A DNA stretch of 64,000 nt from Methylomagnum ishizawai (GTDB lineage: Bacteria > Pseudomonadota > Gammaproteobacteria > Methylococcales > Methylococcaceae): the NCBI RefSeq assembly GCF_900155475.1, contig NZ_FXAM01000001.1, positions 1,103,501-1,167,500 of the forward strand, read 5' to 3'. Each line of letters starts with the position of its first letter. Positions within the stretch are counted from its first letter, which is position 1. The translations under genes were made by a program, and so were the position numbers. Shown here piece by piece: positions 1 to 64,000 of the stretch. The notes under the pieces are model-generated. The model searched no databases. It had not been told where the DNA came from and saw only the letters and a list, made by a program, of their open reading frames with translations.

Positions 1-1110
1 CTCAAGTATCGCTTGATCGATCTCGACGGCGAGGCGGTCCTGGCCACGGGGCTGGTCGAGCGCATCGGCGAGGACGGTGCGCCCGCCGCCGATCACCGCC
101 AAGCCATCGCCGAACTGGTGCGGCGCTTGGAAGCTTCCGGCCATTGGCGCGGTGCGGGCGATTTGTACGGCATCGGCCACCGGGTGGTGCATGGGGGCGA
201 AAACTTCGCCGCCGCCGCCTGGGTGGACGATGCGGTGGTCGCGGCCATCCGCGCCGCCATCGCCTTGGCCCCTTTGCACAATCCGCCTAATCTCCTGGGG
301 ATCGAAGTCTGCCGCGAGCTATGGCCGGGCGTGCCCCAGGTCGCGGTGTTCGACACCGCTTTCCACCAAACCATGCCGCCCCCGGCCTACCGCTACGCCT
401 TGCCGGAAAGTTGCTATGGCGGGGTGCCTATCCGCCGCTATGGTTTCCATGGCACCTCGTTCGCCTACGTCACGCGCCGGGTGGCGGAGTATCTGGGCCG
501 CGTCCCGGACGCGCTGAACCTGATCGCCCTGCATCTCGGCAATGGCGCGAGCGCCTGCGCCATCGGCGGCGGACGCAGCCTGGACACCTCCATGGGCTTG
601 ACCCCGCTGGCCGGTTTGATGATGGGCACCCGCTGCGGCGACCTCGATCCGGGCGTGGTGCTATATCTGTTGGGGCAGGGCCGGACCCTGGCCGAAGTCG
701 CCGACCTGTTGAACCGGGACAGCGGTTTGAAGGGCGTCGCGGGCGGCAACGATATGCGCGATGTACTGGCCCGCGTCGCTGCGGGCGATGCCGAGGCCGG
801 TTTGGCGGTGGCGATGTATTGCCACCGGATCAAGCACTATGTCGGGGCCTATAGCGCGGTGCTGGGCCGGGTCGATGCCCTGGTGTTCACCGGCGGCATC
901 GGTGAACACGCCGCGCCCATCCGCCAGGGCGTTTGCGCCGGGCTGGCGAACCTCGGCATCGTGTTGGACGAGGCCGCCAATGCCGCCCTGGGGCCGGGCA
1001 TCGCCGAACTCCAGGGGGGCGGCGGGGTGAAAATCCTGGTGGTGCCCGCTGACGAGGAATTGGAAATCGCCCGGCAGGCGGGCGGGGTCATCGCCCAGGC
1101 CACCGTATGA
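1..1110 (+). CDS. ackA: Acetate kinase (5' end cut by window edge)
   Basis: Acetate kinase interconverts acetate + ATP and acetyl phosphate + ADP in the cytoplasm. The reading frame is open from base 1 (LKYRLIDLDGE), so the true start and the first dozen or so residues, with the phosphate-binding N-GSSS segment, lie upstream of the window. Visible family motifs include GHRVVHGGE, FDTAFHQTMP, YGFHGTSF, HLGNGAS, MGLTPLAGLMMGTR and FTGGIGEHA, all typical of the ASKHA-fold acetokinase family. The C-terminus is intact. The phosphate acetyltransferase gene follows 89 bp downstream on the same strand, so the two probably form an ackA-pta operon for acetate overflow or uptake. The identification is secure. 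Confidence 0.96.
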   Translation, partial: LKYRLIDLDGEAVLATGLVERIGEDGAPAADHRQAIAELVRRLEASGHWRGAGDLYGIGHRVVHGGENFAAAAWVDDAVVAAIRAAIALAPLHNPPNLLGIEVCRELWPGVPQVAVFDTAFHQTMPPPAYRYALPESCYGGVPIRRYGFHGTSFAYVTRRVAEYLGRVPDALNLIALHLGNGASACAIGGGRSLDTSMGLTPLAGLMMGTRCGDLDPGVVLYLLGQGRTLAEVADLLNRDSGLKGVAGGNDMRDVLARVAAGDAEAGLAVAMYCHRIKHYVGAYSAVLGRVDALVFTGGIGEHAAPIRQGVCAGLANLGIVLDEAANAALGPGIAELQGGGGVKILVVPADEELEIARQAGGVIAQATV

Positions 1111-1199
1111 ACGGTGCCATCGACCCCCTGGCTCCGCCCGGAAACCGGCGCGGACCCGTGTGTTCCAACGCCATTCACCCTTGATCGCCAAGCAAAGCC

Positions 1200-3314
1200 A
1201 TGTGTATATCGCTTTATATCAGCACCATCGAGGCCGGGAGCGGTAAATCCGCCATCGCCCTGGGGCTTATCGAATACGCCCTCCGCAAGACCACGCGGGT
1301 GGGTTTTTTCCGGCCCGTGATCCACGAACCCCCGCCCGGCAAGCAGGACGAGGATATTGATTTGATCCTGCGCCATTTCTGGTTGCCCCAACCCTACGAC
1401 GCCTCCTACGCCTGGACCGACCGCGAGGTCGATCACCTCCTGGGCCAGGACCGCCAGGATGAGGTGTTGGACCGCATCATCCGCTGCTACAAGTTCCTGG
1501 AGCAGCATTGCGATTTCATCCTGTGCGAGGGCACCGATTTCCTGGGCGATACCAACGTCCTGGAATTCGATTTCAATTGCGTGATCGCCAAGAACCTGGG
1601 TTGCCCGGTGCTGATGGTGGGCAATGCCCATGGCCGGGCGGTGGGCGATACCCTGCACGCCGCCCGCATCGCGGTCGATGCCTACGCGGAACGCGGCTGC
1701 CGGGTGGCGGGGATGTTGCTCAACAAGGCCGAATCCGACGCGATCCCGACCCTGACCGCCGCCTTGCAGGCCGATTTCGGCGCAAGCCTGGACCTCCTGG
1801 CCGTGTTGCCCTTCGACCAGAAGCTCAAGAGCCCGCGGGTGCGCGAAGTCGCCGAACAACTGGGTGCGGAAGTATTGTTCGGCCATAGCCGGCTCGATAC
1901 CTTGATTTCCGGCTATCTGATCGCGGCCATGCAGGTGCAAAATGCCATCACGTGGCTACAGCCGGACCAATTGATCATCACGGCGGGTGACCGCGCCGAT
2001 ATCGTCATCGGCATGATGCAGGCCGATAAATCGGCCAATTATCCCCGGCTGGCGGGCATCGTGCTGTCGGGCGGGGTGCGGCCCGATCCGGCCCTGGTCC
2101 GGCTGATCGAGGGTTCGCGCGACCCCTTGCCGGTCCTCCTGGTGAAGTCCGACACCTTCACCACGGCCTCCCGCGCCGCCGAGGTGCATACCGCCATGGT
2201 GGCGGGCGACGCCGAGAAGATTCACCGCGCCATCGGCAACTTCGACGCCCATGTGGACCTCGCCAAGCTCGAACATCTGTTGAGTAACATCCGGGGCGTA
2301 GGGATGACGCCCAAGATGTTCACCTACAACCTGGTGGTGCAGGCCAAGAGCGACCGCCGCCATATCGTCCTGCCGGAGGGCACCGATACCCGTATCCTCC
2401 GCGCCGCCGCCGATTTGTCGTCCCGCGGCATCGTCGAAATCACCCTGCTGGGTATCGCCAAGAACATCGAGCAGATGGTCCGCGCCCAGAGCATCCCCTT
2501 GGATTTGTCCTTGGTGCGCGTGGTCAATCCCGCCGACAGCCCCCAACTCGAACGCTATGCCGAAGCTTTCCACCGGCTCCGCAAGCACAAGGGCGCGACC
2601 CTGGAAACCGCCCGCGAATATCTGCTGGACGTGTCCTATTTCGGCACGATGATGGTGTACCTGGGCGATGCCGACGGCATGGTCTCAGGCGCGGCCCATA
2701 CCACCCAGCACACCATCCGTCCGGCCTTGCAGATCATCAAGACCCAGCCGGAAGTGTCCATCGTGTCCTCGGTGTTCTTCATGTGCCTGGACGATGGCGT
2801 GGTGGTGTACGGCGATTGCGCGGTGAATCCCGCGCCCGATCCCGAGCAACTGGCGGAGATCGCCATCAGTTCGGCGGAGACGGCGCGGACCTTCGGCATC
2901 GAGCCGCGGATCGCGCTGTTATCCTATTCCTCGGGCGAATCGGGCCAGGGCGAGGATGTGGAAAAGGTGCGCAAAGCCACCCGCATCGCCCGCGAACGGC
3001 GGCCCGATTTGAAGCTGGAGGGTCCGATCCAATACGACGCGGCGGTGGACCCAGGGGTGGCGGCGCAGAAAATGCCGGGTTCGGAGGTGGCGGGCCGGGC
3101 CACGGTGTTCGTGTTCCCCGACCTCAACACCGGCAACAACACTTACAAGGCGGTGCAGCGGGAGACCGGGGCCATCGCCATCGGCCCGATCCTGCAAGGC
3201 TTGAACAAGCCGGTCAACGACCTGAGCCGGGGCTGCACGGTGGAGGATATCTTCAACACGGTGGTGATTACCGCGATCCAGGCGCAGAAGGGGAGGCGTG
3301 GGGGGGACGGTTGA
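1200..3314 (+). CDS. pta: Phosphate acetyltransferase, long form
   Basis: Converts acetyl-CoA + phosphate to acetyl phosphate + CoA, partnering acetate kinase upstream. The 704 residues match the long proteobacterial Pta (about 710). An N-terminal BioD-like P-loop domain carries EAGSGKSAIALGL near residue 12, a DRTGG-type middle domain follows (about 210-330), and the catalytic PTA_PTB domain occupies about 375-700, with LPEGTDTRILRAA, DGMVSGAAHTT, SYSSGESGQG and PDLNTGNNTYKAVQR. The ATG at 1200 is the start that places the P-loop at the usual distance from the N-terminus; no strong ribosome binding site is visible. A degraded copy of the last codons lies at 4443-4510. The function is secure. 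Confidence 0.96.
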   Translation: MCISLYISTIEAGSGKSAIALGLIEYALRKTTRVGFFRPVIHEPPPGKQDEDIDLILRHFWLPQPYDASYAWTDREVDHLLGQDRQDEVLDRIIRCYKFLEQHCDFILCEGTDFLGDTNVLEFDFNCVIAKNLGCPVLMVGNAHGRAVGDTLHAARIAVDAYAERGCRVAGMLLNKAESDAIPTLTAALQADFGASLDLLAVLPFDQKLKSPRVREVAEQLGAEVLFGHSRLDTLISGYLIAAMQVQNAITWLQPDQLIITAGDRADIVIGMMQADKSANYPRLAGIVLSGGVRPDPALVRLIEGSRDPLPVLLVKSDTFTTASRAAEVHTAMVAGDAEKIHRAIGNFDAHVDLAKLEHLLSNIRGVGMTPKMFTYNLVVQAKSDRRHIVLPEGTDTRILRAAADLSSRGIVEITLLGIAKNIEQMVRAQSIPLDLSLVRVVNPADSPQLERYAEAFHRLRKHKGATLETAREYLLDVSYFGTMMVYLGDADGMVSGAAHTTQHTIRPALQIIKTQPEVSIVSSVFFMCLDDGVVVYGDCAVNPAPDPEQLAEIAISSAETARTFGIEPRIALLSYSSGESGQGEDVEKVRKATRIARERRPDLKLEGPIQYDAAVDPGVAAQKMPGSEVAGRATVFVFPDLNTGNNTYKAVQRETGAIAIGPILQGLNKPVNDLSRGCTVEDIFNTVVITAIQAQKGRRGGDG

Positions 3315-3342
3315 TCCGACCAGGGTTGGCGGAGCGCGAAGG

Positions 3343-3365
3343 CCGGCCCCGGCTTGAGGGGCCGG
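3343..3365 (+). terminator. Hairpin downstream of pta
   Basis: CCGGCCCC and GGGGCCGG form a perfect 8-bp stem with a 7-base loop, about 30 bases after the pta stop codon. A T-rich stretch (GTCCGTTTTG) follows about ten bases later rather than directly. It could terminate pta and, in the other direction, lies just past the end of the convergent secreted-protein gene. It is not a canonical terminator. Confidence 0.35.
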
Positions 3366-3403
3366 GTTCCGTGTCCGTTTTGTAACGCGCTTTCTTGCGG
3401 GAG

Positions 3404-4192
3404 TCAGCAGGCGACCTGCCCTTGCTTGATGTAGATGACCGGAATCACGTTGCTTGCGTTGTTGGTATCGCAGAAATCATAGGAACCGCCGCCCACATCG
3501 AAGACCTTGTAGGTGAAGTTCGGGCCTCCGGTATATGAATAGTTGAGGACCGTACTGGTGCCGCTCCCCGAGATGGACCAAGTGCCTATGGTTTCGCTGG
3601 GATCGACCGTGCTGGACGGTCCTTGCTTATAATCGATGACACTTCCCGTCGTGCTGTTTGGGTTGCCTTGGTGGTATTCCTGGTTGTACCAGGGGGCGGC
3701 GGTATAACCGACAGCGGAACCCTGGACGCAGACCGTGTTGCCGAGCACTAAGGTGGCCAGCCCAGGGGTCGATGTGATCCCTTTAATTACGTTGGGGTCG
3801 TTGGTCGAAGATGCCGAGAATGTCCCCGCTCCAGAGAATGTTATTAGATTCGTGGCACTGCCACCGCTACCGGACTGGGTTGCCGCGCCGGATGTAAACC
3901 CGAGCGTCCCAGAACATGTGCCTCCTATGGCGGTTACGGCCGCGGCATTGCATGAGGAAGTGGGCGTGAGATTGGTGAATAGGGCGGCCACTTGTGCGGA
4001 TGTGCTATTTCCGCTGCCATTGGTGACGGACAGTCCCCCAACGACCACACTTTTGTTGGCGTTTAAGCTTCCAAAAGTAACGGCATTGCCTGTAACGGTC
4101 GAAGTGATCTGCCCGCTGGTCGGACAGGCCGCCATGGTTTGGATGGGGAGGGTGGATAGGACGAGAGCGCAGGTTCCGGTTAATAGTCTCAT
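3404..4192 (-). CDS. Secreted protein of unknown function, paralog A
   Basis: A 262-residue protein read from the ATG at 4192, which opens a clear signal peptide (MRLLTGTCALVLSTLPIQ, cleavage probably after QTMA). The reading frame continues upstream without a signal-like sequence, so the inner ATG is preferred. The mature chain is rich in Ser, Thr, Gly and Asn with few charged residues and several Cys. Its C-terminal part (EYHQGNPN, IGTWSISG, VLNYSYTGG, YDFC, then a final Cys) aligns with the C-terminal part of the gene at 4532-5125, so the two are paralogs. Extracellular or outer-membrane location is inferred from the signal peptide. I do not recognise the family and assign no function. Confidence 0.75.
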   Translation of the reverse strand: MRLLTGTCALVLSTLPIQTMAACPTSGQITSTVTGNAVTFGSLNANKSVVVGGLSVTNGSGNSTSAQVAALFTNLTPTSSCNAAAVTAIGGTCSGTLGFTSGAATQSGSGGSATNLITFSGAGTFSASSTNDPNVIKGITSTPGLATLVLGNTVCVQGSAVGYTAAPWYNQEYHQGNPNSTTGSVIDYKQGPSSTVDPSETIGTWSISGSGTSTVLNYSYTGGPNFTYKVFDVGGGSYDFCDTNNASNVIPVIYIKQGQVAC

Positions 4193-4442
4193 GGCATATC
4201 TCAATGGAAAGGGTCGATTTGAAAGGGGTGGGTGGGAACGGCCCGGAAGCCATGCCGACTCGAACAAGAAGCCGCGACCCACCCAACCCATCACCGGGAA
4301 GCTAAAGGATAGTAATTAAAATTGGGCTTGCGGAACTATTTTATGCCACTCCGGTGGGAACCGGTATCTGGCCCCATAGGGGAGTGAACAGGTTGGTTGG
4401 GTTGCGGACGGCGGGCATCTGCGCAGGGTAAGGACGGGTCGG

Positions 4443-4510
4443 GCCGGGGCTGCACGGTGGAGGAATCTTCAACACGGTGGCGGCCGCGACCCAGGCGTAG
4501 CAAAGCAAGA
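4443..4510 (+). pseudogene. Decayed duplicate of the pta 3' end
   Basis: GCCGGGGCTGCACGGTGGAG, then GGA-ATCTTCAACACGGTGG, repeats the pta codons at 3226-3264 almost base for base, with one T missing; similarity continues weakly through CCGCGA(C/T)CCAGGCG. No matching start or full gene is present, so this is a relic. It sits just beyond the 3' end of secreted paralog B, as the real pta tail sits beyond the 3' end of paralog A. This shows that the duplicated unit was pta tail plus secreted gene. The rest of 4193-4531 holds nothing else recognisable apart from the upstream region of paralog A. Confidence 0.75.
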
Positions 4511-4531
4511 AGCGAGGGCGGGGAGGTCCAC

Positions 4532-5125
4532 TTATGGGGAACAGTTGGAAATATCGCCCGAAGGCTTGCCGTTAAAGACATTGGCCACGACCAGTTCGGT
4601 GCCATTGGCCGCCGTGCAGAACGAGAGCTTGGTACTCGAACTGGATGTGCCTTGGCTAGGGGTATTGCCATAGACGATATACGTCATGGTGAGCGTGCCG
4701 TAGGTGTATTTCACGGTCGCGCCTGGGTTGCCGGGGCCGGGAATATTCACAAACGCCCAGGTGCCTATCGGGGAATTGTCGGGGTCCGCCGGATCGGCGG
4801 TCGTGTTGCTGTGCTGCTCTATGATGTTGCCGTTGGCGTTGTGGTATTCGTGCCAGGTGCCGGTGATCGCTCCGGGAGTTCCATTGGTGTTCGAACCGGT
4901 GCTGCTCGCGCCCGTGCCGGTGCCGCAGACAAAACGACCGCTCAGCGCGTTGATCAGGCTGCTTCCGGTGGAGGTATAGCGGATCCAGCAATTGCCTTCG
5001 CCTAAGGTGCATACTCCACTGCCCGCTGAAGTTTCACCGCCCACGGCGGAGCATTGCGCCCCGGCTTCCCGCGCCAAGCCGACACACAGGATTAACCCCG
5101 CCATCATGATCGTGTTCAGTTTCAT
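4532..5125 (-). CDS. Secreted protein of unknown function, paralog B
   Basis: A 197-residue protein starting at the ATG at 5125, eight bases after a good ribosome binding site (GAGGAATCAGGCTT-ATG). The open frame extends far upstream, but that part is antisense to the neighbouring membrane-protein gene. The signal peptide is MKLNTIMMAGLILCVGLA with a likely cut after EAGA. The mature protein is Ser/Thr/Gly/Asn-rich with about six Cys. EYHNANGN, PIGTWAFVNI, VKYTYG, TYIVYG and LSFCTAANG line up with paralog A, while the N-terminal halves differ. Family and function are unknown; secretion is inferred. Confidence 0.75.
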   Translation of the reverse strand: MKLNTIMMAGLILCVGLAREAGAQCSAVGGETSAGSGVCTLGEGNCWIRYTSTGSSLINALSGRFVCGTGTGASSTGSNTNGTPGAITGTWHEYHNANGNIIEQHSNTTADPADPDNSPIGTWAFVNIPGPGNPGATVKYTYGTLTMTYIVYGNTPSQGTSSSSTKLSFCTAANGTELVVANVFNGKPSGDISNCSP

Positions 5126-5181
5126 AAGCCTGATTCCTCGTTTTCTAAGCAAGTATTTCGGGGGTGGGGGAATGGGCGGCA

Positions 5182-8100
5182 CTACGGGCCGCGGTGGCCG
5201 GAGCCCCAGAATCCGGCACTGAAACAGCACATGTAGAATATCATCGACAACCTTGGCGCATCCATCGTACTCCCCAGTAATCCCACTGCCAGGAAGCCCA
5301 CGATCCCCCCGGCCAATCCCGCCGCCGGGAGCCGCCCCGCCCGGAGGCCCGGCCCGAGCGCCCGGCCCGCCCCCGCCAGCAGCGCCGCCAGTGCGGCCAA
5401 CCCCAATCCGCCTTGGGCCACGTACAGTTCCACTGCCATCTGGTGGATATGCCAGGCCAAATCCTGGTCCGCCGCGAACAGCCAGCCCGCCGTGCCGCGC
5501 CCGAAGTCGCCGTTCTCCAATAATTCCCGCCCGTCCGGCCCCTTGAGGCTGATATCGTCCAGGTCCAAGGGTTCGCCGCCGCCGGGATTGTGCAGGGAGA
5601 ACTTCACCGTCCGCCAGCCCCGGCCCAACTCGCCGGAATCCAACTCGACAGCGACCCCGTGCCAGCCCGGTCCCGCCGCGGCCATGGGTGGGACGCCGTC
5701 CGCGCACGCGAAGGAATACAGCAGCGCCTTGGCGCATAGGGTCGCTTCCAGCGTGGCCCCGCCCCGTTCCCGCCGCAGCCGGGCCGAGAGCGTGTAGGGG
5801 GTGTTGGGCCGGAGCGCGACGATTTGCTCCAGGAAGGTCGATTCGCCCGCACCCAGGCGCAGAAAGGTATTGCCGTCCTCGTGCGGGAGGTTATAGGTGC
5901 CCGGCGGATGCGGGCCGTCCCCGCGCAGGAGGTAGAGCAAGGGATATTGGCCGAAGCCCATGCCGGTCAGGGCGGCGGTCGGTCCCCCGTCCATCAGGCC
6001 CAGGGCGTTGCGCCAATGGGCGAGGCGGACAGCGAAATCCTGGGAAGACCGCGCCAGCCGCTGCTGGGCGAAGCCGCCGGACAGCACCGGCACGGCGGCG
6101 GCGGTGACGGCCAGCGCCAATCCGGCCAGCGCCCAACGCCGATGGGGGGATGCCGCAGCGCCGGGCCGCAACGCCCCCAGCGCCACCGGCACCAGTCCCA
6201 AGACCAGCCCGGCATAGCCGCCCCTGGAAAAAGTCACCAGCATGGCATAGACCGCGCCCAGCGCCAGGGCGCAACCGCCCAGTTTCCAACCCCAGTGCCG
6301 GGCGGCGAGCGTCCGCGCCGCCAATACCGGGAAGCAGAGGGCCAGGAAGGCTTCGATATAGGCGCCGCCGGTACGTAGATCGGCGAAGGTGCCGGTGACG
6401 CGGAACACATTGTCGAAATCGCCCAGCCCCACAAAAACCTGGCGCTCCCACAGCACGGCCAGGACTTCCACCGCAAGCCCCGCGACCAGTCCGGTCAGCA
6501 GCCGCTCGCGCATGGCCTCCGCGTAGCTCGGCGGAATGCGCCGCATCAAGGGCACCAACAGCAAGGCCCAGAACAGCCCCTTGCCCACCTGCCAGGCTTC
6601 GAGCGGCGAATGCGAACTGGGCGGCAATCCGGCCAGCGGCGCGGCGGGGGGCCATAGTCCGCGTAGGCTGGACAGCGCCCAACTGGCCCATAACAGGGCG
6701 ATGGCCCACCCCAGCCAGCGGTTGGGCCAGGGCGCGGGCCGGTTGGCCGCGGCCCGCCAATAGCCTATCGCCAGCGCGACCAGCACCGCGAGGTCGAATT
6801 CGTTCAACAGCAGGTCGCCCGTATAGGGCCGCAGGTCCAAGACCGGCAGCAAGGCGGGCAGGAGCAGGAACAACAGCGAAGGCCGCCGCCACAGCAATAG
6901 CCCATAGGCCGACAAGGCCAGCGCCAGCCAGGGCGTTCCGGTGGGATACCAAGCCAACCCGACGGCGATGGCCGCGCCCGCCGCCAGGGCCATGGCCAGC
7001 CCCAAGGGATGGGGTCGAGGCCAAGGGGCCGGGGCGGATGCCGCCCTGTCCGGGATGGATTCGCGGCCCGGCTTCCCGGCGAGGCTGTTCGCGGTCCAAT
7101 CCAGCAGGACGTAGGCCAGGGCCGCGCCGGCGGCGGCGATCAAAAGGTTGGTCGGGTCCGGGTGGCGCGGCGGCACCCAGAGCTTGCCCGCTTCCATCGG
7201 CAAAACCAGCGCCAGGGCGACCAGTCCGGCCAGCCCAGGACCGACCCCGCCGCGCCGGTCCCGCCATGCCCAGACCGCCACGCCGACCGGGGCGTACATT
7301 CCCGCCACCGACAATAGGCTGCTCATGGCCACCATCTCGGTGGAGTAATAATGGTAATAGAAGGGCAGGAACCGCACCTGTCCGAGCCGGTCCAGGGCGG
7401 CGGCGGCGGGCAGCCAGGGCGGCGATAGCCAGCCGCTGATCTTCGCCAACAGCAGCAAGTAGGGCAGGGCGGCGAAGGGGATGATCCGGCGCAGCGTCCG
7501 GGCCATCCATTCCGGTCCCAGGACGCGGAGGCTCCGACCCAGTACCGCGCCCGCTACCAGTCCCAAACCCCGTTCCGGGACCGAAAGCCCCTGCGAATAA
7601 CCCGAGGCCAGCAGCAATTGGACCAGTTCCAATCCCAGTCCCAGCCCGCAGCCGATCAGGAATAGGCGGCGATAGCCCATATCCGGCCAGGCCCAGGCGA
7701 TGAGCAATCCCAAAGGCAGGACGGCGAGGACTTCGCCCGCCTGGCGTGCCAGGCAGACCAGGCCGCCGCATCCATCCACCAATAGCCAGCCTTGTTGGCC
7801 CGAGGACAGCTTCCAGGCCAGTTCCTCGCGCGACAGCACGAAGTCGTAGGGGAACAAGGCCAGGGCGACATAGGCCAGCGCGTAGGCTGTGCCCAAGGCC
7901 AGCGCGGATTTCCTGCCGCCCTGGGCGAATTGGTCCAGCAGGTAAGCGATGCGCCGCCGCCCCGCGCCGAACAGGCCGACCCCGGCCAGGCTGCCCAGGA
8001 TTTCGGCCAGGAGGTCGTTGAGCGAGACCGTGCGCGGGGCGAAGAAAATCTGGATGAATTCCACCGCCACCGCCACCCCGGCGCAGAAGGCCAGCACCAG

Positions 8101-8355
8101 CACTAGGGCCAGATGGCGCGATTGCGCCAGCGGACGCAGGCCCACCGCCCAGTGGCAGCCCAGGAAGGCCAGGGGGAGATATAACACGAGGTTGGCGATC
8201 CAGTCGGCCCGCGACACGATGCCCAGGTCCAGCCAGGGGATGGCGGCGAATTGTTGGAAAGCTTGTTGTAGCGAGACGCCGCGGTACTCGAAGGGTACCA
8301 GGCTGCCGTAGACGACGAAGACGAGGTAGGCGAAAAAGGCGTGGCCTGGGCGCAT
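5182..8355 (-). CDS. VanZ-like / O-antigen ligase-like polytopic membrane protein
   Basis: A 1,057-residue inner-membrane protein. The N-terminal half holds a clear VanZ-like unit (VEFIQIFFAPRTVSLNDLL, about residues 100-125) and two weaker echoes: LELVQLLLASG near 245, and EAGKLWVPPRHPDPTNLL near 390. The second half resembles O-antigen ligase/polymerase proteins, including TFSRGGYAGLVLGL. A non-membrane stretch of about 150 residues (TFLRLGAGESTFLEQIVALR through LLENGDFGRGTAGW) looks like a carbohydrate-binding jelly-roll in the large periplasmic loop, followed by final membrane helices. Start: ATG at 8355 after CCAGGATATTCCCG. A role in transferring or polymerising surface polysaccharide is inferred from the ligase part; the exact substrate is unknown. 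A PEP-CTERM protein elsewhere in the window fits an exopolysaccharide-making organism. Confidence 0.8.
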   Translation of the reverse strand: MRPGHAFFAYLVFVVYGSLVPFEYRGVSLQQAFQQFAAIPWLDLGIVSRADWIANLVLYLPLAFLGCHWAVGLRPLAQSRHLALVLVLAFCAGVAVAVEFIQIFFAPRTVSLNDLLAEILGSLAGVGLFGAGRRRIAYLLDQFAQGGRKSALALGTAYALAYVALALFPYDFVLSREELAWKLSSGQQGWLLVDGCGGLVCLARQAGEVLAVLPLGLLIAWAWPDMGYRRLFLIGCGLGLGLELVQLLLASGYSQGLSVPERGLGLVAGAVLGRSLRVLGPEWMARTLRRIIPFAALPYLLLLAKISGWLSPPWLPAAAALDRLGQVRFLPFYYHYYSTEMVAMSSLLSVAGMYAPVGVAVWAWRDRRGGVGPGLAGLVALALVLPMEAGKLWVPPRHPDPTNLLIAAAGAALAYVLLDWTANSLAGKPGRESIPDRAASAPAPWPRPHPLGLAMALAAGAAIAVGLAWYPTGTPWLALALSAYGLLLWRRPSLLFLLLPALLPVLDLRPYTGDLLLNEFDLAVLVALAIGYWRAAANRPAPWPNRWLGWAIALLWASWALSSLRGLWPPAAPLAGLPPSSHSPLEAWQVGKGLFWALLLVPLMRRIPPSYAEAMRERLLTGLVAGLAVEVLAVLWERQVFVGLGDFDNVFRVTGTFADLRTGGAYIEAFLALCFPVLAARTLAARHWGWKLGGCALALGAVYAMLVTFSRGGYAGLVLGLVPVALGALRPGAAASPHRRWALAGLALAVTAAAVPVLSGGFAQQRLARSSQDFAVRLAHWRNALGLMDGGPTAALTGMGFGQYPLLYLLRGDGPHPPGTYNLPHEDGNTFLRLGAGESTFLEQIVALRPNTPYTLSARLRRERGGATLEATLCAKALLYSFACADGVPPMAAAGPGWHGVAVELDSGELGRGWRTVKFSLHNPGGGEPLDLDDISLKGPDGRELLENGDFGRGTAGWLFAADQDLAWHIHQMAVELYVAQGGLGLAALAALLAGAGRALGPGLRAGRLPAAGLAGGIVGFLAVGLLGSTMDAPRLSMIFYMCCFSAGFWGSGHRGP

Positions 8356-8860
8356 CGGGAATATCCTGGACGAGGGATGCGGCGCGGTCGCGCCGCCAGG
8401 GCAGGATAACCAGCCTGGGGTCGCCGGAGCAACCGGGGTGGGACGCGGGCTTGGGGAAGATTAGTTTGCGCGTTCAACCGGGCGGGCGGAACGGCTTTTG
8501 ATCTTGTCCGGGCATCCGGTCCCGGCGGGGGCGCGATGGGGGTGGTCACGCCTACGCGGCTTGTTTAAGCGAAGTGATCCGGTCACTCGAAATAGCCATC
8601 CAGGCGGGGCGAGTCCGTGATAGCCTTACGGTTTCCTGCGTTCGGATCGCTGGCTTTCCCTATGGGTCGATAGGGGGGCGCGTCTGGCGCGGGGGAATTG
8701 GATACCGGAGTAATCGCTTTTGATTTACAGATGTCGCTGGCTGATTCGTTGCGCGTGTTGATGTGTACACCCCATAAATATATCGCTTTAGCGTGGCCAT
8801 GGCAACTCTATATCGAATCAAGCGCCCCGGATTTTCTTGCAAACAACGTTATTAAGTCAT
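8356..8860. other. Intergenic region between divergent genes
   Basis: About 500 bp with no convincing gene; short frames here have no coding signal. It holds a GC-rich hairpin (GCGGCGCG-GT-CGCGCCGC, 8379-8396) just upstream of the membrane-protein gene. A 13-base palindrome, GTGATCCGGTCAC (8574-8586), could be an operator for the HTH regulator downstream. An AT-rich patch (CCCATAAATATATC, 8771-8784) with TTGATG at 8758 may be that regulator's promoter. None of these is certain. Confidence 0.35.
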
Positions 8861-9394
8861 ATGGCTGAACTCGAATCCCAACAAAATAGTATCAGGGAAG
8901 CGCCTAAACACTATGGCGTGGAACAGGAGCCCACCGCCGTCCCAGGGCCGGAACTGGCGGTGGACGCCGAATTCATCGAGCGTATGAGGGCTTGCGCCGA
9001 CTTGGTGGGTAGTGTCAATGCGCTGGCCCGCAAGTCCGGGCTATCGCAATCCGGGATACGCCGCTACTTTACCGGCGGCGACCCGACCCGGCGGGTGTTG
9101 ATCGCCATCGCCGAGGCGGCCGGGGTCAATGTGTTGTGGCTGGTCAGTGGCGAAGGGACGATGCTGAGGGAGTCCCCGGCGGGGTCGGTCGCTCTGGGCG
9201 AGACCTTGGCCCTGGCACCCGAGATATTGCAGCTCAGCCTCGAGACCATCGAGGAAGCCCTGCTGAAATCGGGCCGCAAGATGTCCCCGGCCAAGAAGGC
9301 GGAATTGGCGATGGCGGTTTATGAACTCTACCGCCGCGGCGATGGCCGGATCGACAAGTCGGCGGTGTTGCGCTTGGTGAAATTGGCGACCTGA
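8861..9394 (+). CDS. HTH (XRE/phage-repressor-like) transcriptional regulator
   Basis: A 177-residue protein from the ATG at 8861. A TTG eight codons upstream is possible, but no ribosome binding site separates them. Residues about 40-95 form a lambda-repressor-like helix-turn-helix (LVGSVNALARKSGLSQSGIR, then RVLIAIAEAAGVNVLWLVSG), the layout of Cro/CI-type N-terminal domains where GVNVLWLVSGEG closes the fold. No S24 peptidase or other ligand domain follows; the C-terminal 80 residues are helical (LQLSLETIEEALL, KKAELAMAVYELYRRGDGR), perhaps for dimerisation. It stands alone between two minus-strand genes. The target is unknown; autoregulation at the palindrome 8574-8586 is only a suggestion. 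Confidence 0.75.
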   Translation: MAELESQQNSIREAPKHYGVEQEPTAVPGPELAVDAEFIERMRACADLVGSVNALARKSGLSQSGIRRYFTGGDPTRRVLIAIAEAAGVNVLWLVSGEGTMLRESPAGSVALGETLALAPEILQLSLETIEEALLKSGRKMSPAKKAELAMAVYELYRRGDGRIDKSAVLRLVKLAT

Positions 9395-9473
9395 TTCGGG
9401 CCGCGCACCCCGGCGGTTCGGGGCGGGCCGGAACCCGCCCACGCTGGAGACCTTACACCCAAGCCGGAAATGT

Positions 9474-11597
9474 TTAGGGGCGGTCGCGCTGGGCGAGCAG
9501 GCTGGGCCGTCCCGGCCGCGCCCGTTCCATGAGTTCGTCGGCGGGCATCGGCGGGCCGAAGAAATAGCCCTGGATCAAGTCGCACTGGTGGCGCTTGAGG
9601 AATTCGAACTGGCCGGCGGTTTCCACGCCTTCGGCCACCACCCGGATATCCAGGCTGTGGGCCAGGGCGATGATAGCCCGCACGATGCGGGGATCGGCCT
9701 GCTGGGCGTCGATATCCTGCACGAAGGAGCGGTCGATCTTGAGATAGTCCACCGGGAACAGTTTCAGGTAGCTGAGAGAGGAGTAGCCGGTGCCGAAATC
9801 GTCGATGGACAGCGCCAAGCCCCGGCTTTTCAGGCGGCGCACGGTGTCCACCGCTTGTTGTGGATCGTGCATCATGGTCGATTCGGTGATCTCGAATTCC
9901 AGCCGGGAACGGTCGGTCCCGGTGGCTTCCAAGATGGCGTCGATGCGTTCCAACAGGTTCTTCTGGCGGAATTGATGGGGCGAGAGGTTCACCGCCACCG
10001 CCATGTCCAGCCCGGCGTCGCGCCATTGCGCGATCTGTAGGCATACCGTCCGCAGCAGCCATTCGCCGATTTCCACGATCAGCCCGGATTCCTCCGCCAG
10101 GGGGATGAACTGCCCCGGCGAGACCAGGCCGTGGCCGGGCCTGCGCCAGCGCAGCAGGGCTTCCGCCGCGTAGCAACGGCCACTGTCCACTTCCACCTTG
10201 GGTTGGTAATAGACCTCCAGCTCGCCGCGTTCCAGGGCGTAGCGCAGGCCCGTCTCCAGCGCCAGGTTCTTTTCCCCATCCTTGCGGCGCGGCAGTTCCT
10301 TGTAGAACTGGTATTGGTTGCGCCCGAGTTCCTTGGCCCGGCCCAGGGCGGCGTCGGCCATCTTCAGCAATTGCTCGGGGTCGGCGTGGTCGGTGGGATA
10401 GAGGCTGATGCCGATGCTGGCGGTCACGAACAAGGTGTGGCCGTCGATCACCCAGGCTTCCTTCATGGCCTCGCCGATGGCGGTGGCGGCGGCCCCGGCC
10501 AGGGCCGGATGGGACAATCCCGGCAGGATGAGGGCGAATTCGTCGTCGCCCAGCCGGGCCAGGATATCCTGGTCCCGCAGCGATTGGCGCAGGCGTCCGG
10601 CCACGGCGGCCAGCACCCGGTCGCCGAAGGCGTGGCCCTGGTCGTCGTTGATGTTCTTGAAGCGGTCCAGGTCCAGGTGGAACACCGCGAAACCCTGGTC
10701 GTCCGCCAGGGTTCCGCGCAGCCGCTCCATGAACAGGGCGCGGTTCGGCAATTCGGTCACGGGGTCGAAATAGGCGAGGCGGCGGATGGTTGCCTCGGAC
10801 TGCTTCAACTCGCTGATATCGTGGGACATCACGACATAGTGGATCAACCGGCCCCGCTCGTCCCGGATCGGGGCCACGTATTGCAGGCACCAATAGGGAA
10901 CGCCGTTCTTGTTTTGCTCGCGGACCTCGCCCTCCCAGGTCTCGCCGCGCTTGAGCTTGTCCCACAAGGTCTGCCGCGCCGCCGGATCGACCCGGTCGGG
11001 ATACCAGATCGAAGCCCGGCGTCCCATCATTTCCTGGCGGCCGAAGCCCGAGAGCTTGCTGAAGGCCGGGTTGCAGTATTCGATCAGGCCGTCCCGGTCG
11101 GTGATCAGCACCATGCTCGGGCTATGCTCGACCGCCAGGGAGAGCTTGCGCATCTCGCCGGCGGTTTCCTGGTGTTCTTGCAAGGCGGTTTCCAGGGCTT
11201 GGTTGGTGGCCAGCAGTTGCCTGGAATCGGGCAGGTCCATGAGTCCGGCCAGGACCGGCCGGAGCCGGAGGGCGGCGACCAGGGCGGCCAGGGCGGCCGA
11301 CACCTTCAAGGCCAGGGCCGGTACGCCGTCGACGGGGCCGGGGGTCCATAGGTGCAGCAGGTGGTAGCTGCCGCAGAGCAGGGCGAAACCGCCGAGCAGG
11401 AGGGGCGGTCCGCGGCGGGGGAGGTCGTTGCGGTGGCGGAGGAAGGCCCAGAGCGCGAACGGGATGGCATAGAACGCCAGCGCCAGCAGGCCGTCCGCGA
11501 TCAGGTTCGGCCAAAACAATTGGGGCGGCGGAACGGGCATCTCCAACCGTGCGGGGAAGGGTGGACTCGCAAACAGCGATAACAGCGATTCAATCAT
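9474..11597 (-). CDS. Ethylene-receptor-like membrane domain + PAS + GGDEF + EAL
   Basis: A 707-residue cyclic-di-GMP enzyme. Residues about 28-115 form three hydrophobic helices resembling the ethylene-binding domain of ETR1-type receptors: LIADGLLALAFYAIPFAL (D35, F42, I45-P46) and GGFALLCGSYHLLHLW (C75, H79, the copper-ligand pair of ETR1). A coiled linker and PAS domain (about 150-262) follow. The GGDEF domain (about 270-430) has GDDEF at 350-354 in place of GGDEF, with an RxxD inhibitory site (RDQD, 341-344). The EAL domain (about 445-690) keeps AEALLRW, EITEST, SIDDFGTGYSSL, YLKIDRSF and AEGVET, so phosphodiesterase activity is expected. Sensing ethylene or copper is an inference from residue conservation. 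The start at 11597 has a weak ribosome binding site; an ATG at 11540 is an alternative. Confidence 0.88.
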   Translation of the reverse strand: MIESLLSLFASPPFPARLEMPVPPPQLFWPNLIADGLLALAFYAIPFALWAFLRHRNDLPRRGPPLLLGGFALLCGSYHLLHLWTPGPVDGVPALALKVSAALAALVAALRLRPVLAGLMDLPDSRQLLATNQALETALQEHQETAGEMRKLSLAVEHSPSMVLITDRDGLIEYCNPAFSKLSGFGRQEMMGRRASIWYPDRVDPAARQTLWDKLKRGETWEGEVREQNKNGVPYWCLQYVAPIRDERGRLIHYVVMSHDISELKQSEATIRRLAYFDPVTELPNRALFMERLRGTLADDQGFAVFHLDLDRFKNINDDQGHAFGDRVLAAVAGRLRQSLRDQDILARLGDDEFALILPGLSHPALAGAAATAIGEAMKEAWVIDGHTLFVTASIGISLYPTDHADPEQLLKMADAALGRAKELGRNQYQFYKELPRRKDGEKNLALETGLRYALERGELEVYYQPKVEVDSGRCYAAEALLRWRRPGHGLVSPGQFIPLAEESGLIVEIGEWLLRTVCLQIAQWRDAGLDMAVAVNLSPHQFRQKNLLERIDAILEATGTDRSRLEFEITESTMMHDPQQAVDTVRRLKSRGLALSIDDFGTGYSSLSYLKLFPVDYLKIDRSFVQDIDAQQADPRIVRAIIALAHSLDIRVVAEGVETAGQFEFLKRHQCDLIQGYFFGPPMPADELMERARPGRPSLLAQRDRP

Positions 11598-11904
11598 GGC
11601 GGGCGGTTTGGAAAATAAGGCTGAATAACGCTCCTACCCAGGCCGGCCTTCGGGGTGGGCGAAGGGACCGTATGGGGCAACGGCGGCAGGCTGCGCCGGG
11701 GATGTTATTGGTTGCGATATCCGCTGCCGGATTTACGGGATGTTTTACGTGGAAACATAAGGGTGTTGGGGTAATTTCGGGTTTCGTGTATTCACTATCG
11801 CCGGCCTTGCTGGTGCTTGCCGTCCCGGACGGATGTGGACAAGGCGGGACCAGTCCGGAGCCGGGGGAGCCTGTCCTGCGGCGCGGCGTCATGGGCCGGA
11901 ATCG

Positions 11905-11950
11905 CGCACCAGAGTTGTGCGGTGAATCCCGTGCGCCTTAGCGTGGTGCG
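11905..11950 (+). promoter_or_regulatory. Candidate NtrC enhancer pair upstream of glnK
   Basis: CGCACCAGAGTTGTGCG (11905-11921) has the NtrC layout TGCAC-N7-GTGCA, with the two outer bases changed symmetrically. A weaker second half-site pair, CGCCT-N7-GTGCG, lies at 11934-11950, 29 bases away. Relative to the start predicted from the sigma-54 site, the two centres fall near -128 and -99, similar to the paired enhancer sites of glnA. Found by eye; the second site is doubtful. Confidence 0.45.
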
Positions 11951-11960
11951 TTTTCCCTAG

Positions 11961-12455
<495 letters not shown>

Positions 12456-12489
12456 CAACGCCTGCGGAAATTTAAACAAGGGGACTCCA

Positions 12490-13899
12490 ATGATAAAAAT
12501 ATTCAGTCGCTTGGCCTTGCTCGCGCTCCTGGGTTATGTGGGGATGGTTTCCGCGGAGGAAGCCGCCGCCGTCGCCGCCGTCGCGCCTCCGGCCCCGAAC
12601 AAGGGTGATACCGCGTGGATGATCGTCGCCACCGTCCTGGTCATCCTGATGATCGTGCCGGGCTTGGCGCTGTTCTACGGCGGCATGGTGCGGGCCAAGA
12701 ACATGCTGTCGGTCCTGATGCAGGTGTTCGTGATTTTCTCCCTGATCGGCGTGCTGTGGGCGATTTATGGTTATAGCGTCGCCTTCACCGAGGGCAATGC
12801 CTTCTTTGGCGGCTTCAGCAAGTTGTTCCTGAAGGGCGTGACGCCCGAATCGGCCGCGGCGACCTTCAGCAAGGGCGTGTACGTCCCCGAATTGATCTAT
12901 GTCGCCTTCCAATTGACCTTCGCCGCCATCACCCCGGCCTTGATCGTCGGCGCCTTCGCCGAGCGGGTCAAGTTTTCCGCCGTGTTGATGTTCATGGTGT
13001 TGTGGTTCACCTTTTCCTACCTGCCCATCGCCCACATGGTGTGGTACTGGGCCGGTCCCGACGCCTACACCGACAAGGCGGCGGGCGACGCGGCGGCGGC
13101 CACGGCGGGCTTTTTGTTCCAGAAGGGCGCCTTGGATTTCGCGGGCGGCACCGTGGTACATATCAACGCCGGTATCGCCGGCCTGGTCGGCTGCCTGCTG
13201 ATCGGCAAGCGCATCGGCTATGGCAAGGAATTCATCGCCCCGCATAGCGTGACCATGACCATGATCGGCGCTTCGCTGTTGTGGGTGGGCTGGTTCGGTT
13301 TCAATGTCGGTTCCAACCTGGAGGCCAATGGCGTCGCCGCCCTGGTGTTCGTCAATACCTTGCTCGCCACCGCCGCCGCCACCCTGGCCTGGACCTTCGC
13401 CGAATGGGGCGTGCGTGGCCAGCCCAGCATGTTGGGCGGTGCTTCCGGCGCGGTCGCGGGCTTGGTCGCCATCACCCCGGCCTGCGGTTTCGTGGGTCCG
13501 ATGGGGTCCATCGTGCTGGGCCTCTTGGCGGGCGCGGTATGCTTCTGGTCGGTGACCAAGATGAAGCACATGCTGGGCTATGACGATTCGCTGGACGTGT
13601 TCGGCGTGCATGGCGTGGGCGGCATCCTGGGAGCCTTGGGTACCGGCGTGTTCGCCTCGCCCGACCTGGGCGGCACCGGCGTCTACGATTATGTCGCCAA
13701 CGCCGTCGGCGAGTTCGACATGGTGGCCCAGGTGACCAGCCAGGCCTGGGGCGTCGGCACCGCCATCGTGTGGTCCGGCCTCGTGTCCTTCGTGTCCTAC
13801 AAGATCGTGGACCTGACCATCGGCCTGCGCGTCACCGAGGAAGTGGAGCGCCAGGGCCTCGATATTGTCGAGCATGGCGAAACAGCCTATCACTTGTGA
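12490..13899 (+). CDS. amtB: Ammonium transporter AmtB
   Basis: A 469-residue ammonium channel of the Amt/Rh family. The start at 12490 follows AGGGGACTCCA and opens a signal peptide (MIKIFSRLALLALLGYV, cut near VSAEE), as usual for proteobacterial AmtB. Eleven membrane segments follow, with hallmarks GLALFYGGMVRAKNMLSVLM, the pore His segment GGTVVHINAGIAG, and a second pore His in DVFGVHGVGGILGALGTG. The cytoplasmic C-terminal tail (RVTEEVERQGLDIVEHGETAY) is the conserved region that contacts GlnK. It is co-transcribed with glnK and followed by a strong terminator at 13926. The N-terminus has an Ala-rich linker (AAAVAAVAPPAP) after the signal peptide. Confidence 0.96.
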   Translation: MIKIFSRLALLALLGYVGMVSAEEAAAVAAVAPPAPNKGDTAWMIVATVLVILMIVPGLALFYGGMVRAKNMLSVLMQVFVIFSLIGVLWAIYGYSVAFTEGNAFFGGFSKLFLKGVTPESAAATFSKGVYVPELIYVAFQLTFAAITPALIVGAFAERVKFSAVLMFMVLWFTFSYLPIAHMVWYWAGPDAYTDKAAGDAAAATAGFLFQKGALDFAGGTVVHINAGIAGLVGCLLIGKRIGYGKEFIAPHSVTMTMIGASLLWVGWFGFNVGSNLEANGVAALVFVNTLLATAAATLAWTFAEWGVRGQPSMLGGASGAVAGLVAITPACGFVGPMGSIVLGLLAGAVCFWSVTKMKHMLGYDDSLDVFGVHGVGGILGALGTGVFASPDLGGTGVYDYVANAVGEFDMVAQVTSQAWGVGTAIVWSGLVSFVSYKIVDLTIGLRVTEEVERQGLDIVEHGETAYHL

Positions 13900-13925
13900 T
13901 CCGGGCCGGTTCCAACCCTTCCTGG

Positions 13926-13950
13926 AAAAGGCACCTGCGGGTGCCTTTTT
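13926..13950 (+). terminator. Rho-independent terminator after amtB
   Basis: AAAA-GGCACC-TGCG-GGTGCC-TTTTT: a perfect 6-bp GC stem with a tetraloop, extended by A-T pairs and followed by five T, 26 bases after the amtB stop codon. This is a textbook intrinsic terminator closing the glnK-amtB unit. Confidence 0.88.
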
Positions 13951-14076
13951 CGTGGGCGCGGAAGCTTGCCGGTCCGCGCCGCCGCTGGGGCGGGCTGCTT
14001 ACAATTTTCCCGGTGGATGCGACAATACCCGTCGATAGATGTGGGCATCCGCGCCCCTCAGCCACGGGAGACACCG

Positions 14077-14565
14077 ATGAAAATAGCACCGATACTCGCA
14101 TTGGCCTTGTTCGCCTCGACCGCCGGGGCCGGGGATTTGCCCGACCTTAATATCACCCCCGGTTCCACCGATCCGGAGGTCACCGAGGCCAACCTCAAGG
14201 AATCGATCTGCAAGGTGACCCATTTCACCTGGACCGAGGGCCATATGCCGCCGGCCTCGTTTCTCAACAGCATCGCCCAGCAGGAAATCAAGCAATACGG
14301 CTACACCGACGAGAACGCCAAGCACTACCAGATGGACCATCTGATTCCCCTGTCCCTGGGCGGCAATCCCACCGACCCCAAGAATATCTGGCCGCAGGTC
14401 CTGGTGACCAAATGGTCGGCGCGGCGTAAGGATTTCCTGGAGCAAACCCTGCACGACAAGGTGTGCAAGGGTGAGGTCGGGCTGAAGGTCGCCCAGGAGG
14501 AGATCAGGACCAATTGGATCGAGGCGTATAAGAAGTACATTGGCGACCCGGACAAGCATTCCTGA
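14077..14565 (+). CDS. Secreted HNH-nuclease-like protein
   Basis: A 162-residue protein from the ATG at 14077, preceded by CACGGGAGACACCG. The signal peptide MKIAPILALALFASTAGAG puts it in the periplasm or outside. The only recognisable motif is MDHLIPLSLGGNPTDPKNIW (about residues 88-107), the core of HNH-type proteins (D-H, then a loop, then N-x-W-P). HNH enzymes cut nucleic acids with a single metal ion. A secreted form might serve in DNA scavenging, but activity is not shown here. A weak promoter-like pair (TTACAA 13999, GACAAT 14021, 16-base gap) lies upstream. It is convergent with the glycogen cluster, with only 30 bp between. Confidence 0.72.
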   Translation: MKIAPILALALFASTAGAGDLPDLNITPGSTDPEVTEANLKESICKVTHFTWTEGHMPPASFLNSIAQQEIKQYGYTDENAKHYQMDHLIPLSLGGNPTDPKNIWPQVLVTKWSARRKDFLEQTLHDKVCKGEVGLKVAQEEIRTNWIEAYKKYIGDPDKHS

Positions 14566-14595
14566 GATTCCGGCAGCGGGGTGGAAAGCGCGGGA

Positions 14596-15405
14596 TCAGG
14601 GTCGGCCCGCGTCCAAATCCTCGATCTTGAGAAAGGTACGGTTGTCCTGGCTGCGGGTGGAATAGGTGTGGCCGGTGTAGCCGTGGCTTTCGAGGGTGGT
14701 GGTTTCGGTCTGGCCGCCCAGTTCGATCCACTCGCCCAGCGCGGCTTTGACCTGGGTATGCAAGCCCTGGGTGGCGATGATGCCGCCCTGGTCGCGACTG
14801 GGGCGGTCCGACCAGGGGGAGATATCGATCAGGACCTGCCCGCCCATGAGTTTGGGCGTGACCGAGAAGCCGGTCGTCACCGGGCGGTAGTCGATGCCGC
14901 CATAGCCATATATTGACTGGGTGGGCACCGGCATTTGCGAGCCGGCCTGGATGCTGGCGGCGGCTCCGTCCAGGGTTTGCACCTGCTGGGTGGCTCCCGC
15001 CGCGTCGCGGTTTTCGAGCGAATAGCTGTGGCCACCGAGGCCGATGCCCGTCCCGTCCGGTCCGGTGCGGGCTTGGAGCCCCAGGCCGGTATCGAGCGCG
15101 TCCTTCGTTAGGTTGCTGCCTTGGATCACGGTGATGAGGAGGCGGTGGGGGCTGCGGTCGATCTGGTCGAGCAAGGAGCGGATTTCCCCGACCCGCTCCG
15201 GGCTGGCCTTGAGGATGAGTTGGTTGCGGGCCGGGACCACGGTCTCGAACGGGCCGAGTAAGGGCCGGATCAACTCGGCCAATTCCTCGGCGGGGCGGTG
15301 GTAGACCTCGATGGTGGTGACGACCTCGTTGCCATAGCCCCAGGCGGCGGGTTGGCCCGCCAGGCAGAGCAGCAAATAAATGACGAGGGGTTCCGGGCGG
15401 CGCAT
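14596..15405 (-). CDS. Secretin-like mini-protein (NolW-type N-domain plus partial secretin)
   Basis: A 269-residue exported protein. The signal peptide covers MRRPEPLVIYLLLCLAGQ, with cleavage near AAWGYG. Residues about 28-85 (VTTIEVYHRPAEELAELIRP, then QLILKASPERVGEIRSLLDQ) match the secretin N1/NolW fold that lines the periplasmic vestibule of type II/IV secretins. A later segment (VQTLDGAAASIQAGSQMPVP, TGFSVTPKLMGGQVLIDIS) resembles the start of the secretin homology domain. However, the protein ends at 269 residues, far short of a 450-700-residue secretin, so it probably cannot form a full outer-membrane pore. It begins 10 bp after the glgA stop codon on the same strand, so it is probably co-transcribed with glgB-glgA. 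The link with glycogen is unexplained. Confidence 0.68.
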   Translation of the reverse strand: MRRPEPLVIYLLLCLAGQPAAWGYGNEVVTTIEVYHRPAEELAELIRPLLGPFETVVPARNQLILKASPERVGEIRSLLDQIDRSPHRLLITVIQGSNLTKDALDTGLGLQARTGPDGTGIGLGGHSYSLENRDAAGATQQVQTLDGAAASIQAGSQMPVPTQSIYGYGGIDYRPVTTGFSVTPKLMGGQVLIDISPWSDRPSRDQGGIIATQGLHTQVKAALGEWIELGGQTETTTLESHGYTGHTYSTRSQDNRTFLKIEDLDAGRP

Positions 15406-15415
15406 GGGGGCGGCG

Positions 15416-16888
15416 CTAGGCGGTTCGGAGCAGGCTTCCGGCCTGGGTGCGGTCCTGCAACGCCAATTCGTAAAGCTCCAGATAACGTTGGGCGCTGGCT
15501 TCCCAGGAAAATTCCTTGTTCATTCCGGCCTCTTGCACCCGTCGCCAAGCGGCTTTGTCCTGGAACAGGGCGAGGCCGCGCCGGAGGGCGTGCAGCAACG
15601 CCGCCGGGGTCGGCTCGTCGAACACGATGCCGGTGGCGGTGCCCGCCGCGAGTCGGGCGGGATCGGCGTCCACCACGGTGTCGGCCAGTCCGCCGACCCG
15701 GCGCACCACCGGCACCGCGCCATAGCGCTGGCTGTACATTTGGTTTAGACCGCAAGGCTCGAAGCGTGAGGGCATCAGGAATAGATCGGTGCCCGCTTCC
15801 AGCAGGTGGGCGCTGGATTCGTCGTAGCCCAGCTTGACCGAAATCTTGTCCGGGTAGAGCTTGGCCCAGCGTTGTAGCAGGCGTTCGTAGCGGTCCTCGC
15901 CGCTGCCGACCACCACCAGTTGCAAGGGCAGGCCGACCAGCTTGGGCAAGAGGTCGATGACGAGGTCGATGCCTTTTTGTTGTACCAAGCGCCCGACCCA
16001 GGCCAGCACGGCGATATCGGGATCGGGCGGCAGGCCGAAGCTTTGTTGCAGGGCGGCTTTGTTTTCGGCCCGCTTGGACAGGCCCGCCACATCGAAATGG
16101 GTCGGCAGGAAGGGATCGGTGGCCGGGTTCCAGGCTTCGGCGTCGATGCCGTTGATGATGCCGCTGAGGCGTTCGCGGCGGTGGCTCAGCAAGCCTTCCA
16201 GGCCGCAACCGAATTCGCCGCCCTGGATTTCCTGGGCATAGGTGGGACTGACGGTGCTGATGCGGTCGGCGAAGGCGAGACCGCCCTTGATGAACGACAT
16301 CTGACCGTAGAATTCCAGGGCGTGGGCCGACCAGAAGCGCTGCGGCAGGCGCAATTTCTGGAAGGTCGCGTAGGGGAACACGCCTTGGTAAGCCAGGTTG
16401 TGGATGGTGAACACGGTCGCGGGCCGGCCCGGTTCGTCGCCCAGCAAGACCGGCACCAAACCGCTTTGCCAATCGTTGCCGTGGGCGACCTGGGGCCGCC
16501 AGCCGAGGCCCAGCCGGTCCATGGCGATTTCCGCCGCCACATGGCAGAGCAGGGCGAAACGCTCGGGGTTGTCTTCCCAGGGCTGGCCGTCGGCAGCCAG
16601 ATAGGGATTGCCGGGCCGGGCGAAATAATCGTCATGGGTCAGCAGCCACACCGGCACCTCGGAACCGGGCAATAGCCCTTCCAGGATGGCGATGCCTTTC
16701 TCTTTGTGCAGCAGCTTGGCCGTTTGGAACTCGCCGGCCGCGATGGCCGGTTCGTAGCCCGGCATCAGGATGCGGACATCGTGGCCCAAGGCCCGTAGCG
16801 CGATGGGCAAGCTGCCGGAGACATCGGCCAAGCCGCCGGTTTTGATGAGGGGATAGGCTTCGCTGGTGACGAACAGGATTTTTTTCAT
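15416..16888 (-). CDS. glgA: Glycogen synthase (ADP-glucose, GT5)
   Basis: Transfers glucose from ADP-glucose to the growing alpha-1,4-glucan. The 490 residues match the bacterial norm. The start at 16888 overlaps the glgB stop in an ATGA arrangement, which fixes it; the longer open frame upstream is antisense or out-of-frame glgB. Motifs: [13 protein letters not shown] near the N-terminus (ADP-glucose/acceptor loop), [14 protein letters not shown], the GT-B C-terminal [20 protein letters not shown], and RVGGLADTV with the catalytic glutamate. Translational coupling with glgB, and glgC divergent upstream, complete the classical ADP-glucose glycogen pathway. Confidence 0.96.
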
Positions 16889-19152
16889 GGAGCGACTTCT
16901 GGCGCGTCCGTTGCGCCGGGTGTTTCGGGTGTTCCCGCCTCTGGCAATTCGCGGATCAGGACGATCCCGGCCAGGGGCGGTAGGGTGATGTTGAGGGAAT
17001 AGGGACGGCCCATCCAGGCCTGGGCTTCGGCTTCCAGCGGTGGGTTGCCCATATTGCTGCCGCCGTAGTAGATCGAGTCGGAATTGAGGATTTCGCGGTA
17101 GGTGCCGTCCGCCGGGACGCCGATGCGGTAGTGGTGGCGGGGGATGGGTGTGAAATTGAACGCCACCACCACGAATGCGTCCTTGGCCCGGCGGAGGTAG
17201 CTCAGCACCGATTGCGGGGCGTCGTGGCAATCGATCCATTCGAAGCCCTGGCCGTCGCCATCGTAGCGGTGCAGGGCGGGATAACGGGTATAGGTGCGGT
17301 TGAGGTCGCCGACCAGGGTGGCGATGCCGCGATGGTTGGCACGGTCGTAGAGGTACCAGTCCAGGGGTTTGGCGGCGTTCCATTCCTCGGCCTGGGCGAA
17401 TTCGCAGCCCATGAACAACAGCTTCTTGCCGGGATAGGTGAACATGAAGGTGTAGAGCAGCCTGAGATTGGCGAAACGCCGCCATTCGTCGCCCGGCATC
17501 TTGCCCAGCAGGGATTGCTTGCCATGCACCACTTCATCATGCGAAAACGGTAGGATGAAGTTTTCGGTGAAGGCGTACAGCAGGCCGAAGGTCAGTTGGT
17601 CGTGATGGAATTGGCGATGCACCGGGTCTTTGCCCATGTAGACCAGGGTGTCGTGCATCCAACCCATGTTCCATTTCAGGGAGAAACCCAGGCCGCCGGT
17701 CCAGGTCGGGCGGGTGACTTGCGGCCAGGCGGTGGATTCCTCGGCGACGATCAGGGTGCCGGGGAATTGCTGGTGGGCGACGGTGTTGAGTTCGCGCAGG
17801 AAGGCGATGGCTTCGAGGTTTTCGTTGCCGCCGTATTTGTTGGGAATCCAATCGCCCGGATCGCGGGAATAATCCAGGTACAGCATCGAGGCCACGGCAT
17901 CGACCCTGAGCCCATCGAGATGGAATTCCTCCAGCCAGAACAAGGCGCTACCGATCAGGAAATTGCGGACCTCGTTGCGCCCGAAGTTGTAGATCAAGGT
18001 GCCCCAGTCGCGGTGTTCGCCCAATCTGGGGTCTTCGTGTTCATAGAGCGGCGTGCCGTCGAACCAGGCCAGCCCGTGGGCGTCCTTGGGGAAATGGGCC
18101 GGCACCCAGTCGAGCAACACGCCGATGCCGTGGGTATGGCAATGATCGACGAAGGCGCGGAAATCGTCCGGCGTGCCGAAGCGGCTGGTCGGGGCGAAAT
18201 AGCCGGTGGTTTGATAGCCCCAGGAGCCGTCGTAAGGATGTTCGGTGATGGGCAGGAGTTCGAGATGGGTGAAGCCATGGGCCTGGGCATGGGCTACCAG
18301 GCGCTCGGCCAGGACGCGGTAATTGAGGAAGCCGCCGTCGTGGTCCCGCTGCCAGGAGCCGAGATGGACTTCGTACACCGACAGCGGTTCGTGCGGCCAG
18401 TCGCGGCTTTTGCGGTCTTCCATCCAGGTATCGTCGGTCCAGGCGTATTCCGGGTCGGCGGCGACGATGGCGGCGTTGTCGGGGCGGACTTCGAATTGGC
18501 GTCCGTAGGGATCGGTCTTGAGCAGGAGGGTACCGTGCTGGCGGTTGCGGATCTCGAATTTATAGACCGTGCCCGGCGCGATTTCCGGGATGAACAACTC
18601 CCAGACCCCGCCGCCGCCCCGGACCCGCATCGGATGGCAGCGCCCGTCCCAGGCGTTGAAATCACCCACCACGCTGACCCGCTCGGCATTGGGCGCCCAG
18701 GTCGCGAAGCGGACGCCCGCGATGCCATCGACCGTTTGCGGATGGGCGCCGAGGATGCGGTGGATATGCCAGTGCTTGCCTTCGCCGAACAGGTAGAGGT
18801 CGAAATCGGAGATTTGCGGCGGGAAAGAATAGGGATCGCAATATTCGTGGGCCCGCCCGGCTCCATCGGTCCAGGACAGCCGGTAATGACGGGGGAGCTT
18901 GGCGGCGCGGTCCGGTCGGTATTCAAACAGGGGGCTGTCGGCAACGCGCTGGAATTCGGGGCCGCCGGGGCCGAGGCGCACGGTTTCCGCCCGTGGCAGC
19001 AAGGCCCGCAGCACCGCGCCCCCCGGAACCGGGTGCCGGCCCAGTACCGCGAAGGGATCGGGGTGGCGGGCGGTGATGATGCGCTGGAGTTCGGATAACG
19101 GCTCCGCTTCGTCTGCGTGTCCGGCGACGCGGCCCGCTTCGGTCGAGTTCAC
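16885..19152 (-). CDS. glgB: 1,4-alpha-glucan branching enzyme (GH13)
   Basis: Introduces alpha-1,6 branches into glycogen. I chose the GTG at 19152, with AGAGGCCAAATAAA before it, giving 755 residues that begin shortly before the conserved [13 protein letters not shown] longer frame from a GTG at 19245 adds 31 non-conserved residues and would run nearly to glgC. Two N-terminal beta-sandwich modules (about 20-230) lead to the TIM barrel. It has [38 protein letters not shown] (nucleophile Asp), [10 protein letters not shown] (acid/base Glu) and [14 protein letters not shown] (transition-state Asp). The C-terminal sandwich ends by about 735. It overlaps glgA by 4 bp and is divergent from glgC. 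Confidence 0.95.
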
Positions 19153-19270
19153 TTTATTTGGCCTCTGAGAGTAGAATGTCGCGGTCTTATGGATACCCGA
19201 ACACCGGCCTAATGTTAACAAATTTGGGCTTTCGGTGTGCGCCACCTTTCTCTTAGAGGAGCTTTAGCCC

Positions 19271-20542
19271 ATGCCAGAATCGATGCATTCCTCCCGCTTC
19301 GTTAGCCGCCTCACCCGGCACACTTTGGCGCTGATTCTGGCCGGGGGACGCGGTAGCCGCCTCTACAAACTCACCGAATGGCGGGCCAAACCCGCCGTCC
19401 CCTTCGGCGGTAAATTCCGTATCATCGACTTTCCATTGTCCAACTGCCTGAATTCGGGAATCCGCCAAATCGGGGTATTGACCCAGTATAAGGCCGACTC
19501 CCTGATCCGCCATATCCAGCAGGGTTGGGGTTTCCTCCGCGCCGAACTGGGCGAGTTCGTGGATATCCTCCCGGCCCAGCAGCGCTTGCAGGAATCCTGG
19601 TATGCCGGTACCGCCGACGCCGTCTACCAGAACCTCGATATCCTGCGCCAGCAAAACTCCGAGTACATCCTGATCCTGGCCGGCGACCACGTCTACAAGA
19701 TGGATTACGGCCTGATGATGGCCTACCACGCCGAAATGGAAGCCGACCTCACTATCGGCTGCATGGAGGTGCCCATCGCCGAAGCCAGGGAGTTCGGCGT
19801 CATGCATGTCGACGACAACAAACGCATCATCGATTTCGTCGAGAAGCCGCAGAATCCCCCGCCCATGCCCAACCGCCCGGATACCGCCCTGGCCTCGATG
19901 GGCATCTACGTCTTCAACACCAGCTTCCTATTCGAGCAACTCATCAAGGACGCCGACACCCCCGGTTCCAGCCACGATTTCGGCAAGGACATCATCCCCT
20001 CGATCATCAAGAAATACCGGGTGTTCGCCTATCCGTTCCGCGACGCGCAAAGCGGCGTGCAGGCCTATTGGCGCGACGTGGGCACGGTGGATGCCTATTG
20101 GGCGGCCAATATGGAATTGATCGGCGTGGACCCCGAACTCAACCTGTACGACCACGATTGGCCGATCTGGACCTACCAGGCCCAGACCCCGCCGGCCAAG
20201 TTCGTGTTCGACGACGACGACCGCCGCGGCATGGCGGTGGATTCGATGGTCTCGGGCGGCTGCATCATCTCGGGTTCGGAAGTCCGGCACTCGCTGCTGT
20301 TCAGCAATGTGCGGGTGAATTCCTACGCGGTGGTGAAGGATTCGGTGATCCTGCCCGAGGTGAATATCGGCCGCCATTGCCGCATCACCAAGGCCATCAT
20401 CGACCGCGGCTGCCATATCCCGCCCAACACCGTCATCGGCGAGAACCCGGAGGAGGACCGCAAGCGCTTCCATGTCAGCCCCGGCGGCGTGGTGCTGGTC
20501 ACCCCGGACGCCTTGGGCCAGCGGCTGCATTTCGCCCGCTAA
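19271..20542 (+). CDS. glgC: Glucose-1-phosphate adenylyltransferase (ADP-glucose pyrophosphorylase)
   Basis: Makes ADP-glucose from glucose-1-phosphate and ATP, the committed and allosterically controlled step of bacterial glycogen synthesis. 423 residues; the ATG at 19271 follows AGAGGAGCTTTAGCCC. Motifs: [20 protein letters not shown] (nucleotide binding), [39 protein letters not shown], and a C-terminal left-handed beta-helix ([20 protein letters not shown]). The divergent gene is glgB, with only 118 bp between the start codons, so both promoters must share that interval. A perfect terminator at 20621 closes the transcript before malQ. Confidence 0.96.
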
Positions 20543-20876
20543 CGGAGGGTGCGTTTTTATTTCGTCCCACGGTCTTTATTTCCCCCTCGGGCATAAAATA
20601 ATATTTGTGCCTGGAATCACGGAACCCGGTCCCACCGGGTTCCGCCTTTTTCGTTCCGCCATCCCTGAGCGATCCACGCGACACGCCAATCCCCCCAGTC
20701 CATGGCTGCCGCCCCTAACCGATGCCGATGCCATCCTCCCGGTCCGTCCCGGCTTCCGTTCAACCCCATCGGGCTTCACCGCCCCAGGCCCATCGGCCTA
20801 ACCGGCCCATTCCCTCAAGCAGCGACATGCAATCGAACCAATATCCCTCCAATTCCCCATCGACGGTAGGTGTGAA
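20543..20876. other. Intergenic region between glgC and malQ
   Basis: About 330 bp. It holds the glgC terminator (listed separately) and, just before it, an AT-rich stretch (GCATAAAATAATATTTGTGC, 20591-20610). The remaining 225 bases before malQ contain no gene and no promoter that I can defend. Confidence 0.5.
20621..20651 (+). terminator. Rho-independent terminator after glgC
   Basis: GGAACCCGGT-CCC-ACCGGGTTCC is a perfect 10-bp stem with a 3-base loop, followed by GCC and five T. It lies about 80 bases after the glgC stop codon and is one of the clearest terminators in the window. It implies that malQ has its own promoter. Confidence 0.9.
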
Positions 20877-22385
20877 GTGACGCAAGCCCATAGTATCCTC
20901 GACCGGCGCCGCGCCGGCGTCCTGTTGCACATCACTTCCCTGCCCGGCCTCCCCGATAATGGCGACCTCGGCGTGCACGCCTACCGTTTCGTGGACTTCC
21001 TCGCCGACCACGGCGTCACGGTCTGGCAGACCCTGCCCATCGGTCCCACCCATCCCGATGGTTCGCCCTACCAATGCCTGTCGGCCCACGCCGGCAATCC
21101 CTGGATGATCGACTTGGAGTGGCTGCTCCGGCGGGGCTGGCTGGAAGAAGCCGATATCGCCGCCGCCTGGACCGCCGCCGATCCCACCAGGCACCGTGGG
21201 CAATGCCTGGGCAAGGCTTATGGGCGCTTCGCCCAATTGCCCGAGGACGACGAATACCGCCAAGCCTACCGGCGGTTTTGCGGGGGGCAGGCGGCTTGGC
21301 TGGCCGATTACGCGCTGTTCATCGCCCTGCGCCAGGAACTCAAGCACCGGCCTTGGCAGGACTGGCCCATCGCCTTGCGCGACCGCGAACCCGCCGCGCT
21401 GGACGAGGCCCGGCGGCGCTTGGCGGAAGGCGTGGACCGGGTCGGGTTCGAGCAATTCGTTTTCTTCCAGCAATGGGGGGAATTGCGGGACTACGCCAAG
21501 CGCCGCGGGGTGCTGTTGTTCGGCGATATGCCCATCTTCATCGCCAGCGATAGCGCCGATGTCTGGGCGCGGCGGGAATATTTCGACCTCAGGGAGGACG
21601 GGCAGGCGCGGGTCGTGGCCGGGGTGCCGCCGGACTATTTCTCCGCCACCGGGCAGCGCTGGGGCAATCCCCATTACCGTTGGGCGCGGATGGCGGAGGA
21701 TGGCTTCCGCTGGTGGTTGGAGCGCATCCGCAGCCAGTTGGCGCTGTACGACTGGGTCAGGATCGACCATTTCCGGGGCTTCGAGGCCTACTGGGAAATC
21801 CCCGCCGAATCGGAAACCGCCATGCATGGCCGCTGGGTGGAAGCGCCCGGCGCGGCGTTGTTGGACGCCGTGTTCGCCACCCTCGATGGCGCGGGCCTAC
21901 CCCTCGTGGCCGAGAATCTCGGCATTATCACGCCGGAAGTGGAAGCGCTGCGCAACCGTTTCGATATTCCCGGTATGTTGATCCTGCAATTCGCCTTCGA
22001 CGGCGGGCCGGATAACCCTTATCTGCCGCATAATCATACCCCGAATAACGTGGTTTATACCGGCACCCACGATAACGATACCACCTTGTCCTGGTTCGAG
22101 GGTTTGTCGGAGGCGCAGCGGACCCATGTCTACGAGTATCTGGGCCATTCCAGCCTGAAAATGCCCTGGGCTTTGGCGCAATCCGCGCTGGCCTCGGTGG
22201 CGAAGCTGGCGATACTGCCGATGCAGGATATCCTGGAGCAGGGCAAGGGATATCGGATGAATACCCCCGGCACCATGGACGATACCAATTGGCGCTGGCG
22301 GTTCGGGTGGGAGCAATTGACGGTGGAGCAAGGGGCCGAACTGGCACGCCTGATCCATTTATATGGCAGGCAGCCCGAGGCTTGA
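20877..22385 (+). CDS. malQ: 4-alpha-glucanotransferase (amylomaltase, GH77)
   Basis: Transfers alpha-1,4-glucan segments between maltooligosaccharides, working with branching enzyme and phosphorylase in glycogen turnover. 502 residues, the usual short GH77 length. The GTG at 20877 follows GGTAGGTGTGAA. Motifs: RAGVLLHITSLPG near the N-terminus, WQTLPIGPTHPDGSPYQ, LLFGDMPIFIASDSADVWA, YDWVRIDHFRGFEAYW (nucleophile Asp), LVAENLGIITPEVEAL (acid/base Glu) and YTGTHDNDTTLSWF. It follows glgC on the same strand after a terminator, so it belongs to the glycogen cluster but is probably transcribed separately. Confidence 0.95.
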   Translation: MTQAHSILDRRRAGVLLHITSLPGLPDNGDLGVHAYRFVDFLADHGVTVWQTLPIGPTHPDGSPYQCLSAHAGNPWMIDLEWLLRRGWLEEADIAAAWTAADPTRHRGQCLGKAYGRFAQLPEDDEYRQAYRRFCGGQAAWLADYALFIALRQELKHRPWQDWPIALRDREPAALDEARRRLAEGVDRVGFEQFVFFQQWGELRDYAKRRGVLLFGDMPIFIASDSADVWARREYFDLREDGQARVVAGVPPDYFSATGQRWGNPHYRWARMAEDGFRWWLERIRSQLALYDWVRIDHFRGFEAYWEIPAESETAMHGRWVEAPGAALLDAVFATLDGAGLPLVAENLGIITPEVEALRNRFDIPGMLILQFAFDGGPDNPYLPHNHTPNNVVYTGTHDNDTTLSWFEGLSEAQRTHVYEYLGHSSLKMPWALAQSALASVAKLAILPMQDILEQGKGYRMNTPGTMDDTNWRWRFGWEQLTVEQGAELARLIHLYGRQPEA

Positions 22386-22821
22386 GCGGCCCGGAGGGCG
22401 GGCGGTCCCCATAATATAAAAAGCTTTGCCGCATAAACGATGGCGCGGACTCGCCGGCTTCGCGTTACGCAACAAAGCTTGATTTCGTGGGCTGTTTCCG
22501 GGCCTTTGTTATTTCGATCCTTGGATCGACCGGCAAAACGCCGTGCCCGATGGGCGCGGCGTTTCGGCTTGGCTTCCCGCCTTGGATGGGACGCGCGTTT
22601 TTACCTCAACAGACTTTATATTCGCCAAAGGACGTTCCCGCTGGTTATCCGGGCGTCCGCCGGGACCGTAACTTGGGTTACGCCCGTGGGTGGCTTTTCC
22701 AAATGCTCCGTACCCAAGGCGCGGCTATTCTATGAACCTTAATAATCTTGTTCAAGCGCCCGCGCCCGACTTTTTTGGTCCGGGGCCGGGATGGCGGCGC
22801 GGCCCGCCTGTTTTCAAGCCC
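22386..22821. other. Structured intergenic region, no credible gene
   Basis: About 430 bp between convergent malQ and the phosphatase gene. A 100-codon frame on the plus strand looks like chance. The stretch is rich in inverted repeats: AAGCTTTG/CAAAGCTT (22420-22480), CGATCC-TT-GGATCG (22515-22528), the 13-bp hairpin listed separately, GGACG/CGTCC (22630-22657) and CGTAAC-TTGG-GTTACG (22667-22682). It could be an RNA gene, a cluster of terminator or repeat elements, or the remains of a mobile element. I cannot decide between these. Confidence 0.45.
22536..22564. repeat. 13-bp perfect hairpin
   Basis: AAACGCCGTGCCC-GAT-GGGCGCGGCGTTT: all 13 positions pair, with one G-T wobble, around a 3-base loop. 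It could serve as the malQ terminator (150 bases past its stop) although only three T sit at its 3' edge, or be part of a larger folded element. Confidence 0.6.
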
Positions 22822-23298
22822 TTAGCCTGCGGCCAAATTCGGCCTGAGCGCTTCTAGCAATCCCGCCGTCGCGGCTTCCAACATCTCCCGGACCTCGATG
22901 AAGGCCGCGTCGTCGGCATGGAAGGGGTCGGGCAGGCTCCGGGTCCCGAGCCGGGGGGCGTAATCCAGCATCCGCACGATCTTGTGGACATGCTGCTTGG
23001 GGCAGATATAGCGCAGCGTGTCGAAGTTGTGGCCGTCCATGGCCAGGACTAGGTCGAAGCGCTCGAAATCCGCCCGCCGCACCGCCCGCGCCCGCTGTCC
23101 GCTGATATCGATGCCGAGTTCCGCCATGGCTTTTTGAGCGCGTGGGTCGGGCGGCGCGTCCGGGAAATTGGCATGGGTGCCCGCCGAATCGACGAAGACC
23201 ACGTCCCCGAACCCGGCGTTCTCCGCCAGGTGCCTGAATAAACCCTCCGCCATCGGGGAGCGGCAGATATTCCCCATGCAACAAAACAACAGCTTCAC
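22822..23298 (-). CDS. Low-molecular-weight protein tyrosine phosphatase
   Basis: A 158-residue phosphatase. The P-loop CMGNICRS (C-x5-R-S) stands right after the first beta strand, and the general-acid loop LPDPFH lies near residue 127, both defining the LMW-PTP family. Start choice: an ATG at 23307 touches the GAGGAGG ribosome binding site directly, which is too close. The GTG at 23298 is nine bases beyond it and yields MKLLFCCMGNICRSP, the usual N-terminus. Bacterial relatives (Wzb, Etp) often reset tyrosine kinases controlling polysaccharide export; none is adjacent here, so the partner is unknown. It is convergent with malQ and divergent from ppk2. Confidence 0.9.
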   Translation of the reverse strand: MKLLFCCMGNICRSPMAEGLFRHLAENAGFGDVVFVDSAGTHANFPDAPPDPRAQKAMAELGIDISGQRARAVRRADFERFDLVLAMDGHNFDTLRYICPKQHVHKIVRMLDYAPRLGTRSLPDPFHADDAAFIEVREMLEAATAGLLEALRPNLAAG

Positions 23299-23489
23299 GT
23301 CGTCCATCCTCCTCGGAATCCAGGGCGCGGCCTAGGTCGCGTTCCCGTCCGCGCCGCCCAAAACCACGAAGATACAACAGCGCCCCTTCCGCCGCGAGTC
23401 CTGCCGCGCCGGTGCCGCTTGGGACCGGGGTTTTGCCGCTACACTTCGGGGGTGGATAACACGACCCCGACCTCCCAGGAGCCTATGCC

Positions 23490-24476
23490 ATGAGTCGATC
23501 CAAACCCAAAACCCCCGGCGCATCCGCCACCGATCCCGTCGCCACCGCCCCGGCGCAAACCCCGGAACCGCCCAACCCGGAAGCCGCGGCGGAAATCGGG
23601 GCGATCAGCCACGGACCCACCGCGCTCTTGGTCGCCAACGCCCCCGCCGGCACCGGGGAGGACAGCGACGAAGCCCGGTTGCCCCAGGACTACCCCTATC
23701 CGGGCCGGATGCGCAGGCGCGAATACGAGCGGCTCAAGCAGGAATTGCAGATCGAATTGCTCAAGGTGCAGAGTTGGGTGAAACAGTCCGGCCAGCGCAT
23801 GATCGTGCTGTTCGAGGGGCGGGACGCGGCGGGCAAGGGCGGCACCATCAAGCGCTTCACGGAACATCTCAATCCGCGCGGGGCCAGGGTCGTGGCCTTG
23901 GAAAAACCCACCGAGGTGGAGCGCGGCCAATGGTATTTCCAGCGTTATATCGGGCACTTCCCGACCGCCGGGGAGATGGTGTTCTTCGACCGCTCCTGGT
24001 ACAACCGGGCCGGGGTGGAGCGGGTCATGGGCTTTTGCAAACCCTTGGAATATCTGGAATTCCTGCGCCAAGCCCCATTCTTGGAGCGGATGTGGGTGAA
24101 CAGCGGCATCCGCTTGTTCAAGTACTGGTTCTCGGTCAGCCGCGAGGAGCAGTTGCGGCGCTTCGTGGCCCGCCGCGACGATCCGCTCAAGCATTGGAAA
24201 CTCAGTCCCATCGATATCAAATCGCTGGACCGCTGGGACGATTACACCGAAGCCAAAAAGGCCATGTTCTTCCATACCGATACCGCCGACGCGCCCTGGA
24301 CGGTGATCAAATCCGACGATAAGAAACGCGCCCGCATCAATTGCATGCGCCATTTCCTCTATACCCTGCCTTATCCCGACAAGGACCCCAAGGTCGCCTG
24401 CGAACCGGACCCGCTCTTGGTCGGACCCGCCGCACGGGTATTGGAAACAAGCGAAGATAGTCCGGGATTATCCTAA
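23490..24476 (+). CDS. ppk2: Polyphosphate kinase 2 family protein
   Basis: Moves phosphate between polyphosphate and nucleotides. 328 residues with a long Ala/Pro-rich N-terminal extension (about 60 residues) not typical of minimal PPK2. The kinase core begins near residue 70 and holds Walker A FEGRDAAGKGGTIKRF, Walker B FFDRSWYNRAGVERVMGFC, the lid segment FSVSREEQLRRF, and DPLKHWKLSPID. This is a one-domain PPK2. Whether it prefers GDP/ADP or AMP cannot be read safely. The ATG at 23490 follows CCAGGAGCCTATGCC. It stands as a single gene near the phosphatase and suggests polyphosphate storage beside glycogen. Confidence 0.93.
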   Translation: MSRSKPKTPGASATDPVATAPAQTPEPPNPEAAAEIGAISHGPTALLVANAPAGTGEDSDEARLPQDYPYPGRMRRREYERLKQELQIELLKVQSWVKQSGQRMIVLFEGRDAAGKGGTIKRFTEHLNPRGARVVALEKPTEVERGQWYFQRYIGHFPTAGEMVFFDRSWYNRAGVERVMGFCKPLEYLEFLRQAPFLERMWVNSGIRLFKYWFSVSREEQLRRFVARRDDPLKHWKLSPIDIKSLDRWDDYTEAKKAMFFHTDTADAPWTVIKSDDKKRARINCMRHFLYTLPYPDKDPKVACEPDPLLVGPAARVLETSEDSPGLS

Positions 24477-24638
24477 GGGAGACCGTGCCGGAAACCCGCA
24501 AAAACGCTGGCCGGATGGGAATGAAGCCGGAAATGGGAGCGGGTGGGGTGGGGGTATATCGGACTGGGCGGCGCGGCGGGCTGGGCCGGTATGCGTGATT
24601 TCACGCGGATTTGTGCGGGTTTTCACATGGGCGGGGTT

Positions 24639-25106
24639 TCATTCGCCGCCCGCCGCCGCGGGTAGGATATCGTGGTCGACCTGGCCGCTGCCTTCGTCGA
24701 TCATCGTCCGCAACATCATGCCATGGTGCTCCCCCAGGACACGTTCCAAGTGCCGTTCGATGGCGTCGGACATATTGAGCCCCTCCAGTTCGGACAAGGT
24801 TTTGACCAGCAGATGGGCGCGGGGCGACAGCATCACGGTGCGCTTGTACACCCGCTGATGCTGGGCGGCCATGCGCAACGCCCGCCGCAAGACCTGTATT
24901 TGCTCATCGGATAGCCATTCCCCGCACCACGCCCCCAGGCGTTCGGGGTCGCGTTCGGCCAGGGCCAGGGCGCCCAGGGCCGCGGTCGGGTCTTCGGTTT
25001 CCCAAGAGGGGGTCGAGCGGAGTTTCCGTTCCAGGAAATCATGGGCGATTCTGGCTTCGGCGGAGGATTTGAAAAGCTGGGATAGGCGTTCTGATATTTT
25101 GACCAT
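24639..25106 (-). CDS. Ribbon-helix-helix-type DNA-binding protein, unknown
   Basis: A 155-residue protein from the ATG at 25106; the frame extends about 20 codons upstream without an obvious better start. Residues about 100-140 (RTVMLSPRAHLLVKTLSELE, then GLNMSDAIERHLERVLGEH) read as one beta strand and two helices of a ribbon-helix-helix domain. A helical N-terminal half (ERLSQLFKSSAEARIAHDFL, and WLSDEQIQVLRRALRMAAQH) precedes it. This order, helical bundle then RHH, recalls the chromosome organiser MatP, though identity is low and MatP is known mainly from enteric and Vibrio relatives. A plain RHH regulator is equally possible. The short palindrome GCGTGATTTCACGC lies just beyond its 3' end (24593-24606). 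Confidence 0.6.
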   Translation of the reverse strand: MVKISERLSQLFKSSAEARIAHDFLERKLRSTPSWETEDPTAALGALALAERDPERLGAWCGEWLSDEQIQVLRRALRMAAQHQRVYKRTVMLSPRAHLLVKTLSELEGLNMSDAIERHLERVLGEHHGMMLRTMIDEGSGQVDHDILPAAAGGE

Positions 25107-25238
25107 GCGGCTCGGTGAATAGCTGTTATTGGCGGCGATTCCCGCCGAAAGCAATAATCGAGCCATATTGTGCCAGTGGCGGATTGATCCGCCCGTGCGA
25201 CCGGGCCGGTTCCCTGGGGTCCAGTCGGGCCGCCCGCC

Positions 25239-25451
25239 CTAAGAAGCCTCCATATCGGTGCCGAGCCACCGTTCTTCCCGGCCCCAGATATAGGTATGGC
25301 CGGAGCCATACACGGTATACACCGTGAACAGGTTGTCCTTTTTGGCCTGGCGCTCGATGGCGGCCAAGTCTGCGGCGGTGGTGGTTATTGCCAACAGTTG
25401 ATAACCCAGGTGCGAAAGGTCCACAGATTCGTTGGCTGGGTGGATGTCCAT
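25239..25451 (-). CDS. Small hypothetical protein (70 aa)
   Basis: A 70-residue soluble protein starting MDIHPANESVDLSHLGYQLL. The ATG at 25451 has a good ribosome binding site (GCAGGGAGATCGTT). Composition is ordinary, with a Tyr-rich C-terminal part (FTVYTVYGSGHTYIWG). There is no signal peptide, membrane segment or recognised domain. The good start site, typical codon use and lack of an overlapping gene support it as real. Function is unknown. Confidence 0.62.
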   Translation of the reverse strand: MDIHPANESVDLSHLGYQLLAITTTAADLAAIERQAKKDNLFTVYTVYGSGHTYIWGREERWLGTDMEAS

Positions 25452-25786
25452 AACGATCTCCCTGCGAGGACGCCCTCAAGAGTGTTGAATCTTGAGTTTC
25501 GTATAGTTTCCGTCGCCGAAGCGCGAAAAAAGTCACGGAATCCATCGCGTTTCCGATGAATCCCCTTGCACGCGGGGCGGGGTTTCCAGCGGATGGCGCG
25601 GACAAGGGCGATACCGCCGTGCCGGGCCATTTTTACGCCCCGTTTATGCCGTCACCGCGAAACCTTACGCACTTTTTACCCGCCTTTTCCTAAGATCATG
25701 CCGTGCCGATGGCCCGGTGCCCATCGGCCTGGGTAGGCCCGGAACGGGCCGGTTCGCAACGCCATCCTTTCCCGAGGAGGTTCCTG
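25452..25786. other. Intergenic region upstream of the kdp operon
   Basis: About 335 bp separating the small minus-strand gene from the kdp genes. The kdp-proximal part is T-rich in an otherwise GC-rich background and carries the KdpE-like repeat listed separately and a possible -10 box TAAGAT (25691-25696). No further gene is apparent. Confidence 0.5.
25632..25648 (+). promoter_or_regulatory. Candidate KdpE-binding direct repeat
   Basis: TTTACG-CCCCG-TTTATG is a 6-5-6 direct repeat with the layout of the E. coli KdpE site as I recall it (TTTATA-N5-TTTACA). With TAAGAT at 25691 as the -10 box, the repeat falls about 55-71 bases before the start of transcription, close to the E. coli position. 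A weaker second copy, CTTACG-N5-TTTACC, lies at 25664-25680. No kdpDE genes are in the window. Confidence 0.42.
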
Positions 25787-25879
25787 ATGGACATCCTGTA
25801 TCTCGCCCTCATCCTGGTTTGCTTCGGGCTCGGTTTCGCCCTCGTCTACGGCTGCGACCGGCTCAGGAGGTCGCCATGA
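25787..25879 (+). CDS. Microprotein preceding kdpF (30 aa, one membrane segment)
   Basis: Thirty residues beginning MDILYLALILVCFGLGFALV and ending GCDRLRRSP: one transmembrane helix with a short basic cytoplasmic end. The ATG at 25787 has a strong ribosome binding site (CGAGGAGGTTCCTG). Its stop overlaps the kdpF start (ATGA at 25876-25879), so the two are translationally coupled. The size, membrane helix and position suggest a small partner of the Kdp complex or operon. From memory, short proteins of this kind are found in front of kdpF in other Proteobacteria. I know of no proven function. Confidence 0.7.
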   Translation: MDILYLALILVCFGLGFALVYGCDRLRRSP

Positions 25880-25965
25880 GCGGGCTTTATCTTGTGAGCG
25901 GGCTGCTGGCCCTGGGCGTCTTCCTTTATCTGGTGTTCGCCTTGCTCTACCCGGAGAAATTCTGA
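25876..25965 (+). CDS. kdpF: KdpF subunit of the K+-transporting ATPase
   Basis: A 29-residue single-span membrane peptide: MSGLYLVSGLLALGVFLYLV, then FALLYPEKF. KdpF of E. coli is also 29 residues and stabilises the KdpABC complex in the inner membrane. The C-terminal PEKF is a common KdpF ending. Its start overlaps the upstream microprotein stop (ATGA) and its stop overlaps the kdpA start by one base (TGATG), so translation is tightly coupled through the operon. Confidence 0.92.
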   Translation: MSGLYLVSGLLALGVFLYLVFALLYPEKF

Positions 25966-27749
25966 TGACCCTGGATAGCCTGTTGCAAATCACGCTTTAC
26001 CTGGTCATGTTGCTGGCCTTGGCCCGGCCTTTGGGCGTTTATATGGCGCGGGTCTACCAAGGCCGGCCAACCTGGTTCGATCCCAGTTTGGCCCCGCTCG
26101 AACATCTGATCTACCGCCTGTCCGGGGTCGATCCGGGGAGGGAAATGCGCTGGACCGACTATGCCATCGCCTTGCTGTTGTTCAATCTTGTGGGGACTTT
26201 GGCGCTGTTCGCCCTGCAGCGGTTGCAGGCCGATCTGCCGCTGAACCCGCAAGGACTGCCCGCCATCGGCCCGGATTCGGCCTTCAACACCGCCGTCAGC
26301 TTCGCCACCAACACCAATTGGCAGGGCTACGCGGGCGAAACCACGATGAGCTACCTCACCCAGATGTTCGGTCTCACGGTGCAGAATTTCGTGTCCGCCG
26401 CCACCGGCATGGCGACCCTGGTCGCCCTGGTGCGGGGTTTCGTCCGCAAGAACGCCGCGACCCTGGGTAATTTCTGGGTGGACCTGACCCGGAGCATCCT
26501 TTATATCCTGCTGCCGCTGTCCCTGGTGCTGGCCTTGGTGTTGGTGGGGCAGGGCGTGGTGCAGACTTTCGGAGCTTATCAGACCGTGGCTTTGCAACAG
26601 CCGGTCGGCTATACGCAGGTCCAGGTCGATGCCCAGGGTCAACAGGTCGCGACCCCGGTGGAAATCAAGGAGCAGACCCTGGCGCTCGGTCCGGCGGCGT
26701 CCCAAATCGCTATCAAGCAACTCGGCACCAATGGTGGCGGTTTCTTCAATGCCAATTCGGCCCATCCTTTCGAGAATCCGACACCGCTGTCGAATTTCCT
26801 GGAGTTGATCGCCATCCTGCTGATCCCCGCCGCGCTGTGCCATACCTTCGGCGCGATGGTGGGCGACGCCCGCCAGGGCTGGGCCATCCTCGCCGCTATG
26901 ACGCTGATTTTCGTGGCCTTGGTGCTGGCTGCCGTGCCTTTGGAGCAAGCGGGCAATCCGGGCCTCGCCGCCTTGGGCGTCGATCAAGCCGCCTCGGGCA
27001 CGCAGTCCGGCGGCAATATGGAAGGCAAGGAGGCCCGCTTCGGCATCGCGGATTCGGTGCTGTGGGCGGTGGCGACCACCGCCGCTTCCAATGGCTCGGT
27101 CAACGCCCTGCACGATTCCTTCACGCCACTCGGCGGCATGATTCCGCTGTGGCTGATGCAATTGGGCGAGGTGGTGTTCGGTGGGGTGGGTTCGGGGCTG
27201 TACGGGATGATCGTGTTCGCCCTGGTCGCGGTGTTCGTGGCCGGGCTGATGATCGGCCGCACCCCGGAATACCTGGGCAAGAAGATCGAAGCCTACGAGG
27301 TCAAGATGGCCACCTTGGTGATCCTGATTCCGCCCTTGTTGGTCTTGGTCGGGACCGCCGTGGCGGTGCTGGCCGACGCGGGCAAGGCGGCGGTCGCCAA
27401 TCCCGGTGCCCATGGGTTCACCGAAATCCTCTACGCCTTCTCCTCGGCGGGCAATAACAACGGCAGCGCCTTCGCCGGGCTGTCGGCCAATACGCCGTTC
27501 TATAACACCGCGTTGGGATTGGCGATGCTATTCGCCCGCTATGGGCTGGTGGTGCCGGTGCTGGCCATCGCCGGTTCCTTGGCCGGGAAGAAGACCGTGC
27601 CGGTCGGCGCGGGCACTTTGCCGACCCATACCCCCTTGTTCGTGGCTTTGCTGATCGGCACGGTGATCGTGGTCGGGGCTTTGGCGTTCTTGCCGGTGCT
27701 GGCCCTGGGTCCGGTGGCCGAGCATCTGCAAATGATCGACGTCCATTGA
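25965..27749 (+). CDS. kdpA: K+-transporting ATPase subunit A
   Basis: The potassium-channel-like subunit of the high-affinity Kdp pump. 594 residues, slightly above the E. coli length (557). It contains the repeated pore-loop signatures of the superfamily of K+ transporters: [14 protein letters not shown] near residue 110, [20 protein letters not shown] near 245, an [17 protein letters not shown] loop near 370, and the last, [16 protein letters not shown], near 485. About ten membrane helices are present. A stretch of about 30 polar residues ([20 protein letters not shown]) lies in a periplasmic loop, as in other KdpA. The start is set by overlap with the kdpF stop. Confidence 0.97.
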
Positions 27750-27766
27750 ACAGCGAGGCATCCACG

Positions 27767-29941
27767 ATGAGCAAAAAAACCAGTTATTTCCTGGCCCCGC
27801 CCGGCGACGGCCCGACTGCCCAAACCCCGTCGGCGGTTTCCGCCGGGACGGCCCTCGCGCTCGAACCCGGACACCGCCCCAAAACCCAATCCCTCACCGA
27901 TCCCGCTTTGCTGAAAGCGGCCTTGGCCGAGTCTTTCCGCAAGCTCACCCCGGCGGTGCAGGCCAAGAACCCGGTGATGTTCGTGGTCTATCTCGGCAGC
28001 TTGTTGACCACCTTGCTCTGGGTCCAAGCCCTGCTGGGCCGGGGCGAAGCGCCCGCCGGGTTCATTTTCGCCATCGCGTTGTGGCTGTGGTTCACGGTGC
28101 TGTTCGCCAATTTCGCCGAGGCGGTGGCGGAAGGCCGCAGCAAGGCGCAAGCGGCCTTCCTGCGTAGCGCCAAGCGCGACATCGTGGCGAAAAAACTGGA
28201 CGAACCGCGCCACGGCGCGAAATTCCAGGCCGTGCCCGGTGCCGGTTTGAGGTTGGGCGATGTGGTCTTGATCGAGGCCGGGGATTTCGTGCCCGGCGAT
28301 GGCGAGGTGATCGAGGGTGTGGCCTCGGTGGACGAGAGCGCCATCACCGGCGAATCGGCCCCGGTGATTCGCGAATCCGGCGGCGATTTCAGTTCGGTGA
28401 CGGGCGGTACCCGCGTGCTGTCGGATTGGCTGGTGGTCCGCATCACCGCCAACCCCGGCGAAGCTTTCCTCGACCGCATGATCGGCATGGTCGAGAACGC
28501 CCAGCGCCAGAAAACCCCCAACGAAATCGCCCTGACCATCCTGCTGGTGGCTTTCACGCTCATCTTCCTGAAAACCACCGCCACCCTGCTGCCGTTCTCG
28601 CTGTACAGCGTGGAGGTGGCCGGGACCGGGGCGCCCATCACCATCACCGTGCTGGTGGCGCTATTGGTGTGTTTGATCCCGACCACTATCGGCGGCTTGC
28701 TGTCGGCCATCGGCGTGGCCGGGATCGGGCGGATGATGCAGAAGAATGTGATCGCCACTTCGGGCCGGGCGGTGGAGGCGGCGGGCGATGTCGATGTGCT
28801 GCTGTTGGACAAGACCGGCACCATCACCCTGGGCAACCGCCAAGCCGCCAAATTCCTCGCCGTCGCGGGGGTGCGGGAGCAGGATTTGGCCAGCGCCGCG
28901 CAACTGGCGTCCCTGGCCGACGAGACCCCGGAAGGCCGCAGCATCGTGGTCCTCGCCAAGCAGAAATACGGGTTGCGCGAGCGCGATGTCCACAGCCTGG
29001 GCGCGAGCTTCGTGCATTTCAGCGCCCAGTCGCGCATGAGCGGGGTCAACCTCAAGGACGGGCGGCCAATCCGCAAGGGTGCGGCGGATGCCATCCGCCG
29101 TTTCGTCGAGGAACAGGACGGCGAGTTGCCCAAGCAAATCCAAACCCTGGTGGACGAGGTGGCCCGCCGCGGCAGCACGCCCTTGGTGGTGGCCGAGGGA
29201 GCCAAAGTCCTGGGCGTGATCGAACTCAAGGACATCGTGAAGGGCGGCATCAAGGAGCGCTTCGCCGAATTGCGGCAGATGGGCATCAAGACCATCATGA
29301 TCACCGGCGACAACCGGCTGACCGCCGCCGCCATCGCCGCCGAGGCCGGGGTGGATGATTTCCTGGCCGAGGCCACCCCGGAAATGAAACTCAAGCTGAT
29401 CCGCGAGCATCAGGCCGAAGGCCGTTTGGTCGCCATGACCGGCGACGGCACCAACGACGCCCCGGCCCTGGCCCAGGCCGATGTGGCGGTGGCGATGAAT
29501 TCCGGCACCCAGGCGGCCAAGGAGGCGGGCAACATGGTGGACCTGGATTCCAACCCGACTAAGCTGATCGAGATCGTCGAGACCGGCAAGCAGATGTTGA
29601 TGACGCGGGGAGCCTTGACCACGTTCAGTCTCGCCAATGATATCTCCAAGTATTTCGCCATCATCCCGGCGGCGTTCGCCGGCACCTATCCGGCCTTGGG
29701 TGCCCTCAACATCATGCACCTCGCGACCCCGGCCAGCGCCATCCTGTCCGCCGTGATTTTCAACGCGCTGATTATCGTCGCCCTGATTCCCTTGGCGTTG
29801 AAGGGCATCCGCTACCGTCCGGTGGGGGCGGCGGTGTTGCTGCGGGATAACCTGTTGATCTACGGATTGGGTGGCTTGGTGGTGCCTTTCGTCGGCATCA
29901 AGGCGATAGATATGCTCTTGGCCGCGCTGGGCTGGGCTTGA
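27767..29941 (+). CDS. kdpB: K+-transporting ATPase subunit B (P-type)
   Basis: The ATP-hydrolysing subunit of KdpFABC. The ATG at 27767 follows GCGAGGCATCCACG and gives 724 residues; a TTG at 27746 overlapping kdpA is less likely. The N-terminus is about 40 residues longer than in E. coli KdpB (Ala/Pro-rich). Core motifs: TGES near residue 194 (actuator loop with the inhibitory serine phosphorylation site), DKTGT with phosphorylated Asp at residue 348, [10 protein letters not shown] (nucleotide-binding domain), and [20 protein letters not shown] (hinge). Seven membrane helices are expected. Order and spacing are those of a normal kdp operon. Confidence 0.97.
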
Positions 29942-29966
29942 TTGATCCATCGAAGGAGGCGAAACC

Positions 29967-30545
29967 ATGATTTCCCATCTCAAACCGGCCTGTGTGCTGC
30001 TGGTCGTTTTCACCGTGCTGACCGGGATGATCTATCCCGCCGCCGTCACCGGCCTCGCCCAAGTCCTGTTCCCGGCACAGGCCAATGGCAGCTTGATCCA
30101 GGGCCAGGACGGCCAACGGCAAGGCTCGCGCCTGATCGGCCAACCCTATAGCGATCCGGGCCTGTTCTGGGGACGGCCTTCGGCCACCGCGCCCTATCCC
30201 TACAATGCCGGGGCTTCCGCCGGTTCCAACCTGGGACCGCTGAATCCCGCGCTCAAGGCTGCCGTGCAGGCCCGTATCCAGGCTTTGCGCGAGGCCGATC
30301 CTGGCAATATCGCGCCGGTCCCGGTCGATCTGGTCACGGCCTCGGCCAGCGGACTCGATCCCCAGATCAGTCCGGCGGCGGCGGAATACCAGGTCGGGCG
30401 CGTCGCCAGGGCGCGGCAACTCGCCCCGGAAATCGTGCGCGACCTCGTTGCCCGCCACACCGAAGGCCGGCAATGGGGCGTCCTGGGCGAGCCCAGGGTC
30501 AATGTGTTGGAATTGAATTTGGAACTGGCCGCGCTGCCGCGTTGA
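29967..30545 (+). CDS. kdpC: K+-transporting ATPase subunit C
   Basis: 192 residues, the usual KdpC size. One N-terminal membrane anchor ([20 protein letters not shown]) is followed by a periplasmic domain with the family signatures [33 protein letters not shown], and the C-terminal [20 protein letters not shown]. KdpC stabilises the complex and contributes to high K+ affinity. A strong ribosome binding site (GAAGGAGGCGAAACC) precedes the ATG at 29967. The operon ends here: no kdpD or kdpE follows, so the sensor pair must lie elsewhere. Confidence 0.96.
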
Positions 30546-30624
30546 GCCGGGCCGCTAGCGCCGGACAAGCCCAGGCCGATGCCGTAAACTCTCCGGCTTT
30601 GCGTCCATCCAGAGAGAACCATTC

Positions 30625-31056
30625 ATGAGGAAGATTTTTACGCTCGCCTTGTTGTCCTGCGCTGGGTCCGCCCTGGCCGATGCAGCGCCGGTGTTGGTCG
30701 ATGTGCCCGCCCTGGTCCACGCTTCCCAGGCCCAGGTCGAGCAGACACTCGGGGCGGCCGAGTTCTGCCGGAAATCCAGGCATGGGTTGGCATGCCGCTA
30801 CGCCGCCTACGGGGTGGAAGTGGTTTTCGCCAAGGATAAGGCCGAGCAAATCATCATCAACGATCCGGGCGAACTGCCCTACGACAAGAGCGCTATCGCC
30901 CGCCTGGGATTCAAGGGCCAGGAGCCGGAGGTCGCCACCGACGAGGTCATGACCTGGCAAACCATCCCCGGCATCGCCGAGCTATCGCTGTTTCCCGACC
31001 ACGACAAGATCGATTACGCCCTGGTCGTGGTGACTCCGCCACCGGGCAGGAAATAA
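30625..31056 (+). CDS. Small exported protein of unknown function
   Basis: A 143-residue protein. The signal peptide MRKIFTLALLSCAGSALADA predicts a periplasmic or extracellular product of about 124 residues. It has two Cys in close spacing (FCRKSRHGLACRYAAYG) that could form a disulfide. The rest has alternating strands (GVEVVFAKDKAEQIIINDPG) and no family that I recognise. The ATG follows CCAGAGAGAACCATTC. It lies 80 bp after kdpC on the same strand, but a role in potassium uptake is not shown. Confidence 0.7.
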   Translation: MRKIFTLALLSCAGSALADAAPVLVDVPALVHASQAQVEQTLGAAEFCRKSRHGLACRYAAYGVEVVFAKDKAEQIIINDPGELPYDKSAIARLGFKGQEPEVATDEVMTWQTIPGIAELSLFPDHDKIDYALVVVTPPPGRK

Positions 31057-31087
31057 GGAGGGCCGGACCCCGGCCTGCGCGGTGGTT

Positions 31088-31516
31088 TCAGGCGACCACG
31101 CCCAGGATCACCGCGCCCGCCTTGAACACCGCCGTGGCGGTTTCGCCGACCTTGAGCCCCAGGGCGTCCACGCTGTCGTTGGTGATGGTGGCCGCGATGG
31201 TGTCGCCGCCTTCCAAGGCCACCACCACTTCGGCGTTCACCGCGCCTTTCTGCACCCGCGCCACGGTGCCGGCCAGTTGGTTGCGGGCCGACAGCCGGTA
31301 GCCGCCGAATTCCTTCACGATCATGACCTGCGGTGCCTTGATGAGGGCGAGCGCGTCGCCGCCCACGGCCAGCCCCAGTTTGTCCACCGATTCGTTGGTG
31401 ACCGAGGCGCAGAGGGTGGTGCCGCCCTTGAGGCTGATATCGACCTCGGCATAGGTGGCCCCGGTGCGGACGCCGGTGATTTTGCCGCTCAGTTGGTTGC
31501 GTGCGCTGGCTTTCAT
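31088..31516 (-). CDS. mop: Molbindin (two Mop domains)
   Basis: 142 residues made of two tandem Mop (molybdate-binding OB-type) domains: residues 1-68, starting SARNQLSGKITGVRTGATYA, and about 72-142, starting SARNQLAGTVARVQKGAVNA. Both keep the T-N-E/D-S-V-D-x-L-G-L element. Such di-Mop proteins are cytoplasmic molybdate stores or buffers that assemble into hexameric rings. The gene follows modC by 50 bp on the same strand, making it the last gene of the molybdate operon. Related TOBE/Mop domains also end ModC. Confidence 0.93.
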   Translation of the reverse strand: MKASARNQLSGKITGVRTGATYAEVDISLKGGTTLCASVTNESVDKLGLAVGGDALALIKAPQVMIVKEFGGYRLSARNQLAGTVARVQKGAVNAEVVVALEGGDTIAATITNDSVDALGLKVGETATAVFKAGAVILGVVA

Positions 31517-31565
31517 ATTGGATCTCCTGGATCGGGTGCTTGGGTTGGAAGGACGGGTTCGGGCT

Positions 31566-32696
31566 TCAGGGCGGAGGCTGGGCGGGCCGTACCGGGGAGG
31601 CTGGTTGCGATGGGTTCCCGGCGCGGTCCAGCAGATAGGAGAACGACCGGGTCTTGACCAGGCAATATAGGGTGTCGCCCACCGCCAAGGCCAGGTCGCG
31701 GGCGGAGCGCGGGGTGATCTCGGCCACCAGCGGGCTGCCCGCGTCGATCCAAACCTGGACCCCGCTGCCCTTGGATTCGATCCGTAGGATACGCCCGGCG
31801 AATTGGTTCTGGATGGAAATTTCCGTGATTTCCCGCCGCGACAGGGCGATTTCGCCCCGGTGCAGGGAGACGTAGGCGATATCGCCGGGGGCCAGTTCGG
31901 CGCGCAGGGGCAAGGCCAGCCGCGTGGGCCCGCAGCGGGCCAGGGTGCAACCGTGGTCGGGGTCGTGGCCCTCGACCGTGGCCGCGAGCAAGTTGTCGGG
32001 ACCGAGCGGACGGGGTCCGCCGTGCCCTTGGCCCATGAGGATATCGCCCAGGTCGCCGAACGCCAGGATGCGCCCGCCGCCGACCAGGGCCATGCGGTCG
32101 GTCAGGTGCAGGATTTCCGGCAAGGCGTGGGAGACGAAGATCATCGGCAGTTTGAGTTCGTCGCGGATTTTTTGCAGGAAAGGCAGGATTTGCGCTTTGA
32201 GGTTCGTGTCCAGCGCCGCCAGGGGTTCGTCCAGCAGCAACAGCCGCGGCGCGGCCAGCAGCGAGCGGCCCAGGGCCACCCGCTGTTTTTCCCCGCCGGA
32301 GATGCGGCGCGGATGGGCGTCGAGCAAAGGACGCAAAGCCAGGAGATCGACGATATCGTCGAACTGGAAACGGCGCTCCGGTGCCGGCCTGCGCTTGAAA
32401 CCGTACAGCAGGTTGCCCTTCACCGAATAATGCGGGAACAACTGGCTGTCCTGGAACACCAGCCCGATGCGGCGGCGGTGCGGCGGCAGACACAGGCCGC
32501 TCGCGCTGTCGTAGATGGGTTCGCCGTGGAGCGTGATCCGGCCCCGGTCGGGCCGCACCAAACCGGCCAGGATGCCCAGGAGCGTGCTTTTGCCGGAACC
32601 CGAGGGACCGAACAGGCCGGTCACGCCGCCGTCCAGGTCGAGTTGGGCTTCGAGGTCGAAACGGCCCCGGTTCAGGGCCACGTCCAGATGCAACAT
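31566..32696 (-). CDS. modC: Molybdate ABC transporter ATP-binding protein
   Basis: The 376-residue ATPase of the molybdate importer. Walker A is GPSGSGKSTLLGILAGL (residues about 31-47), followed by a Q-loop in LVFQDSQLFPHYSVKGNLLY, signature ISGGEKQRVALGRSLL, Walker B LLLLDEPLAALD and the switch His in VSHALPEI. A C-terminal TOBE/Mop-like domain (about 290-355, ISIQNQFAGRILRIESKGSG) is the usual ModC regulatory module. It starts 7 bp after the modB stop codon. The transporter delivers molybdate for Mo-cofactor enzymes such as nitrate reductase, nitrogenase or formate dehydrogenase, none of which is in the window. Confidence 0.96.
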   Translation of the reverse strand: MLHLDVALNRGRFDLEAQLDLDGGVTGLFGPSGSGKSTLLGILAGLVRPDRGRITLHGEPIYDSASGLCLPPHRRRIGLVFQDSQLFPHYSVKGNLLYGFKRRPAPERRFQFDDIVDLLALRPLLDAHPRRISGGEKQRVALGRSLLAAPRLLLLDEPLAALDTNLKAQILPFLQKIRDELKLPMIFVSHALPEILHLTDRMALVGGGRILAFGDLGDILMGQGHGGPRPLGPDNLLAATVEGHDPDHGCTLARCGPTRLALPLRAELAPGDIAYVSLHRGEIALSRREITEISIQNQFAGRILRIESKGSGVQVWIDAGSPLVAEITPRSARDLALAVGDTLYCLVKTRSFSYLLDRAGNPSQPASPVRPAQPPP

Positions 32697-32703
32697 GGTG
32701 GGC

Positions 32704-33399
32704 CTAGTCCCCGTTCAAACGGCGCTCGGCGCGGCGGGTGAGGATTTCGCTGCCGATCAGGGCGGCGAAGGCGGTGGCGACGGAGATCAGCACCAAGCGT
32801 AAGGCGGGGCCGTCGCCGTCCGGCGTCTGGGTGTAGGTGTAGAGCGCCAGCGGCAGGGTGCGGGTCTCACCTTCGATATTGCCGACGAAAGTGATGGTCG
32901 CGCCGAATTCGCCGAGGCTGCGGGCGAAGCCGAGGATGGCCCCGGTCAGGATGCCGGGCAAGGCCAGGGGCAGGGTGACGGTGAGGAACACGCCGGCCGG
33001 CCCGGCCCCCAGGGTGCTGGCGGCTTGTTCCAGCCGGGGTTCGATCAGGCTCATGGACAGCCGCACCGAGCGCACCATCAGGGGAAAGCTCATCACCGCC
33101 GCCGCGATGGCCGCGCCCTTCCAACTGAAGGCCACGCTGAGGCCGAAAGTGTCCTTGAGCCACGGTCCCAGCCAGCCGCGCCGTCCGAACAGCAGCAGCA
33201 GCACATAGCCCGTAACCACCGGCGGCAACACCATCGGCAATTGCAGCGCCGCCTCGATCAGCGCCTTGCCGGGGAATCGCCGCCGCGCCAACAGCCAGCC
33301 CAGCCCGATGCCGGGCGGCAGGATCGCCAGCACCGCGCACAGGCTGACCTTGAGCGAGAGCCACAGCGCGGAGAGTTCCTCGGGGGTTAGGGTGGACAT
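32704..33399 (-). CDS. modB: Molybdate ABC transporter permease
   Basis: 231 residues with five to six membrane helices. The EAA loop that docks on ModC is visible (RLEQAASTLGAGPAGVFLTV, then PLALPGILTGAILGFARSLG, ending GEFGATITFVGN), which is diagnostic for ModB/CysT-type permeases. Gene order modA-modB-modC with gaps of 7 bp on each side shows a tight operon. The start at 33399 lies 7 bp past the modA stop. Confidence 0.96.
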   Translation of the reverse strand: MSTLTPEELSALWLSLKVSLCAVLAILPPGIGLGWLLARRRFPGKALIEAALQLPMVLPPVVTGYVLLLLFGRRGWLGPWLKDTFGLSVAFSWKGAAIAAAVMSFPLMVRSVRLSMSLIEPRLEQAASTLGAGPAGVFLTVTLPLALPGILTGAILGFARSLGEFGATITFVGNIEGETRTLPLALYTYTQTPDGDGPALRLVLISVATAFAALIGSEILTRRAERRLNGD

Positions 33400-33406
33400 G
33401 CCGGGC

Positions 33407-34171
33407 TTATTTCCCCAGCCATTTGAAGCCGTATTTCACGAACACGCCTTGGGCCGCCGGGCCTTGCAGGTATTTCAAGAAATCCTGGGCCTCGCCCGCC
33501 TGGGTGACCAGCACCGCCGGATAGACGATGGGCGCGTGGGTGTCGTCCGGGAAGCGGGCGATCACGTCCACCTTGGTGCTTTGCTTGGCGTCGGTCTCGT
33601 AGACGATCCCGGCCTCGCATTCGCCGCGTTCGATCAGGTTGAGCGCCGCCTTCACATCGTCGGCCCCGACCACCCGGTATTGGATGGTTTTCCACCAATC
33701 GAGATGGGTGAGGGCTTCTTTGGCGTAGATGCCGACCGGCACCGATTCCACCGTGCCGGTGCAAAGATTGCCCGCGAAGGCGTGGGCGAAATCGAAGCCC
33801 TTCCGCATTTCCACCTTGAAGCCCTGGCCCTTGGGCGCGATCAGCACCAGGGTATTGCCCAAGAGGTTGCTCAGCGAGTTGTGGTCGATCTTGCCCTTGT
33901 TGTCGAGGTAATCCACCCATTTGGTGTCCGCCGAGATGAACACATCGGCGGGCGCGCCTTGCTCGATCTGTTTGGCCAGGGCGGAGGACGCGGCGAAGGA
34001 CAGCTTCACCGGGGTCTGGTGGGCTTGCTCGAAGCTTTTGGCGATATCGGTCAAGGCGGCGGTCAGGCTGGCGGCGGCGTAGACGGTGATATCGGCCAGG
34101 GCGGGCGTCGCGCCCAGGCCGTAGAGCGCGGCGGCGAGCAGGCCGGTTTTCAGGGTTGGACGGGGCTTCAT
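33407..34171 (-). CDS. modA: Molybdate-binding periplasmic protein
   Basis: 254 residues with a signal peptide (LKTGLLAAALYGLGATPALA). The mature start DITVYAAASLTAALTDIAKS is the classical ModA N-terminus, with Ser residues that bind the oxyanion; further ligands lie in FAASSALAKQIEQGAPADVF and ALNLIERGECEAGIVYETDA. It captures molybdate (possibly tungstate) for ModBC. A GAGGAGACCGCCCC ribosome binding site precedes the ATG at 34171. A terminator-like hairpin separates it from the porin gene upstream, so the mod operon may have a promoter in that 105-bp gap, though none is evident. Confidence 0.95.
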   Translation of the reverse strand: MKPRPTLKTGLLAAALYGLGATPALADITVYAAASLTAALTDIAKSFEQAHQTPVKLSFAASSALAKQIEQGAPADVFISADTKWVDYLDNKGKIDHNSLSNLLGNTLVLIAPKGQGFKVEMRKGFDFAHAFAGNLCTGTVESVPVGIYAKEALTHLDWWKTIQYRVVGADDVKAALNLIERGECEAGIVYETDAKQSTKVDVIARFPDDTHAPIVYPAVLVTQAGEAQDFLKYLQGPAAQGVFVKYGFKWLGK

Positions 34172-34204
34172 GGGGCGGTCTCCTCAGCGATGGGTTGGCG
34201 AAAG

Positions 34205-34237
34205 CAAAAACCGGGCCGTATCGGGGCCGGACGGTTT
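34205..34237 (-). terminator. Terminator-like hairpin between porin and modA
   Basis: Read on the minus strand, AAACCG-TCC-GGCC-CCGATAC-GGCC-CGGTTTTT forms a bulged stem ending in five T, 40 bases past the porin stop codon. It may end the porin transcript or allow partial read-through into modABC. Confidence 0.5.
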
Positions 34238-34276
34238 GACGCGGGACGGAAAAACCAGCGAAACCGGCGGGTCTTC

Positions 34277-36148
34277 TTAATAGGACAATTGGAACCGGGT
34301 GAAGAACACTTTTTCCATGGGCCGGTCCACCACCTGCTTGGCGCTGTTGACCGCGCCACCCTGGAAATAGGTCTGCTCGTAATCGGCCATGATCTTGGTG
34401 TTCTGGTTCAGCCACCAACTGGTGCTGATGCCCCAGGTCGTGGCGTGTTGCACCGAGGCGCGGGGGTCGGCGAACAGGTACACAGGTTTGCTGCCGGTGC
34501 CGAAATTCTTGAAAGTGTCTTTGTCGATGTCCAACTCGGTCCAGCGGGTGCCGATCTGGAACGCGCCCCATTGCCCCTCGAAGGGGTTGAAATTGTGGCT
34601 GGGCTTCACGCCCATGAAGGTGTTGTCCTCGCCGGTCAGCACATAGGACAGGGAGACATGCCAGGCTTGGTTGTTCTGCCGGGTCTGGTTCACCGTCACG
34701 GGCTGGCCCGCCGCCACCGTGGTCGTGGTCTTGCTGGTGGTGCGGGTGGTGTTGGGGGCCACGGTGCTTTTCACGTCGGTCTTGACGGCGGTGGTGGTGG
34801 AATCGGTCTGCTGCACCGCCAAGTCCTGCGAGGACAGCGCGTATTCGGCCATCAGCCCGAACGGACCCCAGTACCAATAGCCTTGCGGGGCGATATGGTA
34901 TTGCTCGCCGTTCGACAACGCGGCGGAGAAGGCGGTGCTGGAGGTCGTGGTCGTGGTGGTGGTCGTAGTCTGGCCAGTGGCGGGGGTATTGGATTGGGTC
35001 GCCGCCGTGGCGACGCTGCTGCCGGTGAGGGTGGTGCCGGTGGCATAGCTCAGGATGGTGTTCTGGCCCACCGACAGCAGGCTGGGCATGTTGCCCTGGC
35101 GGGTGGGTGTGGCGTAGGTGCCCGCGAACCCGAGTCCCAGGCCGTCCAGGGCGGCGATACCGGTATGCTGGAACGGATGCGCGAACAAACGGCCCTCGAA
35201 GGCCTTGTTATCGAAGCTGGTCGTATCCACGTTCTGCACCGCTTGGTTGTCCAGCGTGCCGTTGTAGACGCCGACTTGGTAGGTGAAGAAATTGGCGAGG
35301 TTGTTGGGGCCGCGATATTGCGGTTTGTAGCCGGGATAGCCGAATTCGCCGTGCAGCATCGCGCCGATTTCGCGATTGGGCACGATCTCGCTGACATAGG
35401 CGCGTTCCGCGAATACCAGGTTGGTGGCGGTCAGGGCGCGTTCCAGGCCCACGGGGCCGCGTTGCTTGCCCACCGACAGGCTGGCGAACGGGAAGTAATG
35501 CATGTCCATATAGGCGTCGAACAGCCGCGCCTGACCTTGCCCGAAATCGACTCCGACCAGGAAATCGTTGTATTTGAACAGGGTGCCGCCGGTTTGCAGG
35601 CGGGCGCGGCGCACCCAGAATTTATCCGTGCCCAGCCCGGTGCCTTGCTGGATGGGATTGGGCTGGCCGCTGGCGTTGAGTCCGACCCCGACCGCGTTGG
35701 AATGCTTGTCGTCCATGAAGAAATCGCCGTCGGTCTGCACATAGCCGCGTAGGAACAACTGATGATCGCCGCTCGCCGATTTGATACGGAACCCGGTCGA
35801 GGGGTCGGCTTCGACGGTGGCGGTGGTTTTCTTGGCGGCTTCCACGGTTGCCTTGTCTATTTCCAGCTTGCGCTCCACCAGCCTGATTTTCTGGTCCAGG
35901 GTTTTGAGGTCCGGGGTGTTCACCCCGGCTTGGGCGGCGCTGGCCGCCGGGGTCGCCGCCGGTTGCGCGGCCAATTGTTTGCGCAACCGGGCGTTCTCGC
36001 CTTCCGATTTTTCCAGCCGCTGTTCCATTTCCAACACGCGCTTTTCCATGGCTTCCATACGCTCCTCGAAACTCATCGCCGGACTGGCCGAAGGTATGGC
36101 GAACCAAAGCCCGGTCCCGGCCAGGGCCAGGGTTTTATTTCTATTCAT
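34277..36148 (-). CDS. OprO/OprP-like outer-membrane porin
   Basis: A 623-residue outer-membrane porin. I chose the ATG at 36148, preceded by GAGGGTCGCG and followed by a signal peptide (MNRNKTLALAGTGLWFAIPS). After it comes a coiled coil (EERMEAMEKRVLEMEQRLEK), then a beta-barrel with phosphate-selective-porin features: FLRGYVQTDGDFFMDD, WVRRARLQTGGTLFKYNDFL, SLSVGKQRGPVGLERA, and a final strand ending in aromatic residues (FTRFQLSY). A Thr-rich insert (about nine Thr in a row near residue 405, and more later) probably lies in surface loops. It stands directly upstream of modA on the same strand, so an anion such as molybdate is a plausible substrate, but the family takes phosphate and other anions. 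Confidence 0.82.
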   Translation of the reverse strand: MNRNKTLALAGTGLWFAIPSASPAMSFEERMEAMEKRVLEMEQRLEKSEGENARLRKQLAAQPAATPAASAAQAGVNTPDLKTLDQKIRLVERKLEIDKATVEAAKKTTATVEADPSTGFRIKSASGDHQLFLRGYVQTDGDFFMDDKHSNAVGVGLNASGQPNPIQQGTGLGTDKFWVRRARLQTGGTLFKYNDFLVGVDFGQGQARLFDAYMDMHYFPFASLSVGKQRGPVGLERALTATNLVFAERAYVSEIVPNREIGAMLHGEFGYPGYKPQYRGPNNLANFFTYQVGVYNGTLDNQAVQNVDTTSFDNKAFEGRLFAHPFQHTGIAALDGLGLGFAGTYATPTRQGNMPSLLSVGQNTILSYATGTTLTGSSVATAATQSNTPATGQTTTTTTTTTSSTAFSAALSNGEQYHIAPQGYWYWGPFGLMAEYALSSQDLAVQQTDSTTTAVKTDVKSTVAPNTTRTTSKTTTTVAAGQPVTVNQTRQNNQAWHVSLSYVLTGEDNTFMGVKPSHNFNPFEGQWGAFQIGTRWTELDIDKDTFKNFGTGSKPVYLFADPRASVQHATTWGISTSWWLNQNTKIMADYEQTYFQGGAVNSAKQVVDRPMEKVFFTRFQLSY

Positions 36149-36338
36149 CGCGACCCTCGGGGGTGGTAGTCGGTTCGCGTGCCACATTGGGGCAGCGTCA
36201 AGGTGGGCGTGGGAATGCGCCCGATTATGATGCGGGAATCCGGCCCGCTATTTATTTAAGGTGTTAACGATGCAGATAGCAAGCCAAAGGCGGGAACCGG
36301 GAGGGAGAAAGGCGGGGAAGGAGACGGAGGGATTCGGT

Positions 36339-36375
36339 GGAATCCGGGGCCGCTGGAGAACGGAGCCCGGATTCC
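36339..36375. repeat. Inverted repeat of the GGAATCCGGG family
   Basis: GGAATCCGGG and CCCGGATTCC form a perfect 10-bp stem around 17 bases, just past the 3' end of the PEP-CTERM gene. The core matches the inner arms of the longer element at 46078-46164, suggesting a dispersed REP-like repeat that may double as a terminator. Confidence 0.6.
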
Positions 36376-36392
36376 CGGCGGTTCAGCCTGGA

Positions 36393-37109
36393 TTAGGCGG
36401 CCAACTCAAGCGGTTTGCCGCGGCGGCTCCGGGTCAGAACGGACACCGCGCCAATCGCCAACAGCGCAAGCGAGCCCGGTTCGGGCGTGGCGGAGGGCGG
36501 TGGCGGGGTTATATCGGTCAGGCTGATGCCGTCGATCAAGGTGAGCGGGCCTAAGCCGGAGGAACCCGTCGCGATAAAGGACAGGGTTTGGGACGTTGAT
36601 GCGGCGGTAAAGGTGGCGTTGACGGACAGCCAACCGCTGAAGCCTTGGCTTGCATTAAATGTGGACACGTTCGTGGAGTCGCTGCCAAAGTCCACGCTGA
36701 TGCTTTGCGTGGTTGCGCCCGAGGCGGCGCTCAGTTGGGCAGCCGCCCATTCAAACGCCAAGGCGTATTGATTGCCTACCGTCAATCCGTTGATCGTTTG
36801 CGATATCCCCGCGGTGCCGACATCACTCTGCAAGCCCAGGAAGAAGCCGCTGTTCGTGCTGCCGGTGAAACCATTGTTCACGCCATTGTCGGGACCCCAA
36901 ATATTGTATGGGTTGCTGGTCGAATCGTCGGCTGTGGTATCGAGGATGTAGGCGGTTGCCGAGCCGTCTAGGGTCCAGCCCGTGGCCGAACTGCTGCCGA
37001 AGCCACCGTTCGACTCGAAATCGCCGTTGACCAGGCCCGCCTGGGCACCGGAGGCGGCGGCCATGGCGAGGAGCAGCCCCGCCAGGTGGAAGAGAGATGG
37101 GTTTTTCAT
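36393..37109 (-). CDS. PEP-CTERM sorting-domain protein
   Basis: 238 residues. The ATG at 37109 (with GAGG nine bases upstream) opens a signal peptide (LFHLAGLLLAMAAASGAQAG). The body (LVNGDFESNGGFGSSSATGW, SISVDFGSDST, SFIATGSSGLGPLTLIDGIS) looks like a beta-sandwich of the DUF642/carbohydrate-binding kind. The C-terminus is a textbook PEP-CTERM tag: PPPPSATPEPGSLALLAIGA, then a short helix and RSRRGK. Such tags are cleaved by exosortase A and mark proteins exported with an exopolysaccharide in biofilm-forming Gram-negatives. No exosortase gene is in the window. Function of the sandwich domain is unknown. Confidence 0.9.
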   Translation of the reverse strand: MKNPSLFHLAGLLLAMAAASGAQAGLVNGDFESNGGFGSSSATGWTLDGSATAYILDTTADDSTSNPYNIWGPDNGVNNGFTGSTNSGFFLGLQSDVGTAGISQTINGLTVGNQYALAFEWAAAQLSAASGATTQSISVDFGSDSTNVSTFNASQGFSGWLSVNATFTAASTSQTLSFIATGSSGLGPLTLIDGISLTDITPPPPSATPEPGSLALLAIGAVSVLTRSRRGKPLELAA

Positions 37110-37468
37110 AGAGAGAACCTCATGGATTGAAATTATAAAAATACCGTTGATGCCGGAATCCGGCAGGTCGCGTTGGGACCGGAACGGGTGGATGCGCTTT
37201 TTCCTATGGTTGTCCATTCCGATGTGTTATCGGGTCTACATCGGCACTGGCGGTGATAGCTTAACAGAGCGAGTAGTTGGCAAGAATCCAGCCGCACCAT
37301 TTGCCAAATTCCCCCGCCATTCCGTCTTGTCCAGGCCCGGGATGCCGCCGTGCTGGCCCAACAATAAACCGCTATATCCGCTATGGGAGGACGGGGCCGG
37401 GTGAATTTATCGCGGCGGGCGCAATCGAAAGGAAAACCTCCCGCCCCGCCCCAGAACACCGCGCCACC
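37110..37468. other. Intergenic region with promoter of the PEP-CTERM gene
   Basis: About 360 bp between divergent genes. On the minus strand a perfect TATAAT (37137-37132) lies 23 bases before the PEP-CTERM start codon and is a good -10 box, though its -35 box is poor. A sigma-54-like GGC...TTGC arrangement on the minus strand at 37280-37293 is too weak to call. On the plus strand an in-frame extension of the sensor gene runs to 37277, but it has no membrane-protein character and is probably noncoding. Confidence 0.4.
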
Positions 37469-40400
37469 ATGAAAGATGTCCGGGTTTTCCTAGGAAAGAA
37501 CAGCCAGACCTTGTGGCTGGCCGTCTTGCTGGTGTTCGTCCCCGTCTTGCTCGGTGGCGTCGCCTACTATTTCCTGCGCGAATCGGCCCGCGCCGAAATC
37601 CAAAACCAACTTCGCACCGCCGCCACCCTCAAGGCCGAGCGCATCGCGGCGTGGCTGGCCGAAAGCCGTACCCAGGTCGAAGCCCTGGCGAACGGACCTC
37701 AATTCGTGATTCGCTTGCAACAATACGCCAGGGGCGCGGCGGTGGAGCGCCAGGAATTGCTGGACCGGAACGAGTATATGCGGCGGCTGTTCGATTTCGA
37801 CGCGGTCCTGCTGCTGGACGGCCAGGGCCGGGTATCCCTCGGCAGCGGCGATACCCGGCTACCGCTCGATGTGGCCCGCATCCTATTGGAAGGCCGGACG
37901 CCCGGCGTGCATTTGTACGATCTCGCCTTGGTGCGCGACGCCCAGGGTGGGGAACGGGTCGAAATGGGCTTTTTCACCCGCGTCGACCTGGATAGCCCCT
38001 CCGCCTCCCTGGTCCTGTACGCCCGGATTGATGCCCGCAAATTCCTGTATCCCCTGGTCCGGGAATGGCCCACCGATAGCGCCAGCGCCGAAACCTTGCT
38101 GGTGCGGCGGGAAGGCGACGAGGTGGTGTTCCTCAACGAACTGCGCCATCGCCCAGGCACGGCCCTGACCTTCCGTCTGCCCCTGGACGCCGCCAACCGC
38201 GAACACATCATCGCCGGGCAGGCGCTGAGCGGACATTTGGGCATCCAGGAAGGGCTGGATTATCGCCGGGTGCCCGTGTTGGCCTATGCCCAGCCCATCC
38301 CCGGCACGCCCTGGATCATGGTGGCGAAGATGGACCGCGATGAAGCCTACGCCATGGTCAACCGCTTGTCGCTGATGACGGTGGGATTGGGTTTGGTGTT
38401 CATCTCCGGGGTGTTCCAGGCTTTTTTGTTGCTCAGGCGCTCGGAATCGCGGCGGCGTGACCTGGAACGCCAGATCATGGCCAACCATTTCGACTACCTG
38501 AGCAAATACGCCAACGACGCCATCCTCCTGGCCGACGCCAACCGCCGCATCATCGAGGTCAACGACCGGACCATGCAGTTCTACGGCTACGCCCGGCAAG
38601 AATTGCTGGGGTTGCGGATCGACGACCTCCGGGCCGAGGCGGAACGCCCGTGGGTCGAGCCGCAGTGGCGGGAATTGCTGGAAGCGGGGGCCATGGTGTT
38701 GGAAACCGTCCACCGGCGCAAGGATGGCAGCGCCTTCCCGGTGGAAAGCAGCCTGCGGGTGATCGAGCGCGGGGGACTGCGGTTCTGCCAGGATATCGTG
38801 CGCGACATCACCGAGCGCCGCCTGGCCCAGCAGCGCATCGAGCGCCTCAACCGGTTCTACCTGCTGCTATACCGGGCCGACGATGCCATTGTCCGGGCGC
38901 GGCGGGTGGGCGATATGTTGGGCGAGGTGTGCCGGGTGATCGTCGAGACCGGCGGTTTCCAGTGGGTCTGGGTCGGGTTGAGGGAACCCGGCTCGCGCAA
39001 GCTCCGTCCCGCTGCCCAGGCCGGGGCGTCCGGGTTTCCCGATGCCACCGCCGCGCTGGCCCAGGCCCGTTCCTGGGAAGGGCAGGGACCGTCCAGCTTG
39101 GCGTTGCGCCTGGGGCGGCCCTATGTCTGCAACGATGTGGCGACCGATCCCAGCGTCTACGCCTGGCGCAACCAAACCGGGCTGGATCGCCTCCTGGCCT
39201 GCGCCGCCTTCCCCATCGCCGGGTCGGAAGGCCATTGCGGCGTGCTGTGCGTGGGCAGCGACCGGGCCAACGTCTTCGACCACGAAACCGTAAACCTCCT
39301 GGCCGAACTGGCCGCCAGCCTGTCCCTGGCCCTGGATCGGTTCCAGACCGAGCGGCGGCGCGAGGAAGCCGTGGCCTTGCTGCGCGACCGCGAAGAGCGG
39401 CTGAGCTTGGCGATGCAGGCCGGCAATACCGCGCTGTTCGATTTCGATATCGCCGCTGGCGAGAGCCGGGTGTCGCCGGAATATCCGAGGATGCTGGGCT
39501 ACGATCCGGCCAGTTACCAGGAAAGCTATGCCGGATGGATCGAGCGCCTGCATCCCGACGACCTGGGGGTGGTCGAGACTTTGCGCCAATATCTGGCGGG
39601 CGGGGTGGACAGCTACCGTGTCGAATACCGCCAGCGCACCGCCAGCGGGGATTGGCATTGGATCCTCGCCGTGGGCAAGGTCATGGAATATTCCCCCGAA
39701 GGCAAGCCGCTACGCCTGATGGGCACCTTGACCGATATCCATTCCCTCAAAACCACCGAACAAGCCCTGCGCGACAGCACCGAGCGCTATGGCCAGTTGT
39801 TCCGGCTGATCCCGGAACCCTTGTGGGTCTACGATTGCGGGAGCCTCGCCATCCTGGAGGCGAATGCGGCGGCGGCCCGGCGCTATGGCTACGCCCCGGA
39901 TGAATTCGCCCGGCTGAGCCTGGCCGATCTATGGCCCGAGGCCGGTTGCGATAGCCTCCGGGTGGCGCGGGCGCGGCACCGCCGCAAGGACGGCACAGCG
40001 GTCGAGGTCGAGGTGTATTCGCTGAGGATGCGCTACGGCGGCCGCGACGCCAGTTTGGTGCTGGCCATCGATATCGGCGAGCGTTTGCGCTACGAGGCCA
40101 GGTTGCGGCTCTCGGCCCAGGTTATCGAGAGCAGCAACGAGGGCATCATGATCGCCGACCGCGACAACCTCATCGTCTCGGTCAATCCGGCCTTCGCCGA
40201 GGCCACCGGCTACAGCGCCGCCGAGGTCGTCGGCCAGAATCCCAAGCTGCTCAAATCGGGCCGCCACGGCCCCGAGTTTTACGCCCGGCTGTGGCAAACC
40301 CTCGACGGCGCGGGCGCTTGGCGCGGTGAAATCTGGAACCGCCACAAGGACGGCCATTTCTTCCCGGAATGGCTGTCCATCAGCACCATCCGCGACGAAC

Positions 40401-41785
40401 AGGGCGAGGTCCAGAACTACATCGGCATCTTCACCGACATCAGCGAACACAAGCGCAACGAGGAACGCATCCGCCATCTAGCCTATTACGACGCCCTCAC
40501 CAACCTGCCGAACCGGGCGTTCTTCCGCGAGCGCCTCGCCGCCGCCCTGGCCCACGCCGAACGGGAAGGCGAACCCATGGCGGTGTTCGTGTTGGACCTC
40601 GACCATTTCAAGCACATCAATGATTCCCTGGGCCATTTGATCGGCGATGCCTTGTTGCAGGAAGCCGCCCGGCGGATGCGGACGGCGGTCAGGGAACAGG
40701 ACACCGTGGCCCGGCCCGGCGGCGACGAATTCATGTTGATCCTGCCCGGCACCGATGCCGACGGGGCCGCGCACACGGCGCAGAAGATCGTCAAGGCGCT
40801 CAGCCAGCCGATGCGGATCGAGGGCCACGAATTGCACATCAGTTGCAGTCTGGGGATCAGCCTCTACCCGGATAATGGGCAGGCGGGCAGCGATTTGATC
40901 GGCAACGCCGATGTGGCGATGTACCGGGCCAAGCAGCGCGGTCGCAATGCCTACCAGTTCTTCACCGAGGAAATGCAGCGCGAGGCGGTCAACGCGCTGA
41001 CCCTGGAACAGCATCTGCGCCAAGCCCTAGACAGCGACGAGTTGCGCCTGCATTACCAACCCCAGGTCGATATCCGCGATGGGCGGGTGGTGGGTTGCGA
41101 GGCTTTGCTGCGCTGGTCGCACCCGGAATGGGGTGATGTCGCGCCCAGCCGCTTCATCCGCGTGGCCGAGGAAAGCGGCTTGATCCGGGATTTGGGGCTG
41201 TGGGTTTTGCGCCGCGCCGCCCGCCAATTGAAGGACTGGGCCGATGCCGGCCATCCGCCCTTGCCGACCTCGGTGAATGTCTCGGCCCTACAGTTCCACC
41301 ACGACGGCCACCGCAGCGCCATCGGCGAGCAAGTGGCGCGGGTGCTGGACGAGACCGGCATCGCCCCGGAATGGCTGGAGTTGGAAATCACCGAAACCGG
41401 GCTGATGGAGGACCACGAGCAAACCAGCCGCAGCCTCAACCAGCTCCGGGATATGGGGGTCCGGGTCGCCATCGACGATTTCGGCATCGGCTATTCCAGC
41501 CTTAACTACCTCAAGCGCTTCCCGGTCAGCCGCTTGAAGATCGACCAGTCCTTCGTGCGCGATATCGCCGTGGACCCCGGCGACGAGGCCATCATCGACA
41601 CCATCATCCAACTGGGGCGGAATTTCGGCCTCACGGTGATCGCCGAGGGCGTCGAAACTGCCCAGCAATTGGAAAAGCTCCGCGTCAAGGGTTGCGACCA
41701 GGCCCAGGGTTTTTATTTCAGCCACCCCCTGCCCGCCGACCAACTCGGGGCTTGGCTGCGCGGGGACCGGGCCGGGTCGGCTTGA
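37469..41785 (+). CDS. Multi-PAS/GAF diguanylate cyclase-phosphodiesterase sensor
   Basis: A 1,438-residue membrane sensor of cyclic-di-GMP signalling. The start at 37469 (MKDVRVFLGKNSQTLWLAVL) places the first membrane helix at about 15-36; upstream codons do not look coding. A periplasmic sensing region (about 37-295) and second helix (about 300-325) follow. Then come PAS (about 345-455), GAF (about 465-625), three more PAS domains (about 645-760, 770-870, 885-1000), GGDEF (motif GGDEF at 1084-1088 with RxxD inhibitory site REQD before it) and EAL (EAL at 1211-1213, with AIDDFGIGYSSLNYL and AEGVET). Both catalytic domains look intact, so net activity cannot be predicted. The input signal is unknown. 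Confidence 0.93.
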   Translation: MKDVRVFLGKNSQTLWLAVLLVFVPVLLGGVAYYFLRESARAEIQNQLRTAATLKAERIAAWLAESRTQVEALANGPQFVIRLQQYARGAAVERQELLDRNEYMRRLFDFDAVLLLDGQGRVSLGSGDTRLPLDVARILLEGRTPGVHLYDLALVRDAQGGERVEMGFFTRVDLDSPSASLVLYARIDARKFLYPLVREWPTDSASAETLLVRREGDEVVFLNELRHRPGTALTFRLPLDAANREHIIAGQALSGHLGIQEGLDYRRVPVLAYAQPIPGTPWIMVAKMDRDEAYAMVNRLSLMTVGLGLVFISGVFQAFLLLRRSESRRRDLERQIMANHFDYLSKYANDAILLADANRRIIEVNDRTMQFYGYARQELLGLRIDDLRAEAERPWVEPQWRELLEAGAMVLETVHRRKDGSAFPVESSLRVIERGGLRFCQDIVRDITERRLAQQRIERLNRFYLLLYRADDAIVRARRVGDMLGEVCRVIVETGGFQWVWVGLREPGSRKLRPAAQAGASGFPDATAALAQARSWEGQGPSSLALRLGRPYVCNDVATDPSVYAWRNQTGLDRLLACAAFPIAGSEGHCGVLCVGSDRANVFDHETVNLLAELAASLSLALDRFQTERRREEAVALLRDREERLSLAMQAGNTALFDFDIAAGESRVSPEYPRMLGYDPASYQESYAGWIERLHPDDLGVVETLRQYLAGGVDSYRVEYRQRTASGDWHWILAVGKVMEYSPEGKPLRLMGTLTDIHSLKTTEQALRDSTERYGQLFRLIPEPLWVYDCGSLAILEANAAAARRYGYAPDEFARLSLADLWPEAGCDSLRVARARHRRKDGTAVEVEVYSLRMRYGGRDASLVLAIDIGERLRYEARLRLSAQVIESSNEGIMIADRDNLIVSVNPAFAEATGYSAAEVVGQNPKLLKSGRHGPEFYARLWQTLDGAGAWRGEIWNRHKDGHFFPEWLSISTIRDEQGEVQNYIGIFTDISEHKRNEERIRHLAYYDALTNLPNRAFFRERLAAALAHAEREGEPMAVFVLDLDHFKHINDSLGHLIGDALLQEAARRMRTAVREQDTVARPGGDEFMLILPGTDADGAAHTAQKIVKALSQPMRIEGHELHISCSLGISLYPDNGQAGSDLIGNADVAMYRAKQRGRNAYQFFTEEMQREAVNALTLEQHLRQALDSDELRLHYQPQVDIRDGRVVGCEALLRWSHPEWGDVAPSRFIRVAEESGLIRDLGLWVLRRAARQLKDWADAGHPPLPTSVNVSALQFHHDGHRSAIGEQVARVLDETGIAPEWLELEITETGLMEDHEQTSRSLNQLRDMGVRVAIDDFGIGYSSLNYLKRFPVSRLKIDQSFVRDIAVDPGDEAIIDTIIQLGRNFGLTVIAEGVETAQQLEKLRVKGCDQAQGFYFSHPLPADQLGAWLRGDRAGSA

Positions 41786-42026
41786 AGCCCGGCCTGCCTG
41801 GTTCCGCCCCCACCCACCGCCCCATCTTCCTGGAGTGGCCTGGCCTGCCTGTCCTACCGCCCCGGCGGAGGGACGATATTTTTCCCGGCTAGGCATGGCT
41901 AGCCGGGGCCGTGTTCTTTCATAATGGCTGGATAACGCGCCGCCCCGCCATTTTTCCACCAAGGGCATGAAACTTTTCCGAGGAAAACGCTTCCTTGGGA
42001 GGAACGGGCGGGCTGGGCCATGACGG
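41786..42026. other. Intergenic DNA before the nhaD leader, with hairpins
   Basis: It includes a perfect 9-bp hairpin, CCCGGCTAG-GCATGG-CTAGCCGGG (41884-41907), about 100 bases past the sensor gene and possibly its terminator, and a weaker TTTTCC-GA-GGAAAA hairpin (41974-41987). There is no gene. A nhaD promoter must lie somewhere here, but I cannot locate it with confidence. Confidence 0.45.
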
Positions 42027-42143
42027 GCGGATGGTCGCCGTGACGGTGGAGGTTCCGCCGCCAGGGCGGGACCGTTCCCCCGGCAGGAAGCCGCCAACCC
42101 GCCGGACCCGGCGGCTTCCAGGCCCGTCACAATAATCATCCGC
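42027..42143 (+). promoter_or_regulatory. Candidate riboswitch-like leader of nhaD (three-way junction)
   Basis: The RNA can fold into nested stems. P1 has two parts: GCGGATG (42027-42033) with CATCCGC (42137-42143), and GTGACGG (42040-42046) with CCGTCAC (42124-42130). P2 is GGTTCCGCC-GCCAG-GGCGGGACC (42051-42073, one wobble). P3 is GGAAGCCGCC (42086-42095) with GGCGGCTTCC (42110-42119). A rival segment, TGACGGGC (42021-42028), can pair with GCCCGTCA (42122-42129), giving an alternative to P1. The fold ends about 30 bases before the nhaD ribosome binding site. Na+ and Li+ riboswitches are known upstream of cation antiporters; membership in such a class is inference only. GC-rich DNA forms stems by chance, so computation is needed. 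Confidence 0.5.
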
Positions 42144-42186
42144 GCTATCCCCCATCCCGGATTTTTCGATGAATAAGGAGAACCCT

Positions 42187-43710
42187 ATGCCCCTAGCGCC
42201 TTCCCCAGCCGTGGGAGTCACATCCATGCACGTCCATCCCCGCCGGTCCGTCCCGGAACTGGGGACGGCTTGGGCCGGTGCCGCGCTTTTGGCCGGTGTG
42301 TTCCTGCCCTGGCCGGCCTGGTCGGCGGAAGCGGCCAACCCGGTCCCGCTCGATTTGACCCGGCATTGGGTGGGCTATGCCTCGGTGGCGATTTTCTTCC
42401 TAGCCTATGCGCTGGCGATGCTGGAAGAATCCACCCTGTTGCGTAAATCCAAGCCCATGCTGTTCGCCGCCAGTTTGATCTGGGGCTTGATCGCCAGCAC
42501 CTATGTGTCCCAAGGTATGGGCGAGGAATCCGGGCGGGTGTTCCGTGCCTCCTTGGAGGGCTATGCCGAGTTGTTCCTGTTCATCCTGGTGTCGATGACC
42601 TATCTGAACGCGATGGAGCAACGCGGGGTGTTCGACAACCTCAGGATTTGGCTGTTGAGCAAGGGTTTCGGCTACCGCAAGCTGTTCTGGATCACCGGCA
42701 TCCAGTCCTTCCTGCTGTCTTCGGTGTGCAATAACCTCACCACCGCCTTGCTGATGGGGGCCGTGGTCATGGCGATGGCGCGGAAGAATCCCCGTTTCGT
42801 TTCGGTCGCCTGCGTCAATATCGTGGTCGCCACTAATGCCGGGGGTTCCTTCAGCCCGTTCGGCGATATCACCACCTTGCTGGTCTGGCAGAAAGGCACG
42901 GTGCCCTTCACCCATTTCTTCGATCTGTTCATTCCCTCGGTCGTTAATTTCCTGGTGCCCGCCACGATCATGCATTTCTGGGTGCCCAAGCAATATCCGG
43001 CCTCGGCGGGCCGCCCACTGCCTTTGCAGCATGGGGCCATGGGCATCATCATCCTGTTCATCTGCACCATTATCACGGCGGTGGGTTTCGAGAATTTTCT
43101 GGAACTCCCGCCCGCCGCCGGAATGCTGGCCGGTTTGACCTATCTGAGTTTTTATTTCTATTACCTGTTCAAAGTGCGGGCGGGGCATAAATCCGAGCAT
43201 TCGGGGGAGAACGCGGTCCTCGCCGAGGAAAAACTGGAGATTCCCTACGATATCGAAGTAAGCAAACAGCGCTTCGATGTGTTCCATAACGTGGCCCGGC
43301 TGGAATGGGATACCTTGCTGTATTTCTATGGGGTGATGGTCAGCGTGGGTGGCCTGAGTTTTATCGGCTATTTGGCCCTGGCCTCGGATTTCCTGTATAC
43401 CGACCTCAATCCGATCTATGCCAATATCCTGGTCGGCATCGTGTCGGCCTTCATCGATAACGGCACCATCATGTATGCCGTATTGACCATGAACCCGCCG
43501 ATCTCCGAAGGCCAATGGTTATTGGTGACGCTGACCGCGGGTGTGGGCGGGAGTTTATTGGCGATAGGCTCGGCGGCGGGCGTGGGTCTGATGGGGCAGA
43601 CCAAGGGGGCTTATTCGTTCGTGACGCATTTGAAATGGACGCCGGTGATCGCCTTGGGTTATGCCGCCAGTATCGGCGTACATTTGTTGCTCAACCAGGA
43701 TTTGTTTTGA
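42187..43710 (+). CDS. nhaD: Na+/H+ antiporter, NhaD type
   Basis: 507 residues. The ATG at 42187 is chosen because AAGGAG lies six bases before it; an ATG at 42169 precedes that ribosome binding site. After a basic, Pro-rich N-terminus and a signal-like helix come about 12 membrane segments. Conserved parts include HWVGYASVAIFFLAYALAML, SMTYLNAMEQRGVFDNLRIW, SSVCNNLTTALLMGAVVMAM, and NAGGSFSPFGDITTLLVWQK, characteristic of NhaD antiporters in the ion-transporter superfamily. NhaD exchanges cytoplasmic Na+ (or Li+) for H+ at alkaline pH. The structured leader upstream suggests RNA-level control. A hairpin (CCAAAGC-AA-GCTTTGG, 43768-43783) lies downstream. Confidence 0.92.
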   Translation: MPLAPSPAVGVTSMHVHPRRSVPELGTAWAGAALLAGVFLPWPAWSAEAANPVPLDLTRHWVGYASVAIFFLAYALAMLEESTLLRKSKPMLFAASLIWGLIASTYVSQGMGEESGRVFRASLEGYAELFLFILVSMTYLNAMEQRGVFDNLRIWLLSKGFGYRKLFWITGIQSFLLSSVCNNLTTALLMGAVVMAMARKNPRFVSVACVNIVVATNAGGSFSPFGDITTLLVWQKGTVPFTHFFDLFIPSVVNFLVPATIMHFWVPKQYPASAGRPLPLQHGAMGIIILFICTIITAVGFENFLELPPAAGMLAGLTYLSFYFYYLFKVRAGHKSEHSGENAVLAEEKLEIPYDIEVSKQRFDVFHNVARLEWDTLLYFYGVMVSVGGLSFIGYLALASDFLYTDLNPIYANILVGIVSAFIDNGTIMYAVLTMNPPISEGQWLLVTLTAGVGGSLLAIGSAAGVGLMGQTKGAYSFVTHLKWTPVIALGYAASIGVHLLLNQDLF

Positions 43711-43767
43711 ACCGATGGTCGCGCAACTGTTCTGGAACTCAAGGCTTGCCTGGGCCGTGCGAGGCTT

Positions 43768-43783
43768 CCAAAGCAAGCTTTGG
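43768..43783 (+). terminator. Hairpin between nhaD and hypF
   Basis: CCAAAGC-AA-GCTTTGG forms a 7-bp stem with only two loop bases, followed by TTTCG. It may end the nhaD transcript about 60 bases past its stop; the small loop and short T-run make this weak. Confidence 0.3.
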
Positions 43784-43816
43784 TTTCGCGATGACGCTTA
43801 TCCGGGGTAGGTTGGG

Positions 43817-46081
43817 GTGGAAATCCTGGCTCATCGCATCCTAATCACGGGCCGGGTGCAGGGAGTTGGCTTCCGGCCTTTCGTCAGCCGCATCGCCCAG
43901 GCATACGGGCTGGCCGGTTGGGTGTTGAACCGGGGCGGACGGGTGGATATCCAGGTCGAGGGGTCCGCTGCGGCCTTGGCGGCGTTCGGGCGGGCCTTGA
44001 TCGAACGCGCCCCGCCCCTGGCCCGGCCCGATCCGCCCCGCGTGGCCGTGGTCGAACCCCAAGGACTACAGGGCTTCGCCATCCGGCACAGCGCCGCCGC
44101 CGATACCGCCGACGCCCATCTCCCACCCGATTATTTCGTCTGCGACGATTGCTTGGCCGAGATGCGCGACCCGGCCCAGCGCCGCTACCGCTATCCCTTC
44201 ATCAACTGCACCCAGTGCGGTCCCCGTTATACCCTCATCGAACGCTTGCCCTACGACCGGCCCCATACCGCCCTGGCCGGTTTTCCGCTGTGCCCGGATT
44301 GCCTGGCCGAATACAGCGACCCCGCCGACCGCCGTTATCACGCCCAGCCCTTGGCCTGCGCCCGCTGCGGTCCCAGCTTGGTTTTCCGCCAACCCGGCCA
44401 GGGCGATAGCGTGGGCGACGAGGCGGCGCTCGCGGCCTGCCTCGCCGCGTTGCGGGCCGGTTTGATCGTGGCGGTGAAGGGCGTGGGCGGCTATCACTTG
44501 CTGTGCGACGCGCTGGACCCCGGCCCGGTCCTGCGGCTGCGGGAGCGTAAGCACCGGCCCCATAAGCCTTTGGCGGTGTTGCTGCCCTGGCTGGGTGGGG
44601 ATGGCCTGGAATGGGTGCGGCGGGTGGCCGAGCCGACCGTCGCAGAAGGGGAGGCGTTGCGCTCGCCCCTGCGGCCCATCGTGCTGGTGCGACAGCGCAG
44701 GCAGTCGCCCTTGGCCGGGGCCGTGGCCCCCGGACTCGACGAAGTCGGCCTGATGCTGCCTTATAGTCCCTTGCATCATCTGCTGGCGGAAGGCTACGGC
44801 GCTCCCTTGGTGGCGACTTCGGCCAATTTGAGCGGCGAGCCGGTCCTGATCGAGGCCACCGAGGTGGAAACCCGCCTGGGCCGGGTGGCCGATGGCTTCC
44901 TGCACCACGACCGGCCCATCCTGCGCCCGGCGGACGATTCGGTGTTGCGCCGTGTCGCGGGCCGGGTGCGCCCGATCCGCTGCGGGCGCGGGCTGGCCCC
45001 GCAGGAAATGGCGCTGCCCTTCCCGGTGGAGCGGCCCCTGCTGGCGGTGGGCGCGGACCTCAAGAACACCGTGGCGCTGGCGTTCGATGACCGGGTGGTG
45101 GTGTCGCCGCATCTCGGCGACCTGGGCACGGTGCGTAGCGCCGAGGTATTCGAGCGGGTGGTGGCCGATCTGTCCGCGCTTTATGGCGTCGAACCGGCCT
45201 TGATCGTCCATGACGCCCATCCGGGTTATCACTCGGCGCGTTGGGCGCAAGCTAGGGGACTGCCGTGCTGGCCGGTGTTCCATCATCATGCCCATGCCTC
45301 CGCCCTGGCCGGGGAGTGCGGCTGGCTGGACGGGCCATCCTTGGTGTTCACCTGGGACGGCACCGGCTACGGCGAAGATGGCACGGTCTGGGGCGGCGAG
45401 GCTTTGCTGGGTGCGCCCGGCGCGTGGCGGCGAGTGGGTTCGTTGCGCCGGTTCCGCCTGCCGGGCGGCGACAAAGCCAGCCGCGAAGCCTGGCGCTGCG
45501 CCCTGGCCCTGTGCTGGGCAACGGGCCGGGACTGGCCGGAGTGCCCCAAGGATTCCGGCCTGTTGCGCCAAGCCTGGGAACGCGGCTTGAACAGTCCCTT
45601 GGCGAGTTCGGCGGGCCGCTTGTTCGATGCCGCCGCCGCTTTGATCGGCGTGGCGCTGGAATCCAGCTATGAAGGCCACGCCGCCATGCGCCTGGAAACC
45701 CTGGCCCGGCCCGGTGCCGAGCCTTTGCCCTTGGATTTGGCGCGGAATGCCGGGGGCGTGTGGATCGCCGATTGGGCGGGTTGGTTGCCGATGTTGCTGG
45801 ACACGGGTTTGGCCGCGGCGGAACGGGCCGCGATCTTCCATGCCAGCCTGGCCCGCCTGATCGCCGGGCAGGCGGAAGCCCTCCGGGCCGAACAGGGCGT
45901 GGAACGGGTGGGGCTTGCGGGCGGCGTGTTCCAAAACCGGCTGTTGACCGAACTGGCGGTGGCGGAATTGACCGGGCGGGGCTTCGAGGTGGGGTTACAC
46001 CGGGACATTCCGGCGGGGGATGGCGGCATCAGCTATGGGCAGGTGATCGAGGTGGGGCGGCGGGCCTCAAATCCGCTGTAG
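43817..46081 (+). CDS. hypF: Hydrogenase maturation carbamoyltransferase
   Basis: 754 residues; GTG start at 43817 giving MEILAHRILITGRVQGVGFR. HypF makes the thiocarboxamide on HypE that becomes the CN ligand of [NiFe]-hydrogenase. Domains in order: acylphosphatase (about 1-90, GRVQGVGFRPFV), two zinc fingers (CDDCLAEM...CTQCGPR and CPDCLAEY...CARCGPS, about 105-180), YrdC-like (about 200-385, VAVKGVGGYHLLCDA, KHRPHKPLAVLL), and a Kae1/carbamoyltransferase domain (about 400-754, VFHHHAHASALAGECG, FTWDGTGYGEDGTVWGGEAL, GLAGGVFQNRLL). No hydrogenase or other hyp genes are nearby, so it is isolated from its pathway. Its stop codon lies inside a dispersed repeat. Confidence 0.95.
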   Translation: MEILAHRILITGRVQGVGFRPFVSRIAQAYGLAGWVLNRGGRVDIQVEGSAAALAAFGRALIERAPPLARPDPPRVAVVEPQGLQGFAIRHSAAADTADAHLPPDYFVCDDCLAEMRDPAQRRYRYPFINCTQCGPRYTLIERLPYDRPHTALAGFPLCPDCLAEYSDPADRRYHAQPLACARCGPSLVFRQPGQGDSVGDEAALAACLAALRAGLIVAVKGVGGYHLLCDALDPGPVLRLRERKHRPHKPLAVLLPWLGGDGLEWVRRVAEPTVAEGEALRSPLRPIVLVRQRRQSPLAGAVAPGLDEVGLMLPYSPLHHLLAEGYGAPLVATSANLSGEPVLIEATEVETRLGRVADGFLHHDRPILRPADDSVLRRVAGRVRPIRCGRGLAPQEMALPFPVERPLLAVGADLKNTVALAFDDRVVVSPHLGDLGTVRSAEVFERVVADLSALYGVEPALIVHDAHPGYHSARWAQARGLPCWPVFHHHAHASALAGECGWLDGPSLVFTWDGTGYGEDGTVWGGEALLGAPGAWRRVGSLRRFRLPGGDKASREAWRCALALCWATGRDWPECPKDSGLLRQAWERGLNSPLASSAGRLFDAAAALIGVALESSYEGHAAMRLETLARPGAEPLPLDLARNAGGVWIADWAGWLPMLLDTGLAAAERAAIFHASLARLIAGQAEALRAEQGVERVGLAGGVFQNRLLTELAVAELTGRGFEVGLHRDIPAGDGGISYGQVIEVGRRASNPL

Positions 46082-46164
46082 CCCGGATGGAGCCGGGTGG
46101 AATCCGGGATATGGGCGCTTCGGCCATGCCCCGGATTCCGTTGCGCCCCAGCCATCCGGGCTAC
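46078..46164. repeat. REP-like inverted repeat between convergent genes
   Basis: GTAGCCCGGATGG (46078-46090) and CCATCCGGGCTAC (46152-46164) are perfect 13-bp inverted arms. Inside are GGAATCCGGG and CCCCGGATTCCG, which also pair. The first arm provides the hypF stop codon (TAG), and the second ends six bases before the 3' end of the convergent dehydrogenase gene. Elements of this wording recur in many proteobacterial genomes. Here it probably acts as a bidirectional terminator. Confidence 0.8.
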
Positions 46165-46169
46165 CCGGT

Positions 46170-47357
46170 TCAAGCCAGCCTGGCCCGCACGATGCCCGCG
46201 ATCTCGTCGTCGCTCAGCACGATGGGGTTGGTCTTCATACTGGAACCCCGGCTGTGGGCGACGATGCGCGGCACATCCGCCCCGGCCACGCCCAGCGCCG
46301 ACAGCGTCGGCAACTTCATGGCGCGGGTCCAGTCCTCCAAGGTTTCTACCAATAGGGCCAAGGCGTCCGCTTCGGCCAAGCCCACGTTTCCGGCGAATAG
46401 GCGACCGACCTCGGCGTATTTCGCCAGCGCCGGATTTTGGGGGTCGCGGGTTAGTATCGCCTCGATATTGCTCCGGGTCGCCGCCGCCACCAGGGTGCCG
46501 CATACGACCCCATGCGGAATCGGGAACAAGGAGCCCAAGGGCTGGGCCAATCCATGCACCGAACCCAGCCCGGCCTGGGCCAGGCAAATACCGGACAGGA
46601 GCGAGGCCAGCGCCATTTTCTCCCGGCCCAGCGCGGCGGATGCCCCGCCTGCGTACCAAGCCAGCAAGCCTTCCCGCGCCGCCCGCAAACCCTGTAAAGC
46701 CAGGGCGTCGGTGATGGGATTGGCGCGGATCGAGACATAGGCTTCCAACAACTGGGTGAGGGCGTCCATGCCGTTGGCGGCGATGAGTTCCGGTGGGCAG
46801 CCCGCCAGCAGGTCGGGATCGACGATGGCGTATTCGGCCATCAGCCGGTCGTCGCGGAAGGATTTCTTGAAACCGTCCGGGCCGTGGCGCGACAGCACGG
46901 CGTTCTTGGTGGCCTCGGAGCCGGTGCCCGCCGTGGTGGGCACGGCCAGGAACGGGGTGGCGGGTCCGGCGTAGGGCAGTTCCGGTCCCACGCCTTCCAG
47001 ATGGTCCATGACCGAATTGCCGGGACGCAGCAGGCCGGCGATGGCCTTGGCCGCGTCCAGCACGCTGCCGCCGCCGATGCCGATCACGCCCTCGATCCCG
47101 GCCCCGCGCCAAGCCTTTACCGCCCCGTCCACCAGTTCCGGCGAGGGTTCGCCCGCCACCGTCACGCCTTCCCAAACGCAGCCTTGCGCCTGGAGCGCCG
47201 CGAACCAGGGTCCGGCCTGGGGCGATTCCCGGAACGAGCGGTTCCCGGTCACGATCAACCAGCGTTGGCCGTAACGGGCCGCGATGGCCGGGAGCCGGGC
47301 GAGGCTGCCCGCGCCGAATTCGATGCGGGGCAAGCGGCCTAGGCTGAAGGGTGCCAT
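46170..47357 (-). CDS. Iron-containing alcohol dehydrogenase
   Basis: A 395-residue oxidoreductase of the Fe-ADH (group III) family. The N-terminal NAD(P)-binding part has GVIGIGGGSVLDAAKAIAGL and AVPTTAGTGSEATKNAVLSR; the metal-binding C-terminal part has NGMDALTQLLEAYVS, GSVHGLAQPLGSLFPIPHGV and CGTLVAAATRSN, supplying the Asp/His ligands. Substrate cannot be told from sequence; relatives act on butanol, 1,3-propanediol, lactaldehyde or hydroxy acids. It starts 5 bp after the stop of the ABM-domain gene on the same strand, so the two form an operon and may act on one substrate. Confidence 0.93.
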   Translation of the reverse strand: MAPFSLGRLPRIEFGAGSLARLPAIAARYGQRWLIVTGNRSFRESPQAGPWFAALQAQGCVWEGVTVAGEPSPELVDGAVKAWRGAGIEGVIGIGGGSVLDAAKAIAGLLRPGNSVMDHLEGVGPELPYAGPATPFLAVPTTAGTGSEATKNAVLSRHGPDGFKKSFRDDRLMAEYAIVDPDLLAGCPPELIAANGMDALTQLLEAYVSIRANPITDALALQGLRAAREGLLAWYAGGASAALGREKMALASLLSGICLAQAGLGSVHGLAQPLGSLFPIPHGVVCGTLVAAATRSNIEAILTRDPQNPALAKYAEVGRLFAGNVGLAEADALALLVETLEDWTRAMKLPTLSALGVAGADVPRIVAHSRGSSMKTNPIVLSDDEIAGIVRARLA

Positions 47358-47361
47358 GGCT

Positions 47362-47658
47362 TCAAGCCTCGGGGTACAGGCCGAGCATGGGCACGCCCCG
47401 GCGCGGTTCGGCCATCATCTCGGCAACGGTGTCGCGCCAGGTGGCGTAGTGCGGCGTTTGCTTATGGGCGGTGGCGTCCCCGGCGGACGCATAGGCTTCG
47501 TAGAGGATGAAATGGTTGGGCTGCTCCGGGTCGCGTAGCACGTCGAAACGGCGGTTGCCGGGTTCCAGCACCGAGGCGGCATGGTTGGCGTGGGTGGCTG
47601 CGATAAAGGCGTCCACGCATTCGGGCTTGACATGGACATGGACCAGGGTGACGTGCAT
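47362..47658 (-). CDS. ABM-domain protein resembling LsrG
   Basis: A 98-residue ferredoxin-like-fold protein of the antibiotic-biosynthesis-monooxygenase (ABM) superfamily. Its sequence (MHVTLVHVHVKPECVDAFIA, then LEPGNRRFDVLRDPEQPNHF, ILYEAYAS, HKQTPHY) is strikingly like E. coli LsrG as I remember it, an enzyme that isomerises the phosphorylated autoinducer-2 breakdown product. LsrG works with LsrK, LsrF and the Lsr transporter; none is here, so AI-2 degradation is not implied. ABM proteins also act as small dioxygenases or isomerases on quinol-like or keto substrates. The ATG at 47658 follows GGAGACCCCACC. It is first in the operon with the dehydrogenase. Confidence 0.85.
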   Translation of the reverse strand: MHVTLVHVHVKPECVDAFIAATHANHAASVLEPGNRRFDVLRDPEQPNHFILYEAYASAGDATAHKQTPHYATWRDTVAEMMAEPRRGVPMLGLYPEA

Positions 47659-47860
47659 GGTGGGGTCTCCGCGCGGGATGGATGGAACCGGCATTCTAGT
47701 AGGTCATTCGGCTTGCGCGTAGGTTTTGCGGACGAGCCGTATGTTGTCATCGTCCATGCGTATTGGTTCCGGCGAGTGGAGGTGGAATGGCATCGAGCGA
47801 ACCGAATGACCCACTGGGCGCTGTTCCGAATCCGCCCCATGGACCGGAAACGCGGACCGT

Positions 47861-48952
47861 TCAGGTCAGCACGAAGCCGTCCCCCGAGACGGCGATATGA
47901 TGGACGCCGACCAATTTGACGGAGAAATCGTCCTTTTCGACGAATTGCCCGTCCTGGTTGATATCGAATTCGAGCAGGCTGGGGTTCTGGCCCGAACCCG
48001 GCACGAAGGCGATGGGGTGGTCGGCGTCGATCTTGCCCGCCGCCGAGGAACCCACGTGCAGGCCGTCCCACAGGGGGGCCGTGAACAAAAGCCGGTCCCC
48101 GGCGGTGGCGTAGACCGTGTCCTGGGTATTCGCCCCGAGGTCGTCGGCGCTATAGCCATAGTTGTCCTTGCCCTTGCCGCCGTCCAGGATATCGCTGCCC
48201 GCGCCGCCAATCAAAAGGTCGGAGCCATCCCCGCCGTAGAGTTTGTCGTTGCCGCCGCCGCCATTGAGGGCGTCGCTGCCCGAACCCGCGCCCTGCTTGG
48301 TGGTCTTGCCGTTGCCGCCGTAGAGCGTGTCGCTGCCATCGCCGCCCCTGAGGGCGTCCTTGCCCGCGTTGCCGGTCAGGGTGTCGCCGCCCGCGCCGCC
48401 GGAGAGGTAGTCGCCGCCCGCCCCGCCATAGAGGGCGTCGTTGCCGTCTTCGCCGAACAATTGGTCGTTGCCGCCCAGGCCGGTGAGCTTGTCGTTGCCA
48501 CCATAGCCGATCATCAGGTCTGGTTTGCCCGAACCCTTGTGGATGTCGTCGAGGGGGTTGGCGCTGTCGCCGGTCCAGACCGGATTGCTGGCCGTGCTGG
48601 TGGGCGGGGTGATGAAGAAGTCCAGGGTGCCGTTGTCCTGGGACCAGGCCTGCCCATCGTTCACCTTGAAGGTGAGGTGCTGGACCCAGGTTCCGAAGGG
48701 GTTCGACGGCTGGTAGGCTGGTGCTTGATAGCCGAGGTTGGCGAGGTCGCCGACCAGGAGGGTGGCCTGGGCCGTGACCGCTTGCCCGTCGAGCAGGAGT
48801 TGGCCTTCGGCGGGCAGGCTGGCGATTTTGATCTTTTGCAGGGAGTCGCCGTCCGCGTCGGAGAAGGGGAAAGCGGCGGCGTCCAAGGCCAGGCTGGCAC
48901 CTGGGGCGATAGCGACAGGGTTGTAGCCGGTGGTGGGGAGGGTATTGCTCAT
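47861..48952 (-). CDS. RTX calcium-binding protein (363 aa)
   Basis: An acidic, Gly/Asp-rich protein with no signal peptide. Residues about 10-118 form a domain (DAAAFPFSDADGDSLQKIKI, SLPAEGQLLLDGQAV) also found near the end of the giant protein at 49123-57522. Residues about 150-270 hold about a dozen RTX nonapeptides (GGxGxDxLx, such as GGNDKLTGLGGNDQLFGEDG and GGDTLTGNAGKDALRGGDGS), which bind Ca2+ in a beta-roll. The last 90 residues, ending DDFSVKLVGVHHIAVSGDGF, resemble the giant's C-terminus and probably hold the type I secretion signal. No secretion genes are in the window. It may be a small secreted companion, or a spare end module, of the giant protein. Confidence 0.88.
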   Translation of the reverse strand: MSNTLPTTGYNPVAIAPGASLALDAAAFPFSDADGDSLQKIKIASLPAEGQLLLDGQAVTAQATLLVGDLANLGYQAPAYQPSNPFGTWVQHLTFKVNDGQAWSQDNGTLDFFITPPTSTASNPVWTGDSANPLDDIHKGSGKPDLMIGYGGNDKLTGLGGNDQLFGEDGNDALYGGAGGDYLSGGAGGDTLTGNAGKDALRGGDGSDTLYGGNGKTTKQGAGSGSDALNGGGGNDKLYGGDGSDLLIGGAGSDILDGGKGKDNYGYSADDLGANTQDTVYATAGDRLLFTAPLWDGLHVGSSAAGKIDADHPIAFVPGSGQNPSLLEFDINQDGQFVEKDDFSVKLVGVHHIAVSGDGFVLT

Positions 48953-49067
48953 GGGGGAATCGCTCTGTGCTGGGGGAGGGGCCGTCGCCGGGGTTGGGAA
49001 TCCGCGACGGCTTGGATTTTAAGGGCAAAGCGTTACGGCAGATAGCCGCGCCCGGACGCTCCAAACG

Positions 49068-49092
49068 GAACGCCCGCGCGAGGCGGGCGTTC
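49068..49092 (-). terminator. Hairpin after the giant RTX gene
   Basis: GAACGCCCGC and GCGGGCGTTC form a perfect 10-bp stem with a 5-base loop, 30 bases past the stop codon of the giant gene on the minus strand. The trailing strand continues CGTTTGG, so the T-run is short. It is likely the transcript end. Confidence 0.6.
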
Positions 49093-49122
49093 GTGGGGCG
49101 GTGGGCGCGGTGTCGTGCCGGT

Positions 49123-52100
49123 TCAGCCTAGGGTTAGGAGCGTGTTGCCCGCGTCCACCACGACCTTGTGGACGCCGACCAGGGTGATGGCGAAATCCTG
49201 CCCCGCGCCGAACTGGCCGTTGCCATCCACGTCGATCTGGAGGGTGTGGCCGTCGAAGGCGATGTTGGTGCCCTGGCCCAGGCTTTTGGCCAAGAGGCCG
49301 CTGCCCAGGGCCGAACCCTGGTTGAGGAACCCGGCCCAGACGGCGTCGCTGAAGTCGATGGCATCCCCCGGCGTGGCTTTGATGACGTCGTGGAAACCGC
49401 CGATCAGATCGTCCGTGCCCAGGGCATCCGCCAGATAGCGGTAGATATCCTTGCCCGCGCCGCCATCCAGGAAGTCGTTGCCTTCCCCGCCGATCAAGGT
49501 ATCCCGGCCGGCTTGGCCCAGCAGTTTGTCGTCGCCCGCCCCGCCGGACAGGAGGTCGCTGCCCGCGCCGCCCTTGAGAGTGTCCGCGCCGCCGCCGCCG
49601 TACAGCAGGTCGTTACCGCCCTTGCCATTCAGGAGGTTGGCGTTGGCGTCGCCCAGCAAGGTGTCGGCGGTTTTCTTGCCGATGGCCTGGCCGTTGCCGC
49701 CGACGGTTTGGCCCGCGCCCGAGGTCGGGGTGAGGGTCAGGGTGTATTGGTTGTCGCTGGCCGAGAAGGTCTGGCCGTCGCCGACCTTGAAGGCGAAGCC
49801 CTGGGCCAGGTTGCCCGATAGCACGTCCGGGGCTTGGTAGCTGAGCAGCCCATCGTCGATATCGGCGACGGCGATGGCCTGCCCGCTATGCACGGCTTGT
49901 CCGTCCAGCAGCAGCCGGCCTTCGGCGGGCAGGCTGTCGATCAGCACGGCTTGCAGATTGTCGCCCTGGTCGGGATCGGTGAAGGGGAAATCGGCGCTGT
50001 CGAAGACGTAGGCACCGCCTTCGGTCACGCTCGCGCTGTTGTCGGTGCCGGTCGGGGCTTGGTTGCTGCCGGTTTGGACGGGGGTGCCGGAGGTGGCCGC
50101 TGCAACCTGGAGGACGAAGGTGTCCGAGGCGCTCAGGGTCGGGAACAGGGCGTCGATGGCGGTGACCGTGATGGAGAGGGAGGCACCGGCATCGCTATTG
50201 GTCGGCGTGCCGCGGAAGGTGCGGGACGCCGGGTCGAACACCAGCCAGCCGGGCAGGGCCGAACCATCGGCTTGCCGGGCGCTGTAGGTGAGCGGATCGC
50301 CCGCCGCGTCCTGGAAGGTGCCGCCCGGCACCTGGAATTGGAAGAAGTTGTTGGGGGTGGCGGATTGGTCCTGGAGTTGGGCCGCCAGGGTGGGCGGGCC
50401 GTTGACCTGGAGGCTCACGGAGCCTACGTTGGTATGGCCCAGGCTGTCGCTGACCCGATAGAGGAAGCTGTCTTTGCCAATATAGCCGGTGTCGGGGGTG
50501 TAGATGATGGTGTCGTCCAAACCCACTACCAAGCGGCCATGGCTGGGGTCGGAGACATTCGAGACGAAGATGAAATCGCCTTGCGGGTCGGAATCGTTGG
50601 CCAGCACGTCGATGCTGACTGTTTGGTTCTGCCCGGTGACGGCGCTGTCGTCGAGGGCGACGGGCGCTCCGCTATCGACCGTGACCGTGATCGAGCCGAC
50701 GCTGGTGTGGCCCTGGCCGTCGCTGACGCTGTAGGTGAAGTTGTCGGTGCCGACGAAACCGGCGTCGGGCTTGTAGGTGACGATGCCGCCATTGCCGGCG
50801 GTCGCGGTGCCGTTGGCGGGATCGGCGACCCCGACGATGGTCAGGGTGTCGCCTTCCGGGTCGCTGTCGTTCTGGAGCGCCTTGATGGTGACGGGCACGT
50901 CCTCGTCGGTGGTGGCGCTGTCGTCGGTGACCACCGGGGCACCGGGACCGGAATTGTCCACAGTGACGTTGACCGTGCCGACGCTGGCATGGCCCTGGCC
51001 GTCGCTGACGGTGTAGGTGAAGCTGTCGGTGCCGAAATAGCCGGTCTTGGGCGTGTAGGTGACGACGCCGCCCGCGCCCAGGGCCACCGTGCCGTTGTCG
51101 GGCGCGGAGACCTTGGTGACGATCAGGGCGTCGCCTTCGGGGTCGGTGTCGTTGTCCAGCACGCCGATGGCGATGGCGGTGTTCTGCTTGGTCTCGACAT
51201 TGTCGGGGGCCGCGACCGGCACGCCGGGGCCGGTGTTGGTGACCGAGACATTGACCGTGGCGGTGGCTTGGTGGCCTTTGCCGTCGCTGATGGTGTAGGT
51301 GAAGCTGTCGGAACCCACGTACTGCGAGTCGGGGGTGTAGGTGATGACCCCGGTGTTGAGGGCGACCGTGCCGTGCTGCGGCTGGGTGATCTGGCCGGGG
51401 ACCACCGACAAGGCGTCGCTGTCCGGGTCGCTGTCGTTGGCGAGAACCTGGATATCGACCGGCTTGTCCACCCCGGTGGAGGCGGAATCGTCGGCGGCGG
51501 TGGGGGCGCGGTTGACGACGTTGATGGTGACGGTGGCGGTGGCGGTGTGGATGCCATCGCTGACGATGTAGGTGAATTGATCCTGGCCGGTGAAGCCGGA
51601 TTCCGGGGTGTAGGTCACGGTGTCGCCGGCGCTGTAGTCCACCTTGCCGTGGGACGGGTCGGTGCCCGAACTGAAGGTCAGGGGATCGTTCTGCGGGTCG
51701 GAGACGCTCTTGCCCAACCTGACATTGACCGTGTTGTTCTGCGGCACGTCGAGGGTGACATCGTTGGCGACCGGGGTGCCGTCCTCGATGGTGACGTTGA
51801 CGGTGCCGGTGCTGGTGTGGCCCTGGCCGTCGCTGACGGTGTAGGTGAAGCTGTCGGGGGTGGTGCTGAAATAGCCCGCCGTCGGGGTGTAGGCGAGGGT
51901 GCCGTCGTCGTTGATCTTCACCGTACCGTGGGCCGGGAGCGAGGTCGCCGTCACCGTCAGGGTGTCGTTCTCGGGGTCGGTGTCGTTGGCGAGGACGGCG
52001 ATGGTGACGTCCTTGTCCTGGCTGGTGGTGGCATTGTCGGCGGTCGCCACCGGCACGCCGGGGCCGGTGTTATCGACTGAGATGGCGACCGTGGCGGTGG

Positions 52101-55100
52101 CGAAATGGCCCTGGCCGTCGGTGATGGTGTAGGTGAAGCTGTCGGTGCCGGCGTATTGCGTGGTGGGCGTGTAGGTGAACACCCCATCGTCGCCGAGGCT
52201 GAGCGTGCCATGGGCGGGGGCGCTGAACGTGGTCACGGCTAGCGCGTCCTGGTCTTCCGGGTCGGTGTCGTTGCCGAGGGCTTTGATCTTGACGGTCTCA
52301 TCGACACGGGTGGAGACCGTGTCGTCCTGGGCGGTGGGCGGATTGTTGACCACGGTGACGCTGACCGTGGCGGCGGCGGTGTGGCCCAGGCTGTCGCTGA
52401 TGGTGTAGCTGAAGCTGTCGTTGCCGTGGAAGCCGGCCTTGGGGGTGTAGGTGATGACACCGGCGTTGATGGTGACTTTGCCGCCCTGGCTGGTGGTGCC
52501 GGTGCCGTCGCCCGCCTTGGTGATGGTCAGGGTGTCGTTCTGGGGGTCGCTGTCGTTGTCGAGGACCGGGATATTGACCGAGCCGTTCTCGTCCACCGAC
52601 CGGCTGTCGTCTTGGGCGGTGGGTGTGCCGTTGGCGATGGTCACTTCGACCCGGCCCTGGCTGGTGTGGCCCTGGCCGTCGCTGACGGTGTAGGTGAAGC
52701 TGTCGGGGGTGGTGCTGGAATAGCCCGCCGCCGGGGTGTAGGTGAGGCTGCCGTCGGTTTCGATCTTGACCGTGCCGTGGGCGGGGCGGGAGGTGGCGGT
52801 GACGGTCAAGGGATCGCCGTCGAGATCGCTGTCGTTGCCCAGCACGTCGATGTTGACGGCCTTGTCCTGGCTGGTCGCGGCGCTGTCGTTGACCACCGTG
52901 GGCGGGTTGGGACCGCTGTTGGTGATGGTGACGGTGACGCTGCCGGTGACGAAATGGTTGTTGCCGTCGCCGAGGGTGTAGGTGAAGGTGTCGTCGCCGA
53001 CGAATTTGCCATCGGGCGTGTAGGTGATGGTGCCGTCGTCGTTGATCTTCACCGTGCCATGGGCCGGGTTGGTGCCCGCGCTGACCGTGAGCGTGTCGTT
53101 CTCGGGGTCGGCGTCGTTGGACAGCACCGTGATGAGGGCCGCTTGGTTGATGTTGGTGGAAACCGTGTCGGCGACGGCGACCGGCGGCGCGTTGGTGATG
53201 GTGACGGAAACGGTGGCGGTGCTGGTGCGGCCCTGGCCCGCGGTCGCGCTGTCGCTGACGGTGTAGGTGAAGCTGTCGGTGCCGAAGAAGTCTTTGTCGG
53301 GCGTGTAGATCAAGCTGCCGCCGCTGATGATGACCTTGCCATGGGTGCCGTCGGTTTTGGAGGCGATGGTCAGGGCGTCGTGCTGCGGGTCGCTGTCGTT
53401 CGCCAGCACGTTGACGACGACGGTGCCGTTTTCGCCGACATTGGCGCTATCGTCCTGGGCGGTGGGGGTGCCGTTCTCGATGGTGACGCCGACCGTGCCC
53501 ACCGTGGTATGGCCCTGGCCGTCGCTGACGGTGTAGGTGAAGCTGTCGGGGGTGGCGCTGAAATAGCCCGCCGTCGGGGTGTAGGTGAGGCTGCCGTCGG
53601 CATTGATCTCGACCGTGCCGTGGGCTCCGGCGGTGACCGCCACCACCTTGAGGGGGTCGTGTTCGGGGTCGCTGTCGTTGGCGAGGACGTCGATCACGAC
53701 CGCCTGGTCCTGGATGGTGTGAGCGGTGTCGCTGACGACCACGGGCTTGCCCGGCCCGCTGTTGGTGACGGTGACGGTGACGGTGGCGGGGACGAAGTGG
53801 TTGTTGCCGTCGCTGAGGGTGTAGGTGAAGCTGTCGGTGCCGACGAATTGCGCATCCGGCGTGTAGGTGACGATGCCATTGGCATCGACGGTGGCGGTGC
53901 CGTGGCTGCCATTGGTGACCGCCGTCACGGTCAGGCTGTCGCTGTTGATATCGCTGTCGTTGCCCAGTACCGGGATCAGCACGGCTTGATCGACGCGGGT
54001 GGTGGCGGTGTCGTTGGTGGCGGTGGGGGTGGCGTTGGTCACGGTGATGTTGACCAGGCCGGTGGCGCTGTGCAGGCCGTCGCTGGCGGTGTAGGTGAAG
54101 CTGTCGGCACCGGCGTAGCCGGCATCCGGGGTATAGGACACCGTGCCGTCCTTGTTGAATGTCACCGAGCCATGGGCGGGCTTGGCGACCCCGGTCAATG
54201 ATAGGGCATCGCCGTTGGGGTCGGTGGTGGCGGCCCCCAGGACGTTGAGGCTGCCGGGTTGGTTGGCGGTGGTGGTCAGGTTGTAGTTGCCCGCGACCGG
54301 CGTGCCGTCCACCACCGTGAGCGCGACGGTGGCGGTGCTGGTATAGCCTTGGCTGTCGGTGAGGGTGTAGGTGAAACTGTCGGTCCCGTGATAGTTGGAA
54401 GCCGGGATATAGACGAGCGAGGTTTTGTCCCCATTGATGGCGACCGTGCCATGCGCCGGGGTGGAGGTCGCCGAGATCGTCAGGGTGTCGTGGTTCGGGT
54501 TGTCGTCGTTGCCGAGGACGTCGAGGGTGGCGGGTTGGTCTTCTTGGACCGTGACGCCGATGTCGTTGTGGGCGGTCGGCAGGCCGGCGTTGTCCACGTT
54601 CAGATAGACCGTGGCGGTGGAGGTATGGCCGCGCAGGTCTTTGATGGTGTAGGTGAAACTATCGGCCCCGTAGAAATGGGCGTTGGGGGTGTAGGTGACG
54701 ACCCCGGTGGTGGGATCGACCGAGGCCGTGCCATGGGACGGCGCGGTGGTGGTGATCGGATTGACCGGGTTGCCGGCGCTGAGCAGGTCGCCATTGGGGT
54801 CGCTGTCGTTGGCGAGGACGGCGATGGCGACGGCGGTGCCGAGGGTGGTGGTGCGGCTGTCGTCGACCGCCGTCGGGGTGCCGTTGGCGACGGTGATATG
54901 GACGGTGGCGGTGCTGGTGACTCCCGCGCTGGACTGGAAGGTATAGGTGAAGCTGTCGGTGCCCACGAATGTCGGGGCGGGGGTATAGGTGCCGATGCCG
55001 TGGCTGTCGAGGGTCACGATGCCGTCATTGGCCGTGGTGATCGTCGAGCCGGCCGCGACCACGTTTTCCCCGTTGACGGAGATGACGGTGAGCGTGGTGT

Positions 55101-57522
55101 TGTGCGGGTTCGAGTCGTTTTGGAGTACCGACAAGTTGGCGGTTTGATCCTGGCTCACTTGGACGAAGTCGTCGTCGGCTTGCAGCGATCCATCGCCGAC
55201 GACGTTCAGGTTCACCGTCGCGGTGGCGGCGTGGCCGAGGGCGTCCTTGACCGTGTAGGTGAATTGGTCGGTGCCGAAATAGTCCAGGCTGGGGGTGTAG
55301 AGGAATTGCCGGTAGGTCGGGCTGGTGGGATCGGTATCGACCACCACGGTGCCGTGCGTCGGGGCCGTGGCCAGGAGCGGGAAGGTCGTGAGGTCGTGGT
55401 TGGGGTCGCTGTCATTGGTGAGGACGTCGATGGCGACCAGGGTGTTTTGGCCGGTCGCCGCGCTGTCGTTGATCGCCACCGGCTTGGCGTCGGTCACGGT
55501 GATGTTCACCGTGGCGGTGCTGAGCGCCCCTTGGCTGGACCTGAGGACGTAGGTGAAGCTATCGGTCCCGACATAGCCCGAGGCGGGGATATAGCTGCCG
55601 AGGCCGTTGGAATCGATGACCACCTTGCCGCCGTTGGTGGTGCTGAAGATCGCTTCGCCGGGCTGGGGCATGACCAGGAGGTCGGTCGAGGAGCCGCCGC
55701 CCAGGCCGATGATGGTGATGATCTCGCCAGCAGGATGGAGGTCGTTTTGCAGGATGTTGATCGAGGTCGCTTGATCCTGGGCTATCGTGATGTTGTCATC
55801 GACCGCCACCACCGCACCGGTGTCGGTGACGTTCACCGAGACCGTGGCGCTGGAAGAATGGCCGAGGAAGTCCTTGATCGTGTAGGTGAATTGGTCGGTT
55901 CCGAAGTAATTCGCGAACGGCGTATAGGTGACGACGCCCGTGGTGGGGTCTACCGTCGCCGCGCCATGGGCGGGCGCGGTGCTGATCGTGGGCGTTAATG
56001 GTTGGCCGTTGCTATCCAGCAGGGGTTTGTTCTGGCTGTCCTTGAGGTCGCCGTTGGGGTCGGCGTCGTTGTCCAGGATGTGGATTTGGACGGATTGGTT
56101 CTGTTGGGTGCTGGCGGTGTCGTTGACGGCGGTCGGGGTGCCGTTGGAGACGGTGAAGGTGACGGTGGCGGTGCTGGTCAGCCCGTTGATGGGGGCCGTG
56201 GCGGTGTCGCCCGCATCGATGAACTGGTAGGAGAAGCTATCGGTGCCCACATAGTTCGTGGCGGGCGTATAGCTGACATTGCCTTGGGGATCGATCACCA
56301 CCGTGCCGCCATTGGTCGTGGTGAAGGTGGCGCTTTCATGGCCGACCGGCGGCACCCCGCTATGGCCCGCCGAGGTGCTGACTTCGACCACCAGGAGGTT
56401 ATGGTGCTGGGGATTGAAGTCGTTATCGAAGACGTTGAACGATATCGCCTGATCCTCCGAGAGTGTCAGGTTGTCGTCGATGGCCTTGGCGACTTGCTGG
56501 TCGTTGACGACGGTGGCGGTACCGCTGACGCCGCCGGTGGTGTTGCCGACGGTTCCGGTGACGACCAGGCTGAAATATTCGCTGCCTGCGGGAATGGGCT
56601 GGTTGATGACAGGAACGCTGATGATGGCTGTGGTTTGGCCCGCCGCGATGGTGAACGCTATCGCTTTGTCGGAAGCGACACCGACATAGTTGGTTCCGCT
56701 GGCGGCGGTGCCATCTATTGTGTAATAACTGAGTTGTAGGTCGCTGGCGGCGGGTTGGTCGAGCCGGACGGTGAAATAGACATAGCCGTCGGATATCACG
56801 GCGGTCGGGTTGTCGACGCTGATGAATCCGGTGTTGAGCGTGGCTTGGTCGTTGGTGATCGTGGCCGTCCCGGTCAAATCCGAGTGTGCCGCGTCGATGC
56901 CGCTGGGGTTGGAAAGGTTCAGGGTGAAGGTTTCGTCGGCGTGGGGCAGGCCATCGTTGACGATGGGCACGGTGACATATTTGACGACTTCCCCCGCCGC
57001 GAAGCTCAGGTTGCCGGTCCGGGCCGTGTAATCGCTACCGGCCAGCGCCGTGCCATCGGCGGTGTTGTAATGGACCGTCACCGTGTTTTTGGCGGGCTGG
57101 CTGAGGTAGACGGCGAACGTGGCCGTCCCCGCCGAACGGTCCACCGAAACATCGGCGACGGTCACGGTCGGGGAGGCGGCACCGGTATTGTCGTCGTCGA
57201 TGAGGGTGGCGATGCCCGAATCCCGCGAAGGGTCCAGCACGGCGTTGACCGGGTTGGTCAGGACCAGTTGGAAACCCTTGGCGATTTCCGCCACGTTGTC
57301 GTTGGTGATCTGGACCGTGACGGTCTTGTCGGTTTCGCCGGGTGCGAAGGTGAGGGAGCCGGTTTGGGCGGTGTAATCGCTGCCGGCCAGGGCGGTCAGG
57401 TCTGCGGTCATATAATCGACAGTGATGGGACTGCCGGACACCGCGTTCAACCGAACGTGGAAGGTGGCGACGCCGTTCTCGCCCACGACCAAATCTTCGA
57501 CCCAAAGATAAGGAATAGCCAT
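49123..57522 (-). CDS. Giant RTX adhesin: Calx-beta, 21 Ig/cadherin-like repeats, RTX tail
   Basis: A 2,799-residue secreted protein with no visible Cys and no signal peptide. Order: three Calx-beta domains (about 1-112, 113-225, 226-343; motif GSDYTAQTGSLTFAPGETDK); 21 repeats of about 96 residues (about 344-2370) with NDSDP, PAHGTV, YTP and GTDSFTYTVSDGQGH, typical of cadherin-like/VCBS adhesin repeats; a CADG/He-PIG-like domain (about 2372-2476); the domain shared with the small RTX protein (about 2490-2600); RTX nonapeptides (about 2614-2694); and a C-terminus ending QDFAITLVGVHKVVVDAGNT. Export by type I secretion is expected. There is no LapA-type N-terminal retention module, so it may be released or held otherwise. 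Repeats 9-20 also show a three-domain super-repeat. The start at 57522 has a modest GGGAA site. Confidence 0.92.
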   Translation of the reverse strand: MAIPYLWVEDLVVGENGVATFHVRLNAVSGSPITVDYMTADLTALAGSDYTAQTGSLTFAPGETDKTVTVQITNDNVAEIAKGFQLVLTNPVNAVLDPSRDSGIATLIDDDNTGAASPTVTVADVSVDRSAGTATFAVYLSQPAKNTVTVHYNTADGTALAGSDYTARTGNLSFAAGEVVKYVTVPIVNDGLPHADETFTLNLSNPSGIDAAHSDLTGTATITNDQATLNTGFISVDNPTAVISDGYVYFTVRLDQPAASDLQLSYYTIDGTAASGTNYVGVASDKAIAFTIAAGQTTAIISVPVINQPIPAGSEYFSLVVTGTVGNTTGGVSGTATVVNDQQVAKAIDDNLTLSEDQAISFNVFDNDFNPQHHNLLVVEVSTSAGHSGVPPVGHESATFTTTNGGTVVIDPQGNVSYTPATNYVGTDSFSYQFIDAGDTATAPINGLTSTATVTFTVSNGTPTAVNDTASTQQNQSVQIHILDNDADPNGDLKDSQNKPLLDSNGQPLTPTISTAPAHGAATVDPTTGVVTYTPFANYFGTDQFTYTIKDFLGHSSSATVSVNVTDTGAVVAVDDNITIAQDQATSINILQNDLHPAGEIITIIGLGGGSSTDLLVMPQPGEAIFSTTNGGKVVIDSNGLGSYIPASGYVGTDSFTYVLRSSQGALSTATVNITVTDAKPVAINDSAATGQNTLVAIDVLTNDSDPNHDLTTFPLLATAPTHGTVVVDTDPTSPTYRQFLYTPSLDYFGTDQFTYTVKDALGHAATATVNLNVVGDGSLQADDDFVQVSQDQTANLSVLQNDSNPHNTTLTVISVNGENVVAAGSTITTANDGIVTLDSHGIGTYTPAPTFVGTDSFTYTFQSSAGVTSTATVHITVANGTPTAVDDSRTTTLGTAVAIAVLANDSDPNGDLLSAGNPVNPITTTAPSHGTASVDPTTGVVTYTPNAHFYGADSFTYTIKDLRGHTSTATVYLNVDNAGLPTAHNDIGVTVQEDQPATLDVLGNDDNPNHDTLTISATSTPAHGTVAINGDKTSLVYIPASNYHGTDSFTYTLTDSQGYTSTATVALTVVDGTPVAGNYNLTTTANQPGSLNVLGAATTDPNGDALSLTGVAKPAHGSVTFNKDGTVSYTPDAGYAGADSFTYTASDGLHSATGLVNITVTNATPTATNDTATTRVDQAVLIPVLGNDSDINSDSLTVTAVTNGSHGTATVDANGIVTYTPDAQFVGTDSFTYTLSDGNNHFVPATVTVTVTNSGPGKPVVVSDTAHTIQDQAVVIDVLANDSDPEHDPLKVVAVTAGAHGTVEINADGSLTYTPTAGYFSATPDSFTYTVSDGQGHTTVGTVGVTIENGTPTAQDDSANVGENGTVVVNVLANDSDPQHDALTIASKTDGTHGKVIISGGSLIYTPDKDFFGTDSFTYTVSDSATAGQGRTSTATVSVTITNAPPVAVADTVSTNINQAALITVLSNDADPENDTLTVSAGTNPAHGTVKINDDGTITYTPDGKFVGDDTFTYTLGDGNNHFVTGSVTVTITNSGPNPPTVVNDSAATSQDKAVNIDVLGNDSDLDGDPLTVTATSRPAHGTVKIETDGSLTYTPAAGYSSTTPDSFTYTVSDGQGHTSQGRVEVTIANGTPTAQDDSRSVDENGSVNIPVLDNDSDPQNDTLTITKAGDGTGTTSQGGKVTINAGVITYTPKAGFHGNDSFSYTISDSLGHTAAATVSVTVVNNPPTAQDDTVSTRVDETVKIKALGNDTDPEDQDALAVTTFSAPAHGTLSLGDDGVFTYTPTTQYAGTDSFTYTITDGQGHFATATVAISVDNTGPGVPVATADNATTSQDKDVTIAVLANDTDPENDTLTVTATSLPAHGTVKINDDGTLAYTPTAGYFSTTPDSFTYTVSDGQGHTSTGTVNVTIEDGTPVANDVTLDVPQNNTVNVRLGKSVSDPQNDPLTFSSGTDPSHGKVDYSAGDTVTYTPESGFTGQDQFTYIVSDGIHTATATVTINVVNRAPTAADDSASTGVDKPVDIQVLANDSDPDSDALSVVPGQITQPQHGTVALNTGVITYTPDSQYVGSDSFTYTISDGKGHQATATVNVSVTNTGPGVPVAAPDNVETKQNTAIAIGVLDNDTDPEGDALIVTKVSAPDNGTVALGAGGVVTYTPKTGYFGTDSFTYTVSDGQGHASVGTVNVTVDNSGPGAPVVTDDSATTDEDVPVTIKALQNDSDPEGDTLTIVGVADPANGTATAGNGGIVTYKPDAGFVGTDNFTYSVSDGQGHTSVGSITVTVDSGAPVALDDSAVTGQNQTVSIDVLANDSDPQGDFIFVSNVSDPSHGRLVVGLDDTIIYTPDTGYIGKDSFLYRVSDSLGHTNVGSVSLQVNGPPTLAAQLQDQSATPNNFFQFQVPGGTFQDAAGDPLTYSARQADGSALPGWLVFDPASRTFRGTPTNSDAGASLSITVTAIDALFPTLSASDTFVLQVAAATSGTPVQTGSNQAPTGTDNSASVTEGGAYVFDSADFPFTDPDQGDNLQAVLIDSLPAEGRLLLDGQAVHSGQAIAVADIDDGLLSYQAPDVLSGNLAQGFAFKVGDGQTFSASDNQYTLTLTPTSGAGQTVGGNGQAIGKKTADTLLGDANANLLNGKGGNDLLYGGGGADTLKGGAGSDLLSGGAGDDKLLGQAGRDTLIGGEGNDFLDGGAGKDIYRYLADALGTDDLIGGFHDVIKATPGDAIDFSDAVWAGFLNQGSALGSGLLAKSLGQGTNIAFDGHTLQIDVDGNGQFGAGQDFAITLVGVHKVVVDAGNTLLTLG

Positions 57523-57911
57523 ACGAGTATTTCCCAGAGTTAGATGTGAGGTTTATTCAAGCGGGCAAGGCCACTGTGCTATCGCCAAATTCTGATATTG
57601 GCCCGGGCGGAGCGCGGTCGTATCGAGGCGTGGACCGCTTGGGGTGTGCCATCGGGGTGGGCGCGACAGCCCGTAAATATAGCCCAAAGCCTTTCCCCAA
57701 AGGGTCGCAAGTCTGCGGTTTTGCGCGGAAATTCGCAATTATCCCCGAACAATCGGCCCAAGCCCACGCCGCCGCCTTGATTCCTTGTGCCGCGGCGCGG
57801 GGAGGCGAACCGCCGGATGGGGCCGAGCTTACCCCGGCCTGGAGATGGGATCGAACCGGATTTGACGCAAGGTCGCACCGGCACCGACGAACGGGTCGGG
57901 AGCGCGTGGAT
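57523..57911. other. Intergenic region upstream of the giant RTX gene
   Basis: About 390 bp that should contain the promoter of the giant gene (reading leftward) and the 3' end of trmL. I found no convincing promoter, terminator or gene; long frames here are antisense to trmL. Confidence 0.4.
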
Positions 57912-58382
57912 TCAAAGGTCTTGCGCCCCGGCGAAACCCTGCTGCCGCCAGGCCTCGTACAAAGCCAGGGCCACCGCGTTGGACAGGTTGAGGCTGCGGC
58001 TATGGGGACGCATGGGGATGATGAGCCGTTGGGATTCGGGCAGGCCGTCCAGCACGGCGGCGGGCAGCCCGCGGGTTTCCGGGCCGAACAACAGGGCGTC
58101 GCCGGGTTGGAACGCGGCTCCGGTGTAGCGGTGGCGGGCTTTGGTGGTGAAGGCGAACAGCCGTCCCGGCCGGACTGCCGCCAGGAAGGCGTCGAGGCCG
58201 GGGTGTTCCTTGACCTCGGCCCATTCGTGGTAATCCAGCCCGGCCCGGCGCAGTTTGGCGTCGTCCAACTCGAAGCCCAAGGGCTGGATGAGGTGCAGGG
58301 CCGCCCCGGAATTGGCGCAGAGCCGGATGATATTGCCGGTGTTGGGCGGGATTTCCGGCTGGTAGAGGACGATATGGAACAT
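57912..58382 (-). CDS. trmL: tRNA (cytidine(34)-2'-O)-methyltransferase
   Basis: A 156-residue SPOUT-family methyltransferase that methylates the ribose at the wobble position of tRNA-Leu isoacceptors, using S-adenosylmethionine. The ATG at 58382 gives MFHIVLYQPEIPPNTGNIIR, the standard TrmL start; upstream codons are not family-like. The trefoil-knot motifs LLFGPETRGLP (about 103-113) and SLNLSNAVALALYEAWRQ (about 132-149) are present. The protein is one compact domain of the expected size. It lies 100 bp after glgP on the same strand with a hairpin between, so it may or may not be co-transcribed. Confidence 0.94.
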   Translation of the reverse strand: MFHIVLYQPEIPPNTGNIIRLCANSGAALHLIQPLGFELDDAKLRRAGLDYHEWAEVKEHPGLDAFLAAVRPGRLFAFTTKARHRYTGAAFQPGDALLFGPETRGLPAAVLDGLPESQRLIIPMRPHSRSLNLSNAVALALYEAWRQQGFAGAQDL

Positions 58383-58443
58383 GGGTTGCCTTGATCCAAG
58401 GCCGGGGGGCGGGTGTTTGGTTCCCCGTCCTGGCCGGGTCGTG

Positions 58444-58467
58444 GGCGGGTTACGCGAGCAACCCGCC
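58444..58467. repeat. Inverted repeat between glgP and trmL
   Basis: GGCGGGTT-ACGCGAGC-AACCCGCC is a perfect 8-bp stem with an 8-base loop, 16 bases past the glgP stop codon. Its wording (with CTCTACA beside it) looks like a dispersed REP-type element. It may act as a terminator for glgP. Confidence 0.55.
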
Positions 58468-58482
58468 TCTACAGGAGGGGAA

Positions 58483-60981
58483 TCAGCCGAGCGGCAGGGC
58501 ATCGACCGGGGTGAGTTTCCAGATATCGCGGTTGTATTCGCCGATGGTGCGGTCGGTGGAAAACTTACCGCTGGCCGCGCAGTTGAGGATGCTCATGCGG
58601 GTCCAGTGTTCCGGGTCGCGGTAGGCGGCGGCAGCGCGTTTCTGGGCGTCCACGTAGCTGCCGAAGTCCGCCGCCGTCATCCACGGGTCCCAGGCACCGC
58701 GCACCGATTGGATGATCGGCTCGAAGATGCCCGGCTCGAACTGGTTGAAATGCCCGGATTCCAGCAATTGCATCACCCGGCGCAAGTCTTCGTTGGCCTC
58801 GATGATCGACCAGGGGTCGTAACGGTCGCGGGTGCGCTCGACTTCCTCGGCGGTCAGGCCGAACAGGAAGAAGTTTTCCGCCCCCACTTCCTCGCGGATT
58901 TCGATATTCGCGCCGTCCAGGGTGCCGATGGTCAGCGCCCCGTTCAGCATGAATTTCATATTGCCGGTGCCGGACGCCTCCTTGCCCGCCGTGGAAATCT
59001 GCTCCGACAGGTCGGTGCCGGGGCAGATGATTTCCATGGCGCTGACCCGGTAGTTGGGCAGGAACGCCAGCTTGAGCTTGTCGCCGACCTTGGCGTCGTG
59101 GTTGACCACGTTGGCGACGTTGTTGATGAGCTTGATGATGCGCTTGGCCATCACATAGCCGGGCGCGGCCTTGCCGCCGAAAATCACGCAGCGCGGGGTC
59201 CAGTCGCCTTCGTCGCCGCGCTTGATGCGGTCGTAGAGGTGGATGACGTGCAGCACGTTCAGCAACTGGCGCTTGTATTCGTGCATGCGCTTGACCTGGG
59301 TGTCGAACATCGCGTCGGGGTTGATGACGATGCCGACTTCGGCCTGTTTGTATTGGATCAGGCGTTCCTTGTTGGCCCGCTTGATCTTGCGCCATTGCTC
59401 GCGGAAGGCTTTGTCGTCGGCGTATTTCGCCAATTTGCCGAGTTGGCCGAGATCGGTGGTCCAGCCGGTGCCGATGGCTTCGGTGATGAGCGCCGACAGC
59501 CCCGGATTACAGGACGCCAGCCAGCGGCGCGGGGTGATGCCGTTGGTTTTGTTGTTGAACTTGTGCGGCCACATCTCGTAGAAGTCGCGGAACAAGCCTT
59601 GTTTCAGCAAATCCGAATGCAGTTCCGCCACGCCGTTGACAGAGAAACTGCCGACGATGGCGAGATAGGCCATGCGCACTTGCTGTTCGTAGCCTTCCTC
59701 GATCAAGGACATGCGACCCAAACGGTCCAGATCGCCCGGCCAGCGGCTGGCGACTTCGGCCAGGAAGCGGGCGTTGATCTCGAAAATGATTTCCAGGAGC
59801 CTCGGCAGCAATTGCCGGAACAGGCGCACCGACCAGCGCTCCAGGGCTTCCGGCAGCAAGGTGTGGTTGGTGTAGGCCATGGTCTTGGAGGTGATGGCCC
59901 AGGCCGCGTCCCAGCCCAGCCCATGCTCGTCGATCAGGAGCCGCATCAACTCGGCCACGGCGATGCTGGGATGGGTGTCGTTGAGCTGGAAGCAGTTCTT
60001 CTCGGCGAACCCGCTGAAATCCTCGCCATGGGTGTGGACCCATTTCCGCACCACGTCCTGGAGGCTGGCCGAGGCCAGGAAATATTGCTGGCGCAGGCGC
60101 AGTTCCTTGCCGTTCTCACTGGCGTCGTTGGGATACAGCACCATGGTGATGTTTTCGGCTTGGTTCTTGGAACGCACCGAGGCCGTGTAATCGCCCGCGT
60201 TGAATTCGTTGAGCCCGAATTCATCGGTCGCCGCCGCCTTCCACAGCCGGAGGGTGTTGACCGTGCCGTTCTGGTAGCCGGGGATGGGGACGTCGTAGGG
60301 TACGGCCAGCACGTCCTGGGTGTTGACCCAGCGGGTGCGGCCATTTTCGCCGTAGTTGTCGGTATGGCCGCCGAAGCGCACCCGGATGGTCAGCTCCGGG
60401 CGTTCCAGTTCCCAGACATGGCCGTTGCGGAGCCAGTGGTCGGGTTCTTCGACCTGCTGGCCGTCCTCGACGCTCTGGCGGAACATGCCGTATTCGTAGC
60501 GGATGCCGTAGCCCGTCACCGGGAGCTTCAAGGTGGCGCAGCTATCGACGAAGCAGGCGGCGAGGCGTCCGAGGCCGCCGTTGCCAAGGCCCGCGTCCGA
60601 CTCGCTTTCCACCACTTCTTCCATTTCGAGGCCCAGGGTCTTGAGGGCCAGGCCCGCCGAGTCGGTGATGCCGAGGTTGAGGACGGCGTTGCCCAGCGCC
60701 CGCCCCATCAGGAATTCCATCGACAGGTAATAGGCGCGTTTGCAACCCGCCCCGTCGTAGGCGTAATTGGTGTTCTTCCAGCGCTCCATCAGGCGGTCGC
60801 GTACCGCCAAGGCCAGGGCGGTGTAGGTGTAATGGGCGGATTGGCTGGATTTGTCCTGCCCCAGGGTGTAGGTGAAATGGCGGCGTGTGTCCAAGGCCAG
60901 GGCATCGGCGGAAAGACCCAGCGAAGGCAGTTCGGTCAATTGGGCATTGGGCTTGCTCTTGGTCAAGGGTTTGTTCGGCAT
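58483..60981 (-). CDS. glgP: Glycogen phosphorylase
   Basis: 832 residues, GT35 family. Releases glucose-1-phosphate from glycogen chain ends with pyridoxal phosphate as cofactor. Family motifs: KRAYYLSMEFLMGRAL, ESDAGLGNGGLGRLAACFVD, YGIRYEYGMF, FQLNDTHPSIAVAELMRLLI, RMHEYKRQLLN, and the PLP-lysine region EASGTGNMKFMLNGALTIGT followed by LDGANIEI. The N-terminal 25 residues are variable. It is separated from the glgBAC-malQ cluster by about 36 kb but completes glycogen breakdown: GlgP with MalQ recycles limit dextrins. No debranching enzyme (GlgX) is seen. Confidence 0.97.
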   Translation of the reverse strand: MPNKPLTKSKPNAQLTELPSLGLSADALALDTRRHFTYTLGQDKSSQSAHYTYTALALAVRDRLMERWKNTNYAYDGAGCKRAYYLSMEFLMGRALGNAVLNLGITDSAGLALKTLGLEMEEVVESESDAGLGNGGLGRLAACFVDSCATLKLPVTGYGIRYEYGMFRQSVEDGQQVEEPDHWLRNGHVWELERPELTIRVRFGGHTDNYGENGRTRWVNTQDVLAVPYDVPIPGYQNGTVNTLRLWKAAATDEFGLNEFNAGDYTASVRSKNQAENITMVLYPNDASENGKELRLRQQYFLASASLQDVVRKWVHTHGEDFSGFAEKNCFQLNDTHPSIAVAELMRLLIDEHGLGWDAAWAITSKTMAYTNHTLLPEALERWSVRLFRQLLPRLLEIIFEINARFLAEVASRWPGDLDRLGRMSLIEEGYEQQVRMAYLAIVGSFSVNGVAELHSDLLKQGLFRDFYEMWPHKFNNKTNGITPRRWLASCNPGLSALITEAIGTGWTTDLGQLGKLAKYADDKAFREQWRKIKRANKERLIQYKQAEVGIVINPDAMFDTQVKRMHEYKRQLLNVLHVIHLYDRIKRGDEGDWTPRCVIFGGKAAPGYVMAKRIIKLINNVANVVNHDAKVGDKLKLAFLPNYRVSAMEIICPGTDLSEQISTAGKEASGTGNMKFMLNGALTIGTLDGANIEIREEVGAENFFLFGLTAEEVERTRDRYDPWSIIEANEDLRRVMQLLESGHFNQFEPGIFEPIIQSVRGAWDPWMTAADFGSYVDAQKRAAAAYRDPEHWTRMSILNCAASGKFSTDRTIGEYNRDIWKLTPVDALPLG

Positions 60982-61335
60982 GGTTTGGAATCCCTAGGTT
61001 GGAGGAGGAAGAGGGGATGGCGATCCGGCGGGACGCGGGCGGGTGGCCGGGAGCGATCCCGCGCCCGGATCGCCCAGGGCGTGGGCGATTATCGCACTAA
61101 AGGGAAGACCGTCGAACGCCGATTCGGGAATTGCCGAGTTCACCCAAGGGCCGCGAATTCCATCCGGGAGCCGCGGCGGGTATCCACCTGATCGCAACGC
61201 CTCGTCCAGGGTGCGCCGCGATGGTGGTACATTGCCCCGCCGGGCAAGGCCGCCCTCGTCCCGGCTCCCCTTTGCGTCCGGGCCGGGCCGTGTCAAGCTT
61301 GCGGCCTCCGGTCAAAACCTGAATCCGATCATCAC
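60982..61335. other. Intergenic region between divergent glgP and the THI5-like sensor
   Basis: About 350 bp with several GC-rich inverted repeats (for example GCGAT...ATCGC near 61055-61075) but no distinct promoter or gene. It must contain the promoters of both flanking genes. Confidence 0.4.
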
Positions 61336-64000
61336 ATGCGCCGATTGCTTCGACAGATTTTGCTCGCCCCCGCCGCGCTGGCCACGGGGATGGCCGCCTG
61401 GGCGGGTGAGCCCGTGGTGCTGCAACTCAAGTGGCAACACGCCTATCAATTCGCTGGCTACTACGTGGCCCAGGACAAGGGTTATTACCGCGACTTGGGG
61501 TTGGATGTGGATATCCGCGAGGGCCGTCCCGGTATCGATTTCGTCGCCGAAGTGGTTTCGGGCCGGGCGCAATACGGCACGGGTTCCAGCGGCTTGTTGC
61601 TCGACCGCGCCCAGGGCGCGCCGGTAGTGGTATTGGGGGTGGTGTTCCAGCATTCGCCCGATGTGTTGATGGTGCCGGCCCGGTCCGGGGCGTCTTCCCC
61701 GCAGCACTTGGTCGGGAAACGGGTGATGACCAATTACAGCACGCCCGCCGTCGCGGCGATGCTGCGTGGCGAGACGGGTTCCTTGTCCAAGTTCGGGCTA
61801 TTGGACCAGACCAACGATCTGACCGGCTTGATCGAGGGGCGGTTGGACGCCCTGGCCGGTTATGAGACCGACCAGCCTTTCCTATTCCTACAGCGGGGGT
61901 TTCCGGTCGCCCTGTTGCGGCCTATCCATTACGGCGTGGATTTCTACGGCGATAACCTGTTCACCAGCGAGGCCGAGTTGCGCCGCCATCCCGACCGGGC
62001 GCGGGCTTTCCGCGCCGCCAGCCTCAAGGGTTGGGAATATGCCATGGCGCATCCCGACGAGGTCGTCCCGTTGGTGCGGCGTTATGGCTCCACCCGTTCG
62101 CTGGAGCATCTGCGCTACGAATATCAGGCGATGCGGGCTTTGATCCTGTCCGATATGGTCGATCTGGGTTATGTCAACCCCGGCCGCTGGCGGCATATCG
62201 CCGACACCTATGTGGACCTGGGCTTGTTGCGGCGTGATTATTCGCTCGATGGCTTCCTCTACGATCCCGGCCCGGACCGCGTCTGGGACGGCGTCCAGGG
62301 CTATCTCTGGGCCGCGGCCACGGCGGTGGGTTTGGCCTTGGGGGTCATCCTGGCCTTGTTCCGCTTCAACCGCCGCCTGCGCCGCGAGGTCCGCGAGCGC
62401 CTTTCGGCCGAACAACGCCTCAGGCGTAGCGAGCAACGGCTGACCGAGGCCCAGCGCATCGCCCATATCGGCAGTTGGGAGCTGAATCTCGCCACGGGCC
62501 GGGCCGCTTGGTCGGACGAGATGTACCGGCTGTTGGGCTATGAGGTCGGCGGCGTCGAGTCCTGCCTGGAAAACCTGCTTTGCCGCGTGCCCGCGGAGGA
62601 TCGGGGCAAGCTGGCCCAGGCGTTGGCGGCTACCCGGGGGCGGGCCGATGGCGCGTACCGGGTCGAATACCGGGTGGACCTGCCCGGCGGCGAAACACGG
62701 ATGGTGGACGAGCGGGGCCGGGTGGTGCTGGACGGCCTGGGCCAGCCCCTGCTGTTGCTCGGCACCACCTTGGATATCACCGAGCGCAAGCGCTACGAAT
62801 TGGCGCTCAAGGAACAGCGGACCTATCTCCGCACGATCTTCGAGCATGACCCGCAGTGCATCAAACTCCTGGACCGCGACGGCGCGTTGTTGGACATGAA
62901 TCCCGCCGGGCTGGCCATGATCGAGGCCGACAGCCTGGACCAGGTCCGGGGCCATCCGCTCTACGGCATGGTTGCGGACAAGGACCGCGGCGGTTTCGTC
63001 GAAATGGTCGCGGCAGTGTTCCGGGGCGAACCGCGCCGCTTGATTTTCGAGGGGACCGGATTGAAAGGCACCAGGCGTCATCTGGAAACCCATTCGGTAC
63101 CGTTGTGGGATGGCGAGCGCCGTGGGGTGCGGGCCTTGCTGGGCGTGACCCAGGATGTCACCGAACGTCTCAGGGCCGAGGAGAAGCTGCGCCTTTCGGC
63201 GGCGGTGGTGGAGGCCACCCAGGAAGGCGTCATGATTACCGATCCGCAACTCCGCATCGTCGCGGTGAACCGGGCCTTCACCGCCATCACCGGCTACCAG
63301 GAACCGGAAGTGGTTGGCCGAAAGCCCGCCCTGCTGGCTTCGGGCCGCCACGGCCAGGATTTCTACCAGGCGATGTGGGCTTCGATCCAAGCCGTCGGCA
63401 GTTGGCAGGGCGAATTATGGAACCGCCGCAAGAACGGCGAGAGCTATCCCGAATGGCTGACCATCAACGTGGTCAAGGACACCGGGGGCGGGATCATCCA
63501 TTATGTCGGGGTGTTCTCCGATATCAGCCATCTCAAGCAATCGCAATCGCAACTGGAATATCTGGCCCACCACGACCCCCTGACCGGCCTGCCCAACCGC
63601 CTGCTGTTCACCGCCCGCTTGGAACACAGCCTCGAACGCGCCGAACGCAACGGCTACCAGGGCGCGGTGCTGTTCCTGGACCTGGACCGCTTCAAGCATG
63701 TCAACGACAGCCTGGGCCATAACATCGGCGATGAATTGCTGCGGCAGGTATCGGGGCGCTTGGGGCAGGCCGTCCGCAAGGAAGATACCGTGGCCCGCCT
63801 GGGTGGCGACGAATTCACCGTCTTGATCGAAAACCTCAAGGATAGCGACGACGCCGCCCGCTTGGCCGATAAGCTGATCCACGGGTTGACCGACGCCTTC
63901 GTGGTGGATGGGCGGCGCTTGTTCATCGGGGCCAGCGTCGGTATCAGCGTCTATCCCAAGGATGGCCGCACGGTGGACCAATTGCTGCGCAACGCCGACG
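61336..64000 (+). CDS. THI5/NMT1-PAS-GGDEF sensor (3' end cut by window edge)
   Basis: At least 888 residues, open to the right edge. ATG at 61336 with a signal peptide (MRRLLRQILLAPAALATGMA). Residues about 25-300 form a periplasmic binding domain of the NMT1/THI5 (ABC substrate-binding) type: LQLKWQHAYQFAGYYVAQDK, GRAQYGTGSSGLLL, and GVDFYGDNLFTS. A membrane helix (about 318-340) leads to a cytoplasmic helix and PAS domains (about 370-485, 490-610, 615-735). The GGDEF motif lies at 823-827 (ARLGGDEF), apparently active. An EAL domain may follow outside the window. It probably couples binding of a small (pyrimidine- or nitrile-like) ligand to cyclic-di-GMP synthesis; the ligand is unknown. 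Confidence 0.92.
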   Translation, partial: MRRLLRQILLAPAALATGMAAWAGEPVVLQLKWQHAYQFAGYYVAQDKGYYRDLGLDVDIREGRPGIDFVAEVVSGRAQYGTGSSGLLLDRAQGAPVVVLGVVFQHSPDVLMVPARSGASSPQHLVGKRVMTNYSTPAVAAMLRGETGSLSKFGLLDQTNDLTGLIEGRLDALAGYETDQPFLFLQRGFPVALLRPIHYGVDFYGDNLFTSEAELRRHPDRARAFRAASLKGWEYAMAHPDEVVPLVRRYGSTRSLEHLRYEYQAMRALILSDMVDLGYVNPGRWRHIADTYVDLGLLRRDYSLDGFLYDPGPDRVWDGVQGYLWAAATAVGLALGVILALFRFNRRLRREVRERLSAEQRLRRSEQRLTEAQRIAHIGSWELNLATGRAAWSDEMYRLLGYEVGGVESCLENLLCRVPAEDRGKLAQALAATRGRADGAYRVEYRVDLPGGETRMVDERGRVVLDGLGQPLLLLGTTLDITERKRYELALKEQRTYLRTIFEHDPQCIKLLDRDGALLDMNPAGLAMIEADSLDQVRGHPLYGMVADKDRGGFVEMVAAVFRGEPRRLIFEGTGLKGTRRHLETHSVPLWDGERRGVRALLGVTQDVTERLRAEEKLRLSAAVVEATQEGVMITDPQLRIVAVNRAFTAITGYQEPEVVGRKPALLASGRHGQDFYQAMWASIQAVGSWQGELWNRRKNGESYPEWLTINVVKDTGGGIIHYVGVFSDISHLKQSQSQLEYLAHHDPLTGLPNRLLFTARLEHSLERAERNGYQGAVLFLDLDRFKHVNDSLGHNIGDELLRQVSGRLGQAVRKEDTVARLGGDEFTVLIENLKDSDDAARLADKLIHGLTDAFVVDGRRLFIGASVGISVYPKDGRTVDQLLRNAD

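Follow-up and report, generated by a model that had tools for sequence, protein, structure and literature searches.

The gene at positions 9474..11597 (-) of the window, the 64,000-nucleotide stretch of Methylomagnum ishizawai DNA analyzed here, encodes a true ethylene-receptor-type membrane domain on a predicted cyclic-di-GMP (c-di-GMP) phosphodiesterase in a methanotroph; ethylene binding by this protein itself is doubtful. The open reading frame has an ATG start and 707 codons, and its length of 707 amino acids, its strand and its position, the last as given in an earlier note on this DNA, were confirmed exactly. A Pfam domain search bore out the PAS-GGDEF-EAL fusion described there and gave the order ETR1_N, PAS, degenerate GGDEF and EAL. 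Feature coordinates below are window positions on the (-) strand unless marked otherwise.

Domain organization and gene surroundings

The ethylene-receptor-type membrane domain (EBD) covers residues 27-120 (11238..11519). A linker helix, placed by the structure model at residues 125-139 (11181..11225), connects it to a PAS domain at about residues 149-269 (10791..11153; Pfam PAS_9, 74 bits; TIGR00229). This is followed by a GGDEF domain at residues 275-428 (10314..10775; Pfam, 142.9 bits) that is predicted to be inactive as a cyclase, and by an EAL phosphodiesterase domain at residues 451-683 (9549..10247). The gene is flanked by an HTH-like gene on one side and by glnK-amtB on the other, an arrangement shared with the congener, and glgA/glgB are also among the neighbors. 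The small HTH-like gene (window 8837-9394, +) directly adjoins the EBD gene, is conserved beside the congener ortholog (L036, 7128-7700) and found no match among the NCBIfam models.

The membrane domain belongs to the ethylene-receptor family

The membrane domain is a genuine member of the ethylene-receptor (ETR1_N) family. Pfam ETR1_N (PF25487) matched residues 27-120 with 61.1 bits (E = 1.3e-16) against a curated cut-off of 27, which is far beyond chance, and in a six-frame search of the whole genome the protein scored 65.9 bits. The same profile gave no hit in any of 14 control genomes. The AlphaFold2 model (mean pLDDT 84) consists of three long helices at residues 25-55, 63-84 and 92-120, followed by the linker helix. 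An unrelated three-helix sensor was considered and dropped, as no rival Pfam family matched residues 27-120 and no structural match stood out: the best Foldseek E-value was 1.7 and the best Z-score 7.5, both with helical bundles and not above background, although such absence is weak evidence. A search by sequence found no ETR1_N domain with a solved structure. The family assignment proposed in the earlier note is supported by the profile match, and neither of the two findings that it had named as evidence to the contrary was obtained, there being no better-matching family and the copper-binding Cys and His being present in 139 and 141 of 142 relatives, respectively.

The DNA confirmed the residues that had been listed for comparison with Arabidopsis ETR1: D35 (11493..11495; ETR1 D25), I45-P46 (11460..11465; I35-P36), C75 (11373..11375; C65) and H79 (11361..11363; H69), as well as F42 (11472..11474) at the position of Y32, with Y43 adjoining, and A72 (11382..11384) at that of I62. 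C75 and H79, the two predicted Cu(I) ligands, are found in both species. We add K98 (11304..11306), which in an ungapped alignment corresponds to ETR1 K91, the Lys partner of D25, and to K98 of AzoEtr1; the D25-K91 pair is therefore retained as D35 and K98. A Leu at the K91 position in the first profile alignment was a gap artefact.

The ethylene pocket has drifted

Seven residues are essential for ethylene binding by ETR1, and mutation of S98 has a moderate effect (PMC6586836). The window protein retains five of the seven (D25, Y32, I35, P36, I62, C65 and H69 in ETR1), with F42 and A72 deviating. The full DYIPICH set occurred in 103 of the 142 sequences retrieved, a count biased by a retrieval pattern that demanded a CG..H motif. 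Among the sequences read, no protein other than the window protein and its congener, L036, had Ala at the I62 position; of the four rows with A72 in the 142-sequence alignment, three are copies of the window gene and the fourth is L036. Losses extend beyond these two residues: of 25 columns with at least 90% conservation across 39 homologs, the window protein keeps 15 and loses 10, whereas the homologs keep 22-25. The lost positions in this lineage include the equivalent of ETR1 S98 (offset of 7, as for the Lys), which is A105 (11283..11285) here and Ser in 39 of 39 homologs.

Reduced binding of ethylene has been described for the ETR1 mutants Y32A, F61A, I62A, C65Y and H69A (PMC8879215, citing Wang et al. 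2006). The window protein has Phe rather than Ala at Y32 and keeps F71 (ETR1 F61), so that only the change at I62 matches one of the mutations tested. It is unlikely, in our judgment, that the protein is a working receptor of reasonably high ethylene affinity that controls c-di-GMP and tolerates Phe and Ala in the pocket. The equivalents of D25, I35, P36, C65, H69 and K91 are indeed kept, a methanotroph protein (L170) naturally pairs Phe with Val at the Y32 and I62 positions, and methanotrophs do suffer stress from ethylene (PMC11507031), but the diminished binding of ETR1 Y32A and I62A (PMC8879215) and the 10 of 25 conserved columns lost, against at most 3 in other homologs, speak against this. 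For the ethylene sensing suggested earlier, the receptor family and the Cu(I) ligands stand as support; the substitutions at Y32 and I62, the other conserved positions lost and the inactive-looking GGDEF domain make such sensing by this copy doubtful.

Natural variants of the pocket were also seen in other proteins. Phe at Y32, once considered unique to the window lineage, is shared by L170, whose EBD with Val at I62 represents a separate variant. In L035 and L061 the residue equivalent to Asp25 is Asn, a replacement that lowers the affinity of ETR1 about 100-fold (PMC13012798). Four EBD-GGDEF-EAL proteins from one genus of the same family (L010, L014, L015, L021) have Ser for Pro36 and CA..H for CG..H with the copper ligands kept, and L049 contains a short open frame resembling a broken EBD remnant in which Ser replaces the copper-binding Cys.

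Location and possible meaning of the drift

The drift occurred mainly in the EBD. In quick, rough trees built from 20 EBD-PAS-GGDEF-EAL proteins, the stem leading to the window lineage measured 3.16 changes per site for the EBD (4.0 with the next branch), against 0.93 for PAS, 1.23 for GGDEF and 0.85 for EAL. A 131-row tree of the EBD gave a stem of 2.22, the median end branch being 0.18. The TM1-TM2 core has been steady after the drift, with a single replacement across 56 codons when the two congeners are compared, versus 6 in 40 codons (and 2 silent changes) in the third helix (p = 0.02). Replaced and silent codons numbered 15 and 5 in GGDEF and 5 and 16 in EAL (p = 0.0017), corresponding to replacements in 15 of 154 and 5 of 233 codons (p = 0.0016); these counts are small and come from this single pair of species. 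Both species keep the Cu ligands, D35 and K98.

Since the drift lies on a single long stem, it might reflect a loss of sensing instead of its retuning. In that case the membrane domain would serve as an anchor and dimeriser without ligand sensing, with regulation through PAS or through GTP on the degenerate GGDEF domain. The very long stem branch, mostly confined to the EBD, and the poor conservation of the third helix between congeners are consistent with this. An idle anchor would, however, have no need of the Cys, His, Asp and Lys and of nearly all of the TM1-TM2 core that both species retain, even if two genomes are few and decay may have had little time to proceed. We regard such an anchor role as rather unlikely.

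The retention of copper ligands while residues of the hydrocarbon pocket drifted could also indicate that the domain senses copper itself, through its Cu loading state, instead of ethylene. This would suit a methanotroph, and the host possesses the copper-dependent particulate methane monooxygenase (pMMO). Nevertheless, the neighbors examined (the HTH-like gene, glnK-amtB and glgA/glgB) include no copper genes, and in the literature examined we found no ETR1_N protein that signals by copper occupancy, so copper sensing appears very improbable.

Predicted enzymatic output

At residues 350-354 (10536..10550) the GGDEF domain reads GDDEF in place of the GG[DE]EF active-site loop of active diguanylate cyclases, a deviation that the earlier note did not mention. 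Among the EBD-GGDEF proteins read, leaving aside L085, where the pattern left the loop unresolved, GDDEF sets the window protein and its congener apart from all others, which have GG[DE]EF. From the known role of this loop, the GGDEF half is probably inactive as a cyclase, or possibly a weak one. The EAL domain scored 264.9 bits in Pfam and its catalytic motifs are intact in the translation (E479, N537, EITES, DDFGTG, KID, EGVET and QGYFFG). With a degenerate cyclase motif and a complete set of EAL motifs, the protein is predicted to break down c-di-GMP, a biofilm signal. The nearest NCBIfam models were phosphodiesterases, with DibA first, all below their cut-offs. The EAL phosphodiesterases DibA and DosP share the PAS-GGDEF-EAL output with EAL motifs; their sensor is different and the window protein falls far below the NCBIfam cut-offs.

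Paralogs in the same genome and a proposed mechanism

The six-frame profile search revealed four ETR1_N proteins in the host genome. L005 (473 amino acids; L005:2673-4094) has the order EBD-PAS-GGDEF, a canonical GGDEF motif and all seven ETR1 residues, and L006 (549 amino acids) is an EBD-PAS-histidine kinase that also has all seven. L007 (1308 amino acids) combines the EBD with several PAS domains, a kinase, a receiver and an Hpt domain and retains six of the seven, with I35 replaced by Leu. The window protein is the least canonical of the four copies and had the lowest ETR1_N score, 65.9 bits versus 124-135 bits for the three paralogs. Since its pocket has drifted, the sister protein L005 seems the better candidate for an ethylene-to-c-di-GMP receptor. 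It is also the cleanest test protein in the host genome, while the methanotroph-wide set is the stronger lead.

The explanation we prefer, at about even confidence, is that the window protein is an inner-membrane c-di-GMP phosphodiesterase with a drifted, Cu(I)-holding sensor of the ethylene-receptor type, opposed by the canonical cyclase paralog. C75 and H79 most likely hold Cu(I) at a dimer interface. Any change that a ligand causes there would be relayed by the linker helix and PAS to EAL and alter c-di-GMP breakdown. With the drifted pocket, a weak or changed ligand preference is expected rather than the nanomolar ethylene binding of plants, and the GGDEF domain, having lost a glycine of the catalytic site, is probably regulatory or vestigial. 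L005, which has the full set of seven, would act as the cyclase working against it and be the better receptor for ethylene. The sequence analysis establishes the domain make-up, the residues, the paralogs, the degeneracy and the conservation; copper loading, the direction of the enzyme and the signal path are inferred from them.

Related architectures and known receptors

The earlier note associated the domain with histidine kinases in plants and cyanobacteria. We found that it is not confined to these groups but occurs widely among proteobacteria and in other phyla, coupled to several outputs. In a survey of EBD proteins, 142 distinct EBD frames included 85 with a histidine kinase, 30 with GGDEF and EAL and 4 with GGDEF alone; the counts are lower bounds because loci were cut at their ends, and four GGDEF frames are the window lineage or copies of it. 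Mapping GGDEF onto the EBD tree required 11 changes, at least 7 of them forced by well-supported branches. The GGDEF carriers comprise 15 methanotroph rows that cluster together, the deepest fork of this cluster being weakly supported, and a separate case in a Paucimonas-type genome. EBD-GGDEF-EAL proteins of Myxococcota and of Methylophilaceae methylotrophs (L138, L146; L081, L091, L100) apparently represent separate gains. The idea that the fusion is unique was consequently dropped, as EBD-GGDEF(-EAL) proteins form a cluster in methanotrophs and have also arisen elsewhere.

Proteins of about 700 amino acids with the same EBD-PAS-GGDEF-EAL order occur in other methanotrophs (L119 of Methylomonas sp. 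SURF-1; L151, L154-L160, L166). They resemble the window protein in length and share 47-62% identity in the EAL domain, but differ from it in having the canonical DYIPICH pocket and a canonical GGDEF motif. Because these canonical counterparts are found in other methanotroph genera, the window lineage is, by sequence comparison, a changed form of an older design.

Arabidopsis ETR1 shares the three-helix membrane domain and the equivalents of D25, I35, P36, C65, H69 and K91. It differs in Y32 and I62, which are Phe and Ala in the window protein, in the other positions lost there, and in its GAF-histidine kinase-receiver output, where the window protein has PAS-GGDEF-EAL. The proteobacterial AzoEtr1 of Azospirillum brasilense has the same numbering for D35, C75, H79 and K98 and likewise places a PAS domain behind the EBD, whereas it differs in its complete set of seven residues, its binding of ethylene and its terminal histidine kinase (PMC11819568). 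AzoEtr1 has been linked to biofilm (PMC11819568). SynEtr1 of Synechocystis PCC 6803 is also a bacterial ETR1_N receptor with a sensory domain behind the membrane domain, but has a canonical pocket and a histidine kinase output. Searches of open-access full text turned up no account of such domains in methanotrophs or fused to c-di-GMP enzymes. Other outputs, possibly including GGDEF, may be listed in reviews of ethylene receptors from outside the plants.

Ethylene-receptor domains in methanotrophs

Three pmoA-type genes are present in the host genome, two with equal scores and one more distant, supporting the suggestion that the host is a methanotroph. In its order, Methylococcales, with relatives such as Methylobacter and Methylomonas, 166 of 201 genomes have pMMO-type genes. 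ETR1_N exceeded the cut-off in 99 of these 201 genomes, compared with 9 in a sample of about 365 genomes from elsewhere in the class (Fisher p about 1e-42, shared descent ignored). In the family of G735, outside this class, 11 of 149 genomes have pMMO genes, and ETR1_N was detected in 7 of these 11 versus 20 of the 138 others (p = 6e-4), the eleven belonging to three genera and thus reflecting few independent events. ETR1_N is enriched in methanotrophs of two separate lineages, in two classes.

Methane monooxygenase (pMMO) co-oxidizes ethylene to epoxyethane, which is toxic to methanotrophs, and in soils ethylene has an inhibitory effect on the oxidation of methane (PMC11507031). The same paper describes a detoxification pathway as the response of M. 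crimeensis to ethylene and leaves receptors unmentioned. We tentatively propose, as a possibility clearly short of even, that the methanotroph guild uses ethylene-receptor domains, often on c-di-GMP enzymes, to sense ethylene, from which their methane monooxygenase would make toxic epoxyethane, and that the window protein is a retuned member opposing a canonical cyclase receptor. The bacterial ethylene receptors in the literature examined signal via histidine kinases, and a direct link to c-di-GMP would be a second output route, with a plain rationale in methanotrophs, where methane monooxygenase turns ethylene into a toxic product. Given the enrichment in two methanotroph lineages, ethylene perception by these organisms is open to direct testing, for which the pocket of the window protein and that of its canonical paralog form a natural mutant pair.
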